A DNA stretch of 64,000 bases. It comes from Acidiphilium sp. C61 (GTDB lineage: Bacteria; Pseudomonadota; Alphaproteobacteria; Acetobacterales; Acetobacteraceae). Below are positions 1 to 64,000 of this stretch, piece by piece. Position 1 is the stretch's first letter, and each line of letters opens with the position of its first letter. Where the stretch lies: positions 682,001 through 746,000 of the forward strand of contig NZ_CACTIA010000005.1 in NCBI RefSeq assembly GCF_902712915.1. Direction: 5' to 3'. Below the pieces are notes generated by a model, which searched no databases, was not told where the DNA came from, and worked only from the letters and a program-made list of their open reading frames with translations. The position numbers and the translations under genes were made by a program.

Positions 1-2
1 CG

Positions 3-59
3 CACGACAACGCAACCGGCAATGCTGCCAGCCAGCCAACGGTCGGAGTTGAAAAATGA
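3..59 (+). CDS. 3' end of an upstream gene (possibly rapZ), partial
   Basis: An open frame enters from the left edge and stops with TGA at 57-59, giving the 4-base ATGA overlap with the next gene that recurs throughout this window. Only 18 residues are visible. In alphaproteobacteria the EIIA-Man gene usually follows hprK and rapZ, so rapZ is the natural guess, but nothing in these residues identifies it. Confidence 0.4.
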   Translation, partial: HDNATGNAASQPTVGVEK

Positions 60-478
60 TCGGTATGGTGCTGGTCAGTCATGGCAACCTTGGTGTTGCG
101 CTGCGGGAAGCCCTCGAACATGTCGTTGGGCCTCAGCGTAATATCGCGACCGTTTCCGTTGAGGCCGATGCCGATATAGAGACGCAACGGAAGGAGATCG
201 CGGAACGCGTGTCGGATGTCGATGCCGGCGACGGCGTCGTCGTGCTGACTGACATGTTCGGCGGTACGCCATGCAATCTGGCCATGAGTATGCTTGACCG
301 GGATGACGTGGAGGTCATCGCGGGTGTGAACCTGCCGATGCTCGTCAAACTGGCCAAAATACGCGGATCATACAACCTGTCTGATGCCGTTCACTGTGCT
401 GAGGAAGCAGGCCGTAAATATATTGCCTGCGGATCAGACATTCTCCACCCATCGGCTCCGAAACGCGCCTGCGGATGA
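56..478 (+). CDS. PTS EIIA component, mannose family (regulatory PTS)
   Basis: A 140-residue single-domain EIIA-Man protein. It opens with a hydrophobic strand followed by SHG, placing the phosphorylatable histidine at residue 9, and carries the family signature DMFGGTPCN around residues 66-74. It would accept phosphate from HPr in the cytoplasm. No EIIB, EIIC or EIID gene follows, so it probably works in the regulatory PTS of alphaproteobacteria rather than in sugar uptake. GGAG lies 7 bases before the ATG. Its stop overlaps the ptsH start by 4 bases, which suggests translational coupling. The family call is firm; the signalling output is inferred. Confidence 0.9.
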   Translation: MIGMVLVSHGNLGVALREALEHVVGPQRNIATVSVEADADIETQRKEIAERVSDVDAGDGVVVLTDMFGGTPCNLAMSMLDRDDVEVIAGVNLPMLVKLAKIRGSYNLSDAVHCAEEAGRKYIACGSDILHPSAPKRACG

Positions 479-768
479 ATACAGATCAATCGCCTGTTCG
501 GCTGACTCAAACAGTCACGATCACCAATACCCGCGGACTCCACGCCCGAGCTGCCGCCAAGCTTGTAACCCTTGCAGAAAAATTCAGTGCGGCACTGGAG
601 GTATCTCGGGATGGTCAAACCGTCTCCGCGCAGTCGATCATGGGATTGATGATGCTTGGCGCTGGGCTTGGATCGACTGTCGAGATTTCAGCAGAGGGAT
701 GGGATGCCAAAGAAGCCCTCGCTGCGGTGGTGGAACTGGTCGAGGCGGGGTTTTATGAGACGGGCTAA
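475..768 (+). CDS. ptsH: Phosphocarrier protein HPr
   Basis: A 97-residue HPr. The active-site histidine is H23 in TRGLHARAA, and the regulatory serine equivalent to Ser46 is S54 in AQSIMGLMML, so it can be a target of both Enzyme I and HPr kinase. It is slightly longer than the usual 85-90 residues because of about eight extra N-terminal residues. The gene overlaps the EIIA-Man gene by 4 bases and is followed 25 bases later by a strong intrinsic terminator, so it ends this PTS transcript. Enzyme I and HPr kinase are not in the window. Confidence 0.95.
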   Translation: MNTDQSPVRLTQTVTITNTRGLHARAAAKLVTLAEKFSAALEVSRDGQTVSAQSIMGLMMLGAGLGSTVEISAEGWDAKEALAAVVELVEAGFYETG

Positions 769-793
769 AAAGTACGAATAGTGCGCCAACAGA

Positions 794-828
794 AACAGGC
801 TCTGGATATTTCCAGAGCCTGTTTTTTT
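794..828 (+). terminator. Intrinsic terminator after ptsH
   Basis: A perfect 13-base inverted repeat (794-806 with 811-823) with a TATT loop, followed by a run of seven T ending at 828. It lies in the convergent gap between ptsH and the Bax inhibitor-1 gene. The T run serves plus-strand transcription. The minus side has only a short A/T stretch, so termination in that direction may be weaker. Confidence 0.93.
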
Positions 829-841
829 ATGGACACAGAAC

Positions 842-1612
842 TCAGTTTTTACGGTTACCCATGAACTGCAGGAGAAACAGGAACAGGTTAATGAAATTCA
901 AATATAACTGAAGCGCATCATATACACTTCGCTTCGCTGCTACATCGTCGCCGAAGCGGGATCCATATTGGAGATAATCCGCTTTGATTCTTTGCGTATC
1001 GTAAGCGGCGAGGCCAGTGAAAATCAGAACGCCAATCGCACTGATCGCGAATTGCACCACAGGGGAGTGCAGAAAAATATTTACGATCATGGCAACCAGC
1101 AGTCCAATGACACCCATCACCAGGAAACTGCCGAATTTGGTAAGGTCATTCCGCGTCGTGTAGCCGTAAAGGCTCATGCTGCCAAAGGTAACGGCCGTGA
1201 CAAAGAATGTCGTCAGAATAGACTGGCCGGTATAGACAAGGAAGATATTGGTTAGGCTCGCCCCCATCACAGCGCAGAACGCCCAGAACAGTGCCTGAGC
1301 CTGCGTCGTGCTGAGTTTGTTCACACCGAACGACATCACGAGCATGAACCCGAGCGGCGCGAAAATGCTGATATAAGCCAATATTCCCGGCTGACGTATC
1401 ATCGCGCCGCCAGGCGCCGCCACAAGGGGGTAAAAGGCGTTGATAAGGCCGGTATTGGCGATTGCGTAGGAGACGATCGCCGTCAGCAGAAGGCCAGACG
1501 CCATCCAATTATAGACCCGCAGCATGTATGCCCGCAGGCCTTCGTCCAGAACGCCTGTACCTGCCGCAACCGATGCGCTGCGATAGGAACGCATGTCAGG
1601 ACCCATAGCCAT
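842..1612 (-). CDS. Bax inhibitor-1 / YccA family membrane protein
   Basis: A 256-residue integral membrane protein of the BI-1 (TMBIM) family. After a roughly 28-residue cytoplasmic N-terminus come seven hydrophobic segments. The family motif FTGLAAYDTQRIK lies near residue 200, followed by the ALQLYLNFINLFLFLLQ segment and a short basic tail. Family members are inner-membrane proteins with proposed cation-leak or protease-regulating roles; the bacterial function is not settled. It follows rpsO on the same strand, 138 bases away with a hairpin between, so it may have its own promoter. pnp, which often follows rpsO, is not here. Confidence 0.9.
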   Translation of the reverse strand: MAMGPDMRSYRSASVAAGTGVLDEGLRAYMLRVYNWMASGLLLTAIVSYAIANTGLINAFYPLVAAPGGAMIRQPGILAYISIFAPLGFMLVMSFGVNKLSTTQAQALFWAFCAVMGASLTNIFLVYTGQSILTTFFVTAVTFGSMSLYGYTTRNDLTKFGSFLVMGVIGLLVAMIVNIFLHSPVVQFAISAIGVLIFTGLAAYDTQRIKADYLQYGSRFGDDVAAKRSVYDALQLYLNFINLFLFLLQFMGNRKN

Positions 1613-1674
1613 GATTGCTTGCCACTCCTCGTCAGGCGGCGGAATGCCACCATCAGCCTTATTTTGGCCATTCG

Positions 1675-1704
1675 CGCCCGCCGATCAAGCATAATCGGCG
1701 GGCG
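1675..1704 (-). terminator. GC-rich hairpin between rpsO and the Bax inhibitor-1 gene
   Basis: A perfect 11-base inverted repeat (1675-1685 with 1694-1704) with an 8-base loop, downstream of rpsO on the minus strand. No T run follows, so it could be a weak or factor-assisted terminator or a 3'-end stabilising hairpin. Confidence 0.45.
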
Positions 1705-1750
1705 GAGGATGAGATCGGTGTAACGATTTGGCGTTTGGAGGGAATTCAGC

Positions 1751-2020
1751 TCAGCGACGCAGGCCGAGACGACCGATCAGGGCTTCGTAACGCTTCACAT
1801 CCTGACGCTTGACATAGTCCAGAAGGCGGCGCCGGCGACCGACGAGCATGAGGAGGCCGCGGCGCGAGTGGAAATCCTTCGCATGCGTCTTCAGATGCTC
1901 GGTGAGATTGACAATCCGTTCGGTCAGAAGCGCAACCTGCACTTCCGGGCTGCCCGTGTCGCTGGGCTGTTTCGCGTATTCGCCAATCAGTTCCTGCCGG
2001 CGATCCGGTGTAATCGACAT
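1751..2020 (-). CDS. rpsO: 30S ribosomal protein S15
   Basis: An 89-residue S15 of standard length. It shows the conserved [16 protein letters not shown] block at residues 21-36 and [19 protein letters not shown] further on, which bind 16S rRNA in the platform of the small subunit. It begins 23 bases after the truB stop behind an AGGAG site, matching the conserved truB-rpsO order. The usual next gene, pnp, is replaced here by the Bax inhibitor-1 gene. Confidence 0.97.
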
Positions 2021-2043
2021 CGGATATACTCCTGTTTTTAAAG

Positions 2044-2979
2044 TTAAAGCACGCGTTCAGGCTTGAGCAGGCCGTCACCCAGCCGGCCCAGAGCCACAAA
2101 ACGGCCGCTCGTCATCAGCCGTGCCAACCCACCATTGGGATCACATGACGGATGAATCCGCCCCATGAACTGAACAAGGCTCAACGCCTGGCCATTTCCA
2201 AGGGCAGCAGCTTCCGTTTCGGTCAGGGCCAGAGCCGGGATGTCGTCCAGCGCGGTCCCGACGGGAAGCAGGAAACTCGAATCAGCACCGGGGCTATCGC
2301 CGGAATCGGTAATCTTGTCCAGCGGAATCGCCGCCGCCTCCTCGAACGGACCAACGGAAAGTCGACGCAGCGCAGCTATGTGGCCGACCGTGTTCACCGC
2401 CAGCGCCACATCGCGCGCGAGCGATCGCATGTAGACGCCTTTCCCCGATTCGACCTCGAAGATGGCATGATCTGCATCAGGCCGGTCAACCAGTTCAAAC
2501 CGCGACACCTGTGCCGGGCGAGGCGGCAATTCAGGAGCCAACCCGGCGCGGGCTAGGTCATACGCCCGTTCACCACCAATCTTGATGGCCGAGAAAGCGG
2601 GCGGCACCTGCATGATATTGCCCCGGAACCTCCCCAGAACCCCCTCGATTGCAGATGTTTCCGGACGTATGGCCGATGTCGCGACAACGGCCCCATCGGC
2701 ATCGTCGGTGTCACGGGCCTCACCGAAACAAAGGGTGAAGCGATAGCGCTTGGAGCCGTCCATGACGTAGGGCACCATCTTCGTTGCCCGCCCAAGGGCT
2801 ATTGGCAACACCCCCGTCGCCAGCGGATCGAGTGTACCGCCATGACCGACTTTGGCTGCCTGCAATGCCCGTTTGATGCGAGCCACAGCGTGAGCGCTGG
2901 TGATCCCTTGCGGCTTGTCCAGTATGATCCAGCCATCGATGATGCGTCCGCGTTTCTGCCGCGGCTGATGAGGCGCCAT
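2044..2979 (-). CDS. truB: tRNA pseudouridine(55) synthase
   Basis: TruB converts U55 to pseudouridine in the T-arm of tRNAs. The catalytic aspartate is D51 in [19 protein letters not shown], and the N-terminal [18 protein letters not shown] block is typical. The frame extends upstream to a TTG at 3039, but the ATG at 2979 has AGGATAAC in front and matches the usual family N-terminus, so I start there (311 residues). It precedes rpsO in a likely two-gene transcript and lies 85 bases after the prephenate dehydrogenase gene. Confidence 0.94.
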
Positions 2980-3064
2980 GTTATCCTGCAATGTCTTTGG
3001 GGTGCTGCGCCTGATAGCGAAGCCGGCATGGCGTGGCAAACGCTGCAGGCTTCGGTCAGCGAAA

Positions 3065-3952
3065 TCAGGCCTGATTGATGTCGATCAGGGCTTGCCGGAT
3101 CTTCCGGCCACGTAAAACCTTGTCTTCGATGTAGGCCGCGTCGCCCCAACGAACAGCCCGCGCCATAGCCTGCGCGTCTTCGGTGAATCGCGCGAGCATT
3201 TCCAGCAGAGCTTCCCGGTTGTTCAGGAAGACGTCCCGCCACATCGTGGGGTCGGATGCCGCAATACGCGTGAAATCCCGGAAACCGGAGGCCGCAAACT
3301 GCAGGACTTCCTTCCTCGTCTCGTCCGCCAGATCATCCGCTGTCCCGCAAATCGTAAACGCGATCAGGTGGGGCAGATGGCTTACGATGGCCACGACACG
3401 ATCGTGATGGGCTGCGTCCATCACGCTCACCATCGCGCCGGCGCGCTCCCAAAACAGCCTCATGCGGGCAACGGCGTCCTGGTCAGTCCCGGTTACGGGC
3501 GTCAGGAGGCACCAGCGTCCCTTGAAAAGATCCGCGAAGCCGGCATCGGGGCCGGAAAATTCGGTTCCCGCCATCGGATGCGCCGGCACGAAGTGAACCC
3601 CATCCGGTAGATGCGGACCGATGTCACGGATGACCGACTGCTTGGTCGAGCCGACATCGCTGACAATTGCGCCCGGCGCGATATGGGGCCCCACGATCTC
3701 CGCCAAGGCGGCATAGGCACCGACCGGCGCGCAAAAGATCACGCAGTCGGCCCCCTGCACGGCGCGTGCCGGATCGATCTCGCATTCATCGGCGATGCCG
3801 AGTTCGGCTACCCGATCGAGGGTTGCCTGCGTGCGGGCATTGGCCACGACGGTCCGGGCAAGATCCCCGCGTTCGCGGGCAATCCGTGCAATCGATGACC
3901 CGATGAGCCCGAAGCCGAGCAGCACAAGCCGGTTGAACAGTGGCTCAGGCAT
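3065..3952 (-). CDS. tyrC: Prephenate/arogenate dehydrogenase
   Basis: A 295-residue NAD(P)-dependent TyrA-type dehydrogenase for tyrosine synthesis. The Rossmann motif GFGLIG is at residues 13-18, SDVGSTK at 98-104, HPMAGTE at 125-131 and SHLPH at 191-195, all active-site blocks of the family. There is no fused chorismate mutase or ACT domain, as expected for the alphaproteobacterial cyclohexadienyl type. The start overlaps the end of hisC by 8 bases. The frame remains open far upstream, antisense-like through hisC, but the ATG at 3952 directly precedes the nucleotide-binding strand. Whether prephenate or arogenate is preferred cannot be read from sequence. Confidence 0.92.
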
Positions 3953-5039
3953 GCTGTCGGCCAAACTCGTCGAGCGCATCAGCCGCAGCGGCGCACTCAT
4001 CATCGGTCCCGATCGTGATTCTGAGGCATTGCGGCAACCCGTAAGCTGCCACCCGCCGGACGATGATGCCGCGGTTGCGCAGATGCAGGTCCGCGGCGGC
4101 GGCGCGATCCGTTGTTTCCATATCGGCAAGCAGGAAATTCGCGCTGCTCGGCCAGACATGGAACCCTGCTCGCTGGATACGGGCCGAGAGTTCGGCCCGC
4201 GCCCGGGTATTGTGGCTCCGGCTGCGTTGCACCCACCCCTGCTCGGCCAGCGCCGCAATCCCCGCTGCCGCGGCAGGTCCGCTCACGTTGAAAGGCATCC
4301 TCGTCCGGTTGAGCACGTCGATGATCGCCGGCGCTGCATACGCCCATCCGAGCCTCAGGCCACCCAGACCGAAGATCTTGGAAAATGTCCGGGTCATCAC
4401 CGTGTTTTCACTCGCATCGACCAGGCCGACGCCTGGATCGTAGTCACCGTCTTCGACATATTCCGCATAGGCCGCATCCAGCACCAGCAGGACATGCGAT
4501 GGCAACTGACGCCGCAGCCGCACGATCTCGGCAGACGGCACGAGCGTGCCGGTGGGGTTGTTGGGGTTGGCCAGGAATACAAGCCGGGTGGCCGGTGTCA
4601 CTTCGGCGAGCATGGCATCGATATCGGCGGTCAGGTCGCGCTCCGCAGCCTTGCGCACCTCCATGCCCGCGAGCCGCGCAGCGATCTCGTAGATCAGAAA
4701 CCCATGGCGGCTCATGACCAGTTCGGTGCCCGGCCCGCCATAGGACTGGATGAGCAGGGAAATCAGGTCATCGGACCCGTTGCCGCAAACAATCCTGGCC
4801 GGATCGAGATCAAAATGCCGGCCAATCGCGTTGCGCAGTTCGACGGCGCCGCCATCGGGATATCTGTGAATCTTCGACGCAACGGTCTGCAACGCGGCAA
4901 TAGCACCGGGAGGAGGGCCAAAGGCCCCCTCATTCGACGACAGCTTGATGACCCGGCTTACTCCGTTCAGATGGGATTCACCGCCGACATAGGGCGGCAC
5001 GGAGAATACGGCGGGCCGAGCCGCAGGCGATCCGGTCAT
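3945..5039 (-). CDS. hisC: Histidinol-phosphate / aromatic aminotransferase
   Basis: A 364-residue class I PLP aminotransferase of the HisC subgroup. NPNNPTG spans residues 158-164, the PLP-ring aspartate is D188 in LDAAY, and the Schiff-base lysine is K221 in [17 protein letters not shown]. Its place between chorismate mutase and the TyrC-type dehydrogenase, with overlaps on both sides, indicates that it transaminates aromatic precursors (prephenate or hydroxyphenylpyruvate) as well as, or instead of, imidazole-acetol phosphate. A hisC-tyrC pair with a broad-specificity enzyme is known from Zymomonas. No other his gene is in the window. Confidence 0.92.
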
Positions 5040-5923
5040 CGCATCATGCCCGATGCGCCGATTGGGCTGGCATAGGCACCAAGCACGACCGGCGGTGCAG
5101 GGAACGTCGAAATAGCGCCAAGCCGCGGGTCCTCGCGCGGAATATAGCCATCAACGTCCGCCAGCGCATAAGCCGCCTCCCGCCTCGCAATCCGGCGGAT
5201 CAGCAACGAACCGACATCGAACCCTGCGTCGCGCAGGATCCCGAGGATCCGTGCAGTGCTGGTATCGGGAACAATCTCGATCCCGATCAGGCTCCTGTCT
5301 TCGCCGCTCGCATCCGGAACGAACGACGACACGACATAGGCTTCCGACTGAGGCACCCCTTCACCGCGCTTCGCCCAGAACGGCAACTTCGCGACGATCG
5401 ACAGCCGCGGGAGGCCGCCATGCATCAGGCCGACCCACCATGCCGCCTGATCGTCATCCTCATCGGATGGGATGGGCAAGACGGCCGCATGGGCAATTTC
5501 ACTCGTGATGTCTGTGAGTGCCTGCGAGGGCGTGCGATGCCGGCGCATGGACGTCAGCGGTCCGAAATGTTCACGGGCCAGGGCAAGCAAATCAGCCTGA
5601 CCGCCATCCGCAACGGCAATGACAAGCCCACCCTCGATCATCAGGGCGCCGGAAAAGAGTTCCCGCCAGATCCTTGTGATCGTATGCGGCGGCAGCCCTC
5701 CCTCGTGGCGGGCGAGCAGGCGGCGCAGAATCGCGGCCTCGCGGCCAGGCCGGATCATCACACCGCGCTTCCCGCCTTGCGAACGCACACGCTCGATGAT
5801 TTCCGCGCGCTGCATCAGCATGTCGTGGATACGGTCGTCGAGGGAGTCGATTTCGGCGCGAAGCCGGGACAGCGCCTCCGGGGCGGTGTCCTGAGGAGGT
5901 GATGCAGGCGGCATTTCAGACAT
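5036..5923 (-). CDS. Chorismate mutase (AroQ class) with a C-terminal regulatory region
   Basis: Residues 15-98 form an all-helical AroQ chorismate mutase domain (start of motif [20 protein letters not shown]). The remaining roughly 200 residues resemble neither prephenate dehydratase catalysis nor DAHP synthase. A late stretch ([20 protein letters not shown]) looks like an ACT-type ligand-binding fold, so feedback control is likely. The total is 295 residues from the ATG at 5923, chosen because the longer frame begins inside the divergent metX gene. The stop overlaps hisC by 4 bases. It is the first gene of the aromatic operon and makes prephenate for the two downstream enzymes. Confidence 0.85.
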
Positions 5924-5976
5924 GGCATTCCAATAAGCTGAATTCGACTTTAACTGATACAGGAGGTTCGCCACAC

Positions 5977-5997
5977 GGCAAGCCCCATCCTTGCCGC
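5977..5997 (+). other. Hairpin in the metX leader / divergent intergenic region
   Basis: The 105-base gap between the chorismate mutase start (5923) and metX (6029) must hold both promoters. It contains a perfect 7-base inverted repeat, CGGCAAG with CTTGCCG, and a 7-base C-rich loop. Four loop bases (CCCA) could pair with TGGG at 6004-6007. I cannot match it to the SAM-II core that sits before metX or metA in some alphaproteobacteria. Confidence 0.3.
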
Positions 5998-6028
5998 ATG
6001 CTTGGGTTGAGCGCATATCCTGCGAGCC

Positions 6029-7174
6029 ATGGACCACTCACCCTTTCCCGATATTCCCCATCAGAAGGTATCGTTTCCCGATGGCCTTGCTCTGGATTGC
6101 GGCGTGACGCTCCAGCGGCTCGAAGTCGCATACCGGACATATGGCACACTCAATGCAGAAAAAAACAACGCGGTTCTGATCTGTCATGCCCTGACGGGCG
6201 ACCAGTATGTGGCGGAGCAACACCCGCTGACCGGCAAGCCTGGCTGGTGGAACGCGCTGGTGGGGCCGGGCAAGCCAATCGATACACGACGGTTTTTCGT
6301 GGTCTGCGCGAATGTTCTGGGCGGCTGCATGGGCTCGACAGGCCCTCGCAGCCCGCGGAACCATGAAACCGACGATGCCTGGTCGGTCGATTTTCCTGCC
6401 ATCACCATCCAGGACATGGTGAGAGCCCAAAAGAAGCTGATCGACTGGCTGGGAATCGAACGGCTTTTTGCCGTTGTCGGCGGCTCGATGGGCGGCATGC
6501 AGGTACTGGCCTGGGCGTCGATGTATCCGGACCAGGTCTTCGCTGCGGTTCCGATCGCGACAGCGCCATACCACTCCGCACAGAACATCGCCTTTCATGA
6601 GGTCGGCCGGCAGGCGATCTATACCGACCCGGATTTTCACGACGGTCACTACCGCGCACATGGGGTGATCCCCGCACGCGGGCTCGCTGTCGCCCGCATG
6701 ACCGCGCACATCACCTATCTTTCCGAAGCGGCGCTGACGCGAAAATTCGGCCGGCGCCTGCAGCGCCAGACCGCCCTCCCCTCGCCGCTGTTCGGAGAGC
6801 GTTTCGCCGTCGAGAGCTACCTCGAGCATCAAGGGTCGAGTTTTGTGCGCCGCTTCGATGCGAACTCATATATCGTGATCACGCGGGCGATGGATTATTT
6901 CGACCTCGCTGCCGACCATGGAGGATCGCTGGCTGTGGCCTTTCGCCACACGAAATCGCGTTTCCTGCTGGTCTCGTTCAGTTCCGACTGGCTGTTTCCG
7001 ACCGCCGAAAGCCGAACGATGGCCCGCGCGCTGAACCAGGTCGCCGCAAATGTCAGTTTTGTCGAAATCCTGAGCGACAAGGGACATGATGCCTTCCTGC
7101 TCGATGAGCCGGATTTCCACCGCACGGTTGCCGGCTTCATCTCCGGCGCGGCGGAAGCGGCGGGGCTGCAATGA
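6029..7174 (+). CDS. metX: Homoserine O-acetyltransferase
   Basis: A 381-residue alpha/beta-hydrolase-fold acyltransferase that activates homoserine for methionine synthesis. The catalytic triad is visible: S153 in [11 protein letters not shown]320 in SSDWLFP and H353 in DKGHDAFL. The family block CHALTGDQY is at residues 52-60. Sequence alone does not rule out succinyl-CoA use, because some MetX proteins take it. The next gene, metW, overlaps by 4 bases, the standard alphaproteobacterial metXW pair. It is transcribed divergently from the aromatic amino-acid operon. Confidence 0.95.
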
Positions 7175-7824
7175 GCCAGGCAACACCGGTGCGGTTCGTT
7201 GCCAAAAACCTGCGTGTCGATCTTGAATTGATCGCAGGGATGATCCCCCCGGGCTCCCGCGTGCTTGATATCGGCTGCGGCGATGGGGCGTTGATCGACC
7301 TTCTGGCCCGCACCCGGCGATGCGATGCCCGCGGCATCGAGATCGACATGGCCGAAGTCACCCGCGCCGTCGCGCATGGCCTGCCGGTGATGCAGGGAGA
7401 CGCGGATACCGACCTTATCCATTACCCCGACAACACATTCGATTATGTCGTTCTGTCGCGCACGCTCCAGGCTGTCGAACAGCCGCGCGAAGTGCTGCGC
7501 CAGATGCTGCGCGTCGGCACCAGGGCGATCGTCAGCTTTCCGAATTTCGGTCACTGGAGCCTGCGCTGGCAGTTATTCTCGACAGGCCGCATGCCGATGA
7601 CCACGACGTGGAACCGGATGTGGTACGAGACACCCAACATCCATCCCTGCACGATCCGCGACTTCTTCGACCTCTGTGCGAAGGACCGCTATCAGGTCGA
7701 ACAATGGCTGGCGGCCGACGAGGCCGGGCGGCGTGCGCCGTGGCGCCGCTTTCCGCTGCTGGCCAATCTGTTCGGCGAGCAGGGTTTGTTCGTGTTGAAG
7801 CGCGAACTGGCGATGGAAAGCTGA
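7171..7824 (+). CDS. metW: Methionine biosynthesis protein MetW
   Basis: A 217-residue class I SAM-methyltransferase-fold protein with motif [10 protein letters not shown] at residues 31-39. It starts inside the metX stop (ATGA). MetW is genetically linked to metX and in several bacteria is needed for acyl transfer to homoserine, but its own chemistry is not established. The strict coupling here supports a MetX partner role. A 22-base gap separates it from the ABC exporter genes. Confidence 0.93.
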
Positions 7825-7846
7825 AACCGGTATCGCGCCGCTCCCC

Positions 7847-8584
7847 ATGGACGCAGTGATTGTCGAAAATCTGACCAAGCGTTTTGGCACTGTCCGCGCC
7901 GTCGACAGTGTCAGCTTCCGCCTGCCCGCCGGGACGACTTGCGGCTTGCTGGGAGGAAATGGCGCCGGCAAGACGACCACGATTTCCATGCTTCTCGGTA
8001 TCCTGGCGCCTGACGCCGGCTCGATCGAGGTGCTCGGACACGATATGGCGCGAGACCGGTTCGCAGCACTCGCCCGGATGAACTATTCCTCACCCTATGT
8101 CGCCCTGCCGATGCGGCTGACCGTCAGTGAAAATCTCCGCGTCTACGGCCACCTCTACAACGTGCCTCGGCTTGAGAACCGGATTCGCGAACTGGCGCGG
8201 GATTTTGACCTCGAGGGACTCCTCTCGCGCAAGGCGGGAGCCCTTTCAGCGGGGCAAAAAACCCGAGTAGCGTTGGCAAAGTCTCTGATCAACCGACCAT
8301 CCCTGCTCCTGCTCGATGAACCGACCGCCAGTCTCGATCCAGATACAGCTGATTACGTGCGCGGCGTCCTCGAGCGATATCGCGACGAAACCGGGGCAGC
8401 CATTCTGCTCGCGTCGCACAACATGGCCGAGGTCGAACGACTCTGCTCCCAGGTCCTCATGATGAAAGGCGGGCGGATCGTCGACCGCGGCACGCCGGGC
8501 GACCTGATCACGCGCTACGGCCGCGACGATCTGGAACAGGTCTTTCTCGCCATCGCGCGCAATCCGGAGACGCTGCCGCCGTGA
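7847..8584 (+). CDS. ABC transporter ATP-binding protein (ABC-2 exporter type)
   Basis: A 245-residue nucleotide-binding subunit. Walker A is GGNGAGKTT at residues 36-44, the signature is LSAGQ at 133-137 in place of LSGGQ, and Walker B LLLLDE is at 153-158 followed by PTASLD. The usual Q-loop glutamine is not obvious: the corresponding stretch reads MNYSSPYVALPMRLTVSENL. It overlaps the permease gene by 4 bases, so the two form one exporter. The substrate is unknown; relatives of this type include drug and lipid-linked exporters. Confidence 0.9.
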   Translation: MDAVIVENLTKRFGTVRAVDSVSFRLPAGTTCGLLGGNGAGKTTTISMLLGILAPDAGSIEVLGHDMARDRFAALARMNYSSPYVALPMRLTVSENLRVYGHLYNVPRLENRIRELARDFDLEGLLSRKAGALSAGQKTRVALAKSLINRPSLLLLDEPTASLDPDTADYVRGVLERYRDETGAAILLASHNMAEVERLCSQVLMMKGGRIVDRGTPGDLITRYGRDDLEQVFLAIARNPETLPP

Positions 8585-9381
8585 TCGCCGCCCTTCGCCG
8601 GATATGGGGTCTGATCTATCGCCATCTCTGCCTTTACCGGCGGTCCTGGCCACGGGTTCTCGAACTCGCCTACTGGCCCACCCTGGAATTGCTGATCTGG
8701 GGGTTCACGGCTCAGTTCGTCATGAAGGGCCATGCCGATCTGGCGATCCGCACCGCCGGCGCGCTGATCGGCGGCGTGCTGCTCTGGGAAGTCGCCCTCC
8801 GCGCCCAGATGGGTGTTACCATTTCATTCCTGGAAGAAATCTGGTCACGCAATCTCGGCCATGTCTTTGTCAGCCCCCTGCGGCCGCGCGAAATGGTGCT
8901 GGCACTGCTTGGCGTCTCGGTCCTGCGCACGGTCGCGGGTCTCACGCCGGCCGCCGGGATCGCTTTCTTTCTCTACGAATTCAATATCTTCACGTTCGGC
9001 CCCGCTTTGATCCTGTTTGTCGCCAATCTTTTCCTGATGGGATGGTGGCTTGCGCTCTGCGTGATTTCCCTCCTGTTCCGCTATGGGGCATCGGCTGAGG
9101 CGCTCGCCTGGACGCTCGCTTTCGGGCTTACCCCGGTCGCCTGCGTGTTTTATCCGGTCTCGGTTCTGCCGCCATGGCTGCGCCCGGTTGCCGAAGCCCT
9201 GCCGGCCGCACATATCTTCGCCGGCATGCGCACCGCGCTGTATCACCACAAGACGGATATCGGCCAGCTTGCGATTGCTGCCGGGCTGAACCTGTTCTGG
9301 ATGGGCTGCGCCGGTTTGATATTCGCATTGCAGTTCAGGGCAGCCCGCCGCAGCGGCGCTCTGGTCACGATCGGCGAATGA
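8581..9381 (+). CDS. ABC-2 type transporter permease
   Basis: A 266-residue inner-membrane protein with about six hydrophobic segments in the ABC-2 arrangement. It starts with GTG inside the stop codon of the ATPase gene (GTGA). The stretch FGLTPVACVFYPVSVLPPWL before the last segments is the typical pre-helix region of this permease family. With the preceding ATPase it would form a homodimeric exporter. No cargo-specific gene is adjacent, so the substrate stays open. Confidence 0.88.
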   Translation: MIAALRRIWGLIYRHLCLYRRSWPRVLELAYWPTLELLIWGFTAQFVMKGHADLAIRTAGALIGGVLLWEVALRAQMGVTISFLEEIWSRNLGHVFVSPLRPREMVLALLGVSVLRTVAGLTPAAGIAFFLYEFNIFTFGPALILFVANLFLMGWWLALCVISLLFRYGASAEALAWTLAFGLTPVACVFYPVSVLPPWLRPVAEALPAAHIFAGMRTALYHHKTDIGQLAIAAGLNLFWMGCAGLIFALQFRAARRSGALVTIGE

Positions 9382-9418
9382 TCGTTCACTCCCCCTCCCG
9401 CAATCCACGGAATCCAAC

Positions 9419-10033
9419 ATGACACCGACGACATTCTGGCTGATACGGCATGCGACCGTGACACCCCAAGCGCTCGCATTGCTCTATGGCCAGATGGATG
9501 TCCCGATCTGTGAGTTGCGCCGCGCTCAGGATGCACCCCGCTATGCGGCTCTCGCCCAGTCCCTGCCCCGCCCGGCGCAATGGTTCGTCACGCCGCTATC
9601 GCGCACAAGCCTGACCGCGGAGGCCATCATGAACGCCGGATATGGGCCCATCGCGCCTCGCGTGGAGGAAACCCTCATCGAGCAGGATTTCGGAACATGG
9701 CAGGGCATGCGGATGGATAAATTCGCAGAACGAGGCGCGCGGCATCCGTTCTGGCCGGTTGGCGGCGATGAACAGCCGCCGGATGGGGAGAGTTTTGCCC
9801 AGCTGCGCCAACGGGTGGGCGCGGGCCTTGAGCGGTTGAGCACCGATCATGAAGGGGAACATGTTGTCGCGGTGTCTCATGGTGGTGCCATCCGTGCAGC
9901 GGTGGCGCATGCGCTGGATCTGACAGCCCATCAGGCCTTAAGCCTCGCCGTCGAAAATCTGTCGGTGACCCGGCTTGAGCGCCACGATCGCGCCTGGAGG
10001 GTCGTCACGGTCAATGAACAAATTTCCATTTGA
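9419..10033 (+). CDS. Histidine phosphatase family protein
   Basis: A 204-residue member of the phosphoglycerate mutase-like clan. The N-terminal motif is IRHATVTP with catalytic H11 and R10 (RHA rather than RHG). E88 in LIEQDFG is the likely proton donor, and H154 in AVSHGGAIRAA is the second catalytic histidine. The substrate cannot be told. It follows the ABC permease by 37 bases and may be co-transcribed. Confidence 0.88.
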   Translation: MTPTTFWLIRHATVTPQALALLYGQMDVPICELRRAQDAPRYAALAQSLPRPAQWFVTPLSRTSLTAEAIMNAGYGPIAPRVEETLIEQDFGTWQGMRMDKFAERGARHPFWPVGGDEQPPDGESFAQLRQRVGAGLERLSTDHEGEHVVAVSHGGAIRAAVAHALDLTAHQALSLAVENLSVTRLERHDRAWRVVTVNEQISI

Positions 10034-10090
10034 ACGTCAGCCCGATCCGGGCCACATCCGATCAACACCTGTCCAGAGCGGAGACGAGCA

Positions 10091-10819
10091 ATGACGCAAC
10101 GCAAGACCACGGCATGGCGCCAGGCGCGAAAGACGCTCTATGCCGGGGTTACCGCACTGTCGGTCACAATTCCCCTTGCATCATGCGCCTCGGGTGCCGG
10201 CTCGCCGAACGCCGCCCAGGAACTCGTCGACCGGTCGACCCTCACGGTCGAGACAATGCTCGGATCGGGAACCCCATCCGCCGGCCAGGCCACCCAGATG
10301 CTGCGAAATGCCAAGGCGGTCGTGGTCTGTCCGCGCATCTTCAAGGCAGGCTTCTTCATCGGCGGCGAAGGTGGAAGCTGCGTTCTGGTTTCACGCGCGG
10401 CCGGCGGTTCATGGTCCGATCCCGCCTTCTACACGATGGGGAGCGGCAGCTTCGGCCTTCAGATCGGCGCGCAGGATGCCGAGGTCATCATGCTGCTGAT
10501 GAACAACACCGCGCTGAACGCCTTTCTCAGCAGCCAGTTCAAGATGGGAGCCGACGCTGGCGTCTCGGTGGCCACGATCGGGGCTGGGATCGGCGGTTCA
10601 ACCGGAACGGCGCTTGGCGCTGACATCGTCACATTTACCAAGGCGCGCGGGCTTTACGGCGGGATTTCCCTCTCAGGCTCCGTTTTCTCGAACGATGAGG
10701 CGCTCGATCAACAATATTACGGGCAGACCGTCGCTCCGCGTCAGATCGTCGTGAACATGGCGGTTAATAATGCAGGCGCCAACCCGCTGCGGGCGATGCT
10801 CTCCAGATACGGTGGCTGA
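10091..10819 (+). CDS. SYLF-domain (Ysc84-like) lipoprotein
   Basis: A 242-residue exported lipoprotein. A basic start is followed by a hydrophobic stretch and the lipobox LASC with lipidated C32. The mature part carries the SYLF fold, with GGSCVLVSRAAGGSWSDPAFYTMGSGSFGLQ and the C-terminal VVNMAVNNAGANPLRAML block. SYLF domains bind membrane lipids in eukaryotes; the bacterial role is unclear. It stands alone, with 57 bases before and 147 after. Confidence 0.87.
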   Translation: MTQRKTTAWRQARKTLYAGVTALSVTIPLASCASGAGSPNAAQELVDRSTLTVETMLGSGTPSAGQATQMLRNAKAVVVCPRIFKAGFFIGGEGGSCVLVSRAAGGSWSDPAFYTMGSGSFGLQIGAQDAEVIMLLMNNTALNAFLSSQFKMGADAGVSVATIGAGIGGSTGTALGADIVTFTKARGLYGGISLSGSVFSNDEALDQQYYGQTVAPRQIVVNMAVNNAGANPLRAMLSRYGG

Positions 10820-10966
10820 AGCCCAACAAGGGCAGGATAGATCCTTTGATGGGATGACATCATCGCAGGTCATCCTGGGGCTGCGCGTTGCCTGATTGCC
10901 GGGCCAGGAAACCAAGCGGGTATTCTGGTTCTTTTCTGCCCTCTGCGTCCGGGCTAGACTGATCGC

Positions 10967-11443
10967 ATGTCGCAATCCGGTGTTGAACCGTTCTGGCGTC
11001 GCAAGCGCCTTGGAGAGATGACCCAATCGGAATGGGAATCCCTCTGCGATGGTTGCGGCCGATGCTGCCTGCATAAGCTGAGGGACGAAGAGACCAACGA
11101 ACTCGCCTTCACGGATGTCTCCTGTCACCAGCTCGACCGGACGACCGGGCGGTGTCTCGACTATAAAAATCGCCTGCACAAGGTTCCCGACTGCACAGCC
11201 TTGACACCCGAACTCGTCGACGCGATCGACTGGCTTCCTCCCTCATGCGCGTACCGCCTGGTTGCTGAGGGGCGCGATCTCCCGGATTGGCATCCATTGC
11301 GCACGGGCGATCCGGACAGCACGCGCCGGGCTGGGGCATCGGTTGCCGGACGGGTGCGAACTGAGCGAACCGTTGAAAATCTGGAGGATCATATCGTTGA
11401 GTGGCCGGTTCTCTGGCCGCGCGCCGGTGATCGCGACGAATAG
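10967..11443 (+). CDS. YcgN-family cysteine cluster protein (UPF0260)
   Basis: A 158-residue protein with the cysteine cluster CDGCGRCC at residues 27-34 and further conserved Cys/His residues (DVSCHQLD, RCLDYKNR, PDCTAL, PPSCAYR). This matches the YcgN family, thought to hold a metal or iron-sulfur site. The biochemical function is unknown. It lies 9 bases before the YgjP-like metallopeptidase gene and is probably co-transcribed with it. Confidence 0.9.
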   Translation: MSQSGVEPFWRRKRLGEMTQSEWESLCDGCGRCCLHKLRDEETNELAFTDVSCHQLDRTTGRCLDYKNRLHKVPDCTALTPELVDAIDWLPPSCAYRLVAEGRDLPDWHPLRTGDPDSTRRAGASVAGRVRTERTVENLEDHIVEWPVLWPRAGDRDE

Positions 11444-11452
11444 GATCTTCTG

Positions 11453-12178
11453 ATGCCACACATGCCGTTCAGCATCGCACCGATGGAAGACGCTGAACCT
11501 GTCATCGTAGGCGGCCTGCAGGCCACGATTGTCTGGCGGAAAAACAATCGGGCGAGGCGCGTTGCATTGCGGATCGATCCGCAAGCAGGCCGGATTGTCA
11601 TCACATTGCCGCCGTGCGGATCCCGCCAGGCCGGGTTGGCGCTGCTTCGCGGGCATGAATCGTGGGTTGCCGAACGCCTCGCCTCCCTGCCGCCGGCCCT
11701 CGTGATCGCGGATGGAAATGAAATTCCGGTCTTCGGTCAACCGCACAGGATCGTCCACGATCGCGGAACCCGCGGCGGAGCGGCGATCGAGACCCCAGTG
11801 ATCCGGGTTTCCGGCCATCCGGATTTCCTGGCCCGCCGCGTTCGCGACATGTTGCGCGATCTCGCCTTTCGTGAATTCTCGGCAATGGCACGGCACATGG
11901 CGGCGCAATTCCGTGCGCGCCCCGCTGCGGTCCGCATAAAGGACACCCACACCCGATGGGGTAGTTGCACCGCCGATGGAACGATGATGTTCTCATGGCG
12001 TCTCATAATGGCGCCACGCTTCGTTCAGGATTATGTTGTCGCACACGAAACGGCTCATTTGCGTCATATGAGTCATGGGCCGGATTTCTGGACGCTGGTG
12101 GAGACTCTGACACCATACCGCGCAGAGGCGACAAGCTGGCTGCGTCGCGAAGGGCCCGGACTCCTGCGGATTTCCTGA
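11453..12178 (+). CDS. YgjP-like M48 family metallopeptidase (DUF45)
   Basis: A 241-residue cytoplasmic protein with the zinc motif HETAH at 198-202 and a third ligand at H208 (HGPDFW), preceded by the conserved WGSC at 169-172. This is the YgjP/SprT-like arrangement. Physiological substrates are not known. It follows the YcgN gene by 9 bases. An ATG three codons in is an alternative start. Confidence 0.9.
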   Translation: MPHMPFSIAPMEDAEPVIVGGLQATIVWRKNNRARRVALRIDPQAGRIVITLPPCGSRQAGLALLRGHESWVAERLASLPPALVIADGNEIPVFGQPHRIVHDRGTRGGAAIETPVIRVSGHPDFLARRVRDMLRDLAFREFSAMARHMAAQFRARPAAVRIKDTHTRWGSCTADGTMMFSWRLIMAPRFVQDYVVAHETAHLRHMSHGPDFWTLVETLTPYRAEATSWLRREGPGLLRIS

Positions 12179-12216
12179 TCGCCACACATCTCAAACCCAA
12201 TGAACAAGGCCAATCC

Positions 12217-13224
12217 ATGAAAGCAGTCGCCTTTACGCATTCTCTGCCGATCACGGCGGACGACGCGCTGATCGATATCGAGGCTCCGGATCCCGTGCTG
12301 CGTGCCCATGATGTCCTGGTCGAGATCCGCGCCGTATCGGTCAATCCGGTCGACACCAAGATCAGGCGCCGCAACGAGCCACTCGGCGAACCCCGGATAC
12401 TCGGCTTTGACGCCTCGGGCATCGTTCGGGCCGTAGGCCCCGGTGTGACGCGGTTTGGAATCGGCGATGAGGTCTTTTATGCGGGCTCGGTCGATCGCCA
12501 GGGCTCCAACGCGCAGTTCCAGGCGGTCGATGAGCGCCTTGTTGCCCGCAAACCCCGCTCCCTCAGCTTTGCCGAGGCCGCGGCGCTGCCGCTGACCACA
12601 TTGACCGCGTGGGAAATGCTGTTCGACCGCTTCTCCATTCCGAGAGATCGTGTCCATCACGATACGCTGCTGATCGTCGGTGGCGCCGGAGGCGTCGGCT
12701 CAATGGCGATCCAGCTAGCGCGCCAGCTCACCGGTCTCGTCGTGGTTGCGACAGCCTCAAGACCCGAAACGATCAACTGGTGCTCCTCACTCGGCGCTCA
12801 CCACGTCATCGACCACCATCATCCCGTGGCGGCCCAGCTCGAGATGGTCGAAGCCAGCGCGCCGAGCTACATTTTCTGCACCAATCACGTGGAGAAGCAC
12901 TGGCGCGAACTATGCCATGTGCTGGCCCCCGAAGGGCGGATCGGGCTGATCGAGTCGACCGGCCCGCTCGACATGCACGAGATATTCAACAAATCAGCAT
13001 CGGTGCATACCGAATACATGTTTGCCCGTTCACTTCACCAGACGGCGCAGATGATCGAGCAACACCACATCCTCCAGTCGGTGAGCCGCCTTGTCGATCA
13101 GGAGGTTCTTCGCACGACGATGACGGAAAATTACGGGCCGATCACGGCCGCCAACCTTCGGCGGGCACATGCTGCGATCGAAAGCGGCACAACGCGCGGC
13201 AAGATCGTTCTAGAAGGGTTTTGA
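12217..13224 (+). CDS. Zinc-binding alcohol dehydrogenase / quinone oxidoreductase family
   Basis: A 335-residue MDR-superfamily oxidoreductase. The NAD(P) motif GGAGGVG is at residues 155-161 and the N-terminal GroES-like domain begins at once from the ATG at 12217. The classical catalytic zinc ligands are not apparent, so it is nearer the zinc-free quinone-reductase type. The open frame extends upstream across the metallopeptidase gene, but the family N-terminus MKAVAF fixes the start. The next gene begins directly after its stop with no gap. Confidence 0.88.
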   Translation: MKAVAFTHSLPITADDALIDIEAPDPVLRAHDVLVEIRAVSVNPVDTKIRRRNEPLGEPRILGFDASGIVRAVGPGVTRFGIGDEVFYAGSVDRQGSNAQFQAVDERLVARKPRSLSFAEAAALPLTTLTAWEMLFDRFSIPRDRVHHDTLLIVGGAGGVGSMAIQLARQLTGLVVVATASRPETINWCSSLGAHHVIDHHHPVAAQLEMVEASAPSYIFCTNHVEKHWRELCHVLAPEGRIGLIESTGPLDMHEIFNKSASVHTEYMFARSLHQTAQMIEQHHILQSVSRLVDQEVLRTTMTENYGPITAANLRRAHAAIESGTTRGKIVLEGF

Positions 13225-13818
13225 GTGGATATCATTCTCGCCAGCACATCGGCCACGCGGCAATCGATGCTGCGATCGGCCGGTGTGACGCCGAATGCAG
13301 TTGCATCCGGCGTCGACGAAGCGCCGATCAAGCTGTCCTTCCGGGAGGCAGGCCAGTCTTCCACCGCCGCAGCCATGGCGCTGGCACGGGAAAAGGCACT
13401 GGCCGTATCGGCCCGACACCCCGACGCGCTGGTGATTGGTGCCGATCAGATACTGGATTGCGAGGGTCGCTGGTTTGACAAACCAGCTGACTTGCCAGCC
13501 GCCGCAGAACACTTACGGAAATTGTCAGCCCGGGTGCATCGGCTGGAAACCGCTGTCGTCTGCGCGGTGGCGGGCGCATGCCGCTGGGAGCATTCCGAAG
13601 CTCCCGAGCTGAAAATGCGCCCCCTGTCCGATAAATTCATCGCAGCCTACGTCGAATCCGAAAGCGATCAAATCCTGCACTCGGTTGGTGCCTACAGGCT
13701 TGAGGGGCTCGGCATTCAACTTTTCGAGCGTATCGACGGCGATTTTTTTACGATACTCGGCCTCCCGCTACTCCGCCTGCTTGCGTTCCTGCGTCAGTCC
13801 GGAGCGCTGCCCTCCTGA
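13225..13818 (+). CDS. maf: Maf-family nucleotide pyrophosphatase
   Basis: A 197-residue Maf/YceF protein. It starts with GTG immediately after the preceding TGA. ASTSATRQSML at residues 6-16 is the nucleotide-binding signature, and GADQIL carries the conserved metal-binding aspartate. Maf proteins hydrolyse non-canonical or modified NTPs in the cytoplasm. Its last 25 bases overlap the end of ubiK on the opposite strand. Confidence 0.92.
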   Translation: MDIILASTSATRQSMLRSAGVTPNAVASGVDEAPIKLSFREAGQSSTAAAMALAREKALAVSARHPDALVIGADQILDCEGRWFDKPADLPAAAEHLRKLSARVHRLETAVVCAVAGACRWEHSEAPELKMRPLSDKFIAAYVESESDQILHSVGAYRLEGLGIQLFERIDGDFFTILGLPLLRLLAFLRQSGALPS

Positions 13819-14132
13819 TCGGGCGTAAGTGCCTGTTCCGCCTCCCCATCTGCCAGCGATGGCACAGATGTCTCGGCGGCTTCCGAACGATGAGCCATTT
13901 CCTCGAGGCGGGCGACGCGAGCGGCCAAAGCGTCCGCCTCGGCCCTCGCGCGCGAAGCGAGTTCCATTACCGCGTCGAATTCATCACGTCTGACAAGATC
14001 AAGGCGCCGGATGGCTTCCTCCACCCGGGTGCGGACCATTGCGGACATTTCATCGCGCAAGCCGCTGGCGGCAGACAGGGCACCGCCGGCAAGGCCCGCC
14101 AGATCGTCAAAAAATCGCGGTCTCTCGGTCAT
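13794..14132 (-). CDS. ubiK: Accessory factor UbiK family protein
   Basis: A 112-residue protein with an N-terminal amphipathic segment and a coiled coil around residues 50-85 (DAVMELASRARAEADALAAR), matching the BMFP/YqiC family. UbiK helps ubiquinone synthesis complexes in proteobacteria. The C-terminal tail is acidic and low complexity. It converges on maf with a 25-base 3' overlap and is divergent from hldD, with 37 bases between the chosen starts. Confidence 0.85.
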   Translation of the reverse strand: MTERPRFFDDLAGLAGGALSAASGLRDEMSAMVRTRVEEAIRRLDLVRRDEFDAVMELASRARAEADALAARVARLEEMAHRSEAAETSVPSLADGEAEQALTPDQEGSAPD

Positions 14133-14169
14133 GCCTTTTCTCCTGCAGGTGGTGATGACGGATCATCAT

Positions 14170-15171
14170 ATGCCCACTATAACCACGTCCATGATACTGG
14201 TCACGGGCGGAGCTGGCTTCATCGGCTCCAATCTCCATGCGGAATTGCACAGAAGCGGTCGGGAAACCGTCATCGTCGACCGGCTACGTGCAAACGGCAA
14301 ATGGCGTAATCTCCGGGCCCATCCTCCCTCGGCCATCGTTGATCCGGACAATCTGGAAAATTTTCTCGCCAGCGATCCGCCGATTGACGCGGTTGTCCAT
14401 CTCGGCGCGATCAGCGAGACCACGGCAACGGACGGCGACCTTGTATGGCGCTCGAACGTCGTGCTCAGCCAGATGCTCTGGCATTGGTGTGCCGCGCAAC
14501 AGCGTCCTTTCATCTATGCTTCCTCGGCGTCCACTTATGGCGACGGTTCATTCGGCTTTGATGATGACAACGACATCGAGGCGCTCCGCAGATTGCGGCC
14601 GATGAATTTATACGGCTGGTCGAAACATGCATTCGATCTTTGGGTTGCTGGCGAATGCGCCGCAGGCCGGCCGCGCCCGCCCCACTGGGCGGGATTGAAG
14701 TTCTTCAATGTCTACGGCCCGAACGAATATCACAAAGGCCGCATGATCTCGGTCATCAAGGTCAAGTACGACGAAATCGCGGCGGGGGAACCCGCGCGCC
14801 TGTTCCGGTCTGACAGGGCCGAGATTGCCGATGGCGAGCAGGCCCGGGATTTCATCTGGGTGGATGACGTTGTCGCGGCGATTGGCTTCCTGCTTGCGCA
14901 CCCCAACGTCAGCGGTCTGTTCAATCTGGGCACGGGGAAAGCGCGGAGCTATGCGGACCTGGCCCGCGCCGTCTGCGCCGCATGCGGCGTTGCAGAACGG
15001 ATAGAATTTGTCCCCATGCCTCAAAGCCTGGTCGGCCAGTATCAATCGTTTACCGAAGCGCGGATGGATCGCCTTCGCGCAGCAGGGTTTGATATGACGT
15101 TCACCACGCTCGAACAGGGTATCGAAACCTACATAAAACGCTTTCTCGGTCAGCCGGACCCTTACCGATGA
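14170..15171 (+). CDS. hldD: ADP-L-glycero-D-manno-heptose 6-epimerase
   Basis: An extended SDR epimerase of 333 residues (326 if the ATG at 14191, which matches the usual MILVTGGAGFIGSN start, is used). GGAGFIG binds NADP, and YGWSKH supplies the catalytic Tyr and Lys. It makes the L,D-heptose precursor of the LPS inner core. Its stop overlaps lgt by 4 bases, opening a run of five tightly coupled envelope-related genes. The other heptose genes are not in the window. Confidence 0.92.
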   Translation: MPTITTSMILVTGGAGFIGSNLHAELHRSGRETVIVDRLRANGKWRNLRAHPPSAIVDPDNLENFLASDPPIDAVVHLGAISETTATDGDLVWRSNVVLSQMLWHWCAAQQRPFIYASSASTYGDGSFGFDDDNDIEALRRLRPMNLYGWSKHAFDLWVAGECAAGRPRPPHWAGLKFFNVYGPNEYHKGRMISVIKVKYDEIAAGEPARLFRSDRAEIADGEQARDFIWVDDVVAAIGFLLAHPNVSGLFNLGTGKARSYADLARAVCAACGVAERIEFVPMPQSLVGQYQSFTEARMDRLRAAGFDMTFTTLEQGIETYIKRFLGQPDPYR

Positions 15172-15998
15172 AAAACGTTTATGTCTGGCCGCATTTCGAC
15201 CCGATCCTGGTTCGGTTCGGGCCGTTCGCCGTTCATTATTACGCCCTGGCCTACATCACGGCTCTGGTGCTTGGCTGGAGGCTGATGCGCCGGCTGGTCC
15301 GGGAGGCGCCGGTCGTCGCGACCCATGAACAGGTTGACGATTTCCTGTCCTGGGCAACGCTCGGCGTCGTGCTGGGTGGGCGGCTGGGCTACATAGTATT
15401 CTACCAGCCGGTTTATTTCCTCGACCACCTCAACCGCACCTACGCGGTGTGGGATGGAGGGATGAGCTTTCATGGCGGAATGCTGGGTGTAGCGGTTGCG
15501 ATCCTGATCTATTGCGGGCGCAACGGCCTCGATCCATGGCGGTTTGGCGACCGGGTTGCCGTGCCGGTGCCAATCGGCCTCTTCCTCGGGCGGATTGCAA
15601 ACTTCGTGAATGGCGAGCTCTGGGGCCGCCCTGCTCCCTCCTGGTTTCCGTTTCGCATCATCTATCCCGAATCGGGATCTGACGTTCCCCGCTATCCGTC
15701 AGAACTGATCGAGGCTACGCTCGAAGGGTTAGTGCTCTTCCTCGTCCTGTTCATCGCCTCCCGCAACGAGCGTATCCGGAACCAGCCCGGGTATCTCGGC
15801 GGCATGTTCGTGATGGGCTACGGCATCGCACGAACGGTTGCCGAAGGCTTCCGTCAGCCCGACTGGTTCCTGGGTTATCTGATGTTCGGGCTGACCATGG
15901 GGCAGTTGCTTTCCATCCCGATGATCGTGATCGGTGCGACCATGATCTGGCGGGCGAAATATGTCACCCGCCCGAAGGCGGCTCCAGCCGGGGCATGA
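15168..15998 (+). CDS. lgt: Prolipoprotein diacylglyceryl transferase
   Basis: A 276-residue polytopic inner-membrane enzyme that attaches diacylglycerol to the lipobox cysteine. The Lgt signature GRIANFVNGELWGRP is at residues 141-155 (R142, N145, E150), and H102 lies in SFHGGMLG. These match the essential residues of the family. It is coupled by 4-base overlaps to hldD before and the methyltransferase gene after. Several lipoproteins in this window are likely substrates. Confidence 0.96.
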   Translation: MKNVYVWPHFDPILVRFGPFAVHYYALAYITALVLGWRLMRRLVREAPVVATHEQVDDFLSWATLGVVLGGRLGYIVFYQPVYFLDHLNRTYAVWDGGMSFHGGMLGVAVAILIYCGRNGLDPWRFGDRVAVPVPIGLFLGRIANFVNGELWGRPAPSWFPFRIIYPESGSDVPRYPSELIEATLEGLVLFLVLFIASRNERIRNQPGYLGGMFVMGYGIARTVAEGFRQPDWFLGYLMFGLTMGQLLSIPMIVIGATMIWRAKYVTRPKAAPAGA

Positions 15999-16969
15999 TC
16001 GAGCGGTTGGACGCTTTCATGGCGCGGGCCAACGCCGCCTACTACGCCGAATGTGATCCATTCAGGGATTTCACGACAGCGCCCGAAATCAGCCAGATCT
16101 TTGGTGAATTGATCGGCCTCTGGGCAGCTGTCACCTGGCGAATGCTCGGCCGCCCGGCTGTATTCTCACTGGTCGAGGCCGGCCCCGGGAACGGGCACCT
16201 GATGGCGGACGCGCTTCGCGCCGCCGGGCGCGCCGTGCCGGCGTTCACTAGGGCCGCGGAAATCCACCTCATCGAAACGTCACCGCGACTGATCGCCCTG
16301 CTAAGGCAGAAACTCCCGCAGGCCACGATCCACCCGGATCTGTCAACGATTCCCGATCGGCCGATCCTGCTTGTGGCGAATGAATTTCTTGATGCCCTGC
16401 CGATACGCCAATTCGTCAGGCGTGGCTCCGCCTGGCATGAACGATACGTGGCGGATGGTGATTTCATCGAGATGAGTACCGATCTCGATCTGCCGGATGC
16501 GCCGGATGGCGCAATCATCGAGCGGAGCGAAGGCGGAGACACATTTGTGCGCGATCTTGCCGCACGTATCGCAAAACGGAGCGGTGCCGCACTGCTGATC
16601 GATTATGGCCATGATCGCGGGGGAGCTGGCGCAACCCTGCAGGCGATTGAAAGCGGCAGGCCGGCGGATCCACTCGCGTATCCCGGCCGAAGCGATCTTA
16701 CCGCCCATGTCGATTTCGCCCGCATGGCCATGATCGCCCGTCAGGCCGGCGCCGATATCCAGGGACCGCTGTCTCAAGGCGCCTTTCTCGCTACGATGGG
16801 CATTCATGAACGCACCGCCCAGCTGGGGCGTCACGCCAAGGCTGACGACGCAATGCGACTGCTTGCAGCCACACAGCGCCTCACCGCACCGGAAGCGATG
16901 GGCAGCCTTTTTCGTGTCATGGCGCTGGCGCCACGAGGATTTGAACGACTTCCCGGATTTTTGTCATGA
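15995..16969 (+). CDS. SAM-dependent methyltransferase, MidA/NDUFAF7 family (COG1565)
   Basis: A 324-residue protein of the family whose mitochondrial member NDUFAF7 methylates a complex I subunit. The SAM motif appears as VEAGPGNGHLMAD, with LVANEFLDALPIRQF and LLIDYGHDRGG as further family blocks. Bacterial substrates are not defined. It overlaps lgt and pgeF by 4 bases on either side, so it is made together with envelope genes. Confidence 0.9.
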   Translation: MIERLDAFMARANAAYYAECDPFRDFTTAPEISQIFGELIGLWAAVTWRMLGRPAVFSLVEAGPGNGHLMADALRAAGRAVPAFTRAAEIHLIETSPRLIALLRQKLPQATIHPDLSTIPDRPILLVANEFLDALPIRQFVRRGSAWHERYVADGDFIEMSTDLDLPDAPDGAIIERSEGGDTFVRDLAARIAKRSGAALLIDYGHDRGGAGATLQAIESGRPADPLAYPGRSDLTAHVDFARMAMIARQAGADIQGPLSQGAFLATMGIHERTAQLGRHAKADDAMRLLAATQRLTAPEAMGSLFRVMALAPRGFERLPGFLS

Positions 16970-17709
16970 TCCCTTTCATCACTGCGGGGCTAGCCTCGCC
17001 CCATGGCTTTTTCTCCAGGCAAGGCGGCGTCTCTGAGGGCGCATATGACAGCCTGAACTGCGGGCAATATGGCAAGGACGATCCCCTGAACGTCGCCGAA
17101 AACCGGTCCCGCGCCATGCGCGCCATCGGCGGAATGCCCCACCGGCTGATCGGGCTGAAACAGGTGCACGGCGCGCGGGTCGTCCTGAACCCCGAACCTG
17201 GGGCCGCGATGATCGAAGCGGATGCGATGGTCACCGACCAGCCAGAGCTCGGCCTCGGCATCATCACCGCAGATTGCGCCCCGGTTCTGTTCAGCTCCGC
17301 TGATGGCAAAATCGTTGGCGCCGCTCATGCCGGATGGCGCGGCGCGGTCGCCGGCATTCTTGAGGAGACGGCAGAGCTGATGCGCGGGATCGGGGCTGAG
17401 GGAATAACCGCAGCGATCGGCCCATGCATTCACCAGGAAAGCTACGAGGTCGGAGCGGACATGAGGCAGGTTGTGCTTGACCGTGCAACTGAAGATACGC
17501 GCTTTTTTGCAGATGGCAGACCGGGTCACTGGCAATTCGATCTCCCCGGCTACTGTGCAGCGCGGCTTGCCGCGATCGGCGTCCAGACAATAATTCTTCC
17601 TCATGACACGCAGGCCGATGAAGCCGGCTATTTCTCACATCGTCGCCGGACCCTGCGCGGTGAGGGCGCGGGCGGACATCAGATATCGATCATCATGAGG
17701 CGTGCATGA
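16966..17709 (+). CDS. pgeF: Peptidoglycan editing factor PgeF (laccase-domain family)
   Basis: A 247-residue protein of the YfiH/PgeF family. The metal-site residues H68 (QVHGARVV), C104 (TADCAPVL) and H121 (AAHAGWRGAV) are present, with GPCIHQESYEVG following. PgeF removes wrong amino acids from peptidoglycan precursors; older annotations call it polyphenol oxidase. It overlaps its two neighbours by 4 bases each within the hldD-lgt run, which fits an envelope role. Confidence 0.93.
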   Translation: MIPFITAGLASPHGFFSRQGGVSEGAYDSLNCGQYGKDDPLNVAENRSRAMRAIGGMPHRLIGLKQVHGARVVLNPEPGAAMIEADAMVTDQPELGLGIITADCAPVLFSSADGKIVGAAHAGWRGAVAGILEETAELMRGIGAEGITAAIGPCIHQESYEVGADMRQVVLDRATEDTRFFADGRPGHWQFDLPGYCAARLAAIGVQTIILPHDTQADEAGYFSHRRRTLRGEGAGGHQISIIMRRA

Positions 17710-18641
17710 AACGCCTGCTCTGCATGGCTTTCACACTGTTGCTGGCCGGATGTGGGACGCTGCCACAACCCCTGCTCGGCAAGCCAGGGGCGGAGGGGGC
17801 GCGCCTCGCGGTACCGCCGCCGCCGGTTCTGGTCATTCCCCCCTCCCCTGCGACATTGCTCGGGAGCAATGGATCGAAAGCCTATGCTCACGCTCTGGCC
17901 CATGCGCTGGACGATCAGAACGTGCCGGCCATGGTCCGCACCCCGCGAAACTACGATTGGGAGCTTTTGGCGACGGCAACCACTTCCGCGGGGCTGACAA
18001 CGCCCGACTTCAAAATCATCGGGCCGAACCACAAAATATACGGCCACCTGACAGGCCAGCCCGTTGATGCCACCCGATGGGCAGAAGACGATCCTGCAAC
18101 CATCGCCCACGCTGCCACGTCGGCAGCACCACACCTCGCCAGGCAACTCGCTGCGATCAACGCCTCCGTGCAACAAAGCAATCCAGCCTCTCTCGAAAAT
18201 CGCCCCCCCCAGGTGATGCTCCTCGGCGTGACCGGCGCACCTGGCGACGGCGACCACGCCCTGAAACTCGATCTTTCGCGGACTCTGCCAAGACAGGGCA
18301 TTGTCATGGTCAAAGATAAATCCGACGCCGATTTTCTCGTCAGCGGACGCGTGAGGGTGAGCCCTCTCGACAAGACGAATCGGGACACCGAGAACAAGCT
18401 GGTCGAACTTGACTGGACGGTGAAAGACCGGCGCGGCAACTTCGTCGGCAAGGTATCCCAGCTACACGACCTGAAGAGCAGTGAAATGGCTCCGTATTGG
18501 GGCGATGTCGCTGCCGCGGCGGCACAGCAGGCGGCGCTGGGACTGAAGCAGGTTATCCGGAACGCAACGTTGCGGCATGACGCTGCGGCGAAGACTGGCA
18601 ACAAACTCCGGAAGGATCCCATAACGGTGCAACAGCCGTGA
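17706..18641 (+). CDS. Hypothetical lipoprotein
   Basis: A 311-residue protein with a short signal peptide and the lipobox LLAGC (C16). The mature chain starts with a proline-rich stretch and contains a VMVKDKSDADFLVSGRVRV region resembling an all-beta periplasmic domain. I do not recognise a characterised family. It is the last of five genes joined by 4-base overlaps after hldD, so lgt in the same transcript may process it. Its final 89 bases overlap the 3' end of the Hint-protein gene on the other strand. Confidence 0.8.
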   Translation: MKRLLCMAFTLLLAGCGTLPQPLLGKPGAEGARLAVPPPPVLVIPPSPATLLGSNGSKAYAHALAHALDDQNVPAMVRTPRNYDWELLATATTSAGLTTPDFKIIGPNHKIYGHLTGQPVDATRWAEDDPATIAHAATSAAPHLARQLAAINASVQQSNPASLENRPPQVMLLGVTGAPGDGDHALKLDLSRTLPRQGIVMVKDKSDADFLVSGRVRVSPLDKTNRDTENKLVELDWTVKDRRGNFVGKVSQLHDLKSSEMAPYWGDVAAAAAQQAALGLKQVIRNATLRHDAAAKTGNKLRKDPITVQQP

Positions 18642-20787
18642 CGTGAAAGGCCAGCGCTTTCGCGCCACGAACATTCAGCAGAGCCGCCCCGTCCGTCCAT
18701 CTGAAACAATCAGGCCCAATATTCTCAGGATCGTGAAATCCGGATTCGAACAATCCGGCAAGCATGCCGACCGGGGCCGAATCCAGCATTACGTGGTCAA
18801 TGGCTATCCCGAGTTTGCGCCAATCCTGCGAGACCGGGTCCAACTCAGCGGGGCGCGATGTTGAGGATATGATCGCGACCCTATGGGTTCCATGTGGCAA
18901 CCGATACACACTCATTGGAGCGGCACTGCTGTCTGGCACAAGAGCCTTGCCGCTTACACAGACTTGGAAATGGCCCGGTATCTGCCGAAAACCGCGCGCG
19001 ACAAGCCGGTATTGCAAAACAGTCCTGATGCGAGCGAGATGGGGCCCACCGTCGATTACGGGTGCGCAAACGTGTACCGGATCGCGAAAAGGAGGATTAA
19101 AGTTAGCAAACAACGTGATATAATTAATACCATCAGAAAATTGGTTCCGGTTTCCACAATCAAGGTAAGTCTCAACCGGCAGCATTTCAGCCAAAATTAC
19201 ATCATGATTTTCAAGCTCGATATGATGATACGTTACACTCGGCACGGATACCTGTCGTATCGAAAGTCCATTGATCAATTTTTTGATCTCGATCAGGTAT
19301 CCATCAATCCAGATCGCATGGTCCGGTGAGAGATAAAGATCCCGGCATGGTTGGCCAGAGCCGAAGGCATCCTTCTCGATCAGAACCGGCAGGACCAACT
19401 CTGGCGACCGGTGCCTGCGGCAATCCACCCGCCGCTGTCCATGCCAGATAATCTTGTGACGATCTCCGGTACGGGTAATGACGTGGTCCCCTTCGCACAA
19501 GGTTTCCACTAGCCGCAATCCGTCCGGGGTCAACAGCCGGGTGCCTTGCCTGAAACATGGAACAACGATCTCTACGGTTTTCGGATTGGTCCCACTGACA
19601 GCCTGGACGGCCAGTGAACCCGGCGCTGTTGAGAATGTAATCTGGTACGGCGTTTGCCCATCGTTGAGTGTCAGAACATTGCCTGTCACAGAACCGCTGA
19701 CCTGCTGGGTCTGTCCGTAACCCGTTATGTCAATTGTATCGCCGGCAGAGAACCCTCCAATAGTACCGGAAAACGGGTGCGCCTGGTTTAAAACGATATT
19801 TGAACCTGAACCTGTAAAATCTATTAACATTCCAGAGGTAACATTATTTGAAAAAGTAACATTTCCACCAGCCAGATCGATAATACCAGTACCAGATGCG
19901 ATAGTATTAAAATCTAAATTTGTTCCTGATGAAATAACTATCGTTCCATCATTTACAAATGGGGCCGAAATGGTCGAGCTGCCAGAAAACTGCCAATTTG
20001 CGCCTGCAGCAATCGAAACGGTGCTGAATTGTAGAAATTCCGCCAATGGATCGGAAAATGTTCCGGCAACGTTCCCACCAAACACGAGATCGGCAACCGA
20101 TCCGCCATAGACAAGGCCATCAAAGGTGGCGCCGGGCAAAATTGTCAATGTATCTGTCGGGGTTGCCGCAACACCTGAAGCAAAGGATATGGCAGCCCCC
20201 GAGCTTGCACTGACCATACCTCCTTGAATAATATCAACATAATTCTGGCCACTTGGCACCAGAATGCCTGTCGCTCCGTCAATTGTCCCCAGATTGGTCA
20301 ATTCAGCGACATTATTGAGTTCTACACCGACGCTACCCCCCTGTATCAGGGCTCCAACAAGATTTATCGCGCTTGCCGCTCCAATCTCCAGTCCAATGCC
20401 ACCGCTTCCGGCAGTAATCATGCCTGCATTCAGAAGCGAACTGCCCGTTACATCGCCACTCAATTTGACCGCAATCGAGCTTGAACTGACTATCGTGGCC
20501 AGTGCATTATTCTGAATGCCAAAAGCGCGACCCGTTGTGGATTGTATTGCGCCAAACGCTCCAGAAATCAGTCCTGAATTATCGATCTGGCCGCCTTCAT
20601 ACAGAACGATACCTTCGCCAGACGGCGCCACGAGACTCCCCGCGACATCAATGGTCCACACCGCCGGTGCGACAATCGCGTTTCCCGATGCCACGGCAAA
20701 ATTGCCCGTTACTGTAACCGGGTCAGCATACTGAGTTGATGAGAGCGAGATCTCTGTCGCCTGGCTCCCGGTAATCGTGTCAGACAT
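18553..20787 (-). CDS. Hint-domain (Hint_2) surface protein with beta-repeat passenger
   Basis: A 744-residue protein. Residues 1-400 are Gly/Ser/Thr/Ala-rich with no signal peptide and look like a beta-solenoid passenger (repeated G-T-I-D/G-A patterns). A Hint_2 domain begins at C411 (PCFRQGTRLLTPDG) and includes LSPDHAIWIDG with H490 and a closing VETYLDCGNR near 538-547. A C-terminal domain of the type seen in Acetobacteraceae Hint proteins (VCAPVIDGGPHLARIR) follows. Hint folds can self-cleave at the N-side of the cysteine; whether this one does is unknown. The passenger is clearly more AT-rich than neighbouring genes, suggesting transfer or relaxed codon use. The last roughly 30 residues are antisense to the lipoprotein gene. 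Confidence 0.85.
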   Translation of the reverse strand: MSDTITGSQATEISLSSTQYADPVTVTGNFAVASGNAIVAPAVWTIDVAGSLVAPSGEGIVLYEGGQIDNSGLISGAFGAIQSTTGRAFGIQNNALATIVSSSSIAVKLSGDVTGSSLLNAGMITAGSGGIGLEIGAASAINLVGALIQGGSVGVELNNVAELTNLGTIDGATGILVPSGQNYVDIIQGGMVSASSGAAISFASGVAATPTDTLTILPGATFDGLVYGGSVADLVFGGNVAGTFSDPLAEFLQFSTVSIAAGANWQFSGSSTISAPFVNDGTIVISSGTNLDFNTIASGTGIIDLAGGNVTFSNNVTSGMLIDFTGSGSNIVLNQAHPFSGTIGGFSAGDTIDITGYGQTQQVSGSVTGNVLTLNDGQTPYQITFSTAPGSLAVQAVSGTNPKTVEIVVPCFRQGTRLLTPDGLRLVETLCEGDHVITRTGDRHKIIWHGQRRVDCRRHRSPELVLPVLIEKDAFGSGQPCRDLYLSPDHAIWIDGYLIEIKKLINGLSIRQVSVPSVTYHHIELENHDVILAEMLPVETYLDCGNRNQFSDGINYITLFANFNPPFRDPVHVCAPVIDGGPHLARIRTVLQYRLVARGFRQIPGHFQVCVSGKALVPDSSAAPMSVYRLPHGTHRVAIISSTSRPAELDPVSQDWRKLGIAIDHVMLDSAPVGMLAGLFESGFHDPENIGPDCFRWTDGAALLNVRGAKALAFHVTAVAPLWDPSGVCCQSSPQRHAATLRSG

Positions 20788-20871
20788 CTTCGCCCCTCAA
20801 GAATCAGCCGAACAGCTATTTAATCCTGAGATTGTGTATATATTAAACTTTAAGTTGAGTCTATATAAAAT

Positions 20872-22776
20872 TTATGTTTCATTAATTTTTGCCCCCCTGA
20901 GGATGGTGCCAGGCAACTGGGCATCCGGGTTGAAATACCCATAAATCAGTCGAGCAGTTGCGCGATTGATCCCCGCCACTGCCTCGAGATCTTTCAAGCC
21001 TGCCTGGCGAACGCCTCTTGCGGACCCAAAATGATTAAGCAGGGCGCGTTTGCGGGCTGCGCCAATACCAGGAATACCGTCGAGTTCGCTTGTCGTTATT
21101 TTGCGGCTCCTTCCGGCTCTATGGGTCGTGATTGCATACCGATGCGCCTCGTCTCTCAACCTTTGCAGGAAATAGAGTACGGGATGGCGCGGCGGCAGTT
21201 GAAACGGGGCACGCTCCGGCAAATGAAACCACTCACGCCCGGCATCCCTGTCCGGTCCCTTGGCAATCGCTACAAGCGGAATATCGACGATACCGAGTTC
21301 ATCGAGCACAGCGCACGCCGACGAGAGTTGTCCCTGGCCACCATCGATGACGACCAGATCCGGCCAGGAGCCTTCTTCACGCAGCGGATCATCTGCCTGC
21401 GCGCGTGCGAAGCGACGCGTCAGAACTTCCCGCATCATGGCAAAGTCATCTCCGGGCGTGACGGGCCCCTTGATTGCGAAACGCCGGTAGGCTGACTTCA
21501 CGAACCCTTCAGGCCCGGCAACGACCATCACGCCATAGGCATTGGTGCCCATGATATGCGAGTTGTCGTAGATCTCGATGCGCTGCGGCGAAGCCTCAAG
21601 CCCGAACAACGAAGCCGTGGCGGACAGGAGCTTTTCCTGGCCAGCAGATTCGGCGAGCTTTCGTTCCAGGGCTTCGCGGGCATTGGTGGCGGCATGATCG
21701 ACAACCTGCCGCTTCTCCCCGCGTTGGGGGACAGCCATCTCGACCTTATGCCCTGCCTTGAGGCTGAGAGCGTCCCGCAGCAGTGCCGCCTGGGTAACGG
21801 CAGTGCTGAGCAGGATCAGAGGCGGCGGAACCTTGTCGTCATAGAACTGGGTGATAAACGCACCGATCACGTCACCAGCGACTGCCCCCTGAGCATGAGT
21901 GGGAAAGAAACTTCGATTCCCGTAGTTTCGTCCGCCACGGATGAAAAAGACCTGGACACAAGACTGGCCTGCAGCCTGATGGATTGCGATGACATCGGCA
22001 TCCCCAACCGTTTCGGGGTTGATCACATCGTCACCGCTTATATGTGCAAGACCGCGAATTCGATCCCGGATTGCAGCGGCCCTCTCATACTCCATGGACT
22101 CAGACGCTGCCTGCATTTCCGCAGCCAGATCACGCTGAACTGTACCGGCGCGGCCTGAGAGAAAATCGCTCGCCTGCCGCACCAGCGCACCATAGGCCTC
22201 GGCGTCTATGCGCCCGACGCATGGGGCGGAGCATCGTTTGATCTGATAAAGCAGGCAGGGTCGGGAGCGGTTGGCGAAAACGGAGTCTGCGCATGTGCGA
22301 AGCAGAAACACCCGCTGCAGCGCCTGGATTGTCTGGTTCACAGACCAGGCGGAGGCAAATGGTCCCCAATACCGCCCCTTTCGCGTCCGAGCACCTCTGT
22401 GCTTGACGAGTTGGGGAAACTCGCCCTCCTCGGTGATCATCAGCCACGGATAGGACTTGTCGTCTCGAAGCAGGATATTGAACTTCGGACGCAGCTTTTT
22501 GATGAGATTTGCTTCGAGAAGCAAAGCCTCGGCCTCCGTGTGCGTCGTGATGATCTCGACGCTCACAGTCTCCGAAACCATGCGCCGCAGCCGCTCCGGC
22601 AACCGGGCGACCTGCGTGTAGGTCGTCACACGTCTCTTCAGGCTGCGGGCCTTGCCCACGTAGAGGGCACTACCGTCGCAATCGAGCATCCGGTAGACGC
22701 CCGGCGCTGCCGGCAGCGACCCCAGAGCGGCCGCAATGATATCGACCCCTTTGGGGGGCGTTTGAGGATCGGGCAT
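20872..22776 (-). CDS. uvrC: UvrABC excinuclease subunit C
   Basis: A 634-residue UvrC. The GIY-YIG nuclease domain is at the N-terminus (APGVYRML and [13 protein letters not shown]), an RNase-H-like nuclease domain carries [11 protein letters not shown] and VIDGGQGQL, and the tail ends in helix-hairpin-helix motifs ([20 protein letters not shown]). It cuts both sides of a DNA lesion with UvrB. The Hint gene lies 84 bases downstream on the same strand. Confidence 0.96.
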
Positions 22777-23157
22777 TATGGTGGCCTGTCAGTGCGGCTA
22801 GACTGTGGATAACTCTGTGAACGAATTCGAAGCCTCTTGGCTTCAAGCGATAGTCAAGTCGGCCGGGGAATTTTATGGCAACCCGGGATCGGACAGATAA
22901 GCGACTGATATTGCAGACTAATCTTTCAAATCAAAACAACATGGCGAACTCCTGTAAACAATTGAACAAAACCGATTTGCCACGTCTATACGCGTGGACA
23001 ACTTGCGATACAGCCGTTCAAAGATTTTGCCGGGATGGGATGATACAATGCCAAAAGGGATCACCAGCTATCGGAAAGTATCGCATCCAAACCGCGGTAA
23101 AGTCCCGATTGTCGATAGTGATATCATGACAGCCCGTTGCGCATCGAGGAGCCTCTT
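22777..23157. other. Non-coding divergent region between uvrC and the aminopeptidase gene
   Basis: A 381-base AT-richer gap that must carry both promoters. It holds a perfect DnaA-box 9-mer on the minus strand at 22804-22812, close to the uvrC start, and a small hairpin (GAAGCC with GGCTTC) at 22829-22844. A GAGGAG site precedes the aminopeptidase ATG. The 84-codon frame at 22875-23129 has no ribosome binding site or recognisable content and is not called. Confidence 0.5.
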
Positions 23158-24549
23158 ATGCCCGCCCAGCCCAATTCGACAGATATCAACTCGCGTTCAA
23201 GCCTTCCGGTCCATGCGCTGAGACCTGGGGAAATCGAACATTTCCTCACCGACCTGAATGAAACGGAAGCTGCCTATCTGCGTGCGCATGATTTCTCGGG
23301 CAAGGCCGCATCCGTCGTGTTGCTGCCAAGCCCGGAGGGGATATCGCGAGCCGTCTTGGGGCTTGGTGACCATCCGGGTCCGGCAACATTTGGCGACCTG
23401 CACAAGAAACTGCCGAACGGTATCGACTGGACCCTATTGCCTGGGAGTTATGATCCCGGCGAGGCATATCTCGGCATCACGCTAGGCGCATACCGATTCG
23501 ACCGCTTCCGCAAGCCAGACGCGAAGCTACCACACATTAGCGTACAGAACGCGCCAGACCGGGCCAAGCGTCTTGCCGAGGCGGTTTGTTTCGCCCGGGA
23601 TCTCGTCAACATGCCAGCCAATCATCTGGGGCCTGCGGAACTCGCCGACGCGGGGGAAGCGCTGGCGAGGCGCCATGGCGCGCGATCCAGGCGGATTCGC
23701 GGCGCTGAACTTGCAAGCGGCTACCCCGCACTCCACGCTGTGGGGGCAGGGTCGGACCGCAAGCCGGAAATCCTCCAATTCAGTTGGGGGGAGAACCCTT
23801 CGCATCCCTTGATCTCACTTTGCGGCAAGGGCGTGTGTTTCGATTCGGGCGGCTACGATCTCAAGCCCAGCGCGGCGATGTTGCGCATGAAAAAGGACAT
23901 GGGTGGCGCAGCAATAACCCTGGGCGTCGCGCAGGCCATCATGGCGCTCGACCTCCCGGTGAGGCTCGAAGTACGGATCGGATGCGTTGAAAATAGTGTT
24001 TCAGGACACGCCATGCGTCCGTTGGACGTACTGGCCACACGGGCAGGCCTAACTGTGGAGGTTGGAAACACCGATGCAGAGGGCAGGCTGGTCCTGGCGG
24101 ATATGCTAACCGATGCGGCGGATGCAAAACCGGACTGGCTGATCGATTTTGCAACGCTGACAGGAGCCGCGCGTGTCGCACTCGGGCCTGAATTGCCCGC
24201 ACTTTTCGCGAATGACGACAGGCTCGCGGATGCATTGATTGCCTCCGGTACTGCTGCACATGACCCTTTGTGGCAGTTGCCCCTTTGGCATGGCTACGAG
24301 TCGTGGCTGCACAGCAAAATCGCCGACATGAATACGGTTGCACCGAAACCCTTCTCCGGAGCAATCGTGGCGGCTCTCTTCCTCAAACGCTTTGTCCCCG
24401 CAGGCATAGCCTGGGCTCATATCGATACCTATGCGTGGAACGATTCAACTACACCGGGAAAACCGGAAGGAGGAGAAGCCCAGTCGCTAATGGCGACGGT
24501 TGGCGCTATTGAATATTTGGCCAGTATATCGGTTAGCGAACGATCCTAA
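23158..24549 (+). CDS. Leucyl aminopeptidase family protein (M17)
   Basis: A 463-residue M17 peptidase. The metal and active-site motif NTDAEGRLVLAD starts at residue 304, and GKGVCFDSGGYDLKPSAAM contains the conserved lysine and metal ligands. These enzymes are cytoplasmic hexamers with two metal ions that release N-terminal amino acids. The start is the ATG at 23158, 7 bases after GAGGAG; a TTG eight codons upstream is less likely. It stands alone, with a long AT-rich gap after it. Confidence 0.92.
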   Translation: MPAQPNSTDINSRSSLPVHALRPGEIEHFLTDLNETEAAYLRAHDFSGKAASVVLLPSPEGISRAVLGLGDHPGPATFGDLHKKLPNGIDWTLLPGSYDPGEAYLGITLGAYRFDRFRKPDAKLPHISVQNAPDRAKRLAEAVCFARDLVNMPANHLGPAELADAGEALARRHGARSRRIRGAELASGYPALHAVGAGSDRKPEILQFSWGENPSHPLISLCGKGVCFDSGGYDLKPSAAMLRMKKDMGGAAITLGVAQAIMALDLPVRLEVRIGCVENSVSGHAMRPLDVLATRAGLTVEVGNTDAEGRLVLADMLTDAADAKPDWLIDFATLTGAARVALGPELPALFANDDRLADALIASGTAAHDPLWQLPLWHGYESWLHSKIADMNTVAPKPFSGAIVAALFLKRFVPAGIAWAHIDTYAWNDSTTPGKPEGGEAQSLMATVGAIEYLASISVSERS

Positions 24550-24685
24550 TAATTTGTAGGTAATTAAATAATATACAGCAACGGAATTGCAATGTTTTCA
24601 TGTTTCAATATCTTGAGAATTAACTTCGACGTTCACACTTGACCTTCGATCAACCTGCTGGAAAGTTGGCGAACATCGATGTGAT

Positions 24686-24700
24686 CTTTCGTAACGAAAG
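24686..24700. promoter_or_regulatory. Palindrome upstream of the marR-type gene, possible operator
   Basis: A perfect inverted repeat CTTTCG-TAA-CGAAAG centred about 80 bases before the regulator's start, in a 223-base AT-rich gap that otherwise shows no gene. MarR proteins often repress their own promoters through such palindromes, so autoregulation is plausible but untested. Confidence 0.4.
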
Positions 24701-24772
24701 TTCAAGCTAGACGATGCAACGCCAGTGTCTTCTGGTGATCAGAATGCCGGGTAGCCGGAAGGAGATTGTGTC

Positions 24773-25162
24773 ATGCGACAGCGTATGGATGCAGAAGGAC
24801 TGGTGGAGATTTTCCGTGACACGATCGTCGCTCTCGTCAGGCGCGAAGGCGTCGATCTATCGGCCCGTCAGCTCGGTGTTTTTCTCACCTGCTATCTCGA
24901 TGAAGACGCTCACACCGTGCGTGGCCTCGCGAACCAACTGAATGTTTCAAAGCCGGCAATCACGCGCGCCCTCGACCGGCTGTCCGATCTTGACCTTGCC
25001 CGCAGGAAGGTTGATCCAGCCGACCGTCGTAGCGTACTGGTTCAGCGTACAACCAAGGGCTCAGCGTTTTTGCGGGATATCCGTTCGGTGATGAGTGAAT
25101 TGGCGATGGACGAACCACGACATTCAGAGCAAACCAACCGCTGTTCGGCGGCACCCAACTGA
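24773..25162 (+). CDS. MarR family transcriptional regulator
   Basis: A 129-residue winged-helix protein. The DNA-binding part covers about residues 40-95: VRGLANQLNVSKPAITRALD is the recognition helix region and KVDPADRRSVLVQRT is the wing with the family DRR motif. The C-terminal dimerisation helix is shorter than in typical 140-150 residue members. AAGGAG lies about 8 bases before the ATG. It is followed by lolA 18 bases later, so the two may be co-transcribed. The ligand is unknown. Confidence 0.85.
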   Translation: MRQRMDAEGLVEIFRDTIVALVRREGVDLSARQLGVFLTCYLDEDAHTVRGLANQLNVSKPAITRALDRLSDLDLARRKVDPADRRSVLVQRTTKGSAFLRDIRSVMSELAMDEPRHSEQTNRCSAAPN

Positions 25163-25180
25163 GTGGAAGAGTGGAATTAG

Positions 25181-25801
25181 ATGATCCATCGGCGCGGGCT
25201 ATTAGGCTTTGCTGTTGCCTTCCTCACCGCGTCAGGCATCCAAGCGCACGCAGCAACGGCACTGCCGGACCATACGCAAAAAACCCTTACGGCAGTTCTG
25301 ACTTATCTGAATGGCCTGAAAACCGTAACCGCGCACTTCATGCAGGTTGGCCCTGACGGATCAGTTCGCACGGGCACTGCGATTGTCCAGCGTCCCGGCA
25401 AAATGCGGTTCCAATACGACAAGCCGAATCCACAACTCCTGGTTGCCGGCTTTGGCTTGCTTGTCTATCACGATCCCGAACTGAACCAGACAAGCAATAT
25501 CCCGCTGGCCTCCACGCCGCTCGGCATTCTGCTGTCAAAACACATCCGTTTCGACGGTGACGTGAAATTGCTGCGGGTGACCACCCCGCCCGGTGAGATC
25601 CAGGTCACCTTGGCAAGGGTCGGGAAGGAATCTCAGGGGCATATCACCCTCGTATTCTCCACCAATCCGATCGAATTGCGGCAATGGCGGATCACCGACG
25701 CCCAGGATCGCGTTACTCAAGTCAGCTTATATGACCTTAAAAAAGCCCCCCCCTTCCCCGACAAGACATTCGAGTTCATCCCGGGCTTCAATTCGAACTG
25801 A
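25181..25801 (+). CDS. lolA: Outer-membrane lipoprotein carrier protein LolA
   Basis: A 206-residue periplasmic protein with a signal peptide ending near AHAATA and the LolA beta-barrel pattern (LNGLKTVTAHFMQ, GKMRFQYDKPNPQLLVA, TPLGILL). LolA ferries lipoproteins from LolCDE to the outer membrane. It lies 18 bases downstream of the marR-type gene rather than next to ftsK as in many alphaproteobacteria, so a link between the regulator and envelope stress is possible but only inferred. Confidence 0.9.
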   Translation: MIHRRGLLGFAVAFLTASGIQAHAATALPDHTQKTLTAVLTYLNGLKTVTAHFMQVGPDGSVRTGTAIVQRPGKMRFQYDKPNPQLLVAGFGLLVYHDPELNQTSNIPLASTPLGILLSKHIRFDGDVKLLRVTTPPGEIQVTLARVGKESQGHITLVFSTNPIELRQWRITDAQDRVTQVSLYDLKKAPPFPDKTFEFIPGFNSN

Positions 25802-25892
25802 CCTCCCGTGATACGGCCGCCATTGTGGGTGCAACTCTGGCAGTCCGGAGAGCGATGCTGACAGGGGACGCCGGATTTGCGACAACCCGGTC

Positions 25893-26648
25893 ATGATCTC
25901 CCGCTCATCAAAACTGATCGGCATTTCGTGCTGCCGCAAGCTCTTTGGCATTTACGGCATGGTCAATCACGCTGCGTCGGATACCTATGTCCGCGCCGTC
26001 GATCTCGTGGTTGGGGGAATGCCTCTGCTCATTCCAGCAAACGGCGATCGGGCGCATATCGATACGCTTCTGGACCGGCTCGATGGACTGATCCTGACCG
26101 GCAGCCGCAGCAACGTCGCTGCCGTATTCTATGGCGGACCGCCGCAACCGCCTGAAGATGCGCCCGAGGACCCCGAGCGGGACCTCGTGACGCTGCCCCT
26201 CGTGCGCGGTGCCATCGAACGGGGCTTGCCGGTCCTGGCAATCTGTCGTGGCCTTCAGGAGCTTAACGTTGCTCTCGGCGGCACTCTGCACCAGCGCCTG
26301 CAGGACCTGCCGGGAAGAATCGACCACTCGACACCCATGCAGCCACACGGGCCGGTCAGGACCGGGAAAGCTCATCATGTCATCTTGCGCTCCGGTGGCC
26401 AGCTCGCGCGGATCGTCAAAAGCGAAGCTCTTTCTGTCAATTCCCTCCACAATCAGGGGATAGACCGGCTGGCTCCGGGCCTGCTGGTAGAGGCTCGCGC
26501 AACCGATGGCACCATCGAAGCGGTCACCGGCACGGGAGCGGGCTATCTCGTCGGTGTGCAATGGCACCCCGAATATGATTTCGAGCATGATGCAGCGTCG
26601 CGCCGCATATTTGAAAGCTTCGGTGCGGCAGTGGATAAAGCAGGCTGA
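25893..26648 (+). CDS. Gamma-glutamyl-gamma-aminobutyrate hydrolase-like (peptidase C26)
   Basis: A 251-residue class I glutamine amidotransferase-fold hydrolase. The nucleophile is C118 in LAICRGLQELNVALGG, and H225/E227 lie in VQWHPEYDF. This matches the PuuD/C26 group that hydrolyses gamma-glutamyl amides. No polyamine catabolism genes are adjacent, so the true substrate is open. Confidence 0.87.
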   Translation: MISRSSKLIGISCCRKLFGIYGMVNHAASDTYVRAVDLVVGGMPLLIPANGDRAHIDTLLDRLDGLILTGSRSNVAAVFYGGPPQPPEDAPEDPERDLVTLPLVRGAIERGLPVLAICRGLQELNVALGGTLHQRLQDLPGRIDHSTPMQPHGPVRTGKAHHVILRSGGQLARIVKSEALSVNSLHNQGIDRLAPGLLVEARATDGTIEAVTGTGAGYLVGVQWHPEYDFEHDAASRRIFESFGAAVDKAG

Positions 26649-26676
26649 TCGCTCGCAGGAAAAGTAGGAAACGGAC

Positions 26677-27360
26677 ATGCTCGACTTCGTGATCGCCCCC
26701 CCAGCCACACCGGCCGTGCCAGTCGCTGGCGGAGGATATTTTCCAATCCGGCGGATTTTCTGCGTCGGGCGAAACTATGCCGCCCACACCCGCGAGATGG
26801 GCGGAGATCCAAACCGCGAGCCGCCGTTCTTCTTCACAAAGCCCGCCGATGCGATCGTCGTGGGCGATTCCGTTCCCTTCCCCTCCGCCACGGACAACCT
26901 TCATCACGAGATGGAACTGGTTGTCGCTCTCGGCTCGGGCGGCAGGGATATTCCGCCCGGCGCCGCCCTTGATCACGTCTACGGATATGCCGCGGGCGTG
27001 GATCTCACCCGCCGGGATCTTCAGGACGAAGCAAAATCGCTTCGCCGTCCATGGGACATGAGCAAAGGGTTCGACCATTCCGCCCCGGTCGGCCCAATTG
27101 CCCCCTCATCGCGCGTTGGTCATCCTGCTTCGGGCCGCATCTCCCTCACCGTCAACGGCGAACAGCGTCAGAACGGCGACCTGTCTGACATGATATGGCC
27201 CGTTGCCGATATCATCGCTTGTCTCTCCAGCCTCGTGGAACTGATGCCCGGCGACCTGATCTTCACCGGAACGCCGGATGGCGTCGGTCAACTGCGCCGC
27301 GGCGATCGCATCGCCGGGGTCATAGACGGTATCGGCCAGCTCGAATTCACGCTCGCATGA
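26677..27360 (+). CDS. Fumarylacetoacetate hydrolase family protein
   Basis: A 227-residue single-domain FAH-fold enzyme. The metal ligands appear as E-x-E in HHEMELVV with a later aspartate in GVDLTRRDLQ, and the fold block IFTGTPDGVG is near the end. Relatives include fumarylpyruvate hydrolases and oxaloacetate decarboxylases; the substrate is not determinable. Its stop overlaps xth by 4 bases. Confidence 0.88.
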   Translation: MLDFVIAPPATPAVPVAGGGYFPIRRIFCVGRNYAAHTREMGGDPNREPPFFFTKPADAIVVGDSVPFPSATDNLHHEMELVVALGSGGRDIPPGAALDHVYGYAAGVDLTRRDLQDEAKSLRRPWDMSKGFDHSAPVGPIAPSSRVGHPASGRISLTVNGEQRQNGDLSDMIWPVADIIACLSSLVELMPGDLIFTGTPDGVGQLRRGDRIAGVIDGIGQLEFTLA

Positions 27361-28160
27361 CACAACTGACCATTGCGACCTGGAACATCAATTCTGTCAG
27401 GCTCCGCCGCGATCTGCTGCACCGCCTGAACGAACTGGCGATGCCCGACATCATCTGCCTGCAGGAAACGAAAGTACCTGACGAACTCTTCCCCGACGAT
27501 TTGGGCGCCGCGCTTGGCCTGCCTCACGTGCTCAAGCGCGGCATGAAAGGTTATAACGGTGTCGCCATTCTCTCTCGGCTCCCGCTTGAGACGCTCGAAG
27601 AGACGCCCGACTGGTGCATGAAATCCGATTGCCGGCACCTCGCCGCCCGGGTCGAAACCGGGTCGGAACCGCTTGTGGTGCACAATTTCTATGTTCCGGC
27701 CGGTGGCGACATTCCTGACCGCGAGGAGAACCCGAAATACGGCCACAAGCTGGATTTCATCGCCGAAACCCGTGCCCATTTCGCGGCCAACCGCCCACAC
27801 CGCGCAATCCTGGTCGGGGATCTGAACATCGCGCCGCTGGAAAACGATGTCTGGAGCCACAAGCAATTGCTGGGCGTCGTCAGTCATACCGCTGCGGAAA
27901 CCGAAGGGTTGAACGCGTGGCGGCGCGAAGGCTTCATCGACGCCATCCGGCATTTTGTGCCCGATGATCAGAAGCTTTTTACCTGGTGGTCGTACCGGAA
28001 CCGGGATTGGCGAGCGTCAAACCGTGGCCGGCGCCTGGATCACATCTGGGTTTCGGCGGACCTGTCAGGCAAGCTGACCCGGTACGCCATTCTTCAGGAT
28101 GCCCGAGACTGGGAACGCGGTTCCGATCACGTCCCTGTGGCGCTGACGCTCGATCTGTAA
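27357..28160 (+). CDS. xth: Exodeoxyribonuclease III
   Basis: A 267-residue AP endonuclease/3'-exonuclease. The family motifs appear in order: WNINSVR, LQETK, GDLNIAP, RLDHIWVS and SDHVPVAL, carrying the Asn, Glu, Asp and His catalytic and metal residues. It begins inside the stop of the FAH-family gene; the longer upstream frame is not supported. Its last 34 bases overlap the convergent phosphorylase gene. Confidence 0.95.
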   Translation: MTQLTIATWNINSVRLRRDLLHRLNELAMPDIICLQETKVPDELFPDDLGAALGLPHVLKRGMKGYNGVAILSRLPLETLEETPDWCMKSDCRHLAARVETGSEPLVVHNFYVPAGGDIPDREENPKYGHKLDFIAETRAHFAANRPHRAILVGDLNIAPLENDVWSHKQLLGVVSHTAAETEGLNAWRREGFIDAIRHFVPDDQKLFTWWSYRNRDWRASNRGRRLDHIWVSADLSGKLTRYAILQDARDWERGSDHVPVALTLDL

Positions 28161-28783
28161 GCCTGCAAAGCGCGCTTCAGGGCGCGCCGCGCGGCGGCAG
28201 CCTCGCGGGCCAGCGCAAGCAGCTGCGGGATCTGGGCGGGCTGGCGCAAAACACTCCTCACGACCTGACCAAGCTGGATACGGCCATCCGTGCCGAGTGC
28301 GAGAAGCGCTGCCGGCGGCAGATGCCGTCCGGCAGGATCGGCGACAGCCCGCAGAACGGCAAACCCGAGGCCATGCTCCAGGGCAACGCGTGCAACGGCC
28401 GCGGATTCGAGATCGATCGCGACCGCACCGGTGGATGCGAAGAGCATCATCTTGTCTTGGGGAGTAACGGCAACCTTCCCGCCGCCGATCATGGCGTCAG
28501 CGGTCACCCCGCCGAACATGTCCGCAAGCCGGTTGTCACATGGAAAAGCAGTGCCGGCAGCATCGAGTATCCGCCTTGGGATGAGCAAGTCGCCCGCCGC
28601 AGAACCTGGATCCAGCCCGCCTGCAAGACCGAAACTGATGATCGCCGAAACCGAGCTATCCCGTGCCAGCGATCGCGCTGCACGAGTTGCCCCTTCCGGC
28701 GTTCCACCGCCAACGGCGACCTTTGCGTCCATGCCATGCAGGAGGCTGGCTTCCGCGGTCAGCCCCGTCACGAATCCCAGCAT
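28127..28783 (-). CDS. Nucleoside phosphorylase-like protein, HpnG type
   Basis: A 218-residue protein with the purine-nucleoside-phosphorylase fold: SFGLAGGLDP, and AIDLESAAVARVA resembling the ribose-binding Glu block. The pattern with AVADPAGRHLPPAALLAL near residues 145-160 matches hopanoid-associated phosphorylases, which remove adenine from adenosylhopane. No other hopanoid gene is nearby, so the substrate assignment is tentative. It follows infC by 16 bases on the same strand. Confidence 0.72.
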   Translation of the reverse strand: MLGFVTGLTAEASLLHGMDAKVAVGGGTPEGATRAARSLARDSSVSAIISFGLAGGLDPGSAAGDLLIPRRILDAAGTAFPCDNRLADMFGGVTADAMIGGGKVAVTPQDKMMLFASTGAVAIDLESAAVARVALEHGLGFAVLRAVADPAGRHLPPAALLALGTDGRIQLGQVVRSVLRQPAQIPQLLALAREAAAARRALKRALQAYRSSVSATGT

Positions 28784-28799
28784 GATGCGGACCGGGTGC

Positions 28800-29339
28800 T
28801 CAGCGCGGGCTGAGCACCATGATCATCTGCCGGTTTTCCATCTTCGGCATCTGCTCGACTTTGGTATCCGTCTCCATGTCAACACGGATACGTTCCAGCA
28901 CCTTCACACCAAGCTCCTGATGAGCCATTTCTCGGCCACGGAAACGAAGCGTGACCTTGACCTTGTCGCCTTCGCCGATGAAGCTTTTCATGGCGCGCAG
29001 CTTCACCTGATAATCGTTCTCGTCGATATTCGGGCGGACCTTGATCTCTTTGATCTCGATCACTTTCTGCTTCTTGCGCGCCTCGTTTTTCTTCTTTTGC
29101 TGCTCGTATTTGAACTTGCCGTAATCGAGCAGCTTACAGACAGGAGGATCAGCATTCGGACTGATCTCGACAAGGTCGAGCCCAACCTCGCCGGCGCGGC
29201 GCTGCGCCTCTCTCGTGCTCATCACACCGAGCATTTCGCCCTCCTGGTCGATCAAGCGGACCTGGGGCACACGAATATCTTCATTGACGCGCGGGCCATC
29301 GCGGTTTGGCGGGCTCGGCGGAGCAGGTAGTCTGGCTAT
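28800..29339 (-). CDS. infC: Translation initiation factor IF-3
   Basis: A 179-residue IF-3 with the N-domain block [22 protein letters not shown], the lysine-rich linker [18 protein letters not shown] and the C-domain [20 protein letters not shown] place the start at the ATA at 29339 because AGGAG ends 6 bases before it and no ATG or GTG is near. The only upstream alternative, TTG at 29366, would put the ribosome binding site inside the gene. IF-3 genes in other bacteria start with AUU and are autoregulated through it. rpmI and rplT do not follow. Confidence 0.93.
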
Positions 29340-29448
29340 GTCGGTCTCCTGTCGTTGTGGACGCAAATAGAAATTAGCTTTATTGCTCTAGACGATATCG
29401 GGCTGCCAAAGCAACAGAACAAGCGCCCGGCCCTTCAGTTCCCCACGA

Positions 29449-30216
29449 TCAGGTCCCCACGAATGGATCAGCCTCGTAGCGGACCGCGACCAGGGACAAT
29501 CCCTCCGGCGGCGCAGTCGGCCCGGCGGCGGCACGATCGCGCGCAGCAAGAGCCTCGGCCACCCGGCCGACTGGCCAGCGCCCATCCCCTACCAGCTTGA
29601 GCGTGCCCACCATGTTCCGCACCTGATGATGCAGAAAGCTGCGCGCGTCCGTCTCGATCACCACCATGTCGCCATCCCGCATCACGTCGAGCCGATCGAG
29701 CGTACGCAGCGGCGACTTCGCCTGGCACGCACTAGCCCGGAAACTGGTGAAGTCATGCCGGCCCAGGAGGGACTGGGCCGCTTCGTGCATCGCCGAAACA
29801 TCGAGCGGCACCTTCACATGCCAGACGAAGCCCTCCTGCAAGGCCGGCCGGGCTGCTCGATTGAGGATCAGGTAGCGATATGAGCGTCCGATCGCCGAAA
29901 AGCGCGGACTCCAGTCCGCCCACAATACCGGCGCTGCGGCAAGCACCACTACGGCATGCGGTTTCATATGGAAATTCAGCGCCTCGCGCACCGCCCGCGC
30001 GTCGAACTGGTCCGGCAATTCAAGAGCCGCAACCTGCCCGGCGGCATGCACCCCCGCATCCGTGCGACCCGCGACAACGCTTTCAGCAGTGCCGCTACCG
30101 CATAGCCGAGACGCTGCGGTCTCCAGCACCTCCTGCACGGACAATCCATTCTGCTGACGCTGCCAGCCGACAAATCCCCTGCCGTCATATTCAAGCCGGA
30201 GAGCCCAGCGTGTCAC
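29449..30216 (-). CDS. truA: tRNA pseudouridine(38-40) synthase
   Basis: A 255-residue TruA. The catalytic aspartate is D53 in GRTDAGVHA, and LEYDGRGFVGWQRQ opens the fold. It modifies the anticodon stem of tRNAs. It overlaps the fmt stop by 4 bases and forms the end of a def-fmt-truA unit, with infC 109 bases further downstream under its own leader. Confidence 0.95.
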   Translation of the reverse strand: MTRWALRLEYDGRGFVGWQRQQNGLSVQEVLETAASRLCGSGTAESVVAGRTDAGVHAAGQVAALELPDQFDARAVREALNFHMKPHAVVVLAAAPVLWADWSPRFSAIGRSYRYLILNRAARPALQEGFVWHVKVPLDVSAMHEAAQSLLGRHDFTSFRASACQAKSPLRTLDRLDVMRDGDMVVIETDARSFLHHQVRNMVGTLKLVGDGRWPVGRVAEALAARDRAAAGPTAPPEGLSLVAVRYEADPFVGT

Positions 30217-31118
30217 CCGAGACGCGTCCCGATACCCACCGAGTGCCCACGCAGAAATGCCTCCGCGGGCATGGCGGCGCGTCCAGCGCGTTGCACCAGC
30301 GTCAGCCGGATTGCTGCCTCGCCGCAGGCAATGGTCAGCCGATCGTCGAGCACCGTTCCCGGCTCACCCTGCCCTTCTGCGGCGTCTGCACGCAGGATCT
30401 TGAGCGTCTCGCCGTCCAGGCGAGTCTCAGTGCCAGGCCAGGGCTGGAATGCCCGGATTCGCCGCAGAATGGCCGCTGCCGGCGTGGACCAGTCGATCAC
30501 GGCATCCGCCTTTGACAGTTTCGGGGCATAGGTCGCCCCGATTTCCGGCTGCGGCACCGGGATGCAATCCGCTTGCAAAGCCTTGAGGATCAAGCGGGCG
30601 CCAAGGGCAGCGAGCCTGTCATGCAGATCCGCCGTCGTATCCTCCGGGCCGATCGGCAGCGACTCGGCCAATAGCATCGCACCGGTATCCAACCCTTCGT
30701 CCATCTGCATGATGGTAACACCGGTCTGCGTATCCCCCGCCAGCACCGCGGCGTGGATCGGCGCGGCGCCGCGCCAGCGCGGCAACAGGCTGGCATGGAT
30801 ATTGATGCAGCCCCGCCGCGGCGCGGCCAGCATGTCCGCAGGCAGGATCTGGCCATACGCGGCGACAACGGCAACATCGAGATCGAGGCCACGGAAATAG
30901 GCTCTTTCTGCGTCATCGCGACGCAAGCGCTCCGGCGTCCGCACCGTCAGGCCGAGTTGATCGGCCGCCTCGTGAACGGGGCATTTGCGGATACGATGCC
31001 CTCGCCCGACCGGACGCGGCGGCTGACAATACACGGCCACCACATCATGCCCCGCCGCATGCAGCGCCATCAGCGCCGGGACGGCAAATCCCGGCGAACC
31101 CATGAACGCAACGCGCAT
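30213..31118 (-). CDS. fmt: Methionyl-tRNA formyltransferase
   Basis: A 301-residue enzyme that formylates initiator Met-tRNA. The N-terminal hydrolase fold starts MRVAFMGSPGFAVPAL, the folate-site block is INIHASLLPRWRGAAPI, and the catalytic aspartate lies in GDTQTGVTIMQMDEGLDTG. It starts in the def stop (TGATG, sharing one base) and overlaps truA by 4 bases, so formylation and deformylation enzymes are made together. Confidence 0.96.
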   Translation of the reverse strand: MRVAFMGSPGFAVPALMALHAAGHDVVAVYCQPPRPVGRGHRIRKCPVHEAADQLGLTVRTPERLRRDDAERAYFRGLDLDVAVVAAYGQILPADMLAAPRRGCINIHASLLPRWRGAAPIHAAVLAGDTQTGVTIMQMDEGLDTGAMLLAESLPIGPEDTTADLHDRLAALGARLILKALQADCIPVPQPEIGATYAPKLSKADAVIDWSTPAAAILRRIRAFQPWPGTETRLDGETLKILRADAAEGQGEPGTVLDDRLTIACGEAAIRLTLVQRAGRAAMPAEAFLRGHSVGIGTRLG

Positions 31119-31675
31119 CAGCGCGTCGGCTTTCGGGCTGCCTTTTCGCGCAGATCCTTCGCCAGCTTGCGCAGAATCATGTTCCGCTTGAGCGCCGAGA
31201 GATGGTCAACGAACAGGACGCCATCCAGATGGTCGATCTCGTGCTGGATACAGGCGGCCAGAAGTCCATCAGCATCGAGCAGCCGCTTCTTGCCGCCCTC
31301 GTCCTCGAACGACACGCTGATCCGCCCCGGCCGGATCACCTCGGCATACTGTCCCGGCAACGACAGGCAGCCCTCCTCACGCGAGACAAGTTCGTCGCTG
31401 CGGGTGGTGATCTCCGGGTTGATCATGACGATGGGCTGCTTCTGGTCGTCCGGCGCCAGATCCATCACCACCAGGCGCAGCGACACGCCGATTTGCGGGG
31501 CGGCAAGACCGATGCCCGGCGCGCGATACATGGCGGCAAACATCCGCGGCACCAGTTCAGCGACCTCACTCCGGTCGGCGCCGACAACCCGGCGCGCCTT
31601 CATGCGCAGTCGCTTGTCGGGCACGATCAGGATTTCGGGGATTCCGGCATCGGCAATATCGGTCGTCACACTCAT
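31118..31675 (-). CDS. def: Peptide deformylase
   Basis: A metalloenzyme that removes the N-formyl group from new proteins. All three motifs are present: GIGLAAPQIG (residues 55-63), EEGCLSLPG with metal ligand C103, and QHEIDHLDG with H145, E146 and H149. I use the ATG at 31675 (185 residues), which matches the usual family N-terminus; ATGs at 31684 and 31723 are in frame, and none has a clear ribosome binding site. It is divergent from hsp20, and the hsp20 promoter overlaps the longest alternative start. Confidence 0.94.
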   Translation of the reverse strand: MSVTTDIADAGIPEILIVPDKRLRMKARRVVGADRSEVAELVPRMFAAMYRAPGIGLAAPQIGVSLRLVVMDLAPDDQKQPIVMINPEITTRSDELVSREEGCLSLPGQYAEVIRPGRISVSFEDEGGKKRLLDADGLLAACIQHEIDHLDGVLFVDHLSALKRNMILRKLAKDLREKAARKPTR

Positions 31676-31716
31676 GCGCGGCATGTAGCGCCGCCGCCCC
31701 GCCCGATCAATCGGTA

Positions 31717-31745
31717 CTTGCATTGGCCGCGATTTATGCCCATTT
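31717..31745 (+). promoter_or_regulatory. Sigma-32 (RpoH) type promoter before hsp20
   Basis: CTTGCAT at 31717-31723 and CCCATTT at 31739-31745 with a 15-base spacer closely follow the heat-shock sigma factor pattern CTTGAAA / CCCCATNT. The predicted transcript would start near 31752, leaving about 50 bases of leader before the TTG start of hsp20. Confidence 0.75.
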
Positions 31746-31752
31746 CGGGGGT

Positions 31753-31800
31753 GCGAAACGCCGTCCGGGTTTCGCTTGTCTCGCTCGAAAGGAGGAGGCT
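31753..31800 (+). promoter_or_regulatory. ROSE-like RNA thermometer in the hsp20 leader
   Basis: GCTTGTCTC (31774-31782) can pair with GAGGAGGC (31792-31799), which contains the ribosome binding site, through two U-G pairs and one bulged G. A ribosome-site helix weakened by wobble pairs and a bulged G opposite the site is the hallmark of ROSE elements. A second helix (31753-31759 with 31769-31775) lies just upstream and shares two bases with the first. Confidence 0.55.
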
Positions 31801-32304
31801 TTGACCACTCGCGTTTTCACTTCGCCCCTGTTTCTGGGCTTCGATCATCTTGAGCAGGTGATTGAACGTGCCGCAAAGGCCTCGTCGGAGGGATACCCTC
31901 CCTACAACATCGAACAACTCAGTTCGACGAGCCTGCGGATCACGATCGCTGTCGCCGGGTTCACGATGGATGATCTCCAGATCACACAGGAAGACAATCA
32001 ACTGGTGATCCGTGGCCGTCAGAACGACGACATGCAGGGACGTATCTTCCTGCATCGCGGGATTGCTGCACGGCAGTTCCAGCGGGCTTTCGTTCTTGCC
32101 GAGGGCATCGAGGTCAAGGGAGCATGGCTCGACAACGGGCTCCTGCATATCGACCTCGCACGACCGCTGCCGGAAGCAAAAATCCGCACGATCGCCATCA
32201 AGAAAGGTGCAGGCGGCCAGAACGGCGCCAGCACGGCACGCACGCTCGACAGCGACGCGATTGCATCGCGCGTGGTTGGCCGTGAACTCCAGGAGGGTTC
32301 CTGA
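31801..32304 (+). CDS. Small heat-shock protein, Hsp20 family
   Basis: A 167-residue alpha-crystallin-type chaperone of the IbpA-like group. TTRVFTSPLFLGFDHLEQVIE opens the protein and the crystallin domain spans about residues 35-130 (LRITIAVAGFTMDDLQITQEDNQ). It starts with TTG at 31801, right behind a strong AAGGAGGAGG; an in-frame ATG at 31723 lies upstream of the predicted transcript start. It would hold unfolding proteins during heat shock. Expression is predicted to depend on the RpoH promoter and leader structure described above. A DUF1150 gene follows at once. Confidence 0.93.
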   Translation: MTTRVFTSPLFLGFDHLEQVIERAAKASSEGYPPYNIEQLSSTSLRITIAVAGFTMDDLQITQEDNQLVIRGRQNDDMQGRIFLHRGIAARQFQRAFVLAEGIEVKGAWLDNGLLHIDLARPLPEAKIRTIAIKKGAGGQNGASTARTLDSDAIASRVVGRELQEGS

Positions 32305-32305
32305 C

Positions 32306-32563
32306 ATGAACATCAAGACCCATGACGGCATCACCGAAGATGCCCCGTTCCAGGTGTTTCTCGATCCGCATCAGATCACCGAATCGCAGCTCGCCGAACT
32401 CGGCCTTGAGGAAATCGCTTACGTCCGCCCGATCATGACGCCTTCAGGCCCGGCCTTCGGTGTGTTCGCTGCCAACGGCGTGCCGATGGCGATCGCAGCC
32501 GACAATAACGTCGCCCGCGCCGCCATCGTCCAGCATGAACTTGCGCCGGTATCGGTTCACTGA
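32306..32563 (+). CDS. DUF1150 family protein
   Basis: An 85-residue acidic protein of the DUF1150 family, which in alphaproteobacteria regularly follows a small heat-shock gene. It starts one base after the hsp20 stop, with AGGAGG inside the end of hsp20, so translation is likely coupled. The conserved core LGLEEIAYVRPIMTPSGPAFGV is visible. No function is known; partnership with Hsp20 is inferred from linkage. Confidence 0.88.
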   Translation: MNIKTHDGITEDAPFQVFLDPHQITESQLAELGLEEIAYVRPIMTPSGPAFGVFAANGVPMAIAADNNVARAAIVQHELAPVSVH

Positions 32564-32619
32564 GACCTTTGCGCCGGCCTGAGTAACGAGCGAATTGATC
32601 ACCTTGTCGTGGCAAGACG

Positions 32620-32647
32620 TCCGGTCAGATGGAAACATCTGACCGGA
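32620..32647. repeat. Hairpin repeat, copy C (short form), in a convergent junction
   Basis: A perfect 12-base stem (32620-32631 with 32636-32647) closed by a GAAA tetraloop of the GNRA class, in the 91-base gap where the DUF1150 gene and msrA converge. The arm TCCGGTCAGATG differs by one base from that of the two longer repeats at 56.8 and 63.5 kb. It probably serves as a transcript end for both strands. Confidence 0.8.
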
Positions 32648-32654
32648 TACTTCT

Positions 32655-33305
32655 TTACAAGGCAGACATGACCCCGGCGGGGCAACCCACACCCGTGCCG
32701 CCAAGCCCGCAATAACCGTTCGGGTTCTTGGCCAGATATTGCTGATGATAGGCCTCGGCAAAAAAGAAGGGGGACGCCGGAACAATTTCCGTGGTGATCG
32801 TGCCAAATCCGGCCGCAGAAAGCGCCGGCTGGTAAGAAGCGCGGGCTTCTTCAGCGAGACGCAACTGCTCATCCGATGCCGCACAAACGATCGAGCGATA
32901 TTGCGTGCCGATATCAGCACCCTGGCGCATGCCTTGCGTCGGATCGTGATTTTCCCAGAACACCTTCAACAGAGCCTGGAACGAAGTCACCTTCGGGTCG
33001 AAAACGACAAGAACGACCTCTGCATGGCCCGTGCGACCCGAACAGACTTCCTCATAGGTCGGGTTGGGCGTGAATCCGCCTGCATAGCCGACAGCGGTCA
33101 CCACAACGCCCGGCACCTGCCAGAATTTACGTTCGGCGCCCCAAAAGCAGCCAAGACCGAAAATCGCGGTTTCCGTTCCCTGGGGATAAGGTCCGGCCAG
33201 CCGCGCACCGCTGACATGGTGGAATTCGGGAACGGCTATTGGCGTCGCGCGACCAGGCAGCGCCTCAGCAGGCGTCGGTATTCGCGTTTTCATCAAGCTC
33301 ATCAT
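32655..33305 (-). CDS. msrA: Peptide methionine sulfoxide reductase MsrA
   Basis: A 216-residue long-form MsrA. The catalytic cysteine is C53 in [14 protein letters not shown]; the N-terminal [19 protein letters not shown] block matches the E. coli-like long type, and the tail [14 protein letters not shown] carries the recycling cysteines. It reduces methionine-S-sulfoxide in proteins. The ATG at 33305 has GGAGGGG about 9 bases upstream; longer frames run towards purF. It lies 52 bases after purF on the same strand. Confidence 0.93.
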
Positions 33306-33357
33306 GGCTTTGATCCCCTCCAACACTTTCATGCCCGGAAATCCAGCCCGACGGAAA

Positions 33358-34839
33358 TCAGGCCAGCTCGGCCAGAAGCGAGTGTTGAGGATCTCTCGGC
33401 TCGGCATGATCTGTCAACGGGATCGGATAATCGCCACTGAAACAGGCATCGCAATAGGCCGGCGCTTCCGGGTCGCGCCCGCTATGGCCCAGGGCGCGAT
33501 AAAGCCCGTCGATCGAGATGAATGCCAGACTGTCGACGCCGATCAGCGCGGCCATCTCCGCCTCACTGTTGCGAGCTGCAAGCAGTTTCGCGCGCTCTGG
33601 CGTATCGATGCCGTAGAAGCAGGAATGCGTGGTCGGCGGCGAGGATATCCGCATATGAACCTCGCGCGCGCCGGCTGCGCGCACCATCTCCACAATCTTC
33701 TTCGACGTGGTGCCGCGCACGATCGAATCGTCCACCAGCACAACGCGCTTGCCCTCAAGCGCCGGCCGGTTGGCCGAATGCTTCAGCCGCACGCCAAGAT
33801 GGCGAATCTGGTCGGTCGGCTCGATGAACGTCCGCCCGACATAGTGATTGCGGATAATGCCGAGTTCGAACGGAATACCGCTCCGTTCGGCATAACCCAT
33901 CGCGGCCGGCACGCCGGAATCGGGGACAGGGACGATCAGATCGGCCTCGACAGGGGATTCTTCGGCAAGCTGGCTGCCAATACGTTTGCGCGCCTCGTAA
34001 ACCGACTTTCCATCGACAACCGAATCCGGCCGAGCGAAGTAGATATATTCAAAAACGCAGAATCGCGGCTTTTGCGGCACGAACGGCTTGAGGCTCCGCA
34101 CGCCGTTGCGATCGATCGCCACGATCTCGCCCGGCTCGATATCGCGCACGAATTCGGCGCCGACCATCTCAAGCGCGCAGCTTTCCGAAGCCAGCACCCA
34201 GCCGGGACCGCTACCGTCAGCCCCATGCGTGCGGCCAAGAACCAGCGGACGGACACCCAAAGGATCACGAACGCCGATCAGCAGGTCATTGGTCAGCGCG
34301 ACCAGCGAATAAGCCCCCTGGACTTGCTTCACCGCGTCGATCAGACGGTCGAGCACGGTTGCATAGAGGCTGATGGCAATCAGATGAACGAACACTTCGG
34401 AATCGGTCGTGGACTGGAACAGGCAACCGCGCCGCACCAAGGTCCGCTTCAGCGTATGGGCGTTGGTCAGATTGCCGTTATGGCCAACCGCCAGGCCACC
34501 GAATTCGAATTCCGCGAACAACGGCTGGACATTCCGCAGTAGCGTGGCGCCGGTCGTTGCATAGCGATTGTGGCCGATTGCGCGGGTTCCCGGCAGACCG
34601 GCCATGACCTTGGCGTCACCATAATTGTCACCGACGAGGCCTATACCCTTATGGGCATGAAAGCGGACGCCGTCATGCGTGACGATGCCCGTCGCCTCCT
34701 GGCCGCGATGCTGGAGCGCGTGCAGGCCGAGCGCCGTGATTGCGGCAGCGTCGGCGACGTTCCAGACGCCAACGACACCGCACTCCTCGTGCAACTTGTC
34801 GTCATCGCCAGCAGTCATTTGATTTTCGGATTGTATCAC
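33358..34839 (-). CDS. purF: Amidophosphoribosyltransferase
   Basis: A 493-residue first enzyme of purine synthesis. After a short propeptide the N-terminal nucleophile is C20 (EECGVVGVW), exposed by processing; [14 protein letters not shown] belongs to the glutaminase domain and [15 protein letters not shown] is the PRPP-binding motif. I start at GTG 34839 behind AAGGGG; ATG 34818 is the alternative. cvpA lies 80 bases upstream, the usual cvpA-purF order. Confidence 0.96.
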
Positions 34840-34919
34840 GCCGCTTGATCCCCTTGCGACCGGAGCTTGTCACATAATGCCTCGGTCCTGCCCTGTCGAG
34901 GACCAAACCATGCCGGCAT

Positions 34920-35483
34920 CTATTGGCTGGGTCCTGTCACGCCCGCGGCGGAATTCGGCTGAGCGGACGGCATGGACGGTTCCGGACTGAGGTTGTCGAC
35001 ATGGGGCCTGTAGGCTGGCGGCAGAAACGCCACCAGAAATGCAGAGCCGTTCTCGGCATAATTCAGGAACCGCGCATGCCGGATCGCAGCAGGCCATTCA
35101 GGCGGCTGCAGGAAAATCGACAGGCCGATATAGGCAAGGCACACGATCACACCGCCGCGTACAATGCCAAAGGCCAGACCAAGCGTGCGATCGATGCCCG
35201 AAAGGGCAGAGTCCCGCACGAGCGATCCGAGCCAAGCACTCAGGATCGACAGCACGATGAGCACAACGATGAACACAATACCAACCGAAACCGGCAGCAC
35301 GAGTTTCGGATTCCCCACAATCCCGGTGATCTGCGGCTCGATATCGGGATAGAGAAGGAATGCAGCCGCACCAGCTCCGATCCAGGCGCCAATCCCCAGA
35401 ACCTCCCGCACGAAGCCTCGGGCCAAAGCAAGCAGGCCAGAAAGCAACACGATGGCAATCCCAACACCATCAGCCCAAGTCAT
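34920..35483 (-). CDS. cvpA: CvpA family membrane protein
   Basis: A 187-residue inner-membrane protein with four hydrophobic segments in the first 130 residues and the family block GFVREVLGIGAWIGAG. The tail is proline-rich and probably cytoplasmic or periplasmic. CvpA is linked to colicin V production and envelope homeostasis; its mechanism is unclear. It overlaps the radA stop by 4 bases and precedes purF. Confidence 0.92.
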   Translation of the reverse strand: MTWADGVGIAIVLLSGLLALARGFVREVLGIGAWIGAGAAAFLLYPDIEPQITGIVGNPKLVLPVSVGIVFIVVLIVLSILSAWLGSLVRDSALSGIDRTLGLAFGIVRGGVIVCLAYIGLSIFLQPPEWPAAIRHARFLNYAENGSAFLVAFLPPAYRPHVDNLSPEPSMPSAQPNSAAGVTGPSQ

Positions 35484-36886
35484 AATTCCTCCTCCGCCCT
35501 GCTGCCACCATCACCACCCATGGCCGCAACAAGATCGCTCAAATGTCCGTATTCCACCAATGACATGCCATCCGGCGACAGCAGCCGCCTTTGTCCGCCA
35601 GCCGCACGGCGCGGCAGCACGGCTCTTGCGAAGCCGAGCTTGACCGCCTCCTTCAACCGCAATTCCGCCTGCGCCACCTGGCGCAATTCGCCAGACAGGC
35701 CGATCTCGCCAAAGAAGACAGTCTGCGGATCGGCCGGCACTCCGCTGGCCGCCGAAATGAGGGCGGCGGCGACAGCAAGATCCGCGGCCGGCTCGGATAC
35801 GCGCAATCCGCCGGCGATATTGAGATACACGTCGTGACCGCCAAGCTTCAGGCCGCAGCGTGCATCGAGAACAGCCAGCAGCATCGACAGCCGGCCCTGG
35901 TCCCACCCGATCACCGAGCGCCGGGCTGACCCCGCCCCGTTGGCCGAGAGCAGCGCCTGCACCTCCATCAAGACCGGCCGTGACCCCTCCAGACCCGCAA
36001 GCACAGCGCTGCCCGTGACATTGCCGTGCCGCTCGGCAAGAAAAAGGGCGGATGGGTTGGCAACCTCAGCCAAACCACCCCCGGTCATTTCAAATACGCC
36101 GATCTCATCGGTGGCGCCGAACCGGTTTTTCGCGCCGCGCAAAATGCGGAACTGGTGGCCACGATCACCCTCGAAATGCAGCACAACATCGACCATGTGC
36201 TCGAGTACACGCGGCCCCGCGAGCGCGCCTTCCTTGGTGACATGTCCGACCAGCATCAGCGCGAAACCCTGCGTCTTTGCCGCCTGGATCAGGGCAAAGG
36301 CATTGGCGCGCACCTGGCTCACGGTGCCGGGAGCCGATTCGATGGTCTCGTCCCAGATGGTCTGGATACTGTCGATCACGACGAGTGCGACATTGGTCTC
36401 GGCGCGCAATGAACCGAGTATGTCGGCGAGAACTGTCGCGGAGGCCAGGTTAACCGGCGCCGCCTTGAGGTCGAGCCGTTCGGCCCGCAGCCTGATCTGC
36501 GCAACCGATTCCTCTCCGGAAACATACAGCACCCGCTGGCCGGAGGCGGCGAGACGGGCCGCGGCCTGCAAAAGCAGGGTAGACTTGCCGATTCCCGGAT
36601 CGCCGCCCACCAGAATGACGGAGGCCGGCACCATCCCGCCCCCGAGCACGCGATCAAACTCGTCGATTCCAAGCGGAATTCGCGGCGGCGGAGGCGTCTC
36701 TCCCGCCAGCCCGACGAAATCGATTCCCCGGCCGGTCTGAACCGGTGCCTTGCGCCCCGTGCCGGTTGGAATGACCGTTTGCGACTCAAGGGTGTTCCAG
36801 GCGCAGCAAGCTTCGCACCGGCCCGCCCATTTCGGGGCCACTGCGCCGCATTCATTGCACACGAAACGGGTGGCGCCCTTCGCCAT
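35480..36886 (-). CDS. radA: DNA repair protein RadA
   Basis: A 468-residue RadA. It has an N-terminal zinc finger (C10, C13, C24, C27), a RecA-like ATPase with Walker A GGDPGIGKST at 94-103, the RadA-specific KNRFG motif, and a C-terminal Lon-like domain without the protease serine-lysine pair. It drives branch migration in recombination. It is coupled to cvpA by a 4-base overlap. Confidence 0.96.
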   Translation of the reverse strand: MAKGATRFVCNECGAVAPKWAGRCEACCAWNTLESQTVIPTGTGRKAPVQTGRGIDFVGLAGETPPPPRIPLGIDEFDRVLGGGMVPASVILVGGDPGIGKSTLLLQAAARLAASGQRVLYVSGEESVAQIRLRAERLDLKAAPVNLASATVLADILGSLRAETNVALVVIDSIQTIWDETIESAPGTVSQVRANAFALIQAAKTQGFALMLVGHVTKEGALAGPRVLEHMVDVVLHFEGDRGHQFRILRGAKNRFGATDEIGVFEMTGGGLAEVANPSALFLAERHGNVTGSAVLAGLEGSRPVLMEVQALLSANGAGSARRSVIGWDQGRLSMLLAVLDARCGLKLGGHDVYLNIAGGLRVSEPAADLAVAAALISAASGVPADPQTVFFGEIGLSGELRQVAQAELRLKEAVKLGFARAVLPRRAAGGQRRLLSPDGMSLVEYGHLSDLVAAMGGDGGSRAEEEL

Positions 36887-36915
36887 TCAGTCGCCGGTTA
36901 CCGGTGAGATCGGCA

Positions 36916-37989
36916 TCAGTTCGGCCGCCAGCCAAACCGCGTGAACAGAAATTGCCGCAGCGCCAGAAGTGCGTCCGGCGGAGCCGTGATCGGCGCGAGG
37001 GCGAGACCGGCGCTGTCCACCGTGAGGGCAATCGCACTCGCCGCCGCCGCAGACTGAAGGGCAGGCTGGCCGATCGCCCCCAGCGCGGCCTGGCGCCATA
37101 GCGCGACCGATACTGCGGGCGTCAGGCGCGGCAGGATCAGGATGAAATCCAGCCGGCTTGCGGCCACTACCGCCTGATAGGCGCGTTCAAGCGGCGCGGG
37201 CAGTGTTGCCACCCTGCGCGACGAGGCGAGTTCCTCAACCGTCGGCAAGGCGGGAAAGCGCTGCTCCCGCCTTGTCCCGCCAGCCTGATCGGAGCTGCCC
37301 AGCGTGCAGATCGCGCTACCGTTCGCCGCCTGCAGGGAGGCCATATCCGCCGGAATGTCTTCTCCAGCGAGCAATACCGCATCTGCCTCGCCGAGCCTGA
37401 ATGCTCGTGCGACCGCCGATATGTCGCGAAGTCCGAAAATCGGCGAAATCGGCACGCCAAGCAGCTCGAACGCCAAAATCGCTGCCAGATCAGGACTTTC
37501 CGGCGCCGCTGCGGCCAGGCGGAGGGGGCTGGGCTGCGCGAGCCTTGCAAGCCCGCCACGCACCACAATGACGCCAGGATTGATCCCGGCAAGAATGGGA
37601 ATCCACTCCCCCGGCCGGAAATGAACGCGCGGGTCGCCCGTCAGATAAGCGATCGGAGCTGCGCCAGGGAGCAGCGCTCCGGTATGGCCGTCCGCCGCGA
37701 CAAGGGCCTGCAGACGGTTTGCGCCAGTAACGCCGTCCCGTCCCCCCGCTGTTTGAACCCGCAAGAGAGCGTCCGGCGAGAGGATAGCTTGAACCCCGAG
37801 CGAAATCGCATGAGCCCAGCGGTCGATCCTCCCGCCGGGCAAGCCCCCCACCAAAATACGATAGCCACGATCCGACGTATCGGCGAAGATCGTGCCAGTC
37901 GGCGCGATGCTGCCCGCGGCGGACGATATCCCGGGAGTTGCCCCCGCCAATGTCGCGCCAAGTGCGCCGAGGATGAACCGGCGCCTCAC
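36916..37989 (-). CDS. Bug/TctC-like periplasmic binding protein
   Basis: A 357-residue exported protein with a signal peptide (start MRRRFILGALGATLAGATPG). The mature part weakly follows the Bug/TctC fold: YRILVGGLPGGRIDRWAHAI resembles the usual V-P-x-P-P-G-G-x-x-D block and DGHTGALLPG the D-G-Y-T-L-L block. No TctA/TctB transporter genes are near. Orphan members of this fold exist as sensors or substrate scavengers. The assignment is moderate and the ligand unknown. Confidence 0.6.
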   Translation of the reverse strand: MRRRFILGALGATLAGATPGISSAAGSIAPTGTIFADTSDRGYRILVGGLPGGRIDRWAHAISLGVQAILSPDALLRVQTAGGRDGVTGANRLQALVAADGHTGALLPGAAPIAYLTGDPRVHFRPGEWIPILAGINPGVIVVRGGLARLAQPSPLRLAAAAPESPDLAAILAFELLGVPISPIFGLRDISAVARAFRLGEADAVLLAGEDIPADMASLQAANGSAICTLGSSDQAGGTRREQRFPALPTVEELASSRRVATLPAPLERAYQAVVAASRLDFILILPRLTPAVSVALWRQAALGAIGQPALQSAAAASAIALTVDSAGLALAPITAPPDALLALRQFLFTRFGWRPN

Positions 37990-38013
37990 CCTGCCAAACC
38001 TCTCGACCCGGGC

Positions 38014-38529
38014 CTAACGGTCGTAGCTGACAAGAGCTTCGAACGGCACGTCAAGACGATCCCGTCCTTTCAGGAACTCCAGTTCGATGAGCGCCGCCGC
38101 GGCCGGCACCGTGGCGCCGACATTCCGCAACAGATTTATGCCAGCCGCCATCGTGCCTCCCGTCGCCAGCAGGTCATCGACGACGACGACCCGCTGCCCC
38201 GGCTGGACGGCGTCGGCCTGGATCTCGATGCGGTCGGTGCCGTATTCGAGATCATAATCATAGCCAACAGTCGGGCCCGGCAGTTTGCCGCGCTTGCGGA
38301 GCATGATGAACCCGCACCCCAGCTTGAGGGCGAGCGGCGCCGCAAGAATGAAGCCGCGGCTTTCCACACCCGCAAGCATATCCGGGTGGTATGCCCGAAC
38401 CACATTGGCGAGACGCCCCATCGCCACCTGCCACGCATCGGCATGGCGAATGAGAGTGGAAATATCGTAGAACAGGATGCCCGGCTTCGGAAAATCGGGG
38501 ATACCGCGGATGTGATCCTTTAGATTCAT
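38014..38529 (-). CDS. apt: Adenine phosphoribosyltransferase
   Basis: A 171-residue type I PRTase that makes AMP from adenine and PRPP. The PRPP motif is [17 protein letters not shown], and [22 protein letters not shown] is the family-specific hood region. It starts at ATG 38529. The downstream Bug-like gene is on the same strand after 24 bases. It is divergent from the thiol oxidoreductase gene. Confidence 0.96.
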
Positions 38530-38727
38530 GCCGCCGGTATAGCGGAGGCGGCAGCCTTGGCAACGTCCGCAAGGCCATCGTGCGGGACAAAATCATTCTT
38601 GCGCTAATTCACGCCGCCTTGCTCTCGTCACGATATGGGTGTTCCGCTATTCAGGCATCAGCTGGCGCCGTTTCCGCTCGACGATGTCGCGCGTTTCAGC
38701 TACACAACATATAGAGGATTTTTTGCT

Positions 38728-39357
38728 ATGGATCGTCGTTCGCTACTAGGTATGGTGGCTGGACTTGTGAGCGCCGGTGGCATCGGAACATCATTTCCGG
38801 CAGCAGCAGCCGGAGCGGCCACCGATTCCCCCTACACGGCGCGCAGCCTCGGCAATCCCGACGCCCCTATCAAAATCTACGAATATTTCTCCCTCAACTG
38901 CCCGCATTGCGCCGAATTCGCCACGCATGCGCTGCCCAAGGTCATCGAAACCTACGTGAAGCCGGGTAAGGCGTATTACGTGTTCAAGGATTTCCCGCTA
39001 AACGAGGACGCTCTGTGGGCAGCCCAGATCGCCCGCACACTGCCGTCAAGGGCGTATTTTCCCTTCATCTCCGAACTTTTCCGCACGCAAGATGAATGGG
39101 CCTACGCGCCGGACCTGAAAACGCCCAAGGATTACCAGAACGCGCTGTTCCGCTACGCCGCCCTCGCCGGCATGGATCGCGCGACGTTCGACGCCGCCAT
39201 TGCGAACAAGAAGCTGCGCGCCTTCGTCCTCAAGGAGCTGAACGAGGCGGAAAAGACCTACAAGGTCAATTCGACCCCCACCTTCATCATCAACGGCCGC
39301 AAGCGGGAGGGCGCTGTGTCGTTCGACACCTTCTCCTCCTGGCTCAAGGCCGCGTAG
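38728..39357 (+). CDS. DsbA-family thiol:disulfide oxidoreductase
   Basis: A 209-residue periplasmic protein with a signal sequence and a C58-P-H-C61 active site in EYFSLNCPHCAEF, plus the cis-proline loop NSTPTFIING. It resembles the DsbA-type proteins often found upstream of smc in alphaproteobacteria. I start at ATG 38728 (AGAGGA upstream); the longer frame from 38635 adds residues unlike a signal peptide. smc begins 7 bases after its stop. Confidence 0.9.
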   Translation: MDRRSLLGMVAGLVSAGGIGTSFPAAAAGAATDSPYTARSLGNPDAPIKIYEYFSLNCPHCAEFATHALPKVIETYVKPGKAYYVFKDFPLNEDALWAAQIARTLPSRAYFPFISELFRTQDEWAYAPDLKTPKDYQNALFRYAALAGMDRATFDAAIANKKLRAFVLKELNEAEKTYKVNSTPTFIINGRKREGAVSFDTFSSWLKAA

Positions 39358-39364
39358 GTCCGGC

Positions 39365-42300
39365 TTGCCCGCGCGTTTCGCCCGCCTGCGGATCAGCGGG
39401 TTCAAGAGCTTCGCCGATCCGACCACGATCGACATCCTGCCTGGGCTGACCGGCATCATCGGGCCGAACGGCTGTGGCAAGTCGAACGTGGTCGACGCGC
39501 TGCGCTGGGCGATGGGTGAGGCCAGTGCAAAGTCCCTGCGCGGCGGCGAGATGGAAGACGTGATTTTCGCCGGCACGATGGCGCGTGCCGCGCGAAATCT
39601 CGCCGAAGTATCCATCACCCTGACCGACACGGCTGGCCTCGCCCCGGTTCCGTTCCAGAACGAGCCGGAACTCCAGGTTTCCCGCAAGATCGAGCGCGGC
39701 AGCGGCAGTTCGTATCGGGTCAACGGCCGCGAAGTCCGGGCACGTGATGTCGCGACCCTGTTCGCCGACCTCGCCTCCGGCGCCCGCAATTCCGCGATGA
39801 TCAGCCAGGGCCGGGTCTCCGCCTTGGTAAATGCCCGCCCGGACGAGCGGCGCGCCCTGCTCGAGGAAGCTGCCGGCATCACCGGCCTGCACGCCCGCCG
39901 GCACGAAGCCGAACTCAAGCTGCGGGCAGCCGAGCAGAACTTGCTAAGGGCCGACGACCTGCGCGCCCAGCAGGAGGCCCGTCTCGCCGAGTTGCGCAAG
40001 CAGGCCCGGCAGGCCAATCGCTACCGGAATATCTCGGGGCTGATCCGCGACGCCGAAGCCGAATATCTCGCCATTGAGCGAGAGCTTGCGGAGCGCCGGC
40101 GCCATGCGGCGCGCGCGCACTTCGCCGAAGCCGACGCAGCGGTCGGCCGCGCCGAGCGGATCCGTGACGAGGTGCTGGGCCGCGAGACCTCACAGAACGA
40201 CGCGCTGCCCTCCTTGCGCGCGCGCGAAGCGGAAACGCGAACGCGTCTCGAGCGCGCACGCATCCTCGCCAAGCAGATCGATGCCGAGATAGCGCGTCTC
40301 GAAGCGGCTCGGCAGGAAGCCGAAGCGCGGGTGACGACCCTGCGAAAGGACCACGCCGGCGCCGAACGGACTGCCCACGACGCCGAAGCAGCCGCAATTC
40401 GGCTGGAGGCAGAGCGGTCGCAACTCGCCGCCGATCAAGAACTGGCTCCCGCCCGACTAGATCAGGCACGGCGCGAGGCCGAGGCAGCTTCGGGCGCCCT
40501 CGCGCAGTGCGACGCCGCAACCCAGCAAGCAACGGAAGCCGCTGCCCGCGCCCAGGCCGAGCGTCAGGCACTGGAAACCCGGCTGACCCAGGCCCGCAAT
40601 ACCGCCAGCCAGGCGGATCGCCGGGCCCGCGAAGCCGAAGCCGCCCATGCCAGCGCGCTGGCCGCTCTTGTGTCACCCGAGCGTCTTGCCGCCGCAGAAG
40701 CCGCCCGCGAGGCGGCGGAACTGGCCGTGACAACCGCCGAGGCCGCCTATGCCGAAGCCCAGAACCGGGTGCAGGAGGCGGAAACCCGGCGCACGGAGAC
40801 CCATGCCGCCGCCATCCGCGCCCGCTCCGCCGCCACCGAAGCGGACGGCGCGGCGACGCGGCTCAAGGCCGAAACCGATGCGCTGAAAGCCCTGCTCGCC
40901 CAGAAATTCGGTCGCGATCCCGATCCGGTCCTGGACCGCATCAAGGTTCCCGCCGGGCTGGAAACAGCGCTTGGCGCCGCGCTGGGCGCTGAGCTCTCGG
41001 CAGGTGAACAGGCCAGCGCCGCCCGGCACTGGCGTCCCCTGCCTGCCATCACGTCCGAGGCCTCGCTACCCCGGATCGGCGAGACGATCACCGCACCCGA
41101 AGCCCTCCGACGTGCCCTTGACCACATTCTCCTGCTGCCGGCCGGCGAAGACGGCGATGCCTTGCAGGCGACGCTGCGCCCGGGGCAGATCCTCGTCTCG
41201 ATCGAGGGTGGGGTCTGGCGTTGGGACGGTTTCGTGGTCCGTCCTGGCGCGCCGACGGAAGCGGCCGTCCGCCTCGCCCAGCGCAACCGGCTGGACCAGC
41301 TCGACATCGAGTTCGCGCGCGCGCGGGAAAGTGCAGAGGCGGCACGCGCCGCGCTGCAGGACGCCGAAACCGCCGAGCGCGATGCGCGGCGGACCGAGGA
41401 GGAGGCGCGTACGTCCCGCCGCTCTGCCGAATCCGCGATCGACCGCACCCGCAAGGATCTGCGCGCGGCAACGGAGACCGCGAGCAGGCTGGCGGCTGAA
41501 GCCGAGCGGTTGGCCTCCCGCGAGACTGCGGCGGCCGAAACCCGCGCCCGATTCGAGGCCGAGGCCCAGGATGCTCGCGCTGCACTTGCCTCCATCGAGT
41601 CCGAATTCACGACACTGGATGACGCCCGGACCCTTCGCGACGCGCTGGAGCAAGCGCGCGCAGCCCTGGCCGAGAGCCGCCGGCGCGACAGCGAAGCGAC
41701 CCAGGCCCTTCAACGCCTGCAGGCGGAAACCGAAACCCGCGGGCGCCGGCTGGACACGATCGTCCGCGAACAGGCGGACTGGGTCGAACGCGCACGTGAC
41801 GCCAATGACCGACGCACCGACCTCGCTGCCCGCTTGCGCGAGGCCGAAGCCAGCCTGGATTCCCTCGGCGCGGATGGCGGCGCGCGGGAGCGCCGGGCCG
41901 AAGCCGGCACCGAGCTGGCGGGGGCAGAAACCGACCACCAGGCCGCCGCGCGGGACCTTGCCGGCGCCGAAGACGCTGCACGGCGGAATTCTACCGCCGC
42001 GCGCGCCGCGGAGCAGGATCTAGCCCGCGCCCGAGAAGCCCGCATCGGCGCGGAATCCGCCGTGCGCGAAGCGGACCATGCCTGGGGCACCGTCGCCGAA
42101 AGAATGCTGGAGCGCCTGGGGGTCGATCCCGCCTTGCCCGCAGTGGCCGATCCGTCGCCCGACGCCGCCGACAAGGCGCGGAAGCGGTTCGAGCGCCTCA
42201 CACGGGAACGCGACGAAATGGGCCCGGTCAACCTGCGCGCCGATATCGAGGTCGGCGAGATCGAGACCCGTCTCGCCGCGATCGAACGCGACCGCGAGGA

Positions 42301-42862
42301 GATTACCAGCGCAATCGCGAAGCTGCGCGGCTCGATCGGCCATCTGAACCGGGAGGGCCGCGAGCGCCTCTCTGCCGTCTTCACCGAGATCGACCGCCAC
42401 TTTCAGGCCCTGTTCACCCGGATGTTCGGCGGCGGGCGCGCGCATCTGGCCCTCACCGGCTCCGATGACCCGCTCGAGGCAGGACTCGAGATCTTCGCCG
42501 AGCCGCCGGGCAAAAAACTCGCAACATTGTCCCTGCTTTCCGGCGGCGAGCAGGCTCTTACCGCGCTGTCGCTGATTTTCGCGGTCTTTCGCTGCAATCC
42601 GGCACCGCTCTCGGTGCTCGACGAGGTCGACGCCCCGCTCGACGATGCGAACGTCGAACGCTTCTGCCGCCTGCTGGAGGACATCTCCCAGGATACCGGA
42701 ACCCGGTTCATCGTTGTGACCCATCACCACCACACGATGGCGCGGATGGACCGCCTCTATGGCGTCACGATGCAGGAACGCGGGATTTCGCGCGTCCTGT
42801 CGGTCGATCTCGGCACGGCGGCGGCGATGGTCGAGCCCGCCGGCGCCATGGCAGCGGAATAG
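39365..42862 (+). CDS. smc: Chromosome segregation protein SMC
   Basis: An 1165-residue SMC ATPase. Walker A is GPNGCGKSN starting at residue 33; two very long Ala/Arg/Glu-rich coiled-coil arms flank a reduced hinge around residues 500-620; the signature LSGGEQALTALSLIF and Walker B LSVLDEVDAPLDD are near the end. It compacts and helps segregate the chromosome. The start is TTG at 39365, only 7 bases after the DsbA-family stop, so the two are likely co-transcribed. scpA and scpB are not in the window. Confidence 0.94.
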   Translation: MPARFARLRISGFKSFADPTTIDILPGLTGIIGPNGCGKSNVVDALRWAMGEASAKSLRGGEMEDVIFAGTMARAARNLAEVSITLTDTAGLAPVPFQNEPELQVSRKIERGSGSSYRVNGREVRARDVATLFADLASGARNSAMISQGRVSALVNARPDERRALLEEAAGITGLHARRHEAELKLRAAEQNLLRADDLRAQQEARLAELRKQARQANRYRNISGLIRDAEAEYLAIERELAERRRHAARAHFAEADAAVGRAERIRDEVLGRETSQNDALPSLRAREAETRTRLERARILAKQIDAEIARLEAARQEAEARVTTLRKDHAGAERTAHDAEAAAIRLEAERSQLAADQELAPARLDQARREAEAASGALAQCDAATQQATEAAARAQAERQALETRLTQARNTASQADRRAREAEAAHASALAALVSPERLAAAEAAREAAELAVTTAEAAYAEAQNRVQEAETRRTETHAAAIRARSAATEADGAATRLKAETDALKALLAQKFGRDPDPVLDRIKVPAGLETALGAALGAELSAGEQASAARHWRPLPAITSEASLPRIGETITAPEALRRALDHILLLPAGEDGDALQATLRPGQILVSIEGGVWRWDGFVVRPGAPTEAAVRLAQRNRLDQLDIEFARARESAEAARAALQDAETAERDARRTEEEARTSRRSAESAIDRTRKDLRAATETASRLAAEAERLASRETAAAETRARFEAEAQDARAALASIESEFTTLDDARTLRDALEQARAALAESRRRDSEATQALQRLQAETETRGRRLDTIVREQADWVERARDANDRRTDLAARLREAEASLDSLGADGGARERRAEAGTELAGAETDHQAAARDLAGAEDAARRNSTAARAAEQDLARAREARIGAESAVREADHAWGTVAERMLERLGVDPALPAVADPSPDAADKARKRFERLTRERDEMGPVNLRADIEVGEIETRLAAIERDREEITSAIAKLRGSIGHLNREGRERLSAVFTEIDRHFQALFTRMFGGGRAHLALTGSDDPLEAGLEIFAEPPGKKLATLSLLSGGEQALTALSLIFAVFRCNPAPLSVLDEVDAPLDDANVERFCRLLEDISQDTGTRFIVVTHHHHTMARMDRLYGVTMQERGISRVLSVDLGTAAAMVEPAGAMAAE

Positions 42863-42946
42863 ATTTCACGCTCGCGATATGTTGACTTGGAACGGCAGCA
42901 TCGGTAGCAACCGCTGCCGCCTGTCGGCGGGCGTAAGGGTGTGAAA

Positions 42947-43264
42947 ATGGGTGACGAACCGGCTCAGGGGCCAGATGATCGAAACGATTTCGATCAGCGC
43001 CTTGCCGCCGCGCGAAGTCGTGCCGGGCTAGACAAGTCCGCCAAAGGCGCCGCGCAGCAGGACAAGGGTCCCAATCCGTTCAGCGTCGCAACGCGACTGG
43101 GCGCCGAAATGGTGGCGTCTCTGGTCGTGTCGGTCGCGATCGGCTATGGACTGGATCGCCTTTTTCATTCAGCACCCTGGTTCATGATTGGCTTCGTGCC
43201 CATTGGCGCGGCTGCGGGGCTTCGAAACGTGTTCCGGGCCATGGGGCCAGGCGACAAGGACTGA
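42947..43264 (+). CDS. atpI: ATP synthase subunit I
   Basis: A 105-residue AtpI-like protein with two membrane segments (LVVSVAIGYGLDRLF and WFMIGFVPIGAAAGLRNVF) after a charged N-terminus. AtpI assists c-ring assembly or magnesium supply. ATG 42947 has AAGGG 7 bases upstream; GTG two codons earlier is less well placed. It leads the F0 operon. Confidence 0.88.
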   Translation: MGDEPAQGPDDRNDFDQRLAAARSRAGLDKSAKGAAQQDKGPNPFSVATRLGAEMVASLVVSVAIGYGLDRLFHSAPWFMIGFVPIGAAAGLRNVFRAMGPGDKD

Positions 43265-43277
43265 CCGGAGGATACGG

Positions 43278-44033
43278 ATGGCGCAAGAATCGGGGATCAA
43301 CGCTCTCGGGCAGTTCCAGCTGACCACCGGTTTCGGTGCGTTCGGCAAGGCGATCGAATTCACCAATTCGAACCAGATGATGCTGCTCGCCGCCGTGATC
43401 GTCACCTCTCTGTTCGTGATCGCGCTGCGCCAGCGCGCACTGGTTCCCGGCCGCATGCAGGGATTGGCCGAAATCAGCTATGAATTCGTGCACAACATGG
43501 TGACCGACACGATCGGCGAGGAAGGCAAGCGCTTCTTTCCCTTCGTCTTCACCCTGTTCGCCTTCATCCTGATCGGCAACATCCTCGGCTTGTTCCCGTA
43601 TTTCTTTGCCTTTACCAGCCATATCGCGATCACCGGCGCCCTTGCGCTGTTCGTCTTTGCCCTCTCGACGCTGGTGGGCTTCTGGTATCACGGCATCGGC
43701 TTCCTGAAATTCTTCTCCCCACCGGGCGTGCCGGGCTGGCTGCTGCCGCTGCTGATCCCGATTGAAATCGTCTCCTTCCTTTCGCGCCCGATTTCGCTTT
43801 CGGTCCGACTTTTCGCGAACATCACCGCAGGCCATGTGATGTGGGAAGTGTTCGCCGGCTTCATGCTGATGCTGGTCTCGGGCTTGGGTGCCGTTGGCGT
43901 GGTCGCCGCGATCATCCCGCTCGGCCTCAACATCGCGCTCACAGCGCTCGAATTCCTGGTCGCGTTCCTGCAGGCTTACGTGTTCGCGATCCTGACCTGC
44001 CTTTACCTGCACGATGCGATCCACATGCACTGA
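43278..44033 (+). CDS. atpB: ATP synthase F0 subunit a
   Basis: A 251-residue polytopic subunit forming the proton half-channels. The essential arginine lies in SLSVRLFANITAGH, and FLVAFLQAYVFAILTCLYLHDA closes the protein. GGAGG precedes ATG 43278. It belongs to an F0-only cluster (I, a, c, b', b); the F1 genes are elsewhere, as usual in Rhodospirillales. Confidence 0.96.
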   Translation: MAQESGINALGQFQLTTGFGAFGKAIEFTNSNQMMLLAAVIVTSLFVIALRQRALVPGRMQGLAEISYEFVHNMVTDTIGEEGKRFFPFVFTLFAFILIGNILGLFPYFFAFTSHIAITGALALFVFALSTLVGFWYHGIGFLKFFSPPGVPGWLLPLLIPIEIVSFLSRPISLSVRLFANITAGHVMWEVFAGFMLMLVSGLGAVGVVAAIIPLGLNIALTALEFLVAFLQAYVFAILTCLYLHDAIHMH

Positions 44034-44108
44034 TCGCCTCGCGCATCCCTTCAACTCCACCGGCCTGACCGGCCTCAGCTACCGCTTGAACTGAAAGGAA
44101 TCCTAGTT

Positions 44109-44342
44109 ATGGCCATTGACACCCTTCTGCTTGCTCGCGACGTCGGTGCAGGTCTGGCGACCATCGGCGTTGCCGGCGCGGGCGTCGGTATCGGCAACCT
44201 GTTCGGCGCTTTCGTCGGCGCTGTCGGCCGCAACCCGGCGGCTCGCGACAAGATGTTCCGCGACGTTCTGCTCGGCTTCGCCCTGACCGAAGCCGTCGCG
44301 CTCTACGCGCTGGTCATCGCGCTCATCATCCTGTTCGCCTGA
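44109..44342 (+). CDS. atpE: ATP synthase F0 subunit c
   Basis: A 77-residue hairpin of two membrane helices. The ion-binding carboxylate is E61 in [13 protein letters not shown], and the first helix carries the GxGxG packing motif ([10 protein letters not shown]). RNPAARDKM is the polar loop that contacts the F1 stalk. Glutamate in the second helix without extra sodium-ligand residues suggests protons. Confidence 0.97.
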
Positions 44343-44367
44343 ACCACCGGCAGGGATACGTCACGCG

Positions 44368-44937
44368 ATGCGCCGAACCACCATACTGCTCGCTGCCACT
44401 CTCCTGGGCCTGACGCCGGCTGTCGCCATGGCTGAAGGCAAGATGCCGCAGATGGATTTTGCCAATCCGCTGACCGGCGCTCAGGTCGTGTGGATGGCGG
44501 TCATCATGGTCGCGCTGTATTTCATTCTGGCGCGCTGGGCCCTGCCCAGGATCGGCGGCGTGATCGAGAACCGTCACAACCGCATTGCAAGCGACCTTGA
44601 AACCGCCCGCCGCGCCAAGGCGGAGGCAGAGCATGCCGTGCGAGACCTCAATCTCGCGGTCCAGAACGCGCGGGAATCGAGCCAGGGTGCGATCGCCGAG
44701 GCGGTGAATGCCGCAAAGGAACGCGCCCGGGCACAATCCGCGACGCTGAACGAGCGGCTCAACGCGCAGATTTCAGCGGCCGAAGCCGAAATCGAGGCGG
44801 CACGTCGTACGGCGGTCAACGCTTTGGCTCCGATCGCGCGCGACGTCGCGTCCAGCCTGCTGCACCGCCTGACAGGCGAGGCGGCGGAGCCTGGCCGCGT
44901 CGATCAGGCGATTGCGGCACTTTCAACCCAGGGGTGA
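44368..44937 (+). CDS. ATP synthase F0 subunit b'
   Basis: A 189-residue b-type stator subunit. A signal-like segment (residues 1-21, ending AMA) precedes the real membrane anchor ([21 protein letters not shown]) and a long charged coiled coil. The two-segment N-terminus and position before the second b gene mark it as b' (AtpG/AtpX type), found in alphaproteobacteria and phototrophs. It pairs with the next product to form the peripheral stalk. Confidence 0.9.
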
Positions 44938-44943
44938 GCGACC

Positions 44944-45465
44944 ATGGAATATGAAGCCCTTACCGGTACGCTGTGGGACAAGGGAACTTTCTGGGTCACC
45001 GTTGCGGTCCTGATTTTCCTCTTTTTCTTTGGCAAGAAGATCGTTGGGGCAATCACCACGATGCTCGACCAGAGAAGTGCTGAGATTCAGCGCGAACTGG
45101 ATGAAGCCTCCCGCTTGCGCGCCGAAGCCGAAGCCATGCTGAAGGATGCCGAAACCCGCCGCGAGGCCGCACTCGCGCAGGCGAAGGACATGCTCGCCAT
45201 GGCCGGTCGCGAAGCCGAACGCCTTGCAGCCGACTTGCTGGCAGAGGCCGAGGCTTCCGCCCGTCGGCGTGAACAGATGGCGAAAGAGCGGATCGCTGCG
45301 GCCGAATCCGCGGCTGTCGCCGAAGTGCGCGAGGCCGCCGCGGCACTTGCCGCGCTCGCAGCAGAACGGGTTCTCAAGGAAACCATCGATGCGGCCCACG
45401 ATCAAGGTCTTATCGATCAGGCGATCATCGGTTTGCCCGCAGCGCTGAGGCAGAAGGCTGCCTGA
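44944..45465 (+). CDS. atpF: ATP synthase F0 subunit b
   Basis: A 173-residue stator subunit with one N-terminal membrane helix (FWVTVAVLIFLFFFGKKIVG) and an Ala/Glu/Arg coiled coil. It follows b' by 6 bases. It is the last gene of the F0 cluster; a GC hairpin at 45473-45500 follows its stop. Confidence 0.93.
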   Translation: MEYEALTGTLWDKGTFWVTVAVLIFLFFFGKKIVGAITTMLDQRSAEIQRELDEASRLRAEAEAMLKDAETRREAALAQAKDMLAMAGREAERLAADLLAEAEASARRREQMAKERIAAAESAAVAEVREAAAALAALAAERVLKETIDAAHDQGLIDQAIIGLPAALRQKAA

Positions 45466-45472
45466 TGCCTGT

Positions 45473-45500
45473 CGGATGCTGCCCTTCCGGGCAGCGTCCG
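45473..45500 (+). terminator. Hairpin after the F0 operon
   Basis: A 12-base stem (45473-45484 with 45489-45500, one G-U pair) with a TTCC loop begins 8 bases after the atpF stop. There is no T run, so it may act as a weak or Rho-assisted terminator, or a 3' protector. Confidence 0.5.
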
Positions 45501-45597
45501 GCTCCGGGCATGGCGCAAACCCCCGCCGGTTGATATACCCGGTCGTGAGCGGCACCGTTTTAATTTCCTTTTCGCCGCCGAGATACGAGGTTCACCC

Positions 45598-46362
45598 ATG
45601 GCGCGTCGCCGGCAACTTTACGAAGGCAAGGCAAAAATTCTGTTCGAAGGGCCGGAACCCGGCACACTCGTGCAGTATTTCAAGGACGACGCCACCGCGT
45701 TTAACGCCCAGAAGAAGGGCGTGATCACCGGCAAGGGCGTATTGAACAACCGCATCAGCGAGTTCCTGATGCAACGCCTCGGCGAAATCGGCATTCCCAC
45801 CCATTTCGTCCGCCGCCTCAACATGCGCGAACAGCTTGTGCGCGAAGTCGAGATCATCCCGATCGAGGTGGTTATCCGCAACGTCGCGGCGGGCAGCATG
45901 AGCACCCGGCTCGGCATCCCCGAGGGGACACGGCTTCCCCGGTCCATCATCGAATACTATTACAAGAACGATGCGCTGAACGATCCCATGGTGTCCGAGG
46001 ATCACATCACCGCATTCGGCTGGGCCAGCACGCAGGATATGGACGACATCGTCCATCTCAGCCTGCGTATCAACGATTTTCTGACCGGCCTGTTCCTTGG
46101 TGTCGGAATCGTGTTGGTGGACTTCAAGATCGAGTTCGGCCGGCTGTGGGAGAACGAGGATATGCGCATCGTTCTCGCCGATGAAATCAGCCCGGACAAC
46201 TGCCGACTCTGGGACGCCAAGACCAACGAAAAGATGGACAAGGATCGTTTCCGCCGTGACCTCGGCCGGGTCGAGGAAGCGTATCAGGAAGTCGCCAAGC
46301 GGCTCGGCATCCTGCCCGAAGCCGGAACCCGCGACATGAAGGGCCCGGAGATGATGCAATGA
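45598..46362 (+). CDS. purC: SAICAR synthetase
   Basis: A 254-residue phosphoribosylaminoimidazole-succinocarboxamide synthase. [11 protein letters not shown] is the nucleotide-binding start, followed by [18 protein letters not shown] and [10 protein letters not shown]. It adds aspartate to CAIR in purine synthesis. purS overlaps its stop by 4 bases. Confidence 0.97.
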
Positions 46363-46598
46363 AGGTTGTGGTCGCGGTCAAGCTGAAACCCGGCGTGCTC
46401 GATCCTCAGGGCAAGGCCATTGGCCACGCACTCGAAGGCTTGGGATATGACGGCGTCACGGATGTCCGGGTCGGCAAGCTGATCGAACTAGACATCGCCG
46501 AGACAGACCGCGAGAAGGCCAAGTCTATCGCCGAAGCGATGGCGAGACGCCTGCTCGCCAATACAGTGGTCGAAAACTTCGAGATTTCACTTCCCTGA
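46359..46598 (+). CDS. purS: FGAM synthase subunit PurS
   Basis: A 79-residue PurS, the small subunit bridging PurQ and PurL in the three-part FGAM synthase. The pattern [23 protein letters not shown] is typical. It is coupled to purC. Unlike the common purC-purS-purQ-purL order, no purQ or purL follows, and an unrelated channel gene comes next. Confidence 0.95.
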
Positions 46599-46602
46599 CG
46601 AC

Positions 46603-46620
46603 CGGGCGTTGCGGCGCCCG
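46603..46620 (+). terminator. Small GC hairpin after purS
   Basis: A 6-base stem (46603-46608 with 46615-46620) followed by CCTTTAG. It is weak, but it fits the end of the purCS transcript, since the next gene is unrelated. Confidence 0.3.
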
Positions 46621-46702
46621 CCTTTAGCGCCCATCTCGAAGGCAATGATGGGTGAGATGAAAGGCGCCAGCCGCGTCAATGGCCTCCTCCAAGGGCCCCG
46701 CG

Positions 46703-47947
46703 ATGAATAGGGTCGTTTCACTTCTCATACGGCCGATGCGTTTGCTTGGACACCGCTGGTACCGGCGCCTGCGGATGGATCTGTGGTTTCCACATGTGCC
46801 GCTGGCGCTCGCAGTCGGCGTCGCTGGCGCACTCGCGATTCTGCCGACGATCCAGAAATTCGCTGCGGAATATCTTCATCTCGATCTGGCTAACCTGGTC
46901 AGCGCCATTCACCCGATTTCGGGAAATATTCCGGGCCTTATCCTCAACGGTGTTCCAACCGTCGTCGTTGGCGCACTCCAACTCCTGATCGCCATTGGGT
47001 TGCTGGGCCGCTCGCGTATCGCCTGGCTCTCGGCCATCGGGATCACGCTTGCCCAACTTCTGCTGACCGTTCATGTCCAGGCAGCGTCCAGACTCGATGG
47101 GGAAGCGATCTACATCATCGCCCTGCTGGCCTCGCTCCTGCTCGCACGCAACCACTTCTCCCGTTCTTCACTGGCCGCCGGCACGCTGTTCGCTGTGGCC
47201 TCGGTACTTGTCTTGATGGTGTACGGGGTGCTCGGTTCACTGCTTCTCGGCGCCGGCTTCAACCCGCCAATCACCAATCTGCCGTCAGCGCTTTATTTTG
47301 TTATCGTCACGATGTCGACCGTGGGGTATGGCGACATCCTCCCCAAGAGCGAGAACGCGCGGCTTTTCGTCGTCTCGCTCATCGTGCTCGGACTGACGGT
47401 CTTCGCAACCGCACTGACTGCCGTGATCGGCCCGGTTCTGCAGAATCGGATAAACCGGACGATCGGCCCCCGGAGGCAGAAAATGAAACGCGTCAACCAC
47501 TTCATCATTTCCGGCCATGGCGTCCTTGCCCGAAATACAGCCCGCGAACTGCGCAATCGTGGAGAATCCGTGATTGTCATAACGGAATTCGAGGATGCGA
47601 GTTTCGGCGATGCCGAGACGGTGATCGGCGATCCCACCGACCTCGATACGCTCCGCAAAGCCGGTGGCGAGCATGCACGGGCGATTCTTGCCCTTTCGGA
47701 TGACGACTCGGAAAATGCCTTTGTCGTTCTCGCGGTCCGGGAACTGGGCACGGATGCCAAAAAGGTGGCCGCGGTGAGTACCCGCAAGAATCTCGAGCGC
47801 GTCCGACGGGTTCACCCCGACATGGTTCTCGCTGCCCCAGTCTTCGGCAGCGAGGTGCTGGCAATGGCCCTCACGGAGGAGAAAATCGATGGGGACTGGC
47901 TTCTCAGCCGGTTCCTCGATGTTCGCCCCCATGAAGACAATACCTGA
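46703..47947 (+). CDS. Voltage-gated-type potassium channel with TrkA-N (RCK) domain
   Basis: A 414-residue Kch-like channel. Several N-terminal membrane segments are followed by the pore with selectivity filter TVGYGD at residues 206-211, then a cytoplasmic Rossmann RCK domain (HFIISGHGVLARNTARELRNRG) that gates on nucleotides or ions. I start at ATG 46703 with AAGGG 7 bases upstream; ATG 46679 lacks a site. It faces the degenerate GGDEF gene with a 24-base convergent gap. Confidence 0.87.
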   Translation: MNRVVSLLIRPMRLLGHRWYRRLRMDLWFPHVPLALAVGVAGALAILPTIQKFAAEYLHLDLANLVSAIHPISGNIPGLILNGVPTVVVGALQLLIAIGLLGRSRIAWLSAIGITLAQLLLTVHVQAASRLDGEAIYIIALLASLLLARNHFSRSSLAAGTLFAVASVLVLMVYGVLGSLLLGAGFNPPITNLPSALYFVIVTMSTVGYGDILPKSENARLFVVSLIVLGLTVFATALTAVIGPVLQNRINRTIGPRRQKMKRVNHFIISGHGVLARNTARELRNRGESVIVITEFEDASFGDAETVIGDPTDLDTLRKAGGEHARAILALSDDDSENAFVVLAVRELGTDAKKVAAVSTRKNLERVRRVHPDMVLAAPVFGSEVLAMALTEEKIDGDWLLSRFLDVRPHEDNT

Positions 47948-47971
47948 TTTTCCGCTCCCTCGGCGCGAGAT

Positions 47972-48940
47972 TCAGGAGATATCGGACTGCCAGATCCGCA
48001 CGGCAGGCCGCCCGGTCGTCGCGGCGGTCAAACGGGCCTGCTCGAGACCGGAGCGGGCATTGGCGAGAACCGCCGCAGGGTCATCGCCCGAGCGTGACCA
48101 CCGCGACGCGATGCCAATGGCGACATGGCGACCGGTTCCCGCCAGCATCGCATCCAGCCGCGCGACGATCCGGTCTCCCCGCTCGGCAGCTACCAGATGA
48201 TCCACCCCATCGCACCAGGCGGCAAGGCGGGTCGGGCCGATCCGCCCGATCAGGTCGCTCGGACGCAACATGTCGCGCAGGGTTTCGGCCGACTCACGAA
48301 TGACGGCAGATGACGCTTCCGATCCTTGCGTGCCGCTCGATCTGACCCAGCCTATGGCGAACATGGTGCCAACGCGTTCCTCGATGTCCAACCGGTCAAA
48401 TCGGCGATCCGCCTGTGCGAGGAAACTCGGCAGGGGCCACAATCCGGTTTCAGGATCGAGCGCATTCCGCTTCTTGGTGGCGCCAGCCGTAAGCAACCGG
48501 GTCACGAGGCGCCGCAAATGCGGTCCGATCGCGGTCAGCAGATCGGTTTCCGCGGCAGTGAACCGCCTGTCTCCACGACTACGCCAGGCCACGAGTGAAG
48601 CCGCAGGGAGATGCCCGGCAGTTGCAGTTTCCAGATCGACGGGAATGGTGAGGATTTCACCGCCGATGCAATCGGTCAGGCCGATGCCATAGGGGTAATC
48701 AGCGAGGATCGTTTCCCCCCCCTGCTGCACCGTCGCCGGGCGCACCACGAAACACATGCCGGAATCGGGAAATTCCGCTGCCAGCAAGGCGCAGGCCGCG
48801 GGGCCGGCGGTACTCGGGTCAGGCAGTCCTGCCAAACTATCGATCATGCGTGCCATGCGGTCGAGACGCCCTGAAATGTCTCGTCCGTCACGGGCGCCCT
48901 CGGATGCTTCCATGGAAAAGCCTGCCTCATACGTCATCAT
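47972..48940 (-). CDS. Degenerate GGDEF-domain protein with GAF-like N-terminus
   Basis: About 322 residues from ATG 48940 (49009 and 48913 are alternatives). Residues 30-165 look like a GAF-type sensor region. The C-terminal part follows the diguanylate cyclase fold: LDPETGLWPLPSFL aligns with the D-x-x-T-G-L-x-N-R block and SDLIGRIGPTRLAAW with R-x-G-G-D-E-F. The catalytic GGDEF is GPTRL, so it should not make c-di-GMP; it might bind a nucleotide or act as a scaffold. It is divergent from dapD. Confidence 0.7.
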   Translation of the reverse strand: MMTYEAGFSMEASEGARDGRDISGRLDRMARMIDSLAGLPDPSTAGPAACALLAAEFPDSGMCFVVRPATVQQGGETILADYPYGIGLTDCIGGEILTIPVDLETATAGHLPAASLVAWRSRGDRRFTAAETDLLTAIGPHLRRLVTRLLTAGATKKRNALDPETGLWPLPSFLAQADRRFDRLDIEERVGTMFAIGWVRSSGTQGSEASSAVIRESAETLRDMLRPSDLIGRIGPTRLAAWCDGVDHLVAAERGDRIVARLDAMLAGTGRHVAIGIASRWSRSGDDPAAVLANARSGLEQARLTAATTGRPAVRIWQSDIS

Positions 48941-49042
48941 CAGGCTTTTCGCAGGATTGGGTAAATAACGTATTACCGCCCGATTGACAGGCTGAACCCA
49001 CCTCAGCATGGTCTCGCCGGAACAAATACGGAAAGGCCGCCA

Positions 49043-49882
49043 ATGGATCACACACCGCTCGCCGCGACGATTACCGCTGCCTGGGGCCGCCGGGACCAAC
49101 TCGATTCGGCCTACCAGGGACCAGTGCGCGAGGCGGTGAACCAGGCCCTCACCTTGCTGGACGACGGCGTTCTGCGGGTGGCGGAACCCGGCCCGGACGG
49201 CTGGACCGTGCATCAATGGCTCAAGCAGGCCATTCTCATGTCCTTCCGCCTGCTGCCGAACCGGAGCATGGAAGGAGCCGGCGGTGCGCCCGTGTTCGAC
49301 AAGGTGCCGATGAAATTCGGCGACTGGGACGATGCCCGCTTCGCGGCCGCGGGGATTCGGGCGGTGCCGGGTGCGGTTGTCCGACATTCCGCTCATGTCG
49401 GGCGGAACACGGTGCTGATGCCGAGCTTCGTCAATGTCGGCGCCAGGGTCGGCGAGGATACGATGATCGACACCTGGGCAACGGTGGGCTCCTGCGCGCA
49501 GGTCGGCCGCAACTGCCATATCAGCGGCGGTGTCGGAATCGGTGGAGTGCTCGAGCCGCTACAAGCCAATCCGGTGATCATCGAGGATGACTGCTTCATC
49601 GGCGCGCGCTCGGAAGTCGCCGAAGGCGTGATTGTGGAGCGCGGCGCCGTGCTTTCGATGGGAGTGTTTCTCGGCGCCTCGACCAAGATCGTCGATCGCG
49701 CAACCGGCGAGATCTTCTATGGCCGCGTACCAGCCTATTCCGTTGTCGTGCCCGGAGCATTGCCGGGCAAGGCGCTGCCTGACGGCAGTCCGGGCCCATC
49801 GCTCGCCTGCGCCGTGATCGTGAAGCGGGTCGATGCCCAGACCCGCTCGAAGACCGCGATCAACGAGCTTCTGCGGGCGTGA
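49043..49882 (+). CDS. dapD: Tetrahydrodipicolinate N-succinyltransferase
   Basis: A 279-residue left-handed beta-helix enzyme of lysine and diaminopimelate synthesis. Hexapeptide repeats run from about residue 110 ([24 protein letters not shown]) and the family block [26 protein letters not shown] is present. It uses succinyl-CoA. dapE starts in its stop codon (GTGA), joining consecutive acylase steps. Confidence 0.97.
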
Positions 49883-50994
49883 CAGGCACGGACCCCGTCC
49901 CGATCGCGCAGCTTTTGCTGCGCCACCGCTCGGTCACGCCGGTCGATGATGGCGCTCAGACAACGCTTGCTGGTCTGCTGGAGTCGCTCGGTTTCACGGT
50001 CGAGACGCTGCAATGCGGCGAGGTTTCCAACCTCGTCGCCCGACGCGGAACCGGCAGCCCGCATTTCGCCTTCGCCGGTCACACCGATGTCGTTCCCCCT
50101 GGCGATGACTGGCGCCACCCGCCATTCGGCGGCACCATCGCGGATGGGCTGCTCTATGGGCGGGGCGCCGTCGACATGAAGGGTGCGATCGCAGCCTTCG
50201 TCGCAGCGCTGGCATCCCGACCGGCATACCGGGCGGGAACCATCTCCCTGCTGATCACGGGCGATGAGGAGGGCGAGGCCGTCGACGGAACCCGGCGCAT
50301 TCTCGACCATTTGGCTGAAAATCGCGCCCTGCCTGAATTCTGCCTGGTCGGCGAGCCGACCTGCCGGACCACGCTTGGCGATACGATCAAGATCGGCCGG
50401 CGCGGATCGGTTTCGGCCCGTATCACTGTTCCCGGCGTGCAGGGGCATGTCGCCTATCCACATCTCGCCGACAATCCGCTTCACCGGCTGATCCCTGCCC
50501 TTGAAGCGCTCCGCACGCGGCAACTCGATACCGGCACAGCCTGGTTCGAACCGTCCTCGCTGCAAATCACCAGCGTCGATACCGGGAATGCGGCCGGCAA
50601 CGTGATCCCGGCCAGCGCATCGGCGCGGCTGAACATCCGGTTCAATGACCGGCACAAGGGGACCGAACTCGCCGCCTGGATACGCGAAACGGTCTCGACC
50701 TACGCGCCCGGCGCAAAATGCGAGACCAGCATCAGCGGCGAGGCGTTCCTGACCAAACCCGGCAAGGATATCGACCTGCTCAGTGATGCCATCGCCAAGG
50801 TAACCGGCATCACGCCCAAACTGGACACCGGCGGCGGCACGTCGGATGCCCGGTTCATCACGTCATATTGTCCTGTCGCCGAATTCGGTCTGGTCGGAAC
50901 CTCGATGCACCGGGTCGACGAGGCGGTTCCGATCAGCGAGCTGAGAGATTTGTCCGAAATCTATGCCCAAATTCTGGATCGTGTGTTCGCATGA
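49879..50994 (+). CDS. dapE: Succinyl-diaminopimelate desuccinylase
   Basis: A 371-residue M20 metallohydrolase. Metal ligands and the catalytic base are visible in order: [23 protein letters not shown] and [12 protein letters not shown]. It starts with GTG at 49879 within the dapD stop. It removes the succinyl group to give LL-diaminopimelate for lysine and peptidoglycan. The next membrane-protein gene overlaps by 4 bases. Confidence 0.96.
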
Positions 50995-51596
50995 ATGGTG
51001 AGGATCGTTTTGCCGGAGCGCTGTTCAGCACCCTGCGCGGCATCTTCCGACTGGCCCTCGGCAGACTCGATGCGTTTCGCGAGTTCGGGAACACACCCGC
51101 CGCCTTCTCGGCGTCGATCGCGCCGCTGATCGCCTTCCCGATGGTTGGTGCGGCACTTCTGGCGGCGCGTGGCCACTGGATCTACGCGGCGGGGCTCATG
51201 CTGTCCCGACTGTGCGGCGTCCTGATACAACCCGTCATCATCGAACGGGCATCGCAGTGGCTTGGACGTCGCGACCGATGGCTGATCACTGCCACGGCGC
51301 TGAACTGGTCGATCTGGGTCGTATTCGTTCTCATTCCCCTGGGAATGGTCGTCAATGACATCCTGCTCGCGCTCGGCGCCGGGCAGGTCGGCGCGCTCAC
51401 CCTCTCAGGCGGGCTGATCGCCCTCTATATGCTGTGGCTGCAGGGTTTCGTGCTGCGGGCCGGGCTGCAGACCAGCTGGTGGAAGGCGCTCGGGCTGCTG
51501 TTCGTGGTCAACCTGAGCACGGCTGCACTTTACGCAGTGCCGTATGTTTTCCATCCTGGCCTGCTCAGCCTGACACTTCGTCCTGCTTCAGGCTGA
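50991..51596 (+). CDS. Hypothetical membrane protein (YIP1-like)
   Basis: A 201-residue protein with about five membrane segments after an amphipathic N-terminus, resembling small YIP1-fold proteins; no catalytic motif is seen. It starts inside the dapE stop, so it is translated with dapDE, though a lysine-pathway role is not evident. Its last 32 bases overlap the convergent rsmI end. Confidence 0.75.
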   Translation: MNGEDRFAGALFSTLRGIFRLALGRLDAFREFGNTPAAFSASIAPLIAFPMVGAALLAARGHWIYAAGLMLSRLCGVLIQPVIIERASQWLGRRDRWLITATALNWSIWVVFVLIPLGMVVNDILLALGAGQVGALTLSGGLIALYMLWLQGFVLRAGLQTSWWKALGLLFVVNLSTAALYAVPYVFHPGLLSLTLRPASG

Positions 51597-52470
51597 GCGC
51601 GCGCGCGTATACCAGCTTGCGTGGCAACTCCAGCTCCCGGGCAACGGCCGAAGCCGCATCCTTGATCGACATGACCGCCAGTGCCGCTTCGAGCGCCTCG
51701 TCCAGCGCCTCCGCCGATGCGCTTGTCCGGGTCGCAGGACCGATCACCAGGGTGATCTCGCCGCGCGCGGCGGTCGTCGCGTAATGTTCGGCGAGCACGG
51801 AGAGCGGGCCTCGCCTGATCTCCTCGAATCTTTTGGTCAGTTCGCGCCCCACCGCAGCGGGCCGGTCTCCGAGGACCGCCTGACAATCTTCAAGACACGC
51901 CGCCAACCGGTGGGGCGCTTCATAAAATACCAATGTCGCGACAAGCCCGGCTTGCTCCGCCGCGACGAGACGCTGCAATGCGCTGCGGCGAGCGGCCGAG
52001 CGCGGCGGCAGAAACCCGCCGAAGAGAAACGGATGGGGTGGCAGGCCGGACAAGGCGAGCGCCATGACGGCCGCATTCGGCCCCGGCACGGCACTGACAA
52101 CGAGTCCCTCGTCGATCGCCGCACGCACCAGCCGGTAACCAGGATCGGCGATGAGCGGCGCCCCCGCATCGCTCACCAGGGCGAGCCGCTTTCCCTCGCG
52201 CATCATGCCGATCAGCGCAGGGGTTCGGGCCTGTTCGTTATGGTCGTGGAAAGATTGTAATTTTGTTAAGATTTGATATTGAGCCAGCAGGGTCGCGCTA
52301 ACGCGGGTATCTTCGCATAATATGATGTCTGCTTCGCGCAGCGTGCTGACCGCGCGTGGCGACAAATCGCCCAGGTTGCCGATTGGCGTGGAAACCAGCA
52401 CAAGGTCGGGTTGCCGACGAGAGGCCGTTTCGGATGCAAGTGGAGAAGTCTCGGATGTCACGAACGACAT
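51565..52470 (-). CDS. rsmI: 16S rRNA (cytidine1402-2'-O)-methyltransferase
   Basis: A 301-residue tetrapyrrole-methylase-fold enzyme acting on C1402 of 16S rRNA. LVLVSTPIGNLGDLSPRA, ILCEDTRVSATLL, LVSDAGAPLIADPGYRLV and SAVPGPNAAVMALALSG are the family blocks in order. With the ATG at 52470 its start overlaps the divergent LpoA-like gene by 16 bases. A later GTG or TTG start would remove the overlap of reading frames, but the promoters would still lie inside the opposite genes. Confidence 0.94.
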   Translation of the reverse strand: MSFVTSETSPLASETASRRQPDLVLVSTPIGNLGDLSPRAVSTLREADIILCEDTRVSATLLAQYQILTKLQSFHDHNEQARTPALIGMMREGKRLALVSDAGAPLIADPGYRLVRAAIDEGLVVSAVPGPNAAVMALALSGLPPHPFLFGGFLPPRSAARRSALQRLVAAEQAGLVATLVFYEAPHRLAACLEDCQAVLGDRPAAVGRELTKRFEEIRRGPLSVLAEHYATTAARGEITLVIGPATRTSASAEALDEALEAALAVMSIKDAASAVARELELPRKLVYARALSLKQDEVSG

Positions 52471-53738
52471 TAACGCCTGTGGCTTTGGTTTTGGCAACCG
52501 CTGCGGCACTCGCACTTGCGGGATGCAGCACCGCGCCGCGCCCCACCGCCACCGGCGGCGAGGTCTCATCGATGCAACCGACGGCGCACGCCACACGGAC
52601 GCAAGGTCCCGTCGCGTTGCTGGTGCCGCTGACCGGCCCCTACGGCGCCATCGGACAGTCGATCGAGAAGGCCGTCAAACTGGCATTTTCAGCACCAGGC
52701 GCACCTAGGCTGGATGTCGAGAACACCGGCGGCACGGCGGCCGGCGCCGCCAGCGCCGCGCATAACGCCATCGGCAAGGGTGCCGGTCTCATCCTCGGAC
52801 CGCTTACCATGGTGGAAGCTCGTGCGGTCACGCCCGTCGCCCAGTCCGCGGGCGTGAATGTCCTTGCCTTCACGAATGACGACAGCGTTGCGCGCCCCGG
52901 CATCTGGCCGCTGGGCATCTCGCCCGACCAGCAGGTCGGCAGGGTGGTTTCCTACGCCATCGAAAGCGGCCGCACCCGCACCGCCGCAATCCTGCCGGAT
53001 AACCTGTTCGGCCGGCTCATGGCCGCCGCCCTGCGCCGCACCACAGCCCGGCTCGGCGCTCCACCGCCGCATATCGGATACTATTCGGCATCTTTCTCCA
53101 GCCTGAACGCAACGACGCGGAGCATCTCACAATTCGACAGCCGGGGTGCCGGCCTGATGTCGCGGATTCGCGCTGCCCGCGACCAGGACAGCGCGGCGGG
53201 ACGTCGCCTCGCGGCCAAGCTGCGGAGCGAACCCGTCCCGCCGCCGCCCTTCGATGCCCTTCTGCTTGGTGCGACAAGCGAAGACCTCGCCGAGTTGCAA
53301 ACCTTCCTTCCGTATTACGAGGCCGGTCCGCCACAGGTTCAGCTGATGGGCCCCGCGCTCTGGTCCAGCCGTGCCAGGGCGATGGCCACGCATGAGGTTC
53401 TGCGCGGTGCGATCTATGCGGCGCCCGATCCGTCGGCAGGCCTGCCATTTGACCAGAAATTCGAGGCAACCTATGGCGGTGTCACGCCGCCATCGATCGA
53501 CAAGGTTGCCTTCGACGCCGCGGCGATCAGCGTACTCGCGGCGCATGAAGGCGGGTACAAGACATCCGTTCTGACGGCATCCAGCGGGTTCTCGGGTACC
53601 GACGGTCCGCTCCGGCTGCTGCCAAACGGTCATGTCGAACGCGGGCTCGCGGTGTTCCGGATCGAGCCGGACGGTCCAAAAGTGGTTTCGCCCGCACCGC
53701 AGACATTGCCATCCCCGGCACCATCGCCGAACGCATGA
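52455..53738 (+). CDS. Penicillin-binding protein activator (LpoA-like lipoprotein)
   Basis: A 427-residue lipoprotein with lipobox LAGC (C24). The mature domain has the periplasmic binding protein type I fold (VALLVPLTGPYGAIGQSIEKA, GAGLILGPLTMVEARAV). Such proteins activate class A PBPs from the outer membrane; their alphaproteobacterial members commonly sit beside rsmI, as yraM does in E. coli. The ATG at 52455 has GGAGAAG upstream and gives a clean signal peptide. The tail is proline/alanine-rich. Confidence 0.87.
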   Translation: MSRTTLTPVALVLATAAALALAGCSTAPRPTATGGEVSSMQPTAHATRTQGPVALLVPLTGPYGAIGQSIEKAVKLAFSAPGAPRLDVENTGGTAAGAASAAHNAIGKGAGLILGPLTMVEARAVTPVAQSAGVNVLAFTNDDSVARPGIWPLGISPDQQVGRVVSYAIESGRTRTAAILPDNLFGRLMAAALRRTTARLGAPPPHIGYYSASFSSLNATTRSISQFDSRGAGLMSRIRAARDQDSAAGRRLAAKLRSEPVPPPPFDALLLGATSEDLAELQTFLPYYEAGPPQVQLMGPALWSSRARAMATHEVLRGAIYAAPDPSAGLPFDQKFEATYGGVTPPSIDKVAFDAAAISVLAAHEGGYKTSVLTASSGFSGTDGPLRLLPNGHVERGLAVFRIEPDGPKVVSPAPQTLPSPAPSPNA

Positions 53739-53747
53739 CCTGACCGG

Positions 53748-55130
53748 ATGCGCCGACCGATCGCAACGATAGCGGCCTGGCTCGGCGGTCCGCCTGCCAT
53801 CGTCCTGTCCGGACTGATCTTTGCCCGCGCGATCCCTCTCTGGGAGGGCGTCGGCTGGCTGGCCGGCTGCGCCGCCTGGTCGGGAGCGGCGGGCATGGTT
53901 CTGGCGCGCGATCTGCGCCGCTTCAGTGCCGCGCTCACCGCGCCGTCATCGCCCTCGGCATTGCAGCTCGTAACACCGGGGCTGACCAACCTCGCCCAGC
54001 GCATCATCCAGACGATCGCCACGGAACGCGAAACCCGCGAAGCCGCCGCCACCAACGCCAACTACAGCCAGTCTCTTCTCAATCGCCTGCCGGATGCGCT
54101 GTTCCAGCTCGACGGCCTGCCAGGGTCGCGGCGGATCGTCTGGAGAAACCCCGCAGCGGTCAGGATCTACGGCGCCGAGGAATCGGCACTCCTCCGCCAT
54201 CCGCAGTTGCGCGCCGCCCTCGCGGAGGCAGAGTTGGCCGACCAGCCGGTGCGGACCACCCTATCGCTCGCCACACCGGTCGCCAGGGTTCTGGATGCCA
54301 CGGTGATCCGCAGCGGAGATCTTGGCCGCGCGGCCCCGGTCTACATCCTGCTGACCGACCGCACCCGCGAGCGCGAACTGAACCAGATGCGCGCCGATTT
54401 CGTCGCCAATGCAAGCCACGAATTGCGGACGCCGCTGACCAGCCTGATCGGCTTCATCGAGACCCTGCGCGGCCCGGCCCGCGACGATGTCGAGGCCGTG
54501 CCGCGTTTTCTCGCCATCATGGCCGAACAGGCCGAACGGATGCAGAGGATCATCGCGGATCTGCTGAGCCTCTCGCGAATCGAGATGTCGGAGCATCAGC
54601 CCCCCTCCGAGCAGATCGATATCGGGCCGGTGATCCGCCAGGTCGCCAGCTTCATGGACCCGATCCTCGCGAAAGCCTCGACCAGGCTGACCCTGGATAT
54701 CGCCGCCAGCCTGCCCGTCGTGCATGGCGATTCCGGCCAGCTCACCCAGGTCATCGGCAACCTTGTCGACAACGCGGTGAAATACAGCGCGCTCAAGCAC
54801 GGAAACGCAGGCGGCAACATCACGGTGTCCGCGCATGCAACGCCAAATACCGACTTCCCCCAACCTGGCATTCTGATTGAAGTGATCGATGATGGCCCCG
54901 GGATCGCGCGCGAGCATCTGCCAAGGCTGACGGAGCGATTCTATCGGGCTGACAAGGGGCGGGCGCGCGCCGTGGGCGGCACCGGGCTCGGCCTTGCGAT
55001 CGTCAAGCATGTCGTCATGCGCCACCGTGGCCGGCTGGTGATCGACAGTGTCGAGGGAACCGGCACGACATGCCGCGTATGGCTGCCCGCGGCAGCGCAG
55101 GCAGCGCAGGGGTCGAGGCGCTCGGCCTGA
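53748..55130 (+). CDS. phoR: PhoR-type sensor histidine kinase
   Basis: A 460-residue kinase. Two membrane segments are within the first 55 residues, a PAS-like region spans about 105-205, the phosphorylated H224 lies in NASHELRTPLTSLIGFIETL, and the ATPase has N-, G1- and G2-type boxes (GNLVDNAVKYS, DDGPGI, GGTGLGLAIV). It matches PhoR, the phosphate-limitation sensor, but no phoB, pst or phoU gene is adjacent, so its partner must be encoded elsewhere. It starts 9 bases after the LpoA-like stop. Confidence 0.85.
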   Translation: MRRPIATIAAWLGGPPAIVLSGLIFARAIPLWEGVGWLAGCAAWSGAAGMVLARDLRRFSAALTAPSSPSALQLVTPGLTNLAQRIIQTIATERETREAAATNANYSQSLLNRLPDALFQLDGLPGSRRIVWRNPAAVRIYGAEESALLRHPQLRAALAEAELADQPVRTTLSLATPVARVLDATVIRSGDLGRAAPVYILLTDRTRERELNQMRADFVANASHELRTPLTSLIGFIETLRGPARDDVEAVPRFLAIMAEQAERMQRIIADLLSLSRIEMSEHQPPSEQIDIGPVIRQVASFMDPILAKASTRLTLDIAASLPVVHGDSGQLTQVIGNLVDNAVKYSALKHGNAGGNITVSAHATPNTDFPQPGILIEVIDDGPGIAREHLPRLTERFYRADKGRARAVGGTGLGLAIVKHVVMRHRGRLVIDSVEGTGTTCRVWLPAAAQAAQGSRRSA

Positions 55131-55302
55131 TCGGTGATGCCGGCGGTTTCATCGGTGTCACGGTTCGGCTAAAGCGAGGGCGCGGCGCTGGCCTTGCCTG
55201 GCTTCCGGGCGAGGCTTTCGGGAACAGGACCAGGGCGCAAGCCTGTTGGCCAGCCGCTCGACAAGACGCCAAACCGTTCGGAAAGATCGAGCCTGAGGAA
55301 CG

Positions 55303-56190
55303 ATGTTTATCCCGCTCCGCCTTGCTGCCCTGAGTGTCGTCATCAGCCTGGTCTCGCTCGGGCTGAAGGTGATGGCGTGGCGCGTCAGCCATTCGGCGGC
55401 ACTCTATTCCGACGCACTCGAATCACTGGTGAACGTCTTTGCCGCGGTGATGGTGATGGTGGCGCTCAAGGCCGCCGCCAAGCCCGCCGACAGCGAGCAC
55501 CCCTACGGACATGCGAAAGCAGAATTGCTGAGTGCGGTCGCCGAGGGGGGCATGATCCTCTTCGCCGCAGTGCTGATACTCGAACGCGCCGCAAGTACGA
55601 TATTTATGCCGCACCTCCCTTCGGCGCCGGTCTTGGGCCTCGGCCTGAACGCGGCCGGCGGCCTCGTGAATGCCCTCTGGGCGCTCGCGCTCGGCCGGTC
55701 CGGCGTGACCCGGAAATTTCCGGCGCTGGCAGCCGATCAGGCCCATCTCGTGGCCGACGCCATCACCACGGTCGGGATCATCGCCGGATTGTCCATCGCC
55801 GTCCTCGCCGACCTGCCGGTCATCGACCCGCTGATCGCCATGGCCGTCGCGGCGCAGATTGCATTCATGGGCGGGCGGACAGTGCTGCGCGCCCTCAGCG
55901 CACTGCTCGACCGCGCGCCGCCGCCTGAAATGGTGGACCGGATCCACCGGCTCGTCGCCACCCATGCCGCCGGCGCGATCGAGGCGCATGACATGCGAAT
56001 CCGTGAGGCCGGGCAGTCGCGCTTCCTCGAATTCCACCTCGTCGTGCCGGGGACCATGACGGTCGCCGAATCCCACACCATATGCGATCGGATCGAAGGT
56101 GCCTTGAAGCGGGAAATGGCAGGCGTGATCATCACGATCCATGTCGAGCCCGATCACAAGGCCAAGAACGAAGGAATTCTGGTGAAATGA
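55303..56190 (+). CDS. Cation diffusion facilitator family transporter
   Basis: A 295-residue CDF protein with about six membrane segments (SLGLKVMAWRVSHSAALYSDALESLVNV contains the first metal-site aspartate pattern, and HLVADAITTVGIIAGL the second H-x-x-x-D) and a C-terminal cytoplasmic domain. It would export zinc, iron or manganese in exchange for protons. The 172 bases before it contain no gene I can support. Confidence 0.9.
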   Translation: MFIPLRLAALSVVISLVSLGLKVMAWRVSHSAALYSDALESLVNVFAAVMVMVALKAAAKPADSEHPYGHAKAELLSAVAEGGMILFAAVLILERAASTIFMPHLPSAPVLGLGLNAAGGLVNALWALALGRSGVTRKFPALAADQAHLVADAITTVGIIAGLSIAVLADLPVIDPLIAMAVAAQIAFMGGRTVLRALSALLDRAPPPEMVDRIHRLVATHAAGAIEAHDMRIREAGQSRFLEFHLVVPGTMTVAESHTICDRIEGALKREMAGVIITIHVEPDHKAKNEGILVK

Positions 56191-56200
56191 GGTCTGCGAG

Positions 56201-56758
56201 ATGGTGAAGCTGGATACGATCGTGACCCGCGGCGGCGACCGTGGCGAAACATCCCTGGCCGACGGATCGCGCGTCGCCAAGAGCCACACCCGCATCGCCG
56301 TGTTCGGCGCGCTGGATGAAACCAACACCGCGGTCGGCCTGCTCCGCGTGGTCTGCGCGCAGTCTCCCGAGATCGACTCGGTCCTCGCCGCCATCCAGAA
56401 TGATCTGTTCGATATCGGCGCCGACCTTGCCGCGCCCGCCGACCCTAACCGCCCGTCAAGGCTGACCAGCGCCTATGTTGCCCGGCTCGACGAAGCCGCC
56501 ACCGCCTGGAATGCGCGTCTTGGCCCGCTGACCAGCTTCATTCTGCCGGGAGGCACCGAAGCCGCATCCCGCGCGCATCTCGCCCGCACGATCGCGCGGC
56601 GTGCCGAACGCGAACTGGTGCGGCTCGCCAGCGAGACGACTATTTCAGATATACCGATCCCCTATCTCAACCGCCTGTCGGACACGATGTTCATCCTCGC
56701 CCGCCTGCTCAACGACGAAGGTCGCGCCGACACGCTCTGGCGGCCCGGCGGCGCCTGA
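56201..56758 (+). CDS. Cob(I)alamin adenosyltransferase, PduO type
   Basis: A 185-residue four-helix-bundle enzyme converting cob(I)alamin to adenosylcobalamin. The N-terminal ATP loop is VTRGGDRGETSLADGSRVAKSH; the helix ending ILPGGTEAASRAHLARTIARRAERELVRL is the family signature. It follows the CDF gene by 10 bases. Repeat copy A follows 29 bases later. Confidence 0.93.
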   Translation: MVKLDTIVTRGGDRGETSLADGSRVAKSHTRIAVFGALDETNTAVGLLRVVCAQSPEIDSVLAAIQNDLFDIGADLAAPADPNRPSRLTSAYVARLDEAATAWNARLGPLTSFILPGGTEAASRAHLARTIARRAERELVRLASETTISDIPIPYLNRLSDTMFILARLLNDEGRADTLWRPGGA

Positions 56759-56787
56759 GCGCCGGGACACCGGCCAGTTTCAGAATA

Positions 56788-56886
56788 TTATCCGATCAGA
56801 TGGAGTTATCTGATCGGATAAAAATATTATTTTTATCAATATTATAGAGCACTACATCCGATCCAAAAGGATCCGATGTAGTACTC
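56788..56886. repeat. Double-hairpin repeat, copy A, in a convergent junction
   Basis: Hairpin 1 is a perfect 14-base stem (56788-56801 with 56808-56821). An AT-rich linker (56822-56846) follows, then hairpin 2 (56847-56864 with 56869-56886; 18 bases, two mismatches, AAAA loop). The linker gives an A/T tract beyond each hairpin on either strand, as expected of a bidirectional terminator. Confidence 0.85.
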
Positions 56887-56900
56887 CAGAGAAGCCCGTC

Positions 56901-57293
56901 TCAAAGAAGGTGGAAGCTCGAGACCCTGGTACCGGTGAGCGTCAGGTCGGTGAGAACCTGATTGCCCCCCTGTAGCGTCACCTCGAAAATATAGCCGATC
57001 GTTGAGCCCACCCGCTGCGTCGTCAGGTATTTGACGGCGAAAGGCTGGGATAGCGGGATCTTCGCGTCGATGGCGGCCGCCTGAGCGGGAAACTTCTTGC
57101 TGTCGACATGGGCCCGGAATGTCGATGACGTCGGTGCCACGAAAGATTTGTAATCGGAATGCCCGATCGCCGAGAGCATCTGGGTCATATCGCGCGTCGC
57201 CAGTTGCACCTGCGCGGGCTGGGCTTGGGCCACCGCAGATTGTGCCGCGATGGCGACGAGCAGCAATCCTGCTGCTCCAATCGAAAACTTCAT
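56901..57293 (-). CDS. Hypothetical secreted protein
   Basis: A 130-residue protein with a clear signal peptide (cut probably after AVAQA). The mature part is about 105 residues and looks like a small alpha+beta NTF2-like or DUF3887-type fold (YKSFVAPTSSTFRAHVDSKK, VGSTIGYIFEVTLQGG), but I cannot assign a family. It converges on the cobalamin adenosyltransferase gene across repeat copy A. Confidence 0.7.
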   Translation of the reverse strand: MKFSIGAAGLLLVAIAAQSAVAQAQPAQVQLATRDMTQMLSAIGHSDYKSFVAPTSSTFRAHVDSKKFPAQAAAIDAKIPLSQPFAVKYLTTQRVGSTIGYIFEVTLQGGNQVLTDLTLTGTRVSSFHLL

Positions 57294-57435
57294 TACGCGT
57301 CCCTTCCCTGTTCGTCTTCGAGCCCATTATGAGCGGGGTATTCATGCGCTCAAAGGGCTTCCGGCCTTTCCGGAACCACCGAATTGCGCACACACTGCTG
57401 TCCCGCCATCATGACCGACCGAAGGAGACGGATCA

Positions 57436-58209
57436 ATGACCGACGCTTTCCGTGGCCGCCGCGCCCTCGTCACCGGGGCTTCCAGCGGCATCGGCGCCGA
57501 TATTGCCCGCCAGCTCGCCCAGCGTGGTGCTGACCTCATTCTCACCGCAAGGCGGCAGGACCGGCTCGAGTCGCTGGCTGCCGAATGCCGCCTGTTCGGC
57601 GTCACCGCCGAAACCGCCGCCGCCGACCTCGCCGATGAGGCCGGCCGCCTCGCCTTGGCCGAACGCTTCCCGACCATCGACATTCTGGTGAACAATGCCG
57701 GACTAGGCGTCTTCGGCCCCTTTGCCGAGGCCGAATGGACACGGACCGAGGCGATGCTCGCGGTGAACATCACCGCCCTGACCCATCTCACACGGCTGTT
57801 CGCCGCTCCGATGGCGGCGCGCGGCTGGGGCCGTATCATGATGGTCGCCTCCACTGCCGCGTTCCAGCCGGTTCCGCTCTACGCCGCCTATGCCGCGACC
57901 AAATCCTATGTCCTATCGCTCGGCGAATCGCTGAATGTCGAGCTGTCCGGACGCGGCGTGCGTACTACCGTGCTCTGCCCCGGCGTCACCGAAACCGAGT
58001 TCTTCGATGCCGCCGGCCAGATCCGCTCCACCTTCACCAAACGCAGCGCGATGACCAGCGCCGAGGTCGCGCGAATCGGCGTCGCAGCACTGCTCGCCGG
58101 GCGCTCCAGCGTCGTCGCCGGGCGAAGCAACGCGGCCATGGCCTTCGGCACCCGTTTCGCGCCGCGCGGACTCGCCGCCCGCCTCGCCTTCCGGATGATG
58201 AAGCCGTGA
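57436..58209 (+). CDS. SDR family oxidoreductase
   Basis: A 257-residue classical short-chain dehydrogenase. TGASSGIG at residues 13-20 binds NADP, NNAG at 86-89, and the triad is S139, Y152 and K156 (YAAYAATK). The substrate is unknown. AAGGAGA precedes the ATG. The NadQ-like regulator starts in its stop codon, so the SDR gene may be co-expressed with NAD regulation. Confidence 0.9.
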   Translation: MTDAFRGRRALVTGASSGIGADIARQLAQRGADLILTARRQDRLESLAAECRLFGVTAETAAADLADEAGRLALAERFPTIDILVNNAGLGVFGPFAEAEWTRTEAMLAVNITALTHLTRLFAAPMAARGWGRIMMVASTAAFQPVPLYAAYAATKSYVLSLGESLNVELSGRGVRTTVLCPGVTETEFFDAAGQIRSTFTKRSAMTSAEVARIGVAALLAGRSSVVAGRSNAAMAFGTRFAPRGLAARLAFRMMKP

Positions 58210-59102
58210 GCGATAGCGCCGACCCGATCCACGCTGAACTGATCGCGGTCGTTGTCGCCGTCACCGACGCAACACCCCGCGTCCTCACCCTGCACGACGG
58301 CAGCGCCCTGCCCGCCGGCCCGCTCGAATCGGCCCATCGATCGCTGCAGGCCGGGCTGCGCGACCGGGTGGAGCGCCAGACCGGACATCCGCTCGGCCAT
58401 GTGGAGCAACTCTACACCTTCGCCGATGCCGGCCGCAGCCGTGCTGGGCGGAGCATCTCGATCTCCTACCTCGCCCTCAGCAGCGAGACGCGGGCTCGGC
58501 TCGGCGGCCAGGTCTCGTGGCAGGACTGGTACCGCTACTTTCCCTGGGAAGACCGCCGCACCGCGAACGACGCCGCCTCACGGATCGAACCCGGCCTGCG
58601 AAGCTGGGTGGGCACGGAGCCGACGCGCCGCGCGCGCATCGCCCGCTGCTTCGGGCTCGACGGCACGCCCTGGCAGGAGGATCTGGCGCTCGACCGCTAC
58701 GAACTCCTCTACGAAGCCGGGCTGGTGCGCGAGGCCGCGCGCGACGGCCGGCCGGCGCATGGCGAGTTCGCCCCGGGTGCCACGCTCGCCGCCGACCACC
58801 GCCGCATCCTCGCCACCGCGATCAGCCGGCTGCGTGCCCGGCTGCGGGCCCGGCCCGCCGTTTTCGAGCTGATGCCGGAGCGATTTTCCCTGCTCGAGCT
58901 GCAACACTGCATTGAATCCGTCAGCGGCCAGAAACTGCACAAGCAGAACTTCAGGCGCCTCATCGAAAGCCAGAACCTGCTGGAAGAAACGGGAGATTTC
59001 GCGAACGGCCCCGGCCGGCCGGCCAAGCTGTTCCATTTCCGCAGTGCCATCCGTGACGAACGGGCCATGACCGGCAGCCGCCCGCCGCTCGCCACACCTT
59101 GA
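58206..59102 (+). CDS. nadQ: NadQ/NrtR-type transcriptional regulator of NAD synthesis (Nudix-like + winged helix)
   Basis: A 298-residue protein starting with GTG in the SDR stop codon. Residues 8-130 have a Nudix-like fold, but the Nudix box is dead: where the catalytic Glu pair should be, LRDRVERQTG has R57 and Q58. Residues 210-285 form a winged helix of the NrtR kind (KQNFRRLIESQNLLEETGDF followed by GRPAKLFHFR). The architecture and the position directly before nadABC match NadQ (COG4111), the alphaproteobacterial NAD repressor. The name is by architecture and context. Confidence 0.8.
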   Translation: MSDSADPIHAELIAVVVAVTDATPRVLTLHDGSALPAGPLESAHRSLQAGLRDRVERQTGHPLGHVEQLYTFADAGRSRAGRSISISYLALSSETRARLGGQVSWQDWYRYFPWEDRRTANDAASRIEPGLRSWVGTEPTRRARIARCFGLDGTPWQEDLALDRYELLYEAGLVREAARDGRPAHGEFAPGATLAADHRRILATAISRLRARLRARPAVFELMPERFSLLELQHCIESVSGQKLHKQNFRRLIESQNLLEETGDFANGPGRPAKLFHFRSAIRDERAMTGSRPPLATP

Positions 59103-59172
59103 CCGAATTATACTCACATCCACTATAAGAGGCGTTGATCCAGCCGATTTTCGGCCATAAAATCGCTCATGA

Positions 59173-59191
59173 TATGCTCATTTCGAGCATA
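59173..59191. promoter_or_regulatory. nadA: Palindromic operator candidate before nadA
   Basis: TATGCTC-ATTTC-GAGCATA is a perfect 7-base inverted repeat with a 5-base spacer. Its last base touches the AAGGA ribosome binding site (59191-59195) of nadA, whose ATG is at 59203. It is the only strong palindrome in the 100 bases between the regulator and nadA, and is a natural repressor site. Confidence 0.6.
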
Positions 59192-59202
59192 AGGATGTGG
59201 CC

Positions 59203-60183
59203 ATGACTCTCGCCGCTGCCCCCGTTCCCGCGCCGCTCGCCGCACATGTCCCGCCCGCCGAATGGGCGCTGATGCAAGAGGACATCGCGGCAATCCGCGA
59301 CCTCAAGCAGGCGCGCGACGCAATCATCCTTGCCCATAATTACCAGACGCCGGACATCTATCACGGCGTCGCCGACATCGTGGGCGACAGCCTCGCTCTC
59401 GCCCGTGAGGCGATGTTGGCCCGCGCTTCGGTCATCGTCGTCGCCGGGGTGCATTTCATGGCCGAGACCGCGAAGCTGCTGAACCCGGACAAGACGGTGC
59501 TGATCCCCGATTCCCGCGCCGGCTGCTCGCTCGCCGAAAGCATCACGGCCGCCGATGTCCGCGGCCTGCGCGCCCGCCATCCGGGCCTGCCGGTGATCGC
59601 CTATGTGAATACCTCAGCCGCGGTGAAGGCCGAGGTGGATTATTGCTGCACCTCGGCCAATGCCCGCAAGGTGGTCGAGCACGCCGCCCGCGCCGCCGGG
59701 ACCGACGCGGTGATCATGCTGCCGGACCGCTTTCTAGCCGCCAACACTGCGCGCGAAACCACCATCCGCATCATCGCCTGGGACGGCGCCTGCGAGGTGC
59801 ACGAGCGCTTCACCGCCGCTGACATCGTGCAGGTACGCCAGCAATATGACGGGGTTGCCGTCCTCGCCCATCCGGAATGCCCGGAGGAGGTGGTCGCCGC
59901 CGCCGATTTCGCCGGCTCCACCGCCGCCATCGCCGACTATATCGCGCGCCACCGCCCGGCCCGCGCAGCATTGATCACCGAGTGCTCGATGGCCGACAAC
60001 ATCGCCGCCGCCAATCCCGCAACCACCTTCGTCAAGCCCTGCAATCTCTGCCCGCACATGAAGCGGATCACCCTGGCCGGCATTCGCAGCGCTTTGGAAA
60101 CCATGACCGAAGCGGTGACGATCGACCCTGCCCTCGCCACCCCGGCACGCGCGGCGGTCGAGCGAATGCTCGCGATACCTTGA
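59203..60183 (+). CDS. nadA: Quinolinate synthase
   Basis: A 326-residue [4Fe-4S] enzyme joining iminoaspartate and DHAP to quinolinate. The three cluster cysteines are C108 (SRAGCSLAES), C197 (DGACEVHE) and C283 (CNLCPHMK). AHNYQTPDIY and DSLALAREA are substrate-site blocks. ATG 59203 has AAGGA 7 bases upstream; the GTG two codons earlier lies too close to it. It is the first gene of nadABC. Confidence 0.96.
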   Translation: MTLAAAPVPAPLAAHVPPAEWALMQEDIAAIRDLKQARDAIILAHNYQTPDIYHGVADIVGDSLALAREAMLARASVIVVAGVHFMAETAKLLNPDKTVLIPDSRAGCSLAESITAADVRGLRARHPGLPVIAYVNTSAAVKAEVDYCCTSANARKVVEHAARAAGTDAVIMLPDRFLAANTARETTIRIIAWDGACEVHERFTAADIVQVRQQYDGVAVLAHPECPEEVVAAADFAGSTAAIADYIARHRPARAALITECSMADNIAAANPATTFVKPCNLCPHMKRITLAGIRSALETMTEAVTIDPALATPARAAVERMLAIP

Positions 60184-60208
60184 TAGCGCATTCTCGCGAT
60201 ACCTTGAT
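60169..60208 (+). repeat. Short direct repeat at the nadA-nadB junction
   Basis: The 16-base sequence CTCGCGATACCTTGAT occurs at 60169-60184 (covering the nadA stop) and again at 60193-60208, a tandem duplication with a 24-base period in the 43-base gap before nadB. Only the first copy is read as coding sequence. Confidence 0.85.
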
Positions 60209-60226
60209 GCGGATGCGCACAATCCC

Positions 60227-61687
60227 ATGAACGCCCCGATCATTGTCGGGGCCGGGCTCGCCGGCCTTGCCGCCGCCCTGGCCGCCGCGCCACGCCCGGT
60301 GCGACTGCTCACCGCCGGCACGCTCGATGCCGGCGCCGCCAGTCTCTGGGCCCAGGGCGGTATCGCCGCCGCCATCGGCGCCGACGATGCCATCGACCTG
60401 CACATCGCCGACACACTCGCTGCCGGCGACGGGCTATGCGACGCCGCCGCGGTCTCGCGCATCATCGCCAGGGGGCCGTTCGTGATCGATTCCCTGCGCG
60501 CCCACGGCGTGCGCTTCGACGCCGGGCTCGGCCTCGAAGCCGCCCATGCGCGCCGCCGGATCAGCCATGTGAAGGATGCCACCGGCCGCGCCCTGACCAC
60601 CGCGCTCGCCGCCGCCGTGCGCGCCGCCCCGCATGTCACGATCATCGAACACGCGCGCGCCGTGGCGCTCGATGTCGCGGAGAACCGGGTGCGTGGCCTC
60701 TGGGTCGAGACCGCTGGCTGCATCGTCCATCTCCCGACCGCCGCCGTGCTGATCGCGACCGGCGGCGTCGGCGCGCTGTGGCGCCACACCAGCACCCCGC
60801 CAGGTGCCGACGGCTCCGGCCTCGCCCTCGCCGCACGCGCGGGCGCCGTGCTGCGCGATCTCGAATTCGTCCAGTTCCACCCAACCGGACTCGATTCCGG
60901 CGCCACGCCGATGCCGCTGATCTCCGAGGCGGTGCGCGGCGAAGGCGCCATCCTGACCGATGAGACCGGTCAGCGCTTCACCGACGAACTCGCCCCGCGC
61001 GATGAGGTTGCCCGCGCCATTGTCCATCATCTCGCCGCCGGCCACCGCGTCACGCTCGACGCCACACATCTCGGCGCCGGCTTCGCCGCCCGATTCCCGA
61101 CGATCGACGCCGCCTGCCGCGCCGCCGGGATCGATCCCGCGCGACAGCCGATCCCGGTGCGCCCGGTCGCGCATTACCACATGGGCGGCATCGCCGTGGA
61201 CGCGCAGGGCCGCGCGAGCGTGGGCGGGCTCTACGCCGCCGGCGAGGCCGCCTGCACCGGGCTGCACGGCGCGAACCGCCTGGCCAGCAACTCGCTGCTC
61301 GAAGCCTTCGTCACCGGCACCGATGCCGGAACCGCGCTCGCCGGTGAACCCGATGCAACCTCGATGACCGCGTCCGCCGCTGCGCCGCGCAGCGCACCGC
61401 CACCGGCGCTGGTGCGCGATCTTGTCAGCCGCCATCTCGGCGTGCTGCGCGATGCCGCCGGCCTGGCGCACCTGATCGAGCGCCTCGCCCCGCTGGCTCC
61501 GGCTCACGATGCCGCGCTGATCGGCCTCATGATCGGCGTCGCAGCACTCGACCGCGCCGAAAGCCGTGGCGCCCATGCGCGGACCGATGCGCCCTCCCGC
61601 GCCGCGCAGCCGCGCCATTCCGATCTCACCCAGGCGGCGGCCCTCGCCCGTGCCGCTGCCCTCGCGCAAAGGCCCCACGCCGCATGA
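60227..61687 (+). CDS. nadB: L-aspartate oxidase
   Basis: A 486-residue FAD enzyme that makes iminoaspartate for Nad[13 protein letters not shown] is the dinucleotide fold, [12 protein letters not shown] and VQFHPTG are flavoprotein signatures, and [27 protein letters not shown] is the conserved C-terminal FAD block. It is shorter than E. coli NadB. Its G+C is the highest of the window. nadC overlaps its end by 4 bases. Confidence 0.96.
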
Positions 61688-62529
61688 CCAAGCTGCCCCG
61701 CATCATGATCGAACCGGCTGTTCGCGCCGCCCTGCTCGAGGATCTCGGCCGCGCCGGCGACATCACTGCCGACGCGGTGATTCCGGACGACAGCCGCACC
61801 ACCGTCGCCTTCGTCGCCCGCGAGAAGGGCACGATTGCTGGCCTCGATTGCGCCGCCATCGCCTTCGACCTGCTCGATCCGTCCCTCGCGCTCGATATCC
61901 TGATCCCGGATGGCGGCACGGTCGCGCCCGGCGACGTGATCGCGCGGATCGAGGGAAAGGCGCGTGCCATTCTCTCGGCCGAGCGGACAGCGCTGAACTT
62001 TCTCGGCCAGCTTTCCGGGGTTGCCACCGCCACCGCCGGCATCGCCGCCGCCATCGCCCATACCGGGGCGCGGATCACCTGCACGCGCAAGACCATTCCC
62101 GGCCTGAGGGCCTTGCAGAAATACGCTGTGCGCTGCGGCGGCGGCGCCAATCACCGCTTCGGGCTCGATGACGCGGTGCTGATCAAGGACAACCACATCG
62201 CCATTGCCGGCGGTGTCGGCCTCGCGGTGCGCCGTGCCCGCGCCGCGGTGGGCCATCTGGTGAAAATCGAATGCGAGGTCGACCGGCTCGACCAGCTCGC
62301 CGAGGCGCTAGAGGCCGGTGCGCATGCCGTGCTGCTCGACAACATGGACCCTGCAACTTTGCGCCGGGCCGTCGCGATGGCGAAAGATCGTGCGATCACC
62401 GAGGCCTCCGGCCGGATCACCCCGGAGAGCGCCCCCGCCATCGCGGAAACCGGGGTCGACCTGATCTCGGCCGGGTGGCTGACCCACAGCGCGCGGGTGC
62501 TGGATATCGGGCTCGATTTCATGACATAA
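61684..62529 (+). CDS. nadC: Nicotinate-nucleotide diphosphorylase (carboxylating)
   Basis: A 281-residue quinolinate phosphoribosyltransferase completing the de novo route to nicotinate mononucleotide. [20 protein letters not shown] and [19 protein letters not shown] contain the conserved Arg/Lys/His substrate residues, and [18 protein letters not shown] the acidic block. It is coupled to nadB by a 4-base overlap. Confidence 0.96.
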
Positions 62530-62535
62530 ACAGGC

Positions 62536-63018
62536 ATGAACCGCGCTCCCTTCACCATCGCCACCCTGCTCGCAATCGCCGGGCTGGTCCCCTTCCTGGT
62601 CAGCCTCGCCGCCATCATCACCGACCCGACGCGCGCTCCGCTCGCGACCACTGTCATGATCGATTACGGCGCCTGCATCCTCGCCTTTCTCGGCGCGGTA
62701 CACTGGGGCTTCGCACTGGAGCCAGGCGGCATCGTGCCCGAGATGCGGCTGAACAACCAGCGCCTGCTGTTCGGTGTGCTGCCGGCGTTGGTCGGCTGGC
62801 TCGCTCTGCTCGCCCTCTCGCTGGCCCAGGCGCCGCGCCTGGCCATCGCGATCCTGATTGCCGGCTTCTTCGCGACCATCGTGGCCGAAACGGTCGGCCG
62901 CGGGCGCGACATCGTGCCGGGAAACTATCTCATCCTGCGCTGGGCGATCTCGATCGTCGTGCTCGCGGTGCTGATCGTCGCTCTGTTCATCGAGGCGGTA
63001 GGCATGCGCCAGGGCTGA
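62536..63018 (+). CDS. DUF3429 membrane protein
   Basis: A 160-residue inner-membrane protein with about five hydrophobic segments and the family motif YGACILAFLGAVHWGFAL. The function is unknown. It lies 6 bases after nadC and is presumably part of that transcript. Confidence 0.88.
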   Translation: MNRAPFTIATLLAIAGLVPFLVSLAAIITDPTRAPLATTVMIDYGACILAFLGAVHWGFALEPGGIVPEMRLNNQRLLFGVLPALVGWLALLALSLAQAPRLAIAILIAGFFATIVAETVGRGRDIVPGNYLILRWAISIVVLAVLIVALFIEAVGMRQG

Positions 63019-63050
63019 ACCGCGGGATGAACGGAATTTCATCCAGCGGT
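63019..63050 (+). terminator. Hairpin after the nadABC-DUF3429 genes
   Basis: A 12-base stem with one G-A mismatch (63019-63031 with 63038-63050) and a 6-base loop, starting directly after the stop. There is no T run, so it is a tentative 3'-end structure. Confidence 0.4.
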
Positions 63051-63118
63051 AAATCAGGATCGCCGAATTCCGCCGCATTCTCCTGACAGATTACGATCAT
63101 CGATCAGGAGATGCCCAC

Positions 63119-63421
63119 ATGAAGCGAACCAGCATCATCGTCGGCGGTGCGATGGCCGCCTGTGTTGTCCTCGCCGCGACCAGCGTCGCCCAAGCCGACT
63201 GGGATGGCGGCCCGAGCTTTTCAATCGGCTTTGCCGGCCCGCCGGCCTATTACGCGCCGCCGCCGCCTCCGGTCTATTACGCGCCGCCCCCACCCCGCTA
63301 CTACGCACCGCCGCCACCGGCCTATTATGCGCCACCGCCGCCGGCGTATTATGCGCCGTCCTTCCCGGCCGGCCTGTCCTTCGGCTTCAGCCTGCCGTTG
63401 GGCCACGACGACGATCACTAG
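63119..63421 (+). CDS. Small secreted protein with YYAPPPP repeats
   Basis: A 100-residue protein with a signal peptide (cut near AQA-DWDGG). The centre has five YYAP units spaced 7-9 residues apart with runs of four or five prolines, then FPAGLSFGFSLPLGHDDDH with an acidic/His end. It resembles small Tyr/Pro-rich exported proteins of Acetobacteraceae; no function is known. AGGAG precedes the ATG. Confidence 0.8.
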   Translation: MKRTSIIVGGAMAACVVLAATSVAQADWDGGPSFSIGFAGPPAYYAPPPPPVYYAPPPPRYYAPPPPAYYAPPPPAYYAPSFPAGLSFGFSLPLGHDDDH

Positions 63422-63457
63422 AGGATCGTCCGATCAGCTAGAGGATCGTCCGATCAG
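63418..63457 (+). repeat. 20-base tandem duplication over the stop codon
   Basis: CTAGAGGATCGTCCGATCAG is present twice, end to end (63418-63437 and 63438-63457). The first copy contains the TAG stop of the YYAPPPP gene, and the second runs into the start of repeat copy B. Confidence 0.92.
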
Positions 63458-63544
63458 ATGGAACCATTTGATTAGGCAAAGATACTATTTTTATCAATAC
63501 AATAGAGCGCTACACCCGATCCGAAGGGATCGGGAAGTGCTCTA
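63449..63544. repeat. Double-hairpin repeat, copy B, in a convergent junction
   Basis: About three quarters identical to copy A over its whole length, including the linker TATTTTTATCAATA. Hairpin 1 is partly decayed. Hairpin 2 keeps its inner stem as CCCGATCC with GGATCGGG, where copy A has CATCCGATCC with GGATCCGATG, so both arms have changed while pairing is kept. It lies between two converging genes. Confidence 0.85.
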
Positions 63545-63556
63545 GCCGTGCCGGCA

Positions 63557-64000
63557 TCACACCGGCGGTTCACCCCGGACCGGCGTGATGCCCTCGGCTG
63601 CAATGAGCGACTCGGCCTCACCGGCTGCTGCATCCAGCGCCTCGACATCCGTACCTTTGACAACAACCGCCACCCCGCTGCCGGCCTCGCGGTAGAACGG
63701 ATAGCTGCCAACGTCGATCTGCGGATACCGCGCCTGGATCGCCGAGAGCCGGGCCGCGATGCTGCCTTCCTTCACCCCGAGCCCATGCACCGCCCGCATC
63801 GCGATCGGCGTGCCGCGGGTCAGCACAGTCTCCAGCCCGGTGAACATCGCCTGCATGATCCGCGGTACGCCGGCCATCACATGCACGTTGCCGATGGAGA
63901 ATCCCGGCGCGATCGAGACCGAGTTCGGGATCGGCACGGCACCGCGCGGCAGCATCGCCATGCGCTGCCGCGCCTCGTTGAACTGCTCACGGCCGAGATG
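63557..64000 (-). CDS. Competence/damage-inducible protein A (CinA/MoaB family), 5' part outside the window
   Basis: The 3' 147 codons are visible; the frame continues past the right edge (LGREQFNEARQRMAMLPRGA reads through the ATG at 63961). PNSVSIAPGFSIGNVHVMAGVPRIMQAMF is the molybdopterin-binding (MoCF) region as seen in COG1058 proteins. The C-terminal roughly 80 residues lack the deamidase domain of full CinA, so this is the short single-domain type. Related enzymes act as ADP-ribose or NMN-linked pyrophosphatases in NAD recycling, which would fit the nearby nad genes. Confidence 0.85.
   Translation of the reverse strand, partial: HLGREQFNEARQRMAMLPRGAVPIPNSVSIAPGFSIGNVHVMAGVPRIMQAMFTGLETVLTRGTPIAMRAVHGLGVKEGSIAARLSAIQARYPQIDVGSYPFYREAGSGVAVVVKGTDVEALDAAAGEAESLIAAEGITPVRGEPPV

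Follow-up and report, generated by a model that had tools for sequence, protein, structure and literature searches.

The window, a 64,000-nt stretch of the genome of Acidiphilium sp. C61, holds three copies of a hairpin-forming repeat, each of them between two convergent genes. Copy 1 (56782..56888, + strand; nhmmer 76.8 bits) is a double-hairpin element whose minimum-free-energy fold places one hairpin, H1, at 56788..56821 and another, H2, at 56847..56886 (both + strand), with an AT-rich linker containing TATCAAT between them (56822..56846, +); it lies between a cobalamin adenosyltransferase gene (PF01923, +) and a gene without a Pfam match (-). Copy 2 (63439..63544, +; 80.9 bits) is also a double hairpin, runs from TA to TA, and has its left end repeated once more just ahead of it as a 20-bp duplicate (63419..63438, +); its convergent neighbours are a 100-aa gene without a Pfam match and a FLAD1_M gene (PF24102). 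Copy 3 (32619..32648, +), between a DUF1150 gene (PF06620, +) and an MsrA gene (PF01625, -), is a solo and degenerate H1 hairpin that scores 18.5 bits (E 8e-4) against the element profile, under the 25-bit threshold for counting. Copies 1 and 2 align with 78 per cent identity over 92 nt. As + strand RNA, copies 1, 2 and 3 fold with z scores of -9.65, -7.03 and -7.57, and 0/200 shuffles folded as well as the native sequence in each case; copy 2 reaches -3.83 on the - strand. The earlier note had reported three copies at these positions, and sequence, profile scores and folds (z -7.0 to -9.7, + strand) all agree with it. Rfam gave no match at gathering score within the window.

Elsewhere in the window, the Bax1-I gene (842-1612) lies downstream of PTS genes (EIIA-man ends at 478, and a further ORF spans 475-768). 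Two candidate convergent junctions carry no copy: a tight one at 47947/47972 and, unless a gene intervenes, the gap between an exonuclease-family ORF (to 28160) and IF-3 (from 28800). Ahead of copy 2, the 100-aa ORF has in its 3' part five 29-nt repeats with 24-27-bp spacing (63239-63366) that encode a Pro/Tyr-rich tract. An 89-nt overlap of 3' ends (18553-18641) is shared by an ORF without a Pfam match (17706-18641, +) and a Hint_2 ORF (18553-20787, -).

The complete element is ∼105 bp long and consists of H1, the AT-rich linker and H2, with the ends TAGAGC...GCTCTA. Its consensus was drawn from 26 aligned copies, two from the window and 24 from a sister genome, the MAG SKS3.bin60 (L001, hereafter G001), which is the best relative that the adenosyltransferase retrieved and is 89 per cent identical over 17 kb. 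The consensus begins with H1 (TAGAGC-ATC-ATCCGATCAGATG-GAGT-CATCTGATCGGAT-AAA-GATGCTCT), continues through the linker (GATTATCAATATCA) and closes with H2 (TAGAGCACTACA-TCCGATCC-GGAT-GGATCGGA-AAGTGCTCTA). Each hairpin is flanked by TAGAGC-like and GCTCT-like ends, TA stands at both ends of well-preserved copies, and TATCA occurs in most of the 26 aligned copies; H1 and H2 are dissimilar, and the outer ends do not form one perfect TIR pair. RNAalifold on this alignment gave 33 pairs, 8 of them with a double pair-keeping change, and a slight covariation term of -0.12 kcal/mol. An IHF site in the linker was considered, but by eye the linker does not fit the consensus.

Of the 13 genomes of the genus, five (G001 among them) matched the element query and eight did not. 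In G001 (778,564 bp) there are 29 sites of at least 25 bits, 14 of them near full length; copies there are numerous and better preserved. The pattern TAGAGCAN{2,6}TCCGATC has 118 matches in G001 and 72 in the congener G005, and none in either when reversed as a control. Solo H1, solo H2, tandem arrays and an inverted copy all exist, some at orthologous junctions. With one exception in G007 and none in G009, the matches listed for these two genomes cover H1 alone, which suggests that H1 either spreads independently of H2 or represents the older unit. The H1 loop often reads GANTC (N being G, A or C): among hairpins that a single regular expression matched in stretches of three genomes, it does so in 10/12 for G001, 18/19 for G005 and 5/6 for G007, 33/37 in total with both-strand matches halved; the window copies have GANTC in 0/3. 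A RAMA-domain protein, inferred to be CcrM-like, was matched once in each of six genomes examined. In G047, which is of the same family but was not one of the 13 genomes taken as the genus, the two-hairpin design recurs with another linker, TTCATCAAATGGA, and without a GANTC loop in the printed sequences (L268, L270, L276). Several G005 copies (L181, L195, L196, L202 and L204; for example L195:8313-8423) adjoin the same GTGTCC, and paired copies there enclose ∼110 bp from GTGTCC to GGACAC, which may be a composite or a further small element.

Junctions were counted at sites of at least 25 bits with a Markov gene caller of our own, whose calls contain errors. Dropped from the counts were L189 (it overlaps L195), sites below 25 bits including window copy 3, and, in G001 as in G005, the single site called inside a gene; the window sites were left out of the G001 statistics, and the G005 sites are mostly those among the matches listed. 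G001 has 15 convergent, 9 tandem and 4 divergent junctions (n = 28), and G005 has 12, 20 and 2 (n = 34, mostly among the matches listed). The convergent share in G001 compares with 19.7 per cent expected from element-free intergenic length (p = 6.9e-5; by junction count p = 7.1e-6), and the 12/34 of G005, mostly among the matches listed, with 16.3 per cent expected by length (p = 0.0057; by count p = 0.019). Divergent gaps are clearly depleted of the element in G005 (2/34, mostly among the matches listed), with p = 0.002 against intergenic length and p = 0.03 against junction count. In G001 this depletion is weak: p = 0.028 against length, 0.11 when gaps of at least 20 nt are taken, and 0.52 against junction count. 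Inside-gene calls make up 1/29 sites in G001 and 1/39 in G005 (the latter mostly among the matches listed), and the one in G001, C23:215054, may be an error of the gene caller, its G005 ortholog having been called divergent. Once the element is removed, 5/9 tandem junctions in G001 are shorter than 30 nt, against 298/528 (56 per cent) of the tandem pairs in the sample of G001 and window; the corresponding figures for G005 are 7/20 (mostly among the matches listed) against a background of 105/191. One such operon-like site is common to both genomes (C54:67115 = L209).

A dispersed element that prefers convergent junctions, as the earlier note had proposed, is thus seen in both relatives. Its observation that every copy is convergent is true of the window and does not extend to these two genomes, where convergent, tandem and divergent gaps are all occupied; the 3/3 of the window is the favourable end of a real convergent bias.

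The terminal TAG (or CTA) of the element is the stop of a neighbouring gene at 15/29 sites in G001, compared with 6.6 per cent of available TAs (p = 6.6e-11), and at 12/39 in G005 (mostly among the matches listed), compared with 8.8 per cent (p = 8.5e-5), the available TAs including those in promoters; part of this signal could come from short truncations of gene ends. Where both ends are intact, the arrangement C-TA..TA-G is found at 6/21 sites, against 4.1 per cent of intergenic TAs (p = 1.5e-4). At L197 and L203 in G005 both convergent genes end within the element. In the congener G004 the counterpart of L203 is empty: with the G005 reading frames applied, the TAA stops of the two genes overlap as TTAA around a single TA. 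In place of this one TA, the filled site in G005 carries the entire element, with two TAG stops; the comparison is imperfect in that a further difference of 3 nt (one codon) lies in the right flank next to the TA. The second empty site is in the window, where a peptidase C26 gene ends in TGA (26646..26648, +; G001 alignment). The G001 counterpart of this gene has its stop within a 42-bp one-hairpin copy at C23:2244, and when the element and one TA are taken out the two sequences align free of gaps, with TA opposite TG of the window. Both empty sites fit TA insertion, neither perfectly. At copy 2, the TAG of the left-end duplicate is the stop of the upstream ORF (63119-63421), and the sister ORF has the same last residue and then TGA. 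At an exonuclease-gene junction that is filled in G005 and unoccupied in G004, G001 has ∼1.3 kb (L298:2111-3433) comprising an AT-rich stretch and a 335-aa ORF.

The ends of the element resemble those of IS630 insertion sequences. The outer end of H1 matches 21/24 positions of L262, an IS630 fragment in the congener G010, the best of 19,141 TA-starting control 24-mers outside elements being 16/24; the outer end of H2 matches an IS630 end in G005 (L261) at 19/24, a comparison made without a control. Of eight IS630 ends scored against H1, all chosen for a TAGAGC start, two exceed the control maximum of 16 (21 and 18 of 24) and six score 14-16. The best match, L262, is cut by a contig start and comes from a genome without a match to the element query. 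Among 30 IS630 loci of congeners, five (L242, L243, L244, L249 and L260) have TAGAGC...GCTCTA ∼1.05 kb apart around the transposase, and others have one such end. The complete example is L244:1372-2427 in G005 (1056 bp), with the DDE_3 and HTH domains in separate ORFs. G005 has six DDE_3 (IS630) matches, one with the 19/24 H2-type end, and the copy-rich G001 assembly has none. When an autonomous IS with the exact ends was sought by pattern, allowing one mismatch, in 120 genomes of the family, matches arose in G001 and G047, and the five G047 loci show hairpins of the element, both of them visible in L268, L270 and L276. CTAG is an IS630 target. For ISY100, of the IS630 family, TA is named as the target, and the purified transposase inserts almost only at TA, which is duplicated (PMC2170065).

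The three window junctions differ from their counterparts in the sister genome. The copy 1 junction in G001 carries the element in the opposite orientation, that of copy 2 has a short hairpin alone (z -3.2) with ATCCGATCC in common with H2, and that of copy 3 has a two-hairpin copy, compared with the half copy in the window. All three thus have a hairpin in G001 too, of other make-up or orientation, and such persistence with changing make-up at orthologous junctions fits either hot-spot insertion or selection for some hairpin.

A functional reading, put forward in the earlier note, is that the repeat serves as a bidirectional transcript end. A bidirectional terminator or attenuator of whatever origin, selectively kept at convergent junctions, is favoured by the convergent enrichment itself, very stable hairpins with double changes that keep their pairing, and G001 hairpins at all three window junctions, once in opposite orientation. 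Copies 1 and 3, whose tails are weak (AAATATTATT and ACTTCTTTAC), and part of copy 2 (63517-63505, - strand) are also picked out as terminator-like by a simple scan. In two stretches that were scanned, however, terminator-like sites show no excess over shuffles (11 against a mean of 12.0, and 8 against 15.4), and at least five T in the eight bases after an outer end were found at 1/62 flanks in G001 and the window and 0/78 in G005 (the latter mostly among the matches listed). These 140 flanks are those of the outer ends and do not include linker-side tails, and the linkers of window copies 1 and 2 do contain TTTTT. A canonical intrinsic terminator was rejected on these two grounds. The missing U-tract is not decisive in this lineage, since U-tract terminators are rare even where the element is absent: over convergent gaps of 35 to 600 nt (sequence including 15-nt margins), a hairpin with U-tract is present at 4/97 element-free junctions in G001 and 2/57 in G005, against 3/388 and 4/228 of their dinucleotide shuffles. 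Element-bearing junctions have it at 1/15 in G001 and 1/12 in G005 (mostly among the matches listed), and the two groups are therefore not separated. Further against a selected terminator, operon-like tandem gaps are occupied in G001 and G005, once at the same site in both; 101/116 convergent junctions in the G001 sample have no site of at least 25 bits, nor do 57/59 in 18 evenly spaced 20-kb stretches of G005, which have three such sites at two convergent junctions; and the genus includes eight genomes with no match to the query. The near absence of U-tracts from the outer flanks and the occupation of operon-like gaps, which G001 does not avoid, give no support to a dedicated terminator, and selective retention in this role seems unlikely. 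A terminator role is a possibility, and the element may have a weak effect on 3' ends.

Two other explanations concern how the copies arrived and why they stayed. Paired palindromes, some of them in arrays, recall REP/REPIN-type repeats moved by a RAYT (Y1) transposase, but the element has TA ends, and PF01797 (RAYT) was matched in 0/5 element-carrying genomes of the genus, yet in 4/8 without the element; such an origin is highly improbable and was ruled out on the carriers. It is conceivable, if somewhat doubtful, that tolerance alone shaped the distribution, with random insertion, purifying selection clearing genes and promoters, and no preference for stop codons. The divergent depletion in G005 and the scarcity of inside-gene sites in both genomes accord with it, and the convergent excess of the pneumococcal RUP, BOX and IS elements was read as tolerance by Croucher et al. 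(PMC3049150). It is less easily reconciled with the excess of flush stops over available TAs, although that null counts promoter TAs which selection would clear, and with the weak divergent depletion in G001. As a matter of simple arithmetic, the per-stop expectation for convergent sites among convergent and tandem ones is about one third; G001 has 15/24, and so something beyond tolerance at 3' ends may act.

The element is probably a non-autonomous MITE of the IS630/Tc1-mariner type, ∼105 bp long, that inserts at TA and into stop codons. Each hairpin would approximate a pair of IS630-like ends set back to back, and an IS630 transposase acting in trans would cut at TAGAGC and paste the element into a TA. 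After insertion into a stop codon, the element's own TAG would become the stop of the gene. In these GC-rich genomes harmless TAs would be found chiefly in stop codons and 3' gaps, and a convergent junction, where two genes end and no promoter lies, would let copies survive. Clustering at convergent junctions would then arise mainly because insertion is harmless there: with TA insertion often inside a stop codon that is restored, copies would accumulate at places where gene ends come together. The location would then be explained by the IS630-like ends and by insertion at TA and at stop codons, with no need of a terminator role, and once transcribed the hairpins may incidentally slow polymerase or block RNA decay.

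Several known repeats are comparable. RIME and Bru-RS are similar in size to the element. By description they are likewise palindromic intergenic repeats, from Rhizobiales. Br-REP1 of Bradyrhizobium, with three palindromes and ∼200 intergenic sites, lies in overlapping 3' UTRs of convergent genes (PMC5082802); it differs in its core sequence, and IS630 occurs 0 times in the main text of that source as available. The functional parallel is RUP of Streptococcus pneumoniae, a 107-bp MITE related to IS630-Spn1 with an IS630-like TIR and a TA target (PMC2229807, PMC3049150), which is over-represented between convergent genes: 23 copies lie between convergent CDSs, and 65 lie upstream of one or more CDSs (P = 3.4e-7; PMC3049150). 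IS630-like ends, TA target and convergent excess are common to both. Unlike RUP, the present element has two hairpins and a linker, often a GANTC loop and a high-GC alphaproteobacterial host, and its partner IS was not found in G001 by the DDE_3 search.

Closest in form are the Caulobacter CcrM-associated CIR repeats (CIR1-CIR4), alphaproteobacterial and intergenic, ∼110 bp long, with two arms and a linker, GANTC in the terminal loop of one arm and TA termini (PMC2229807). In its passages on CIR that 2007 review names no TIR, and Delihas states there that the mechanism of mobility needs more information; a 2024 review places CIR among MITEs and calls them strictly intergenic (PMC10969869). The element shares the length of ∼105 bp, the two arms and linker, the TA termini, the intergenic location and the alphaproteobacterial host, and differs in its IS630-like ends; a GANTC loop is frequent in the matched hairpins of G001, G005 and G007 and absent from all three window copies. 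Likened through the description of CIR, the element is termed CIR-like rather than a CIR. In the literature within reach of the search, which most subscription papers were not, neither this element nor a CIR-like MITE that regenerates stop codons was described. A bolder and rather improbable extension casts the two-arm alphaproteobacterial repeats with GANTC, of which CIR is the type, as IS630 MITEs: they would insert at the TA within stop codons, regenerate the stop and later be domesticated as cell-cycle-dependent 3'-end or terminator modules. If so, convergent gene pairs would share one mobile, CcrM-methylatable hairpin as a common 3' end.

A repeat with IS630-like ends, fitting empty sites and stop-codon insertions would make the question of CIR mobility directly testable. 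It would also supply a simple, non-functional reason for hairpin repeats at convergent junctions, where a terminator role is readily assumed.
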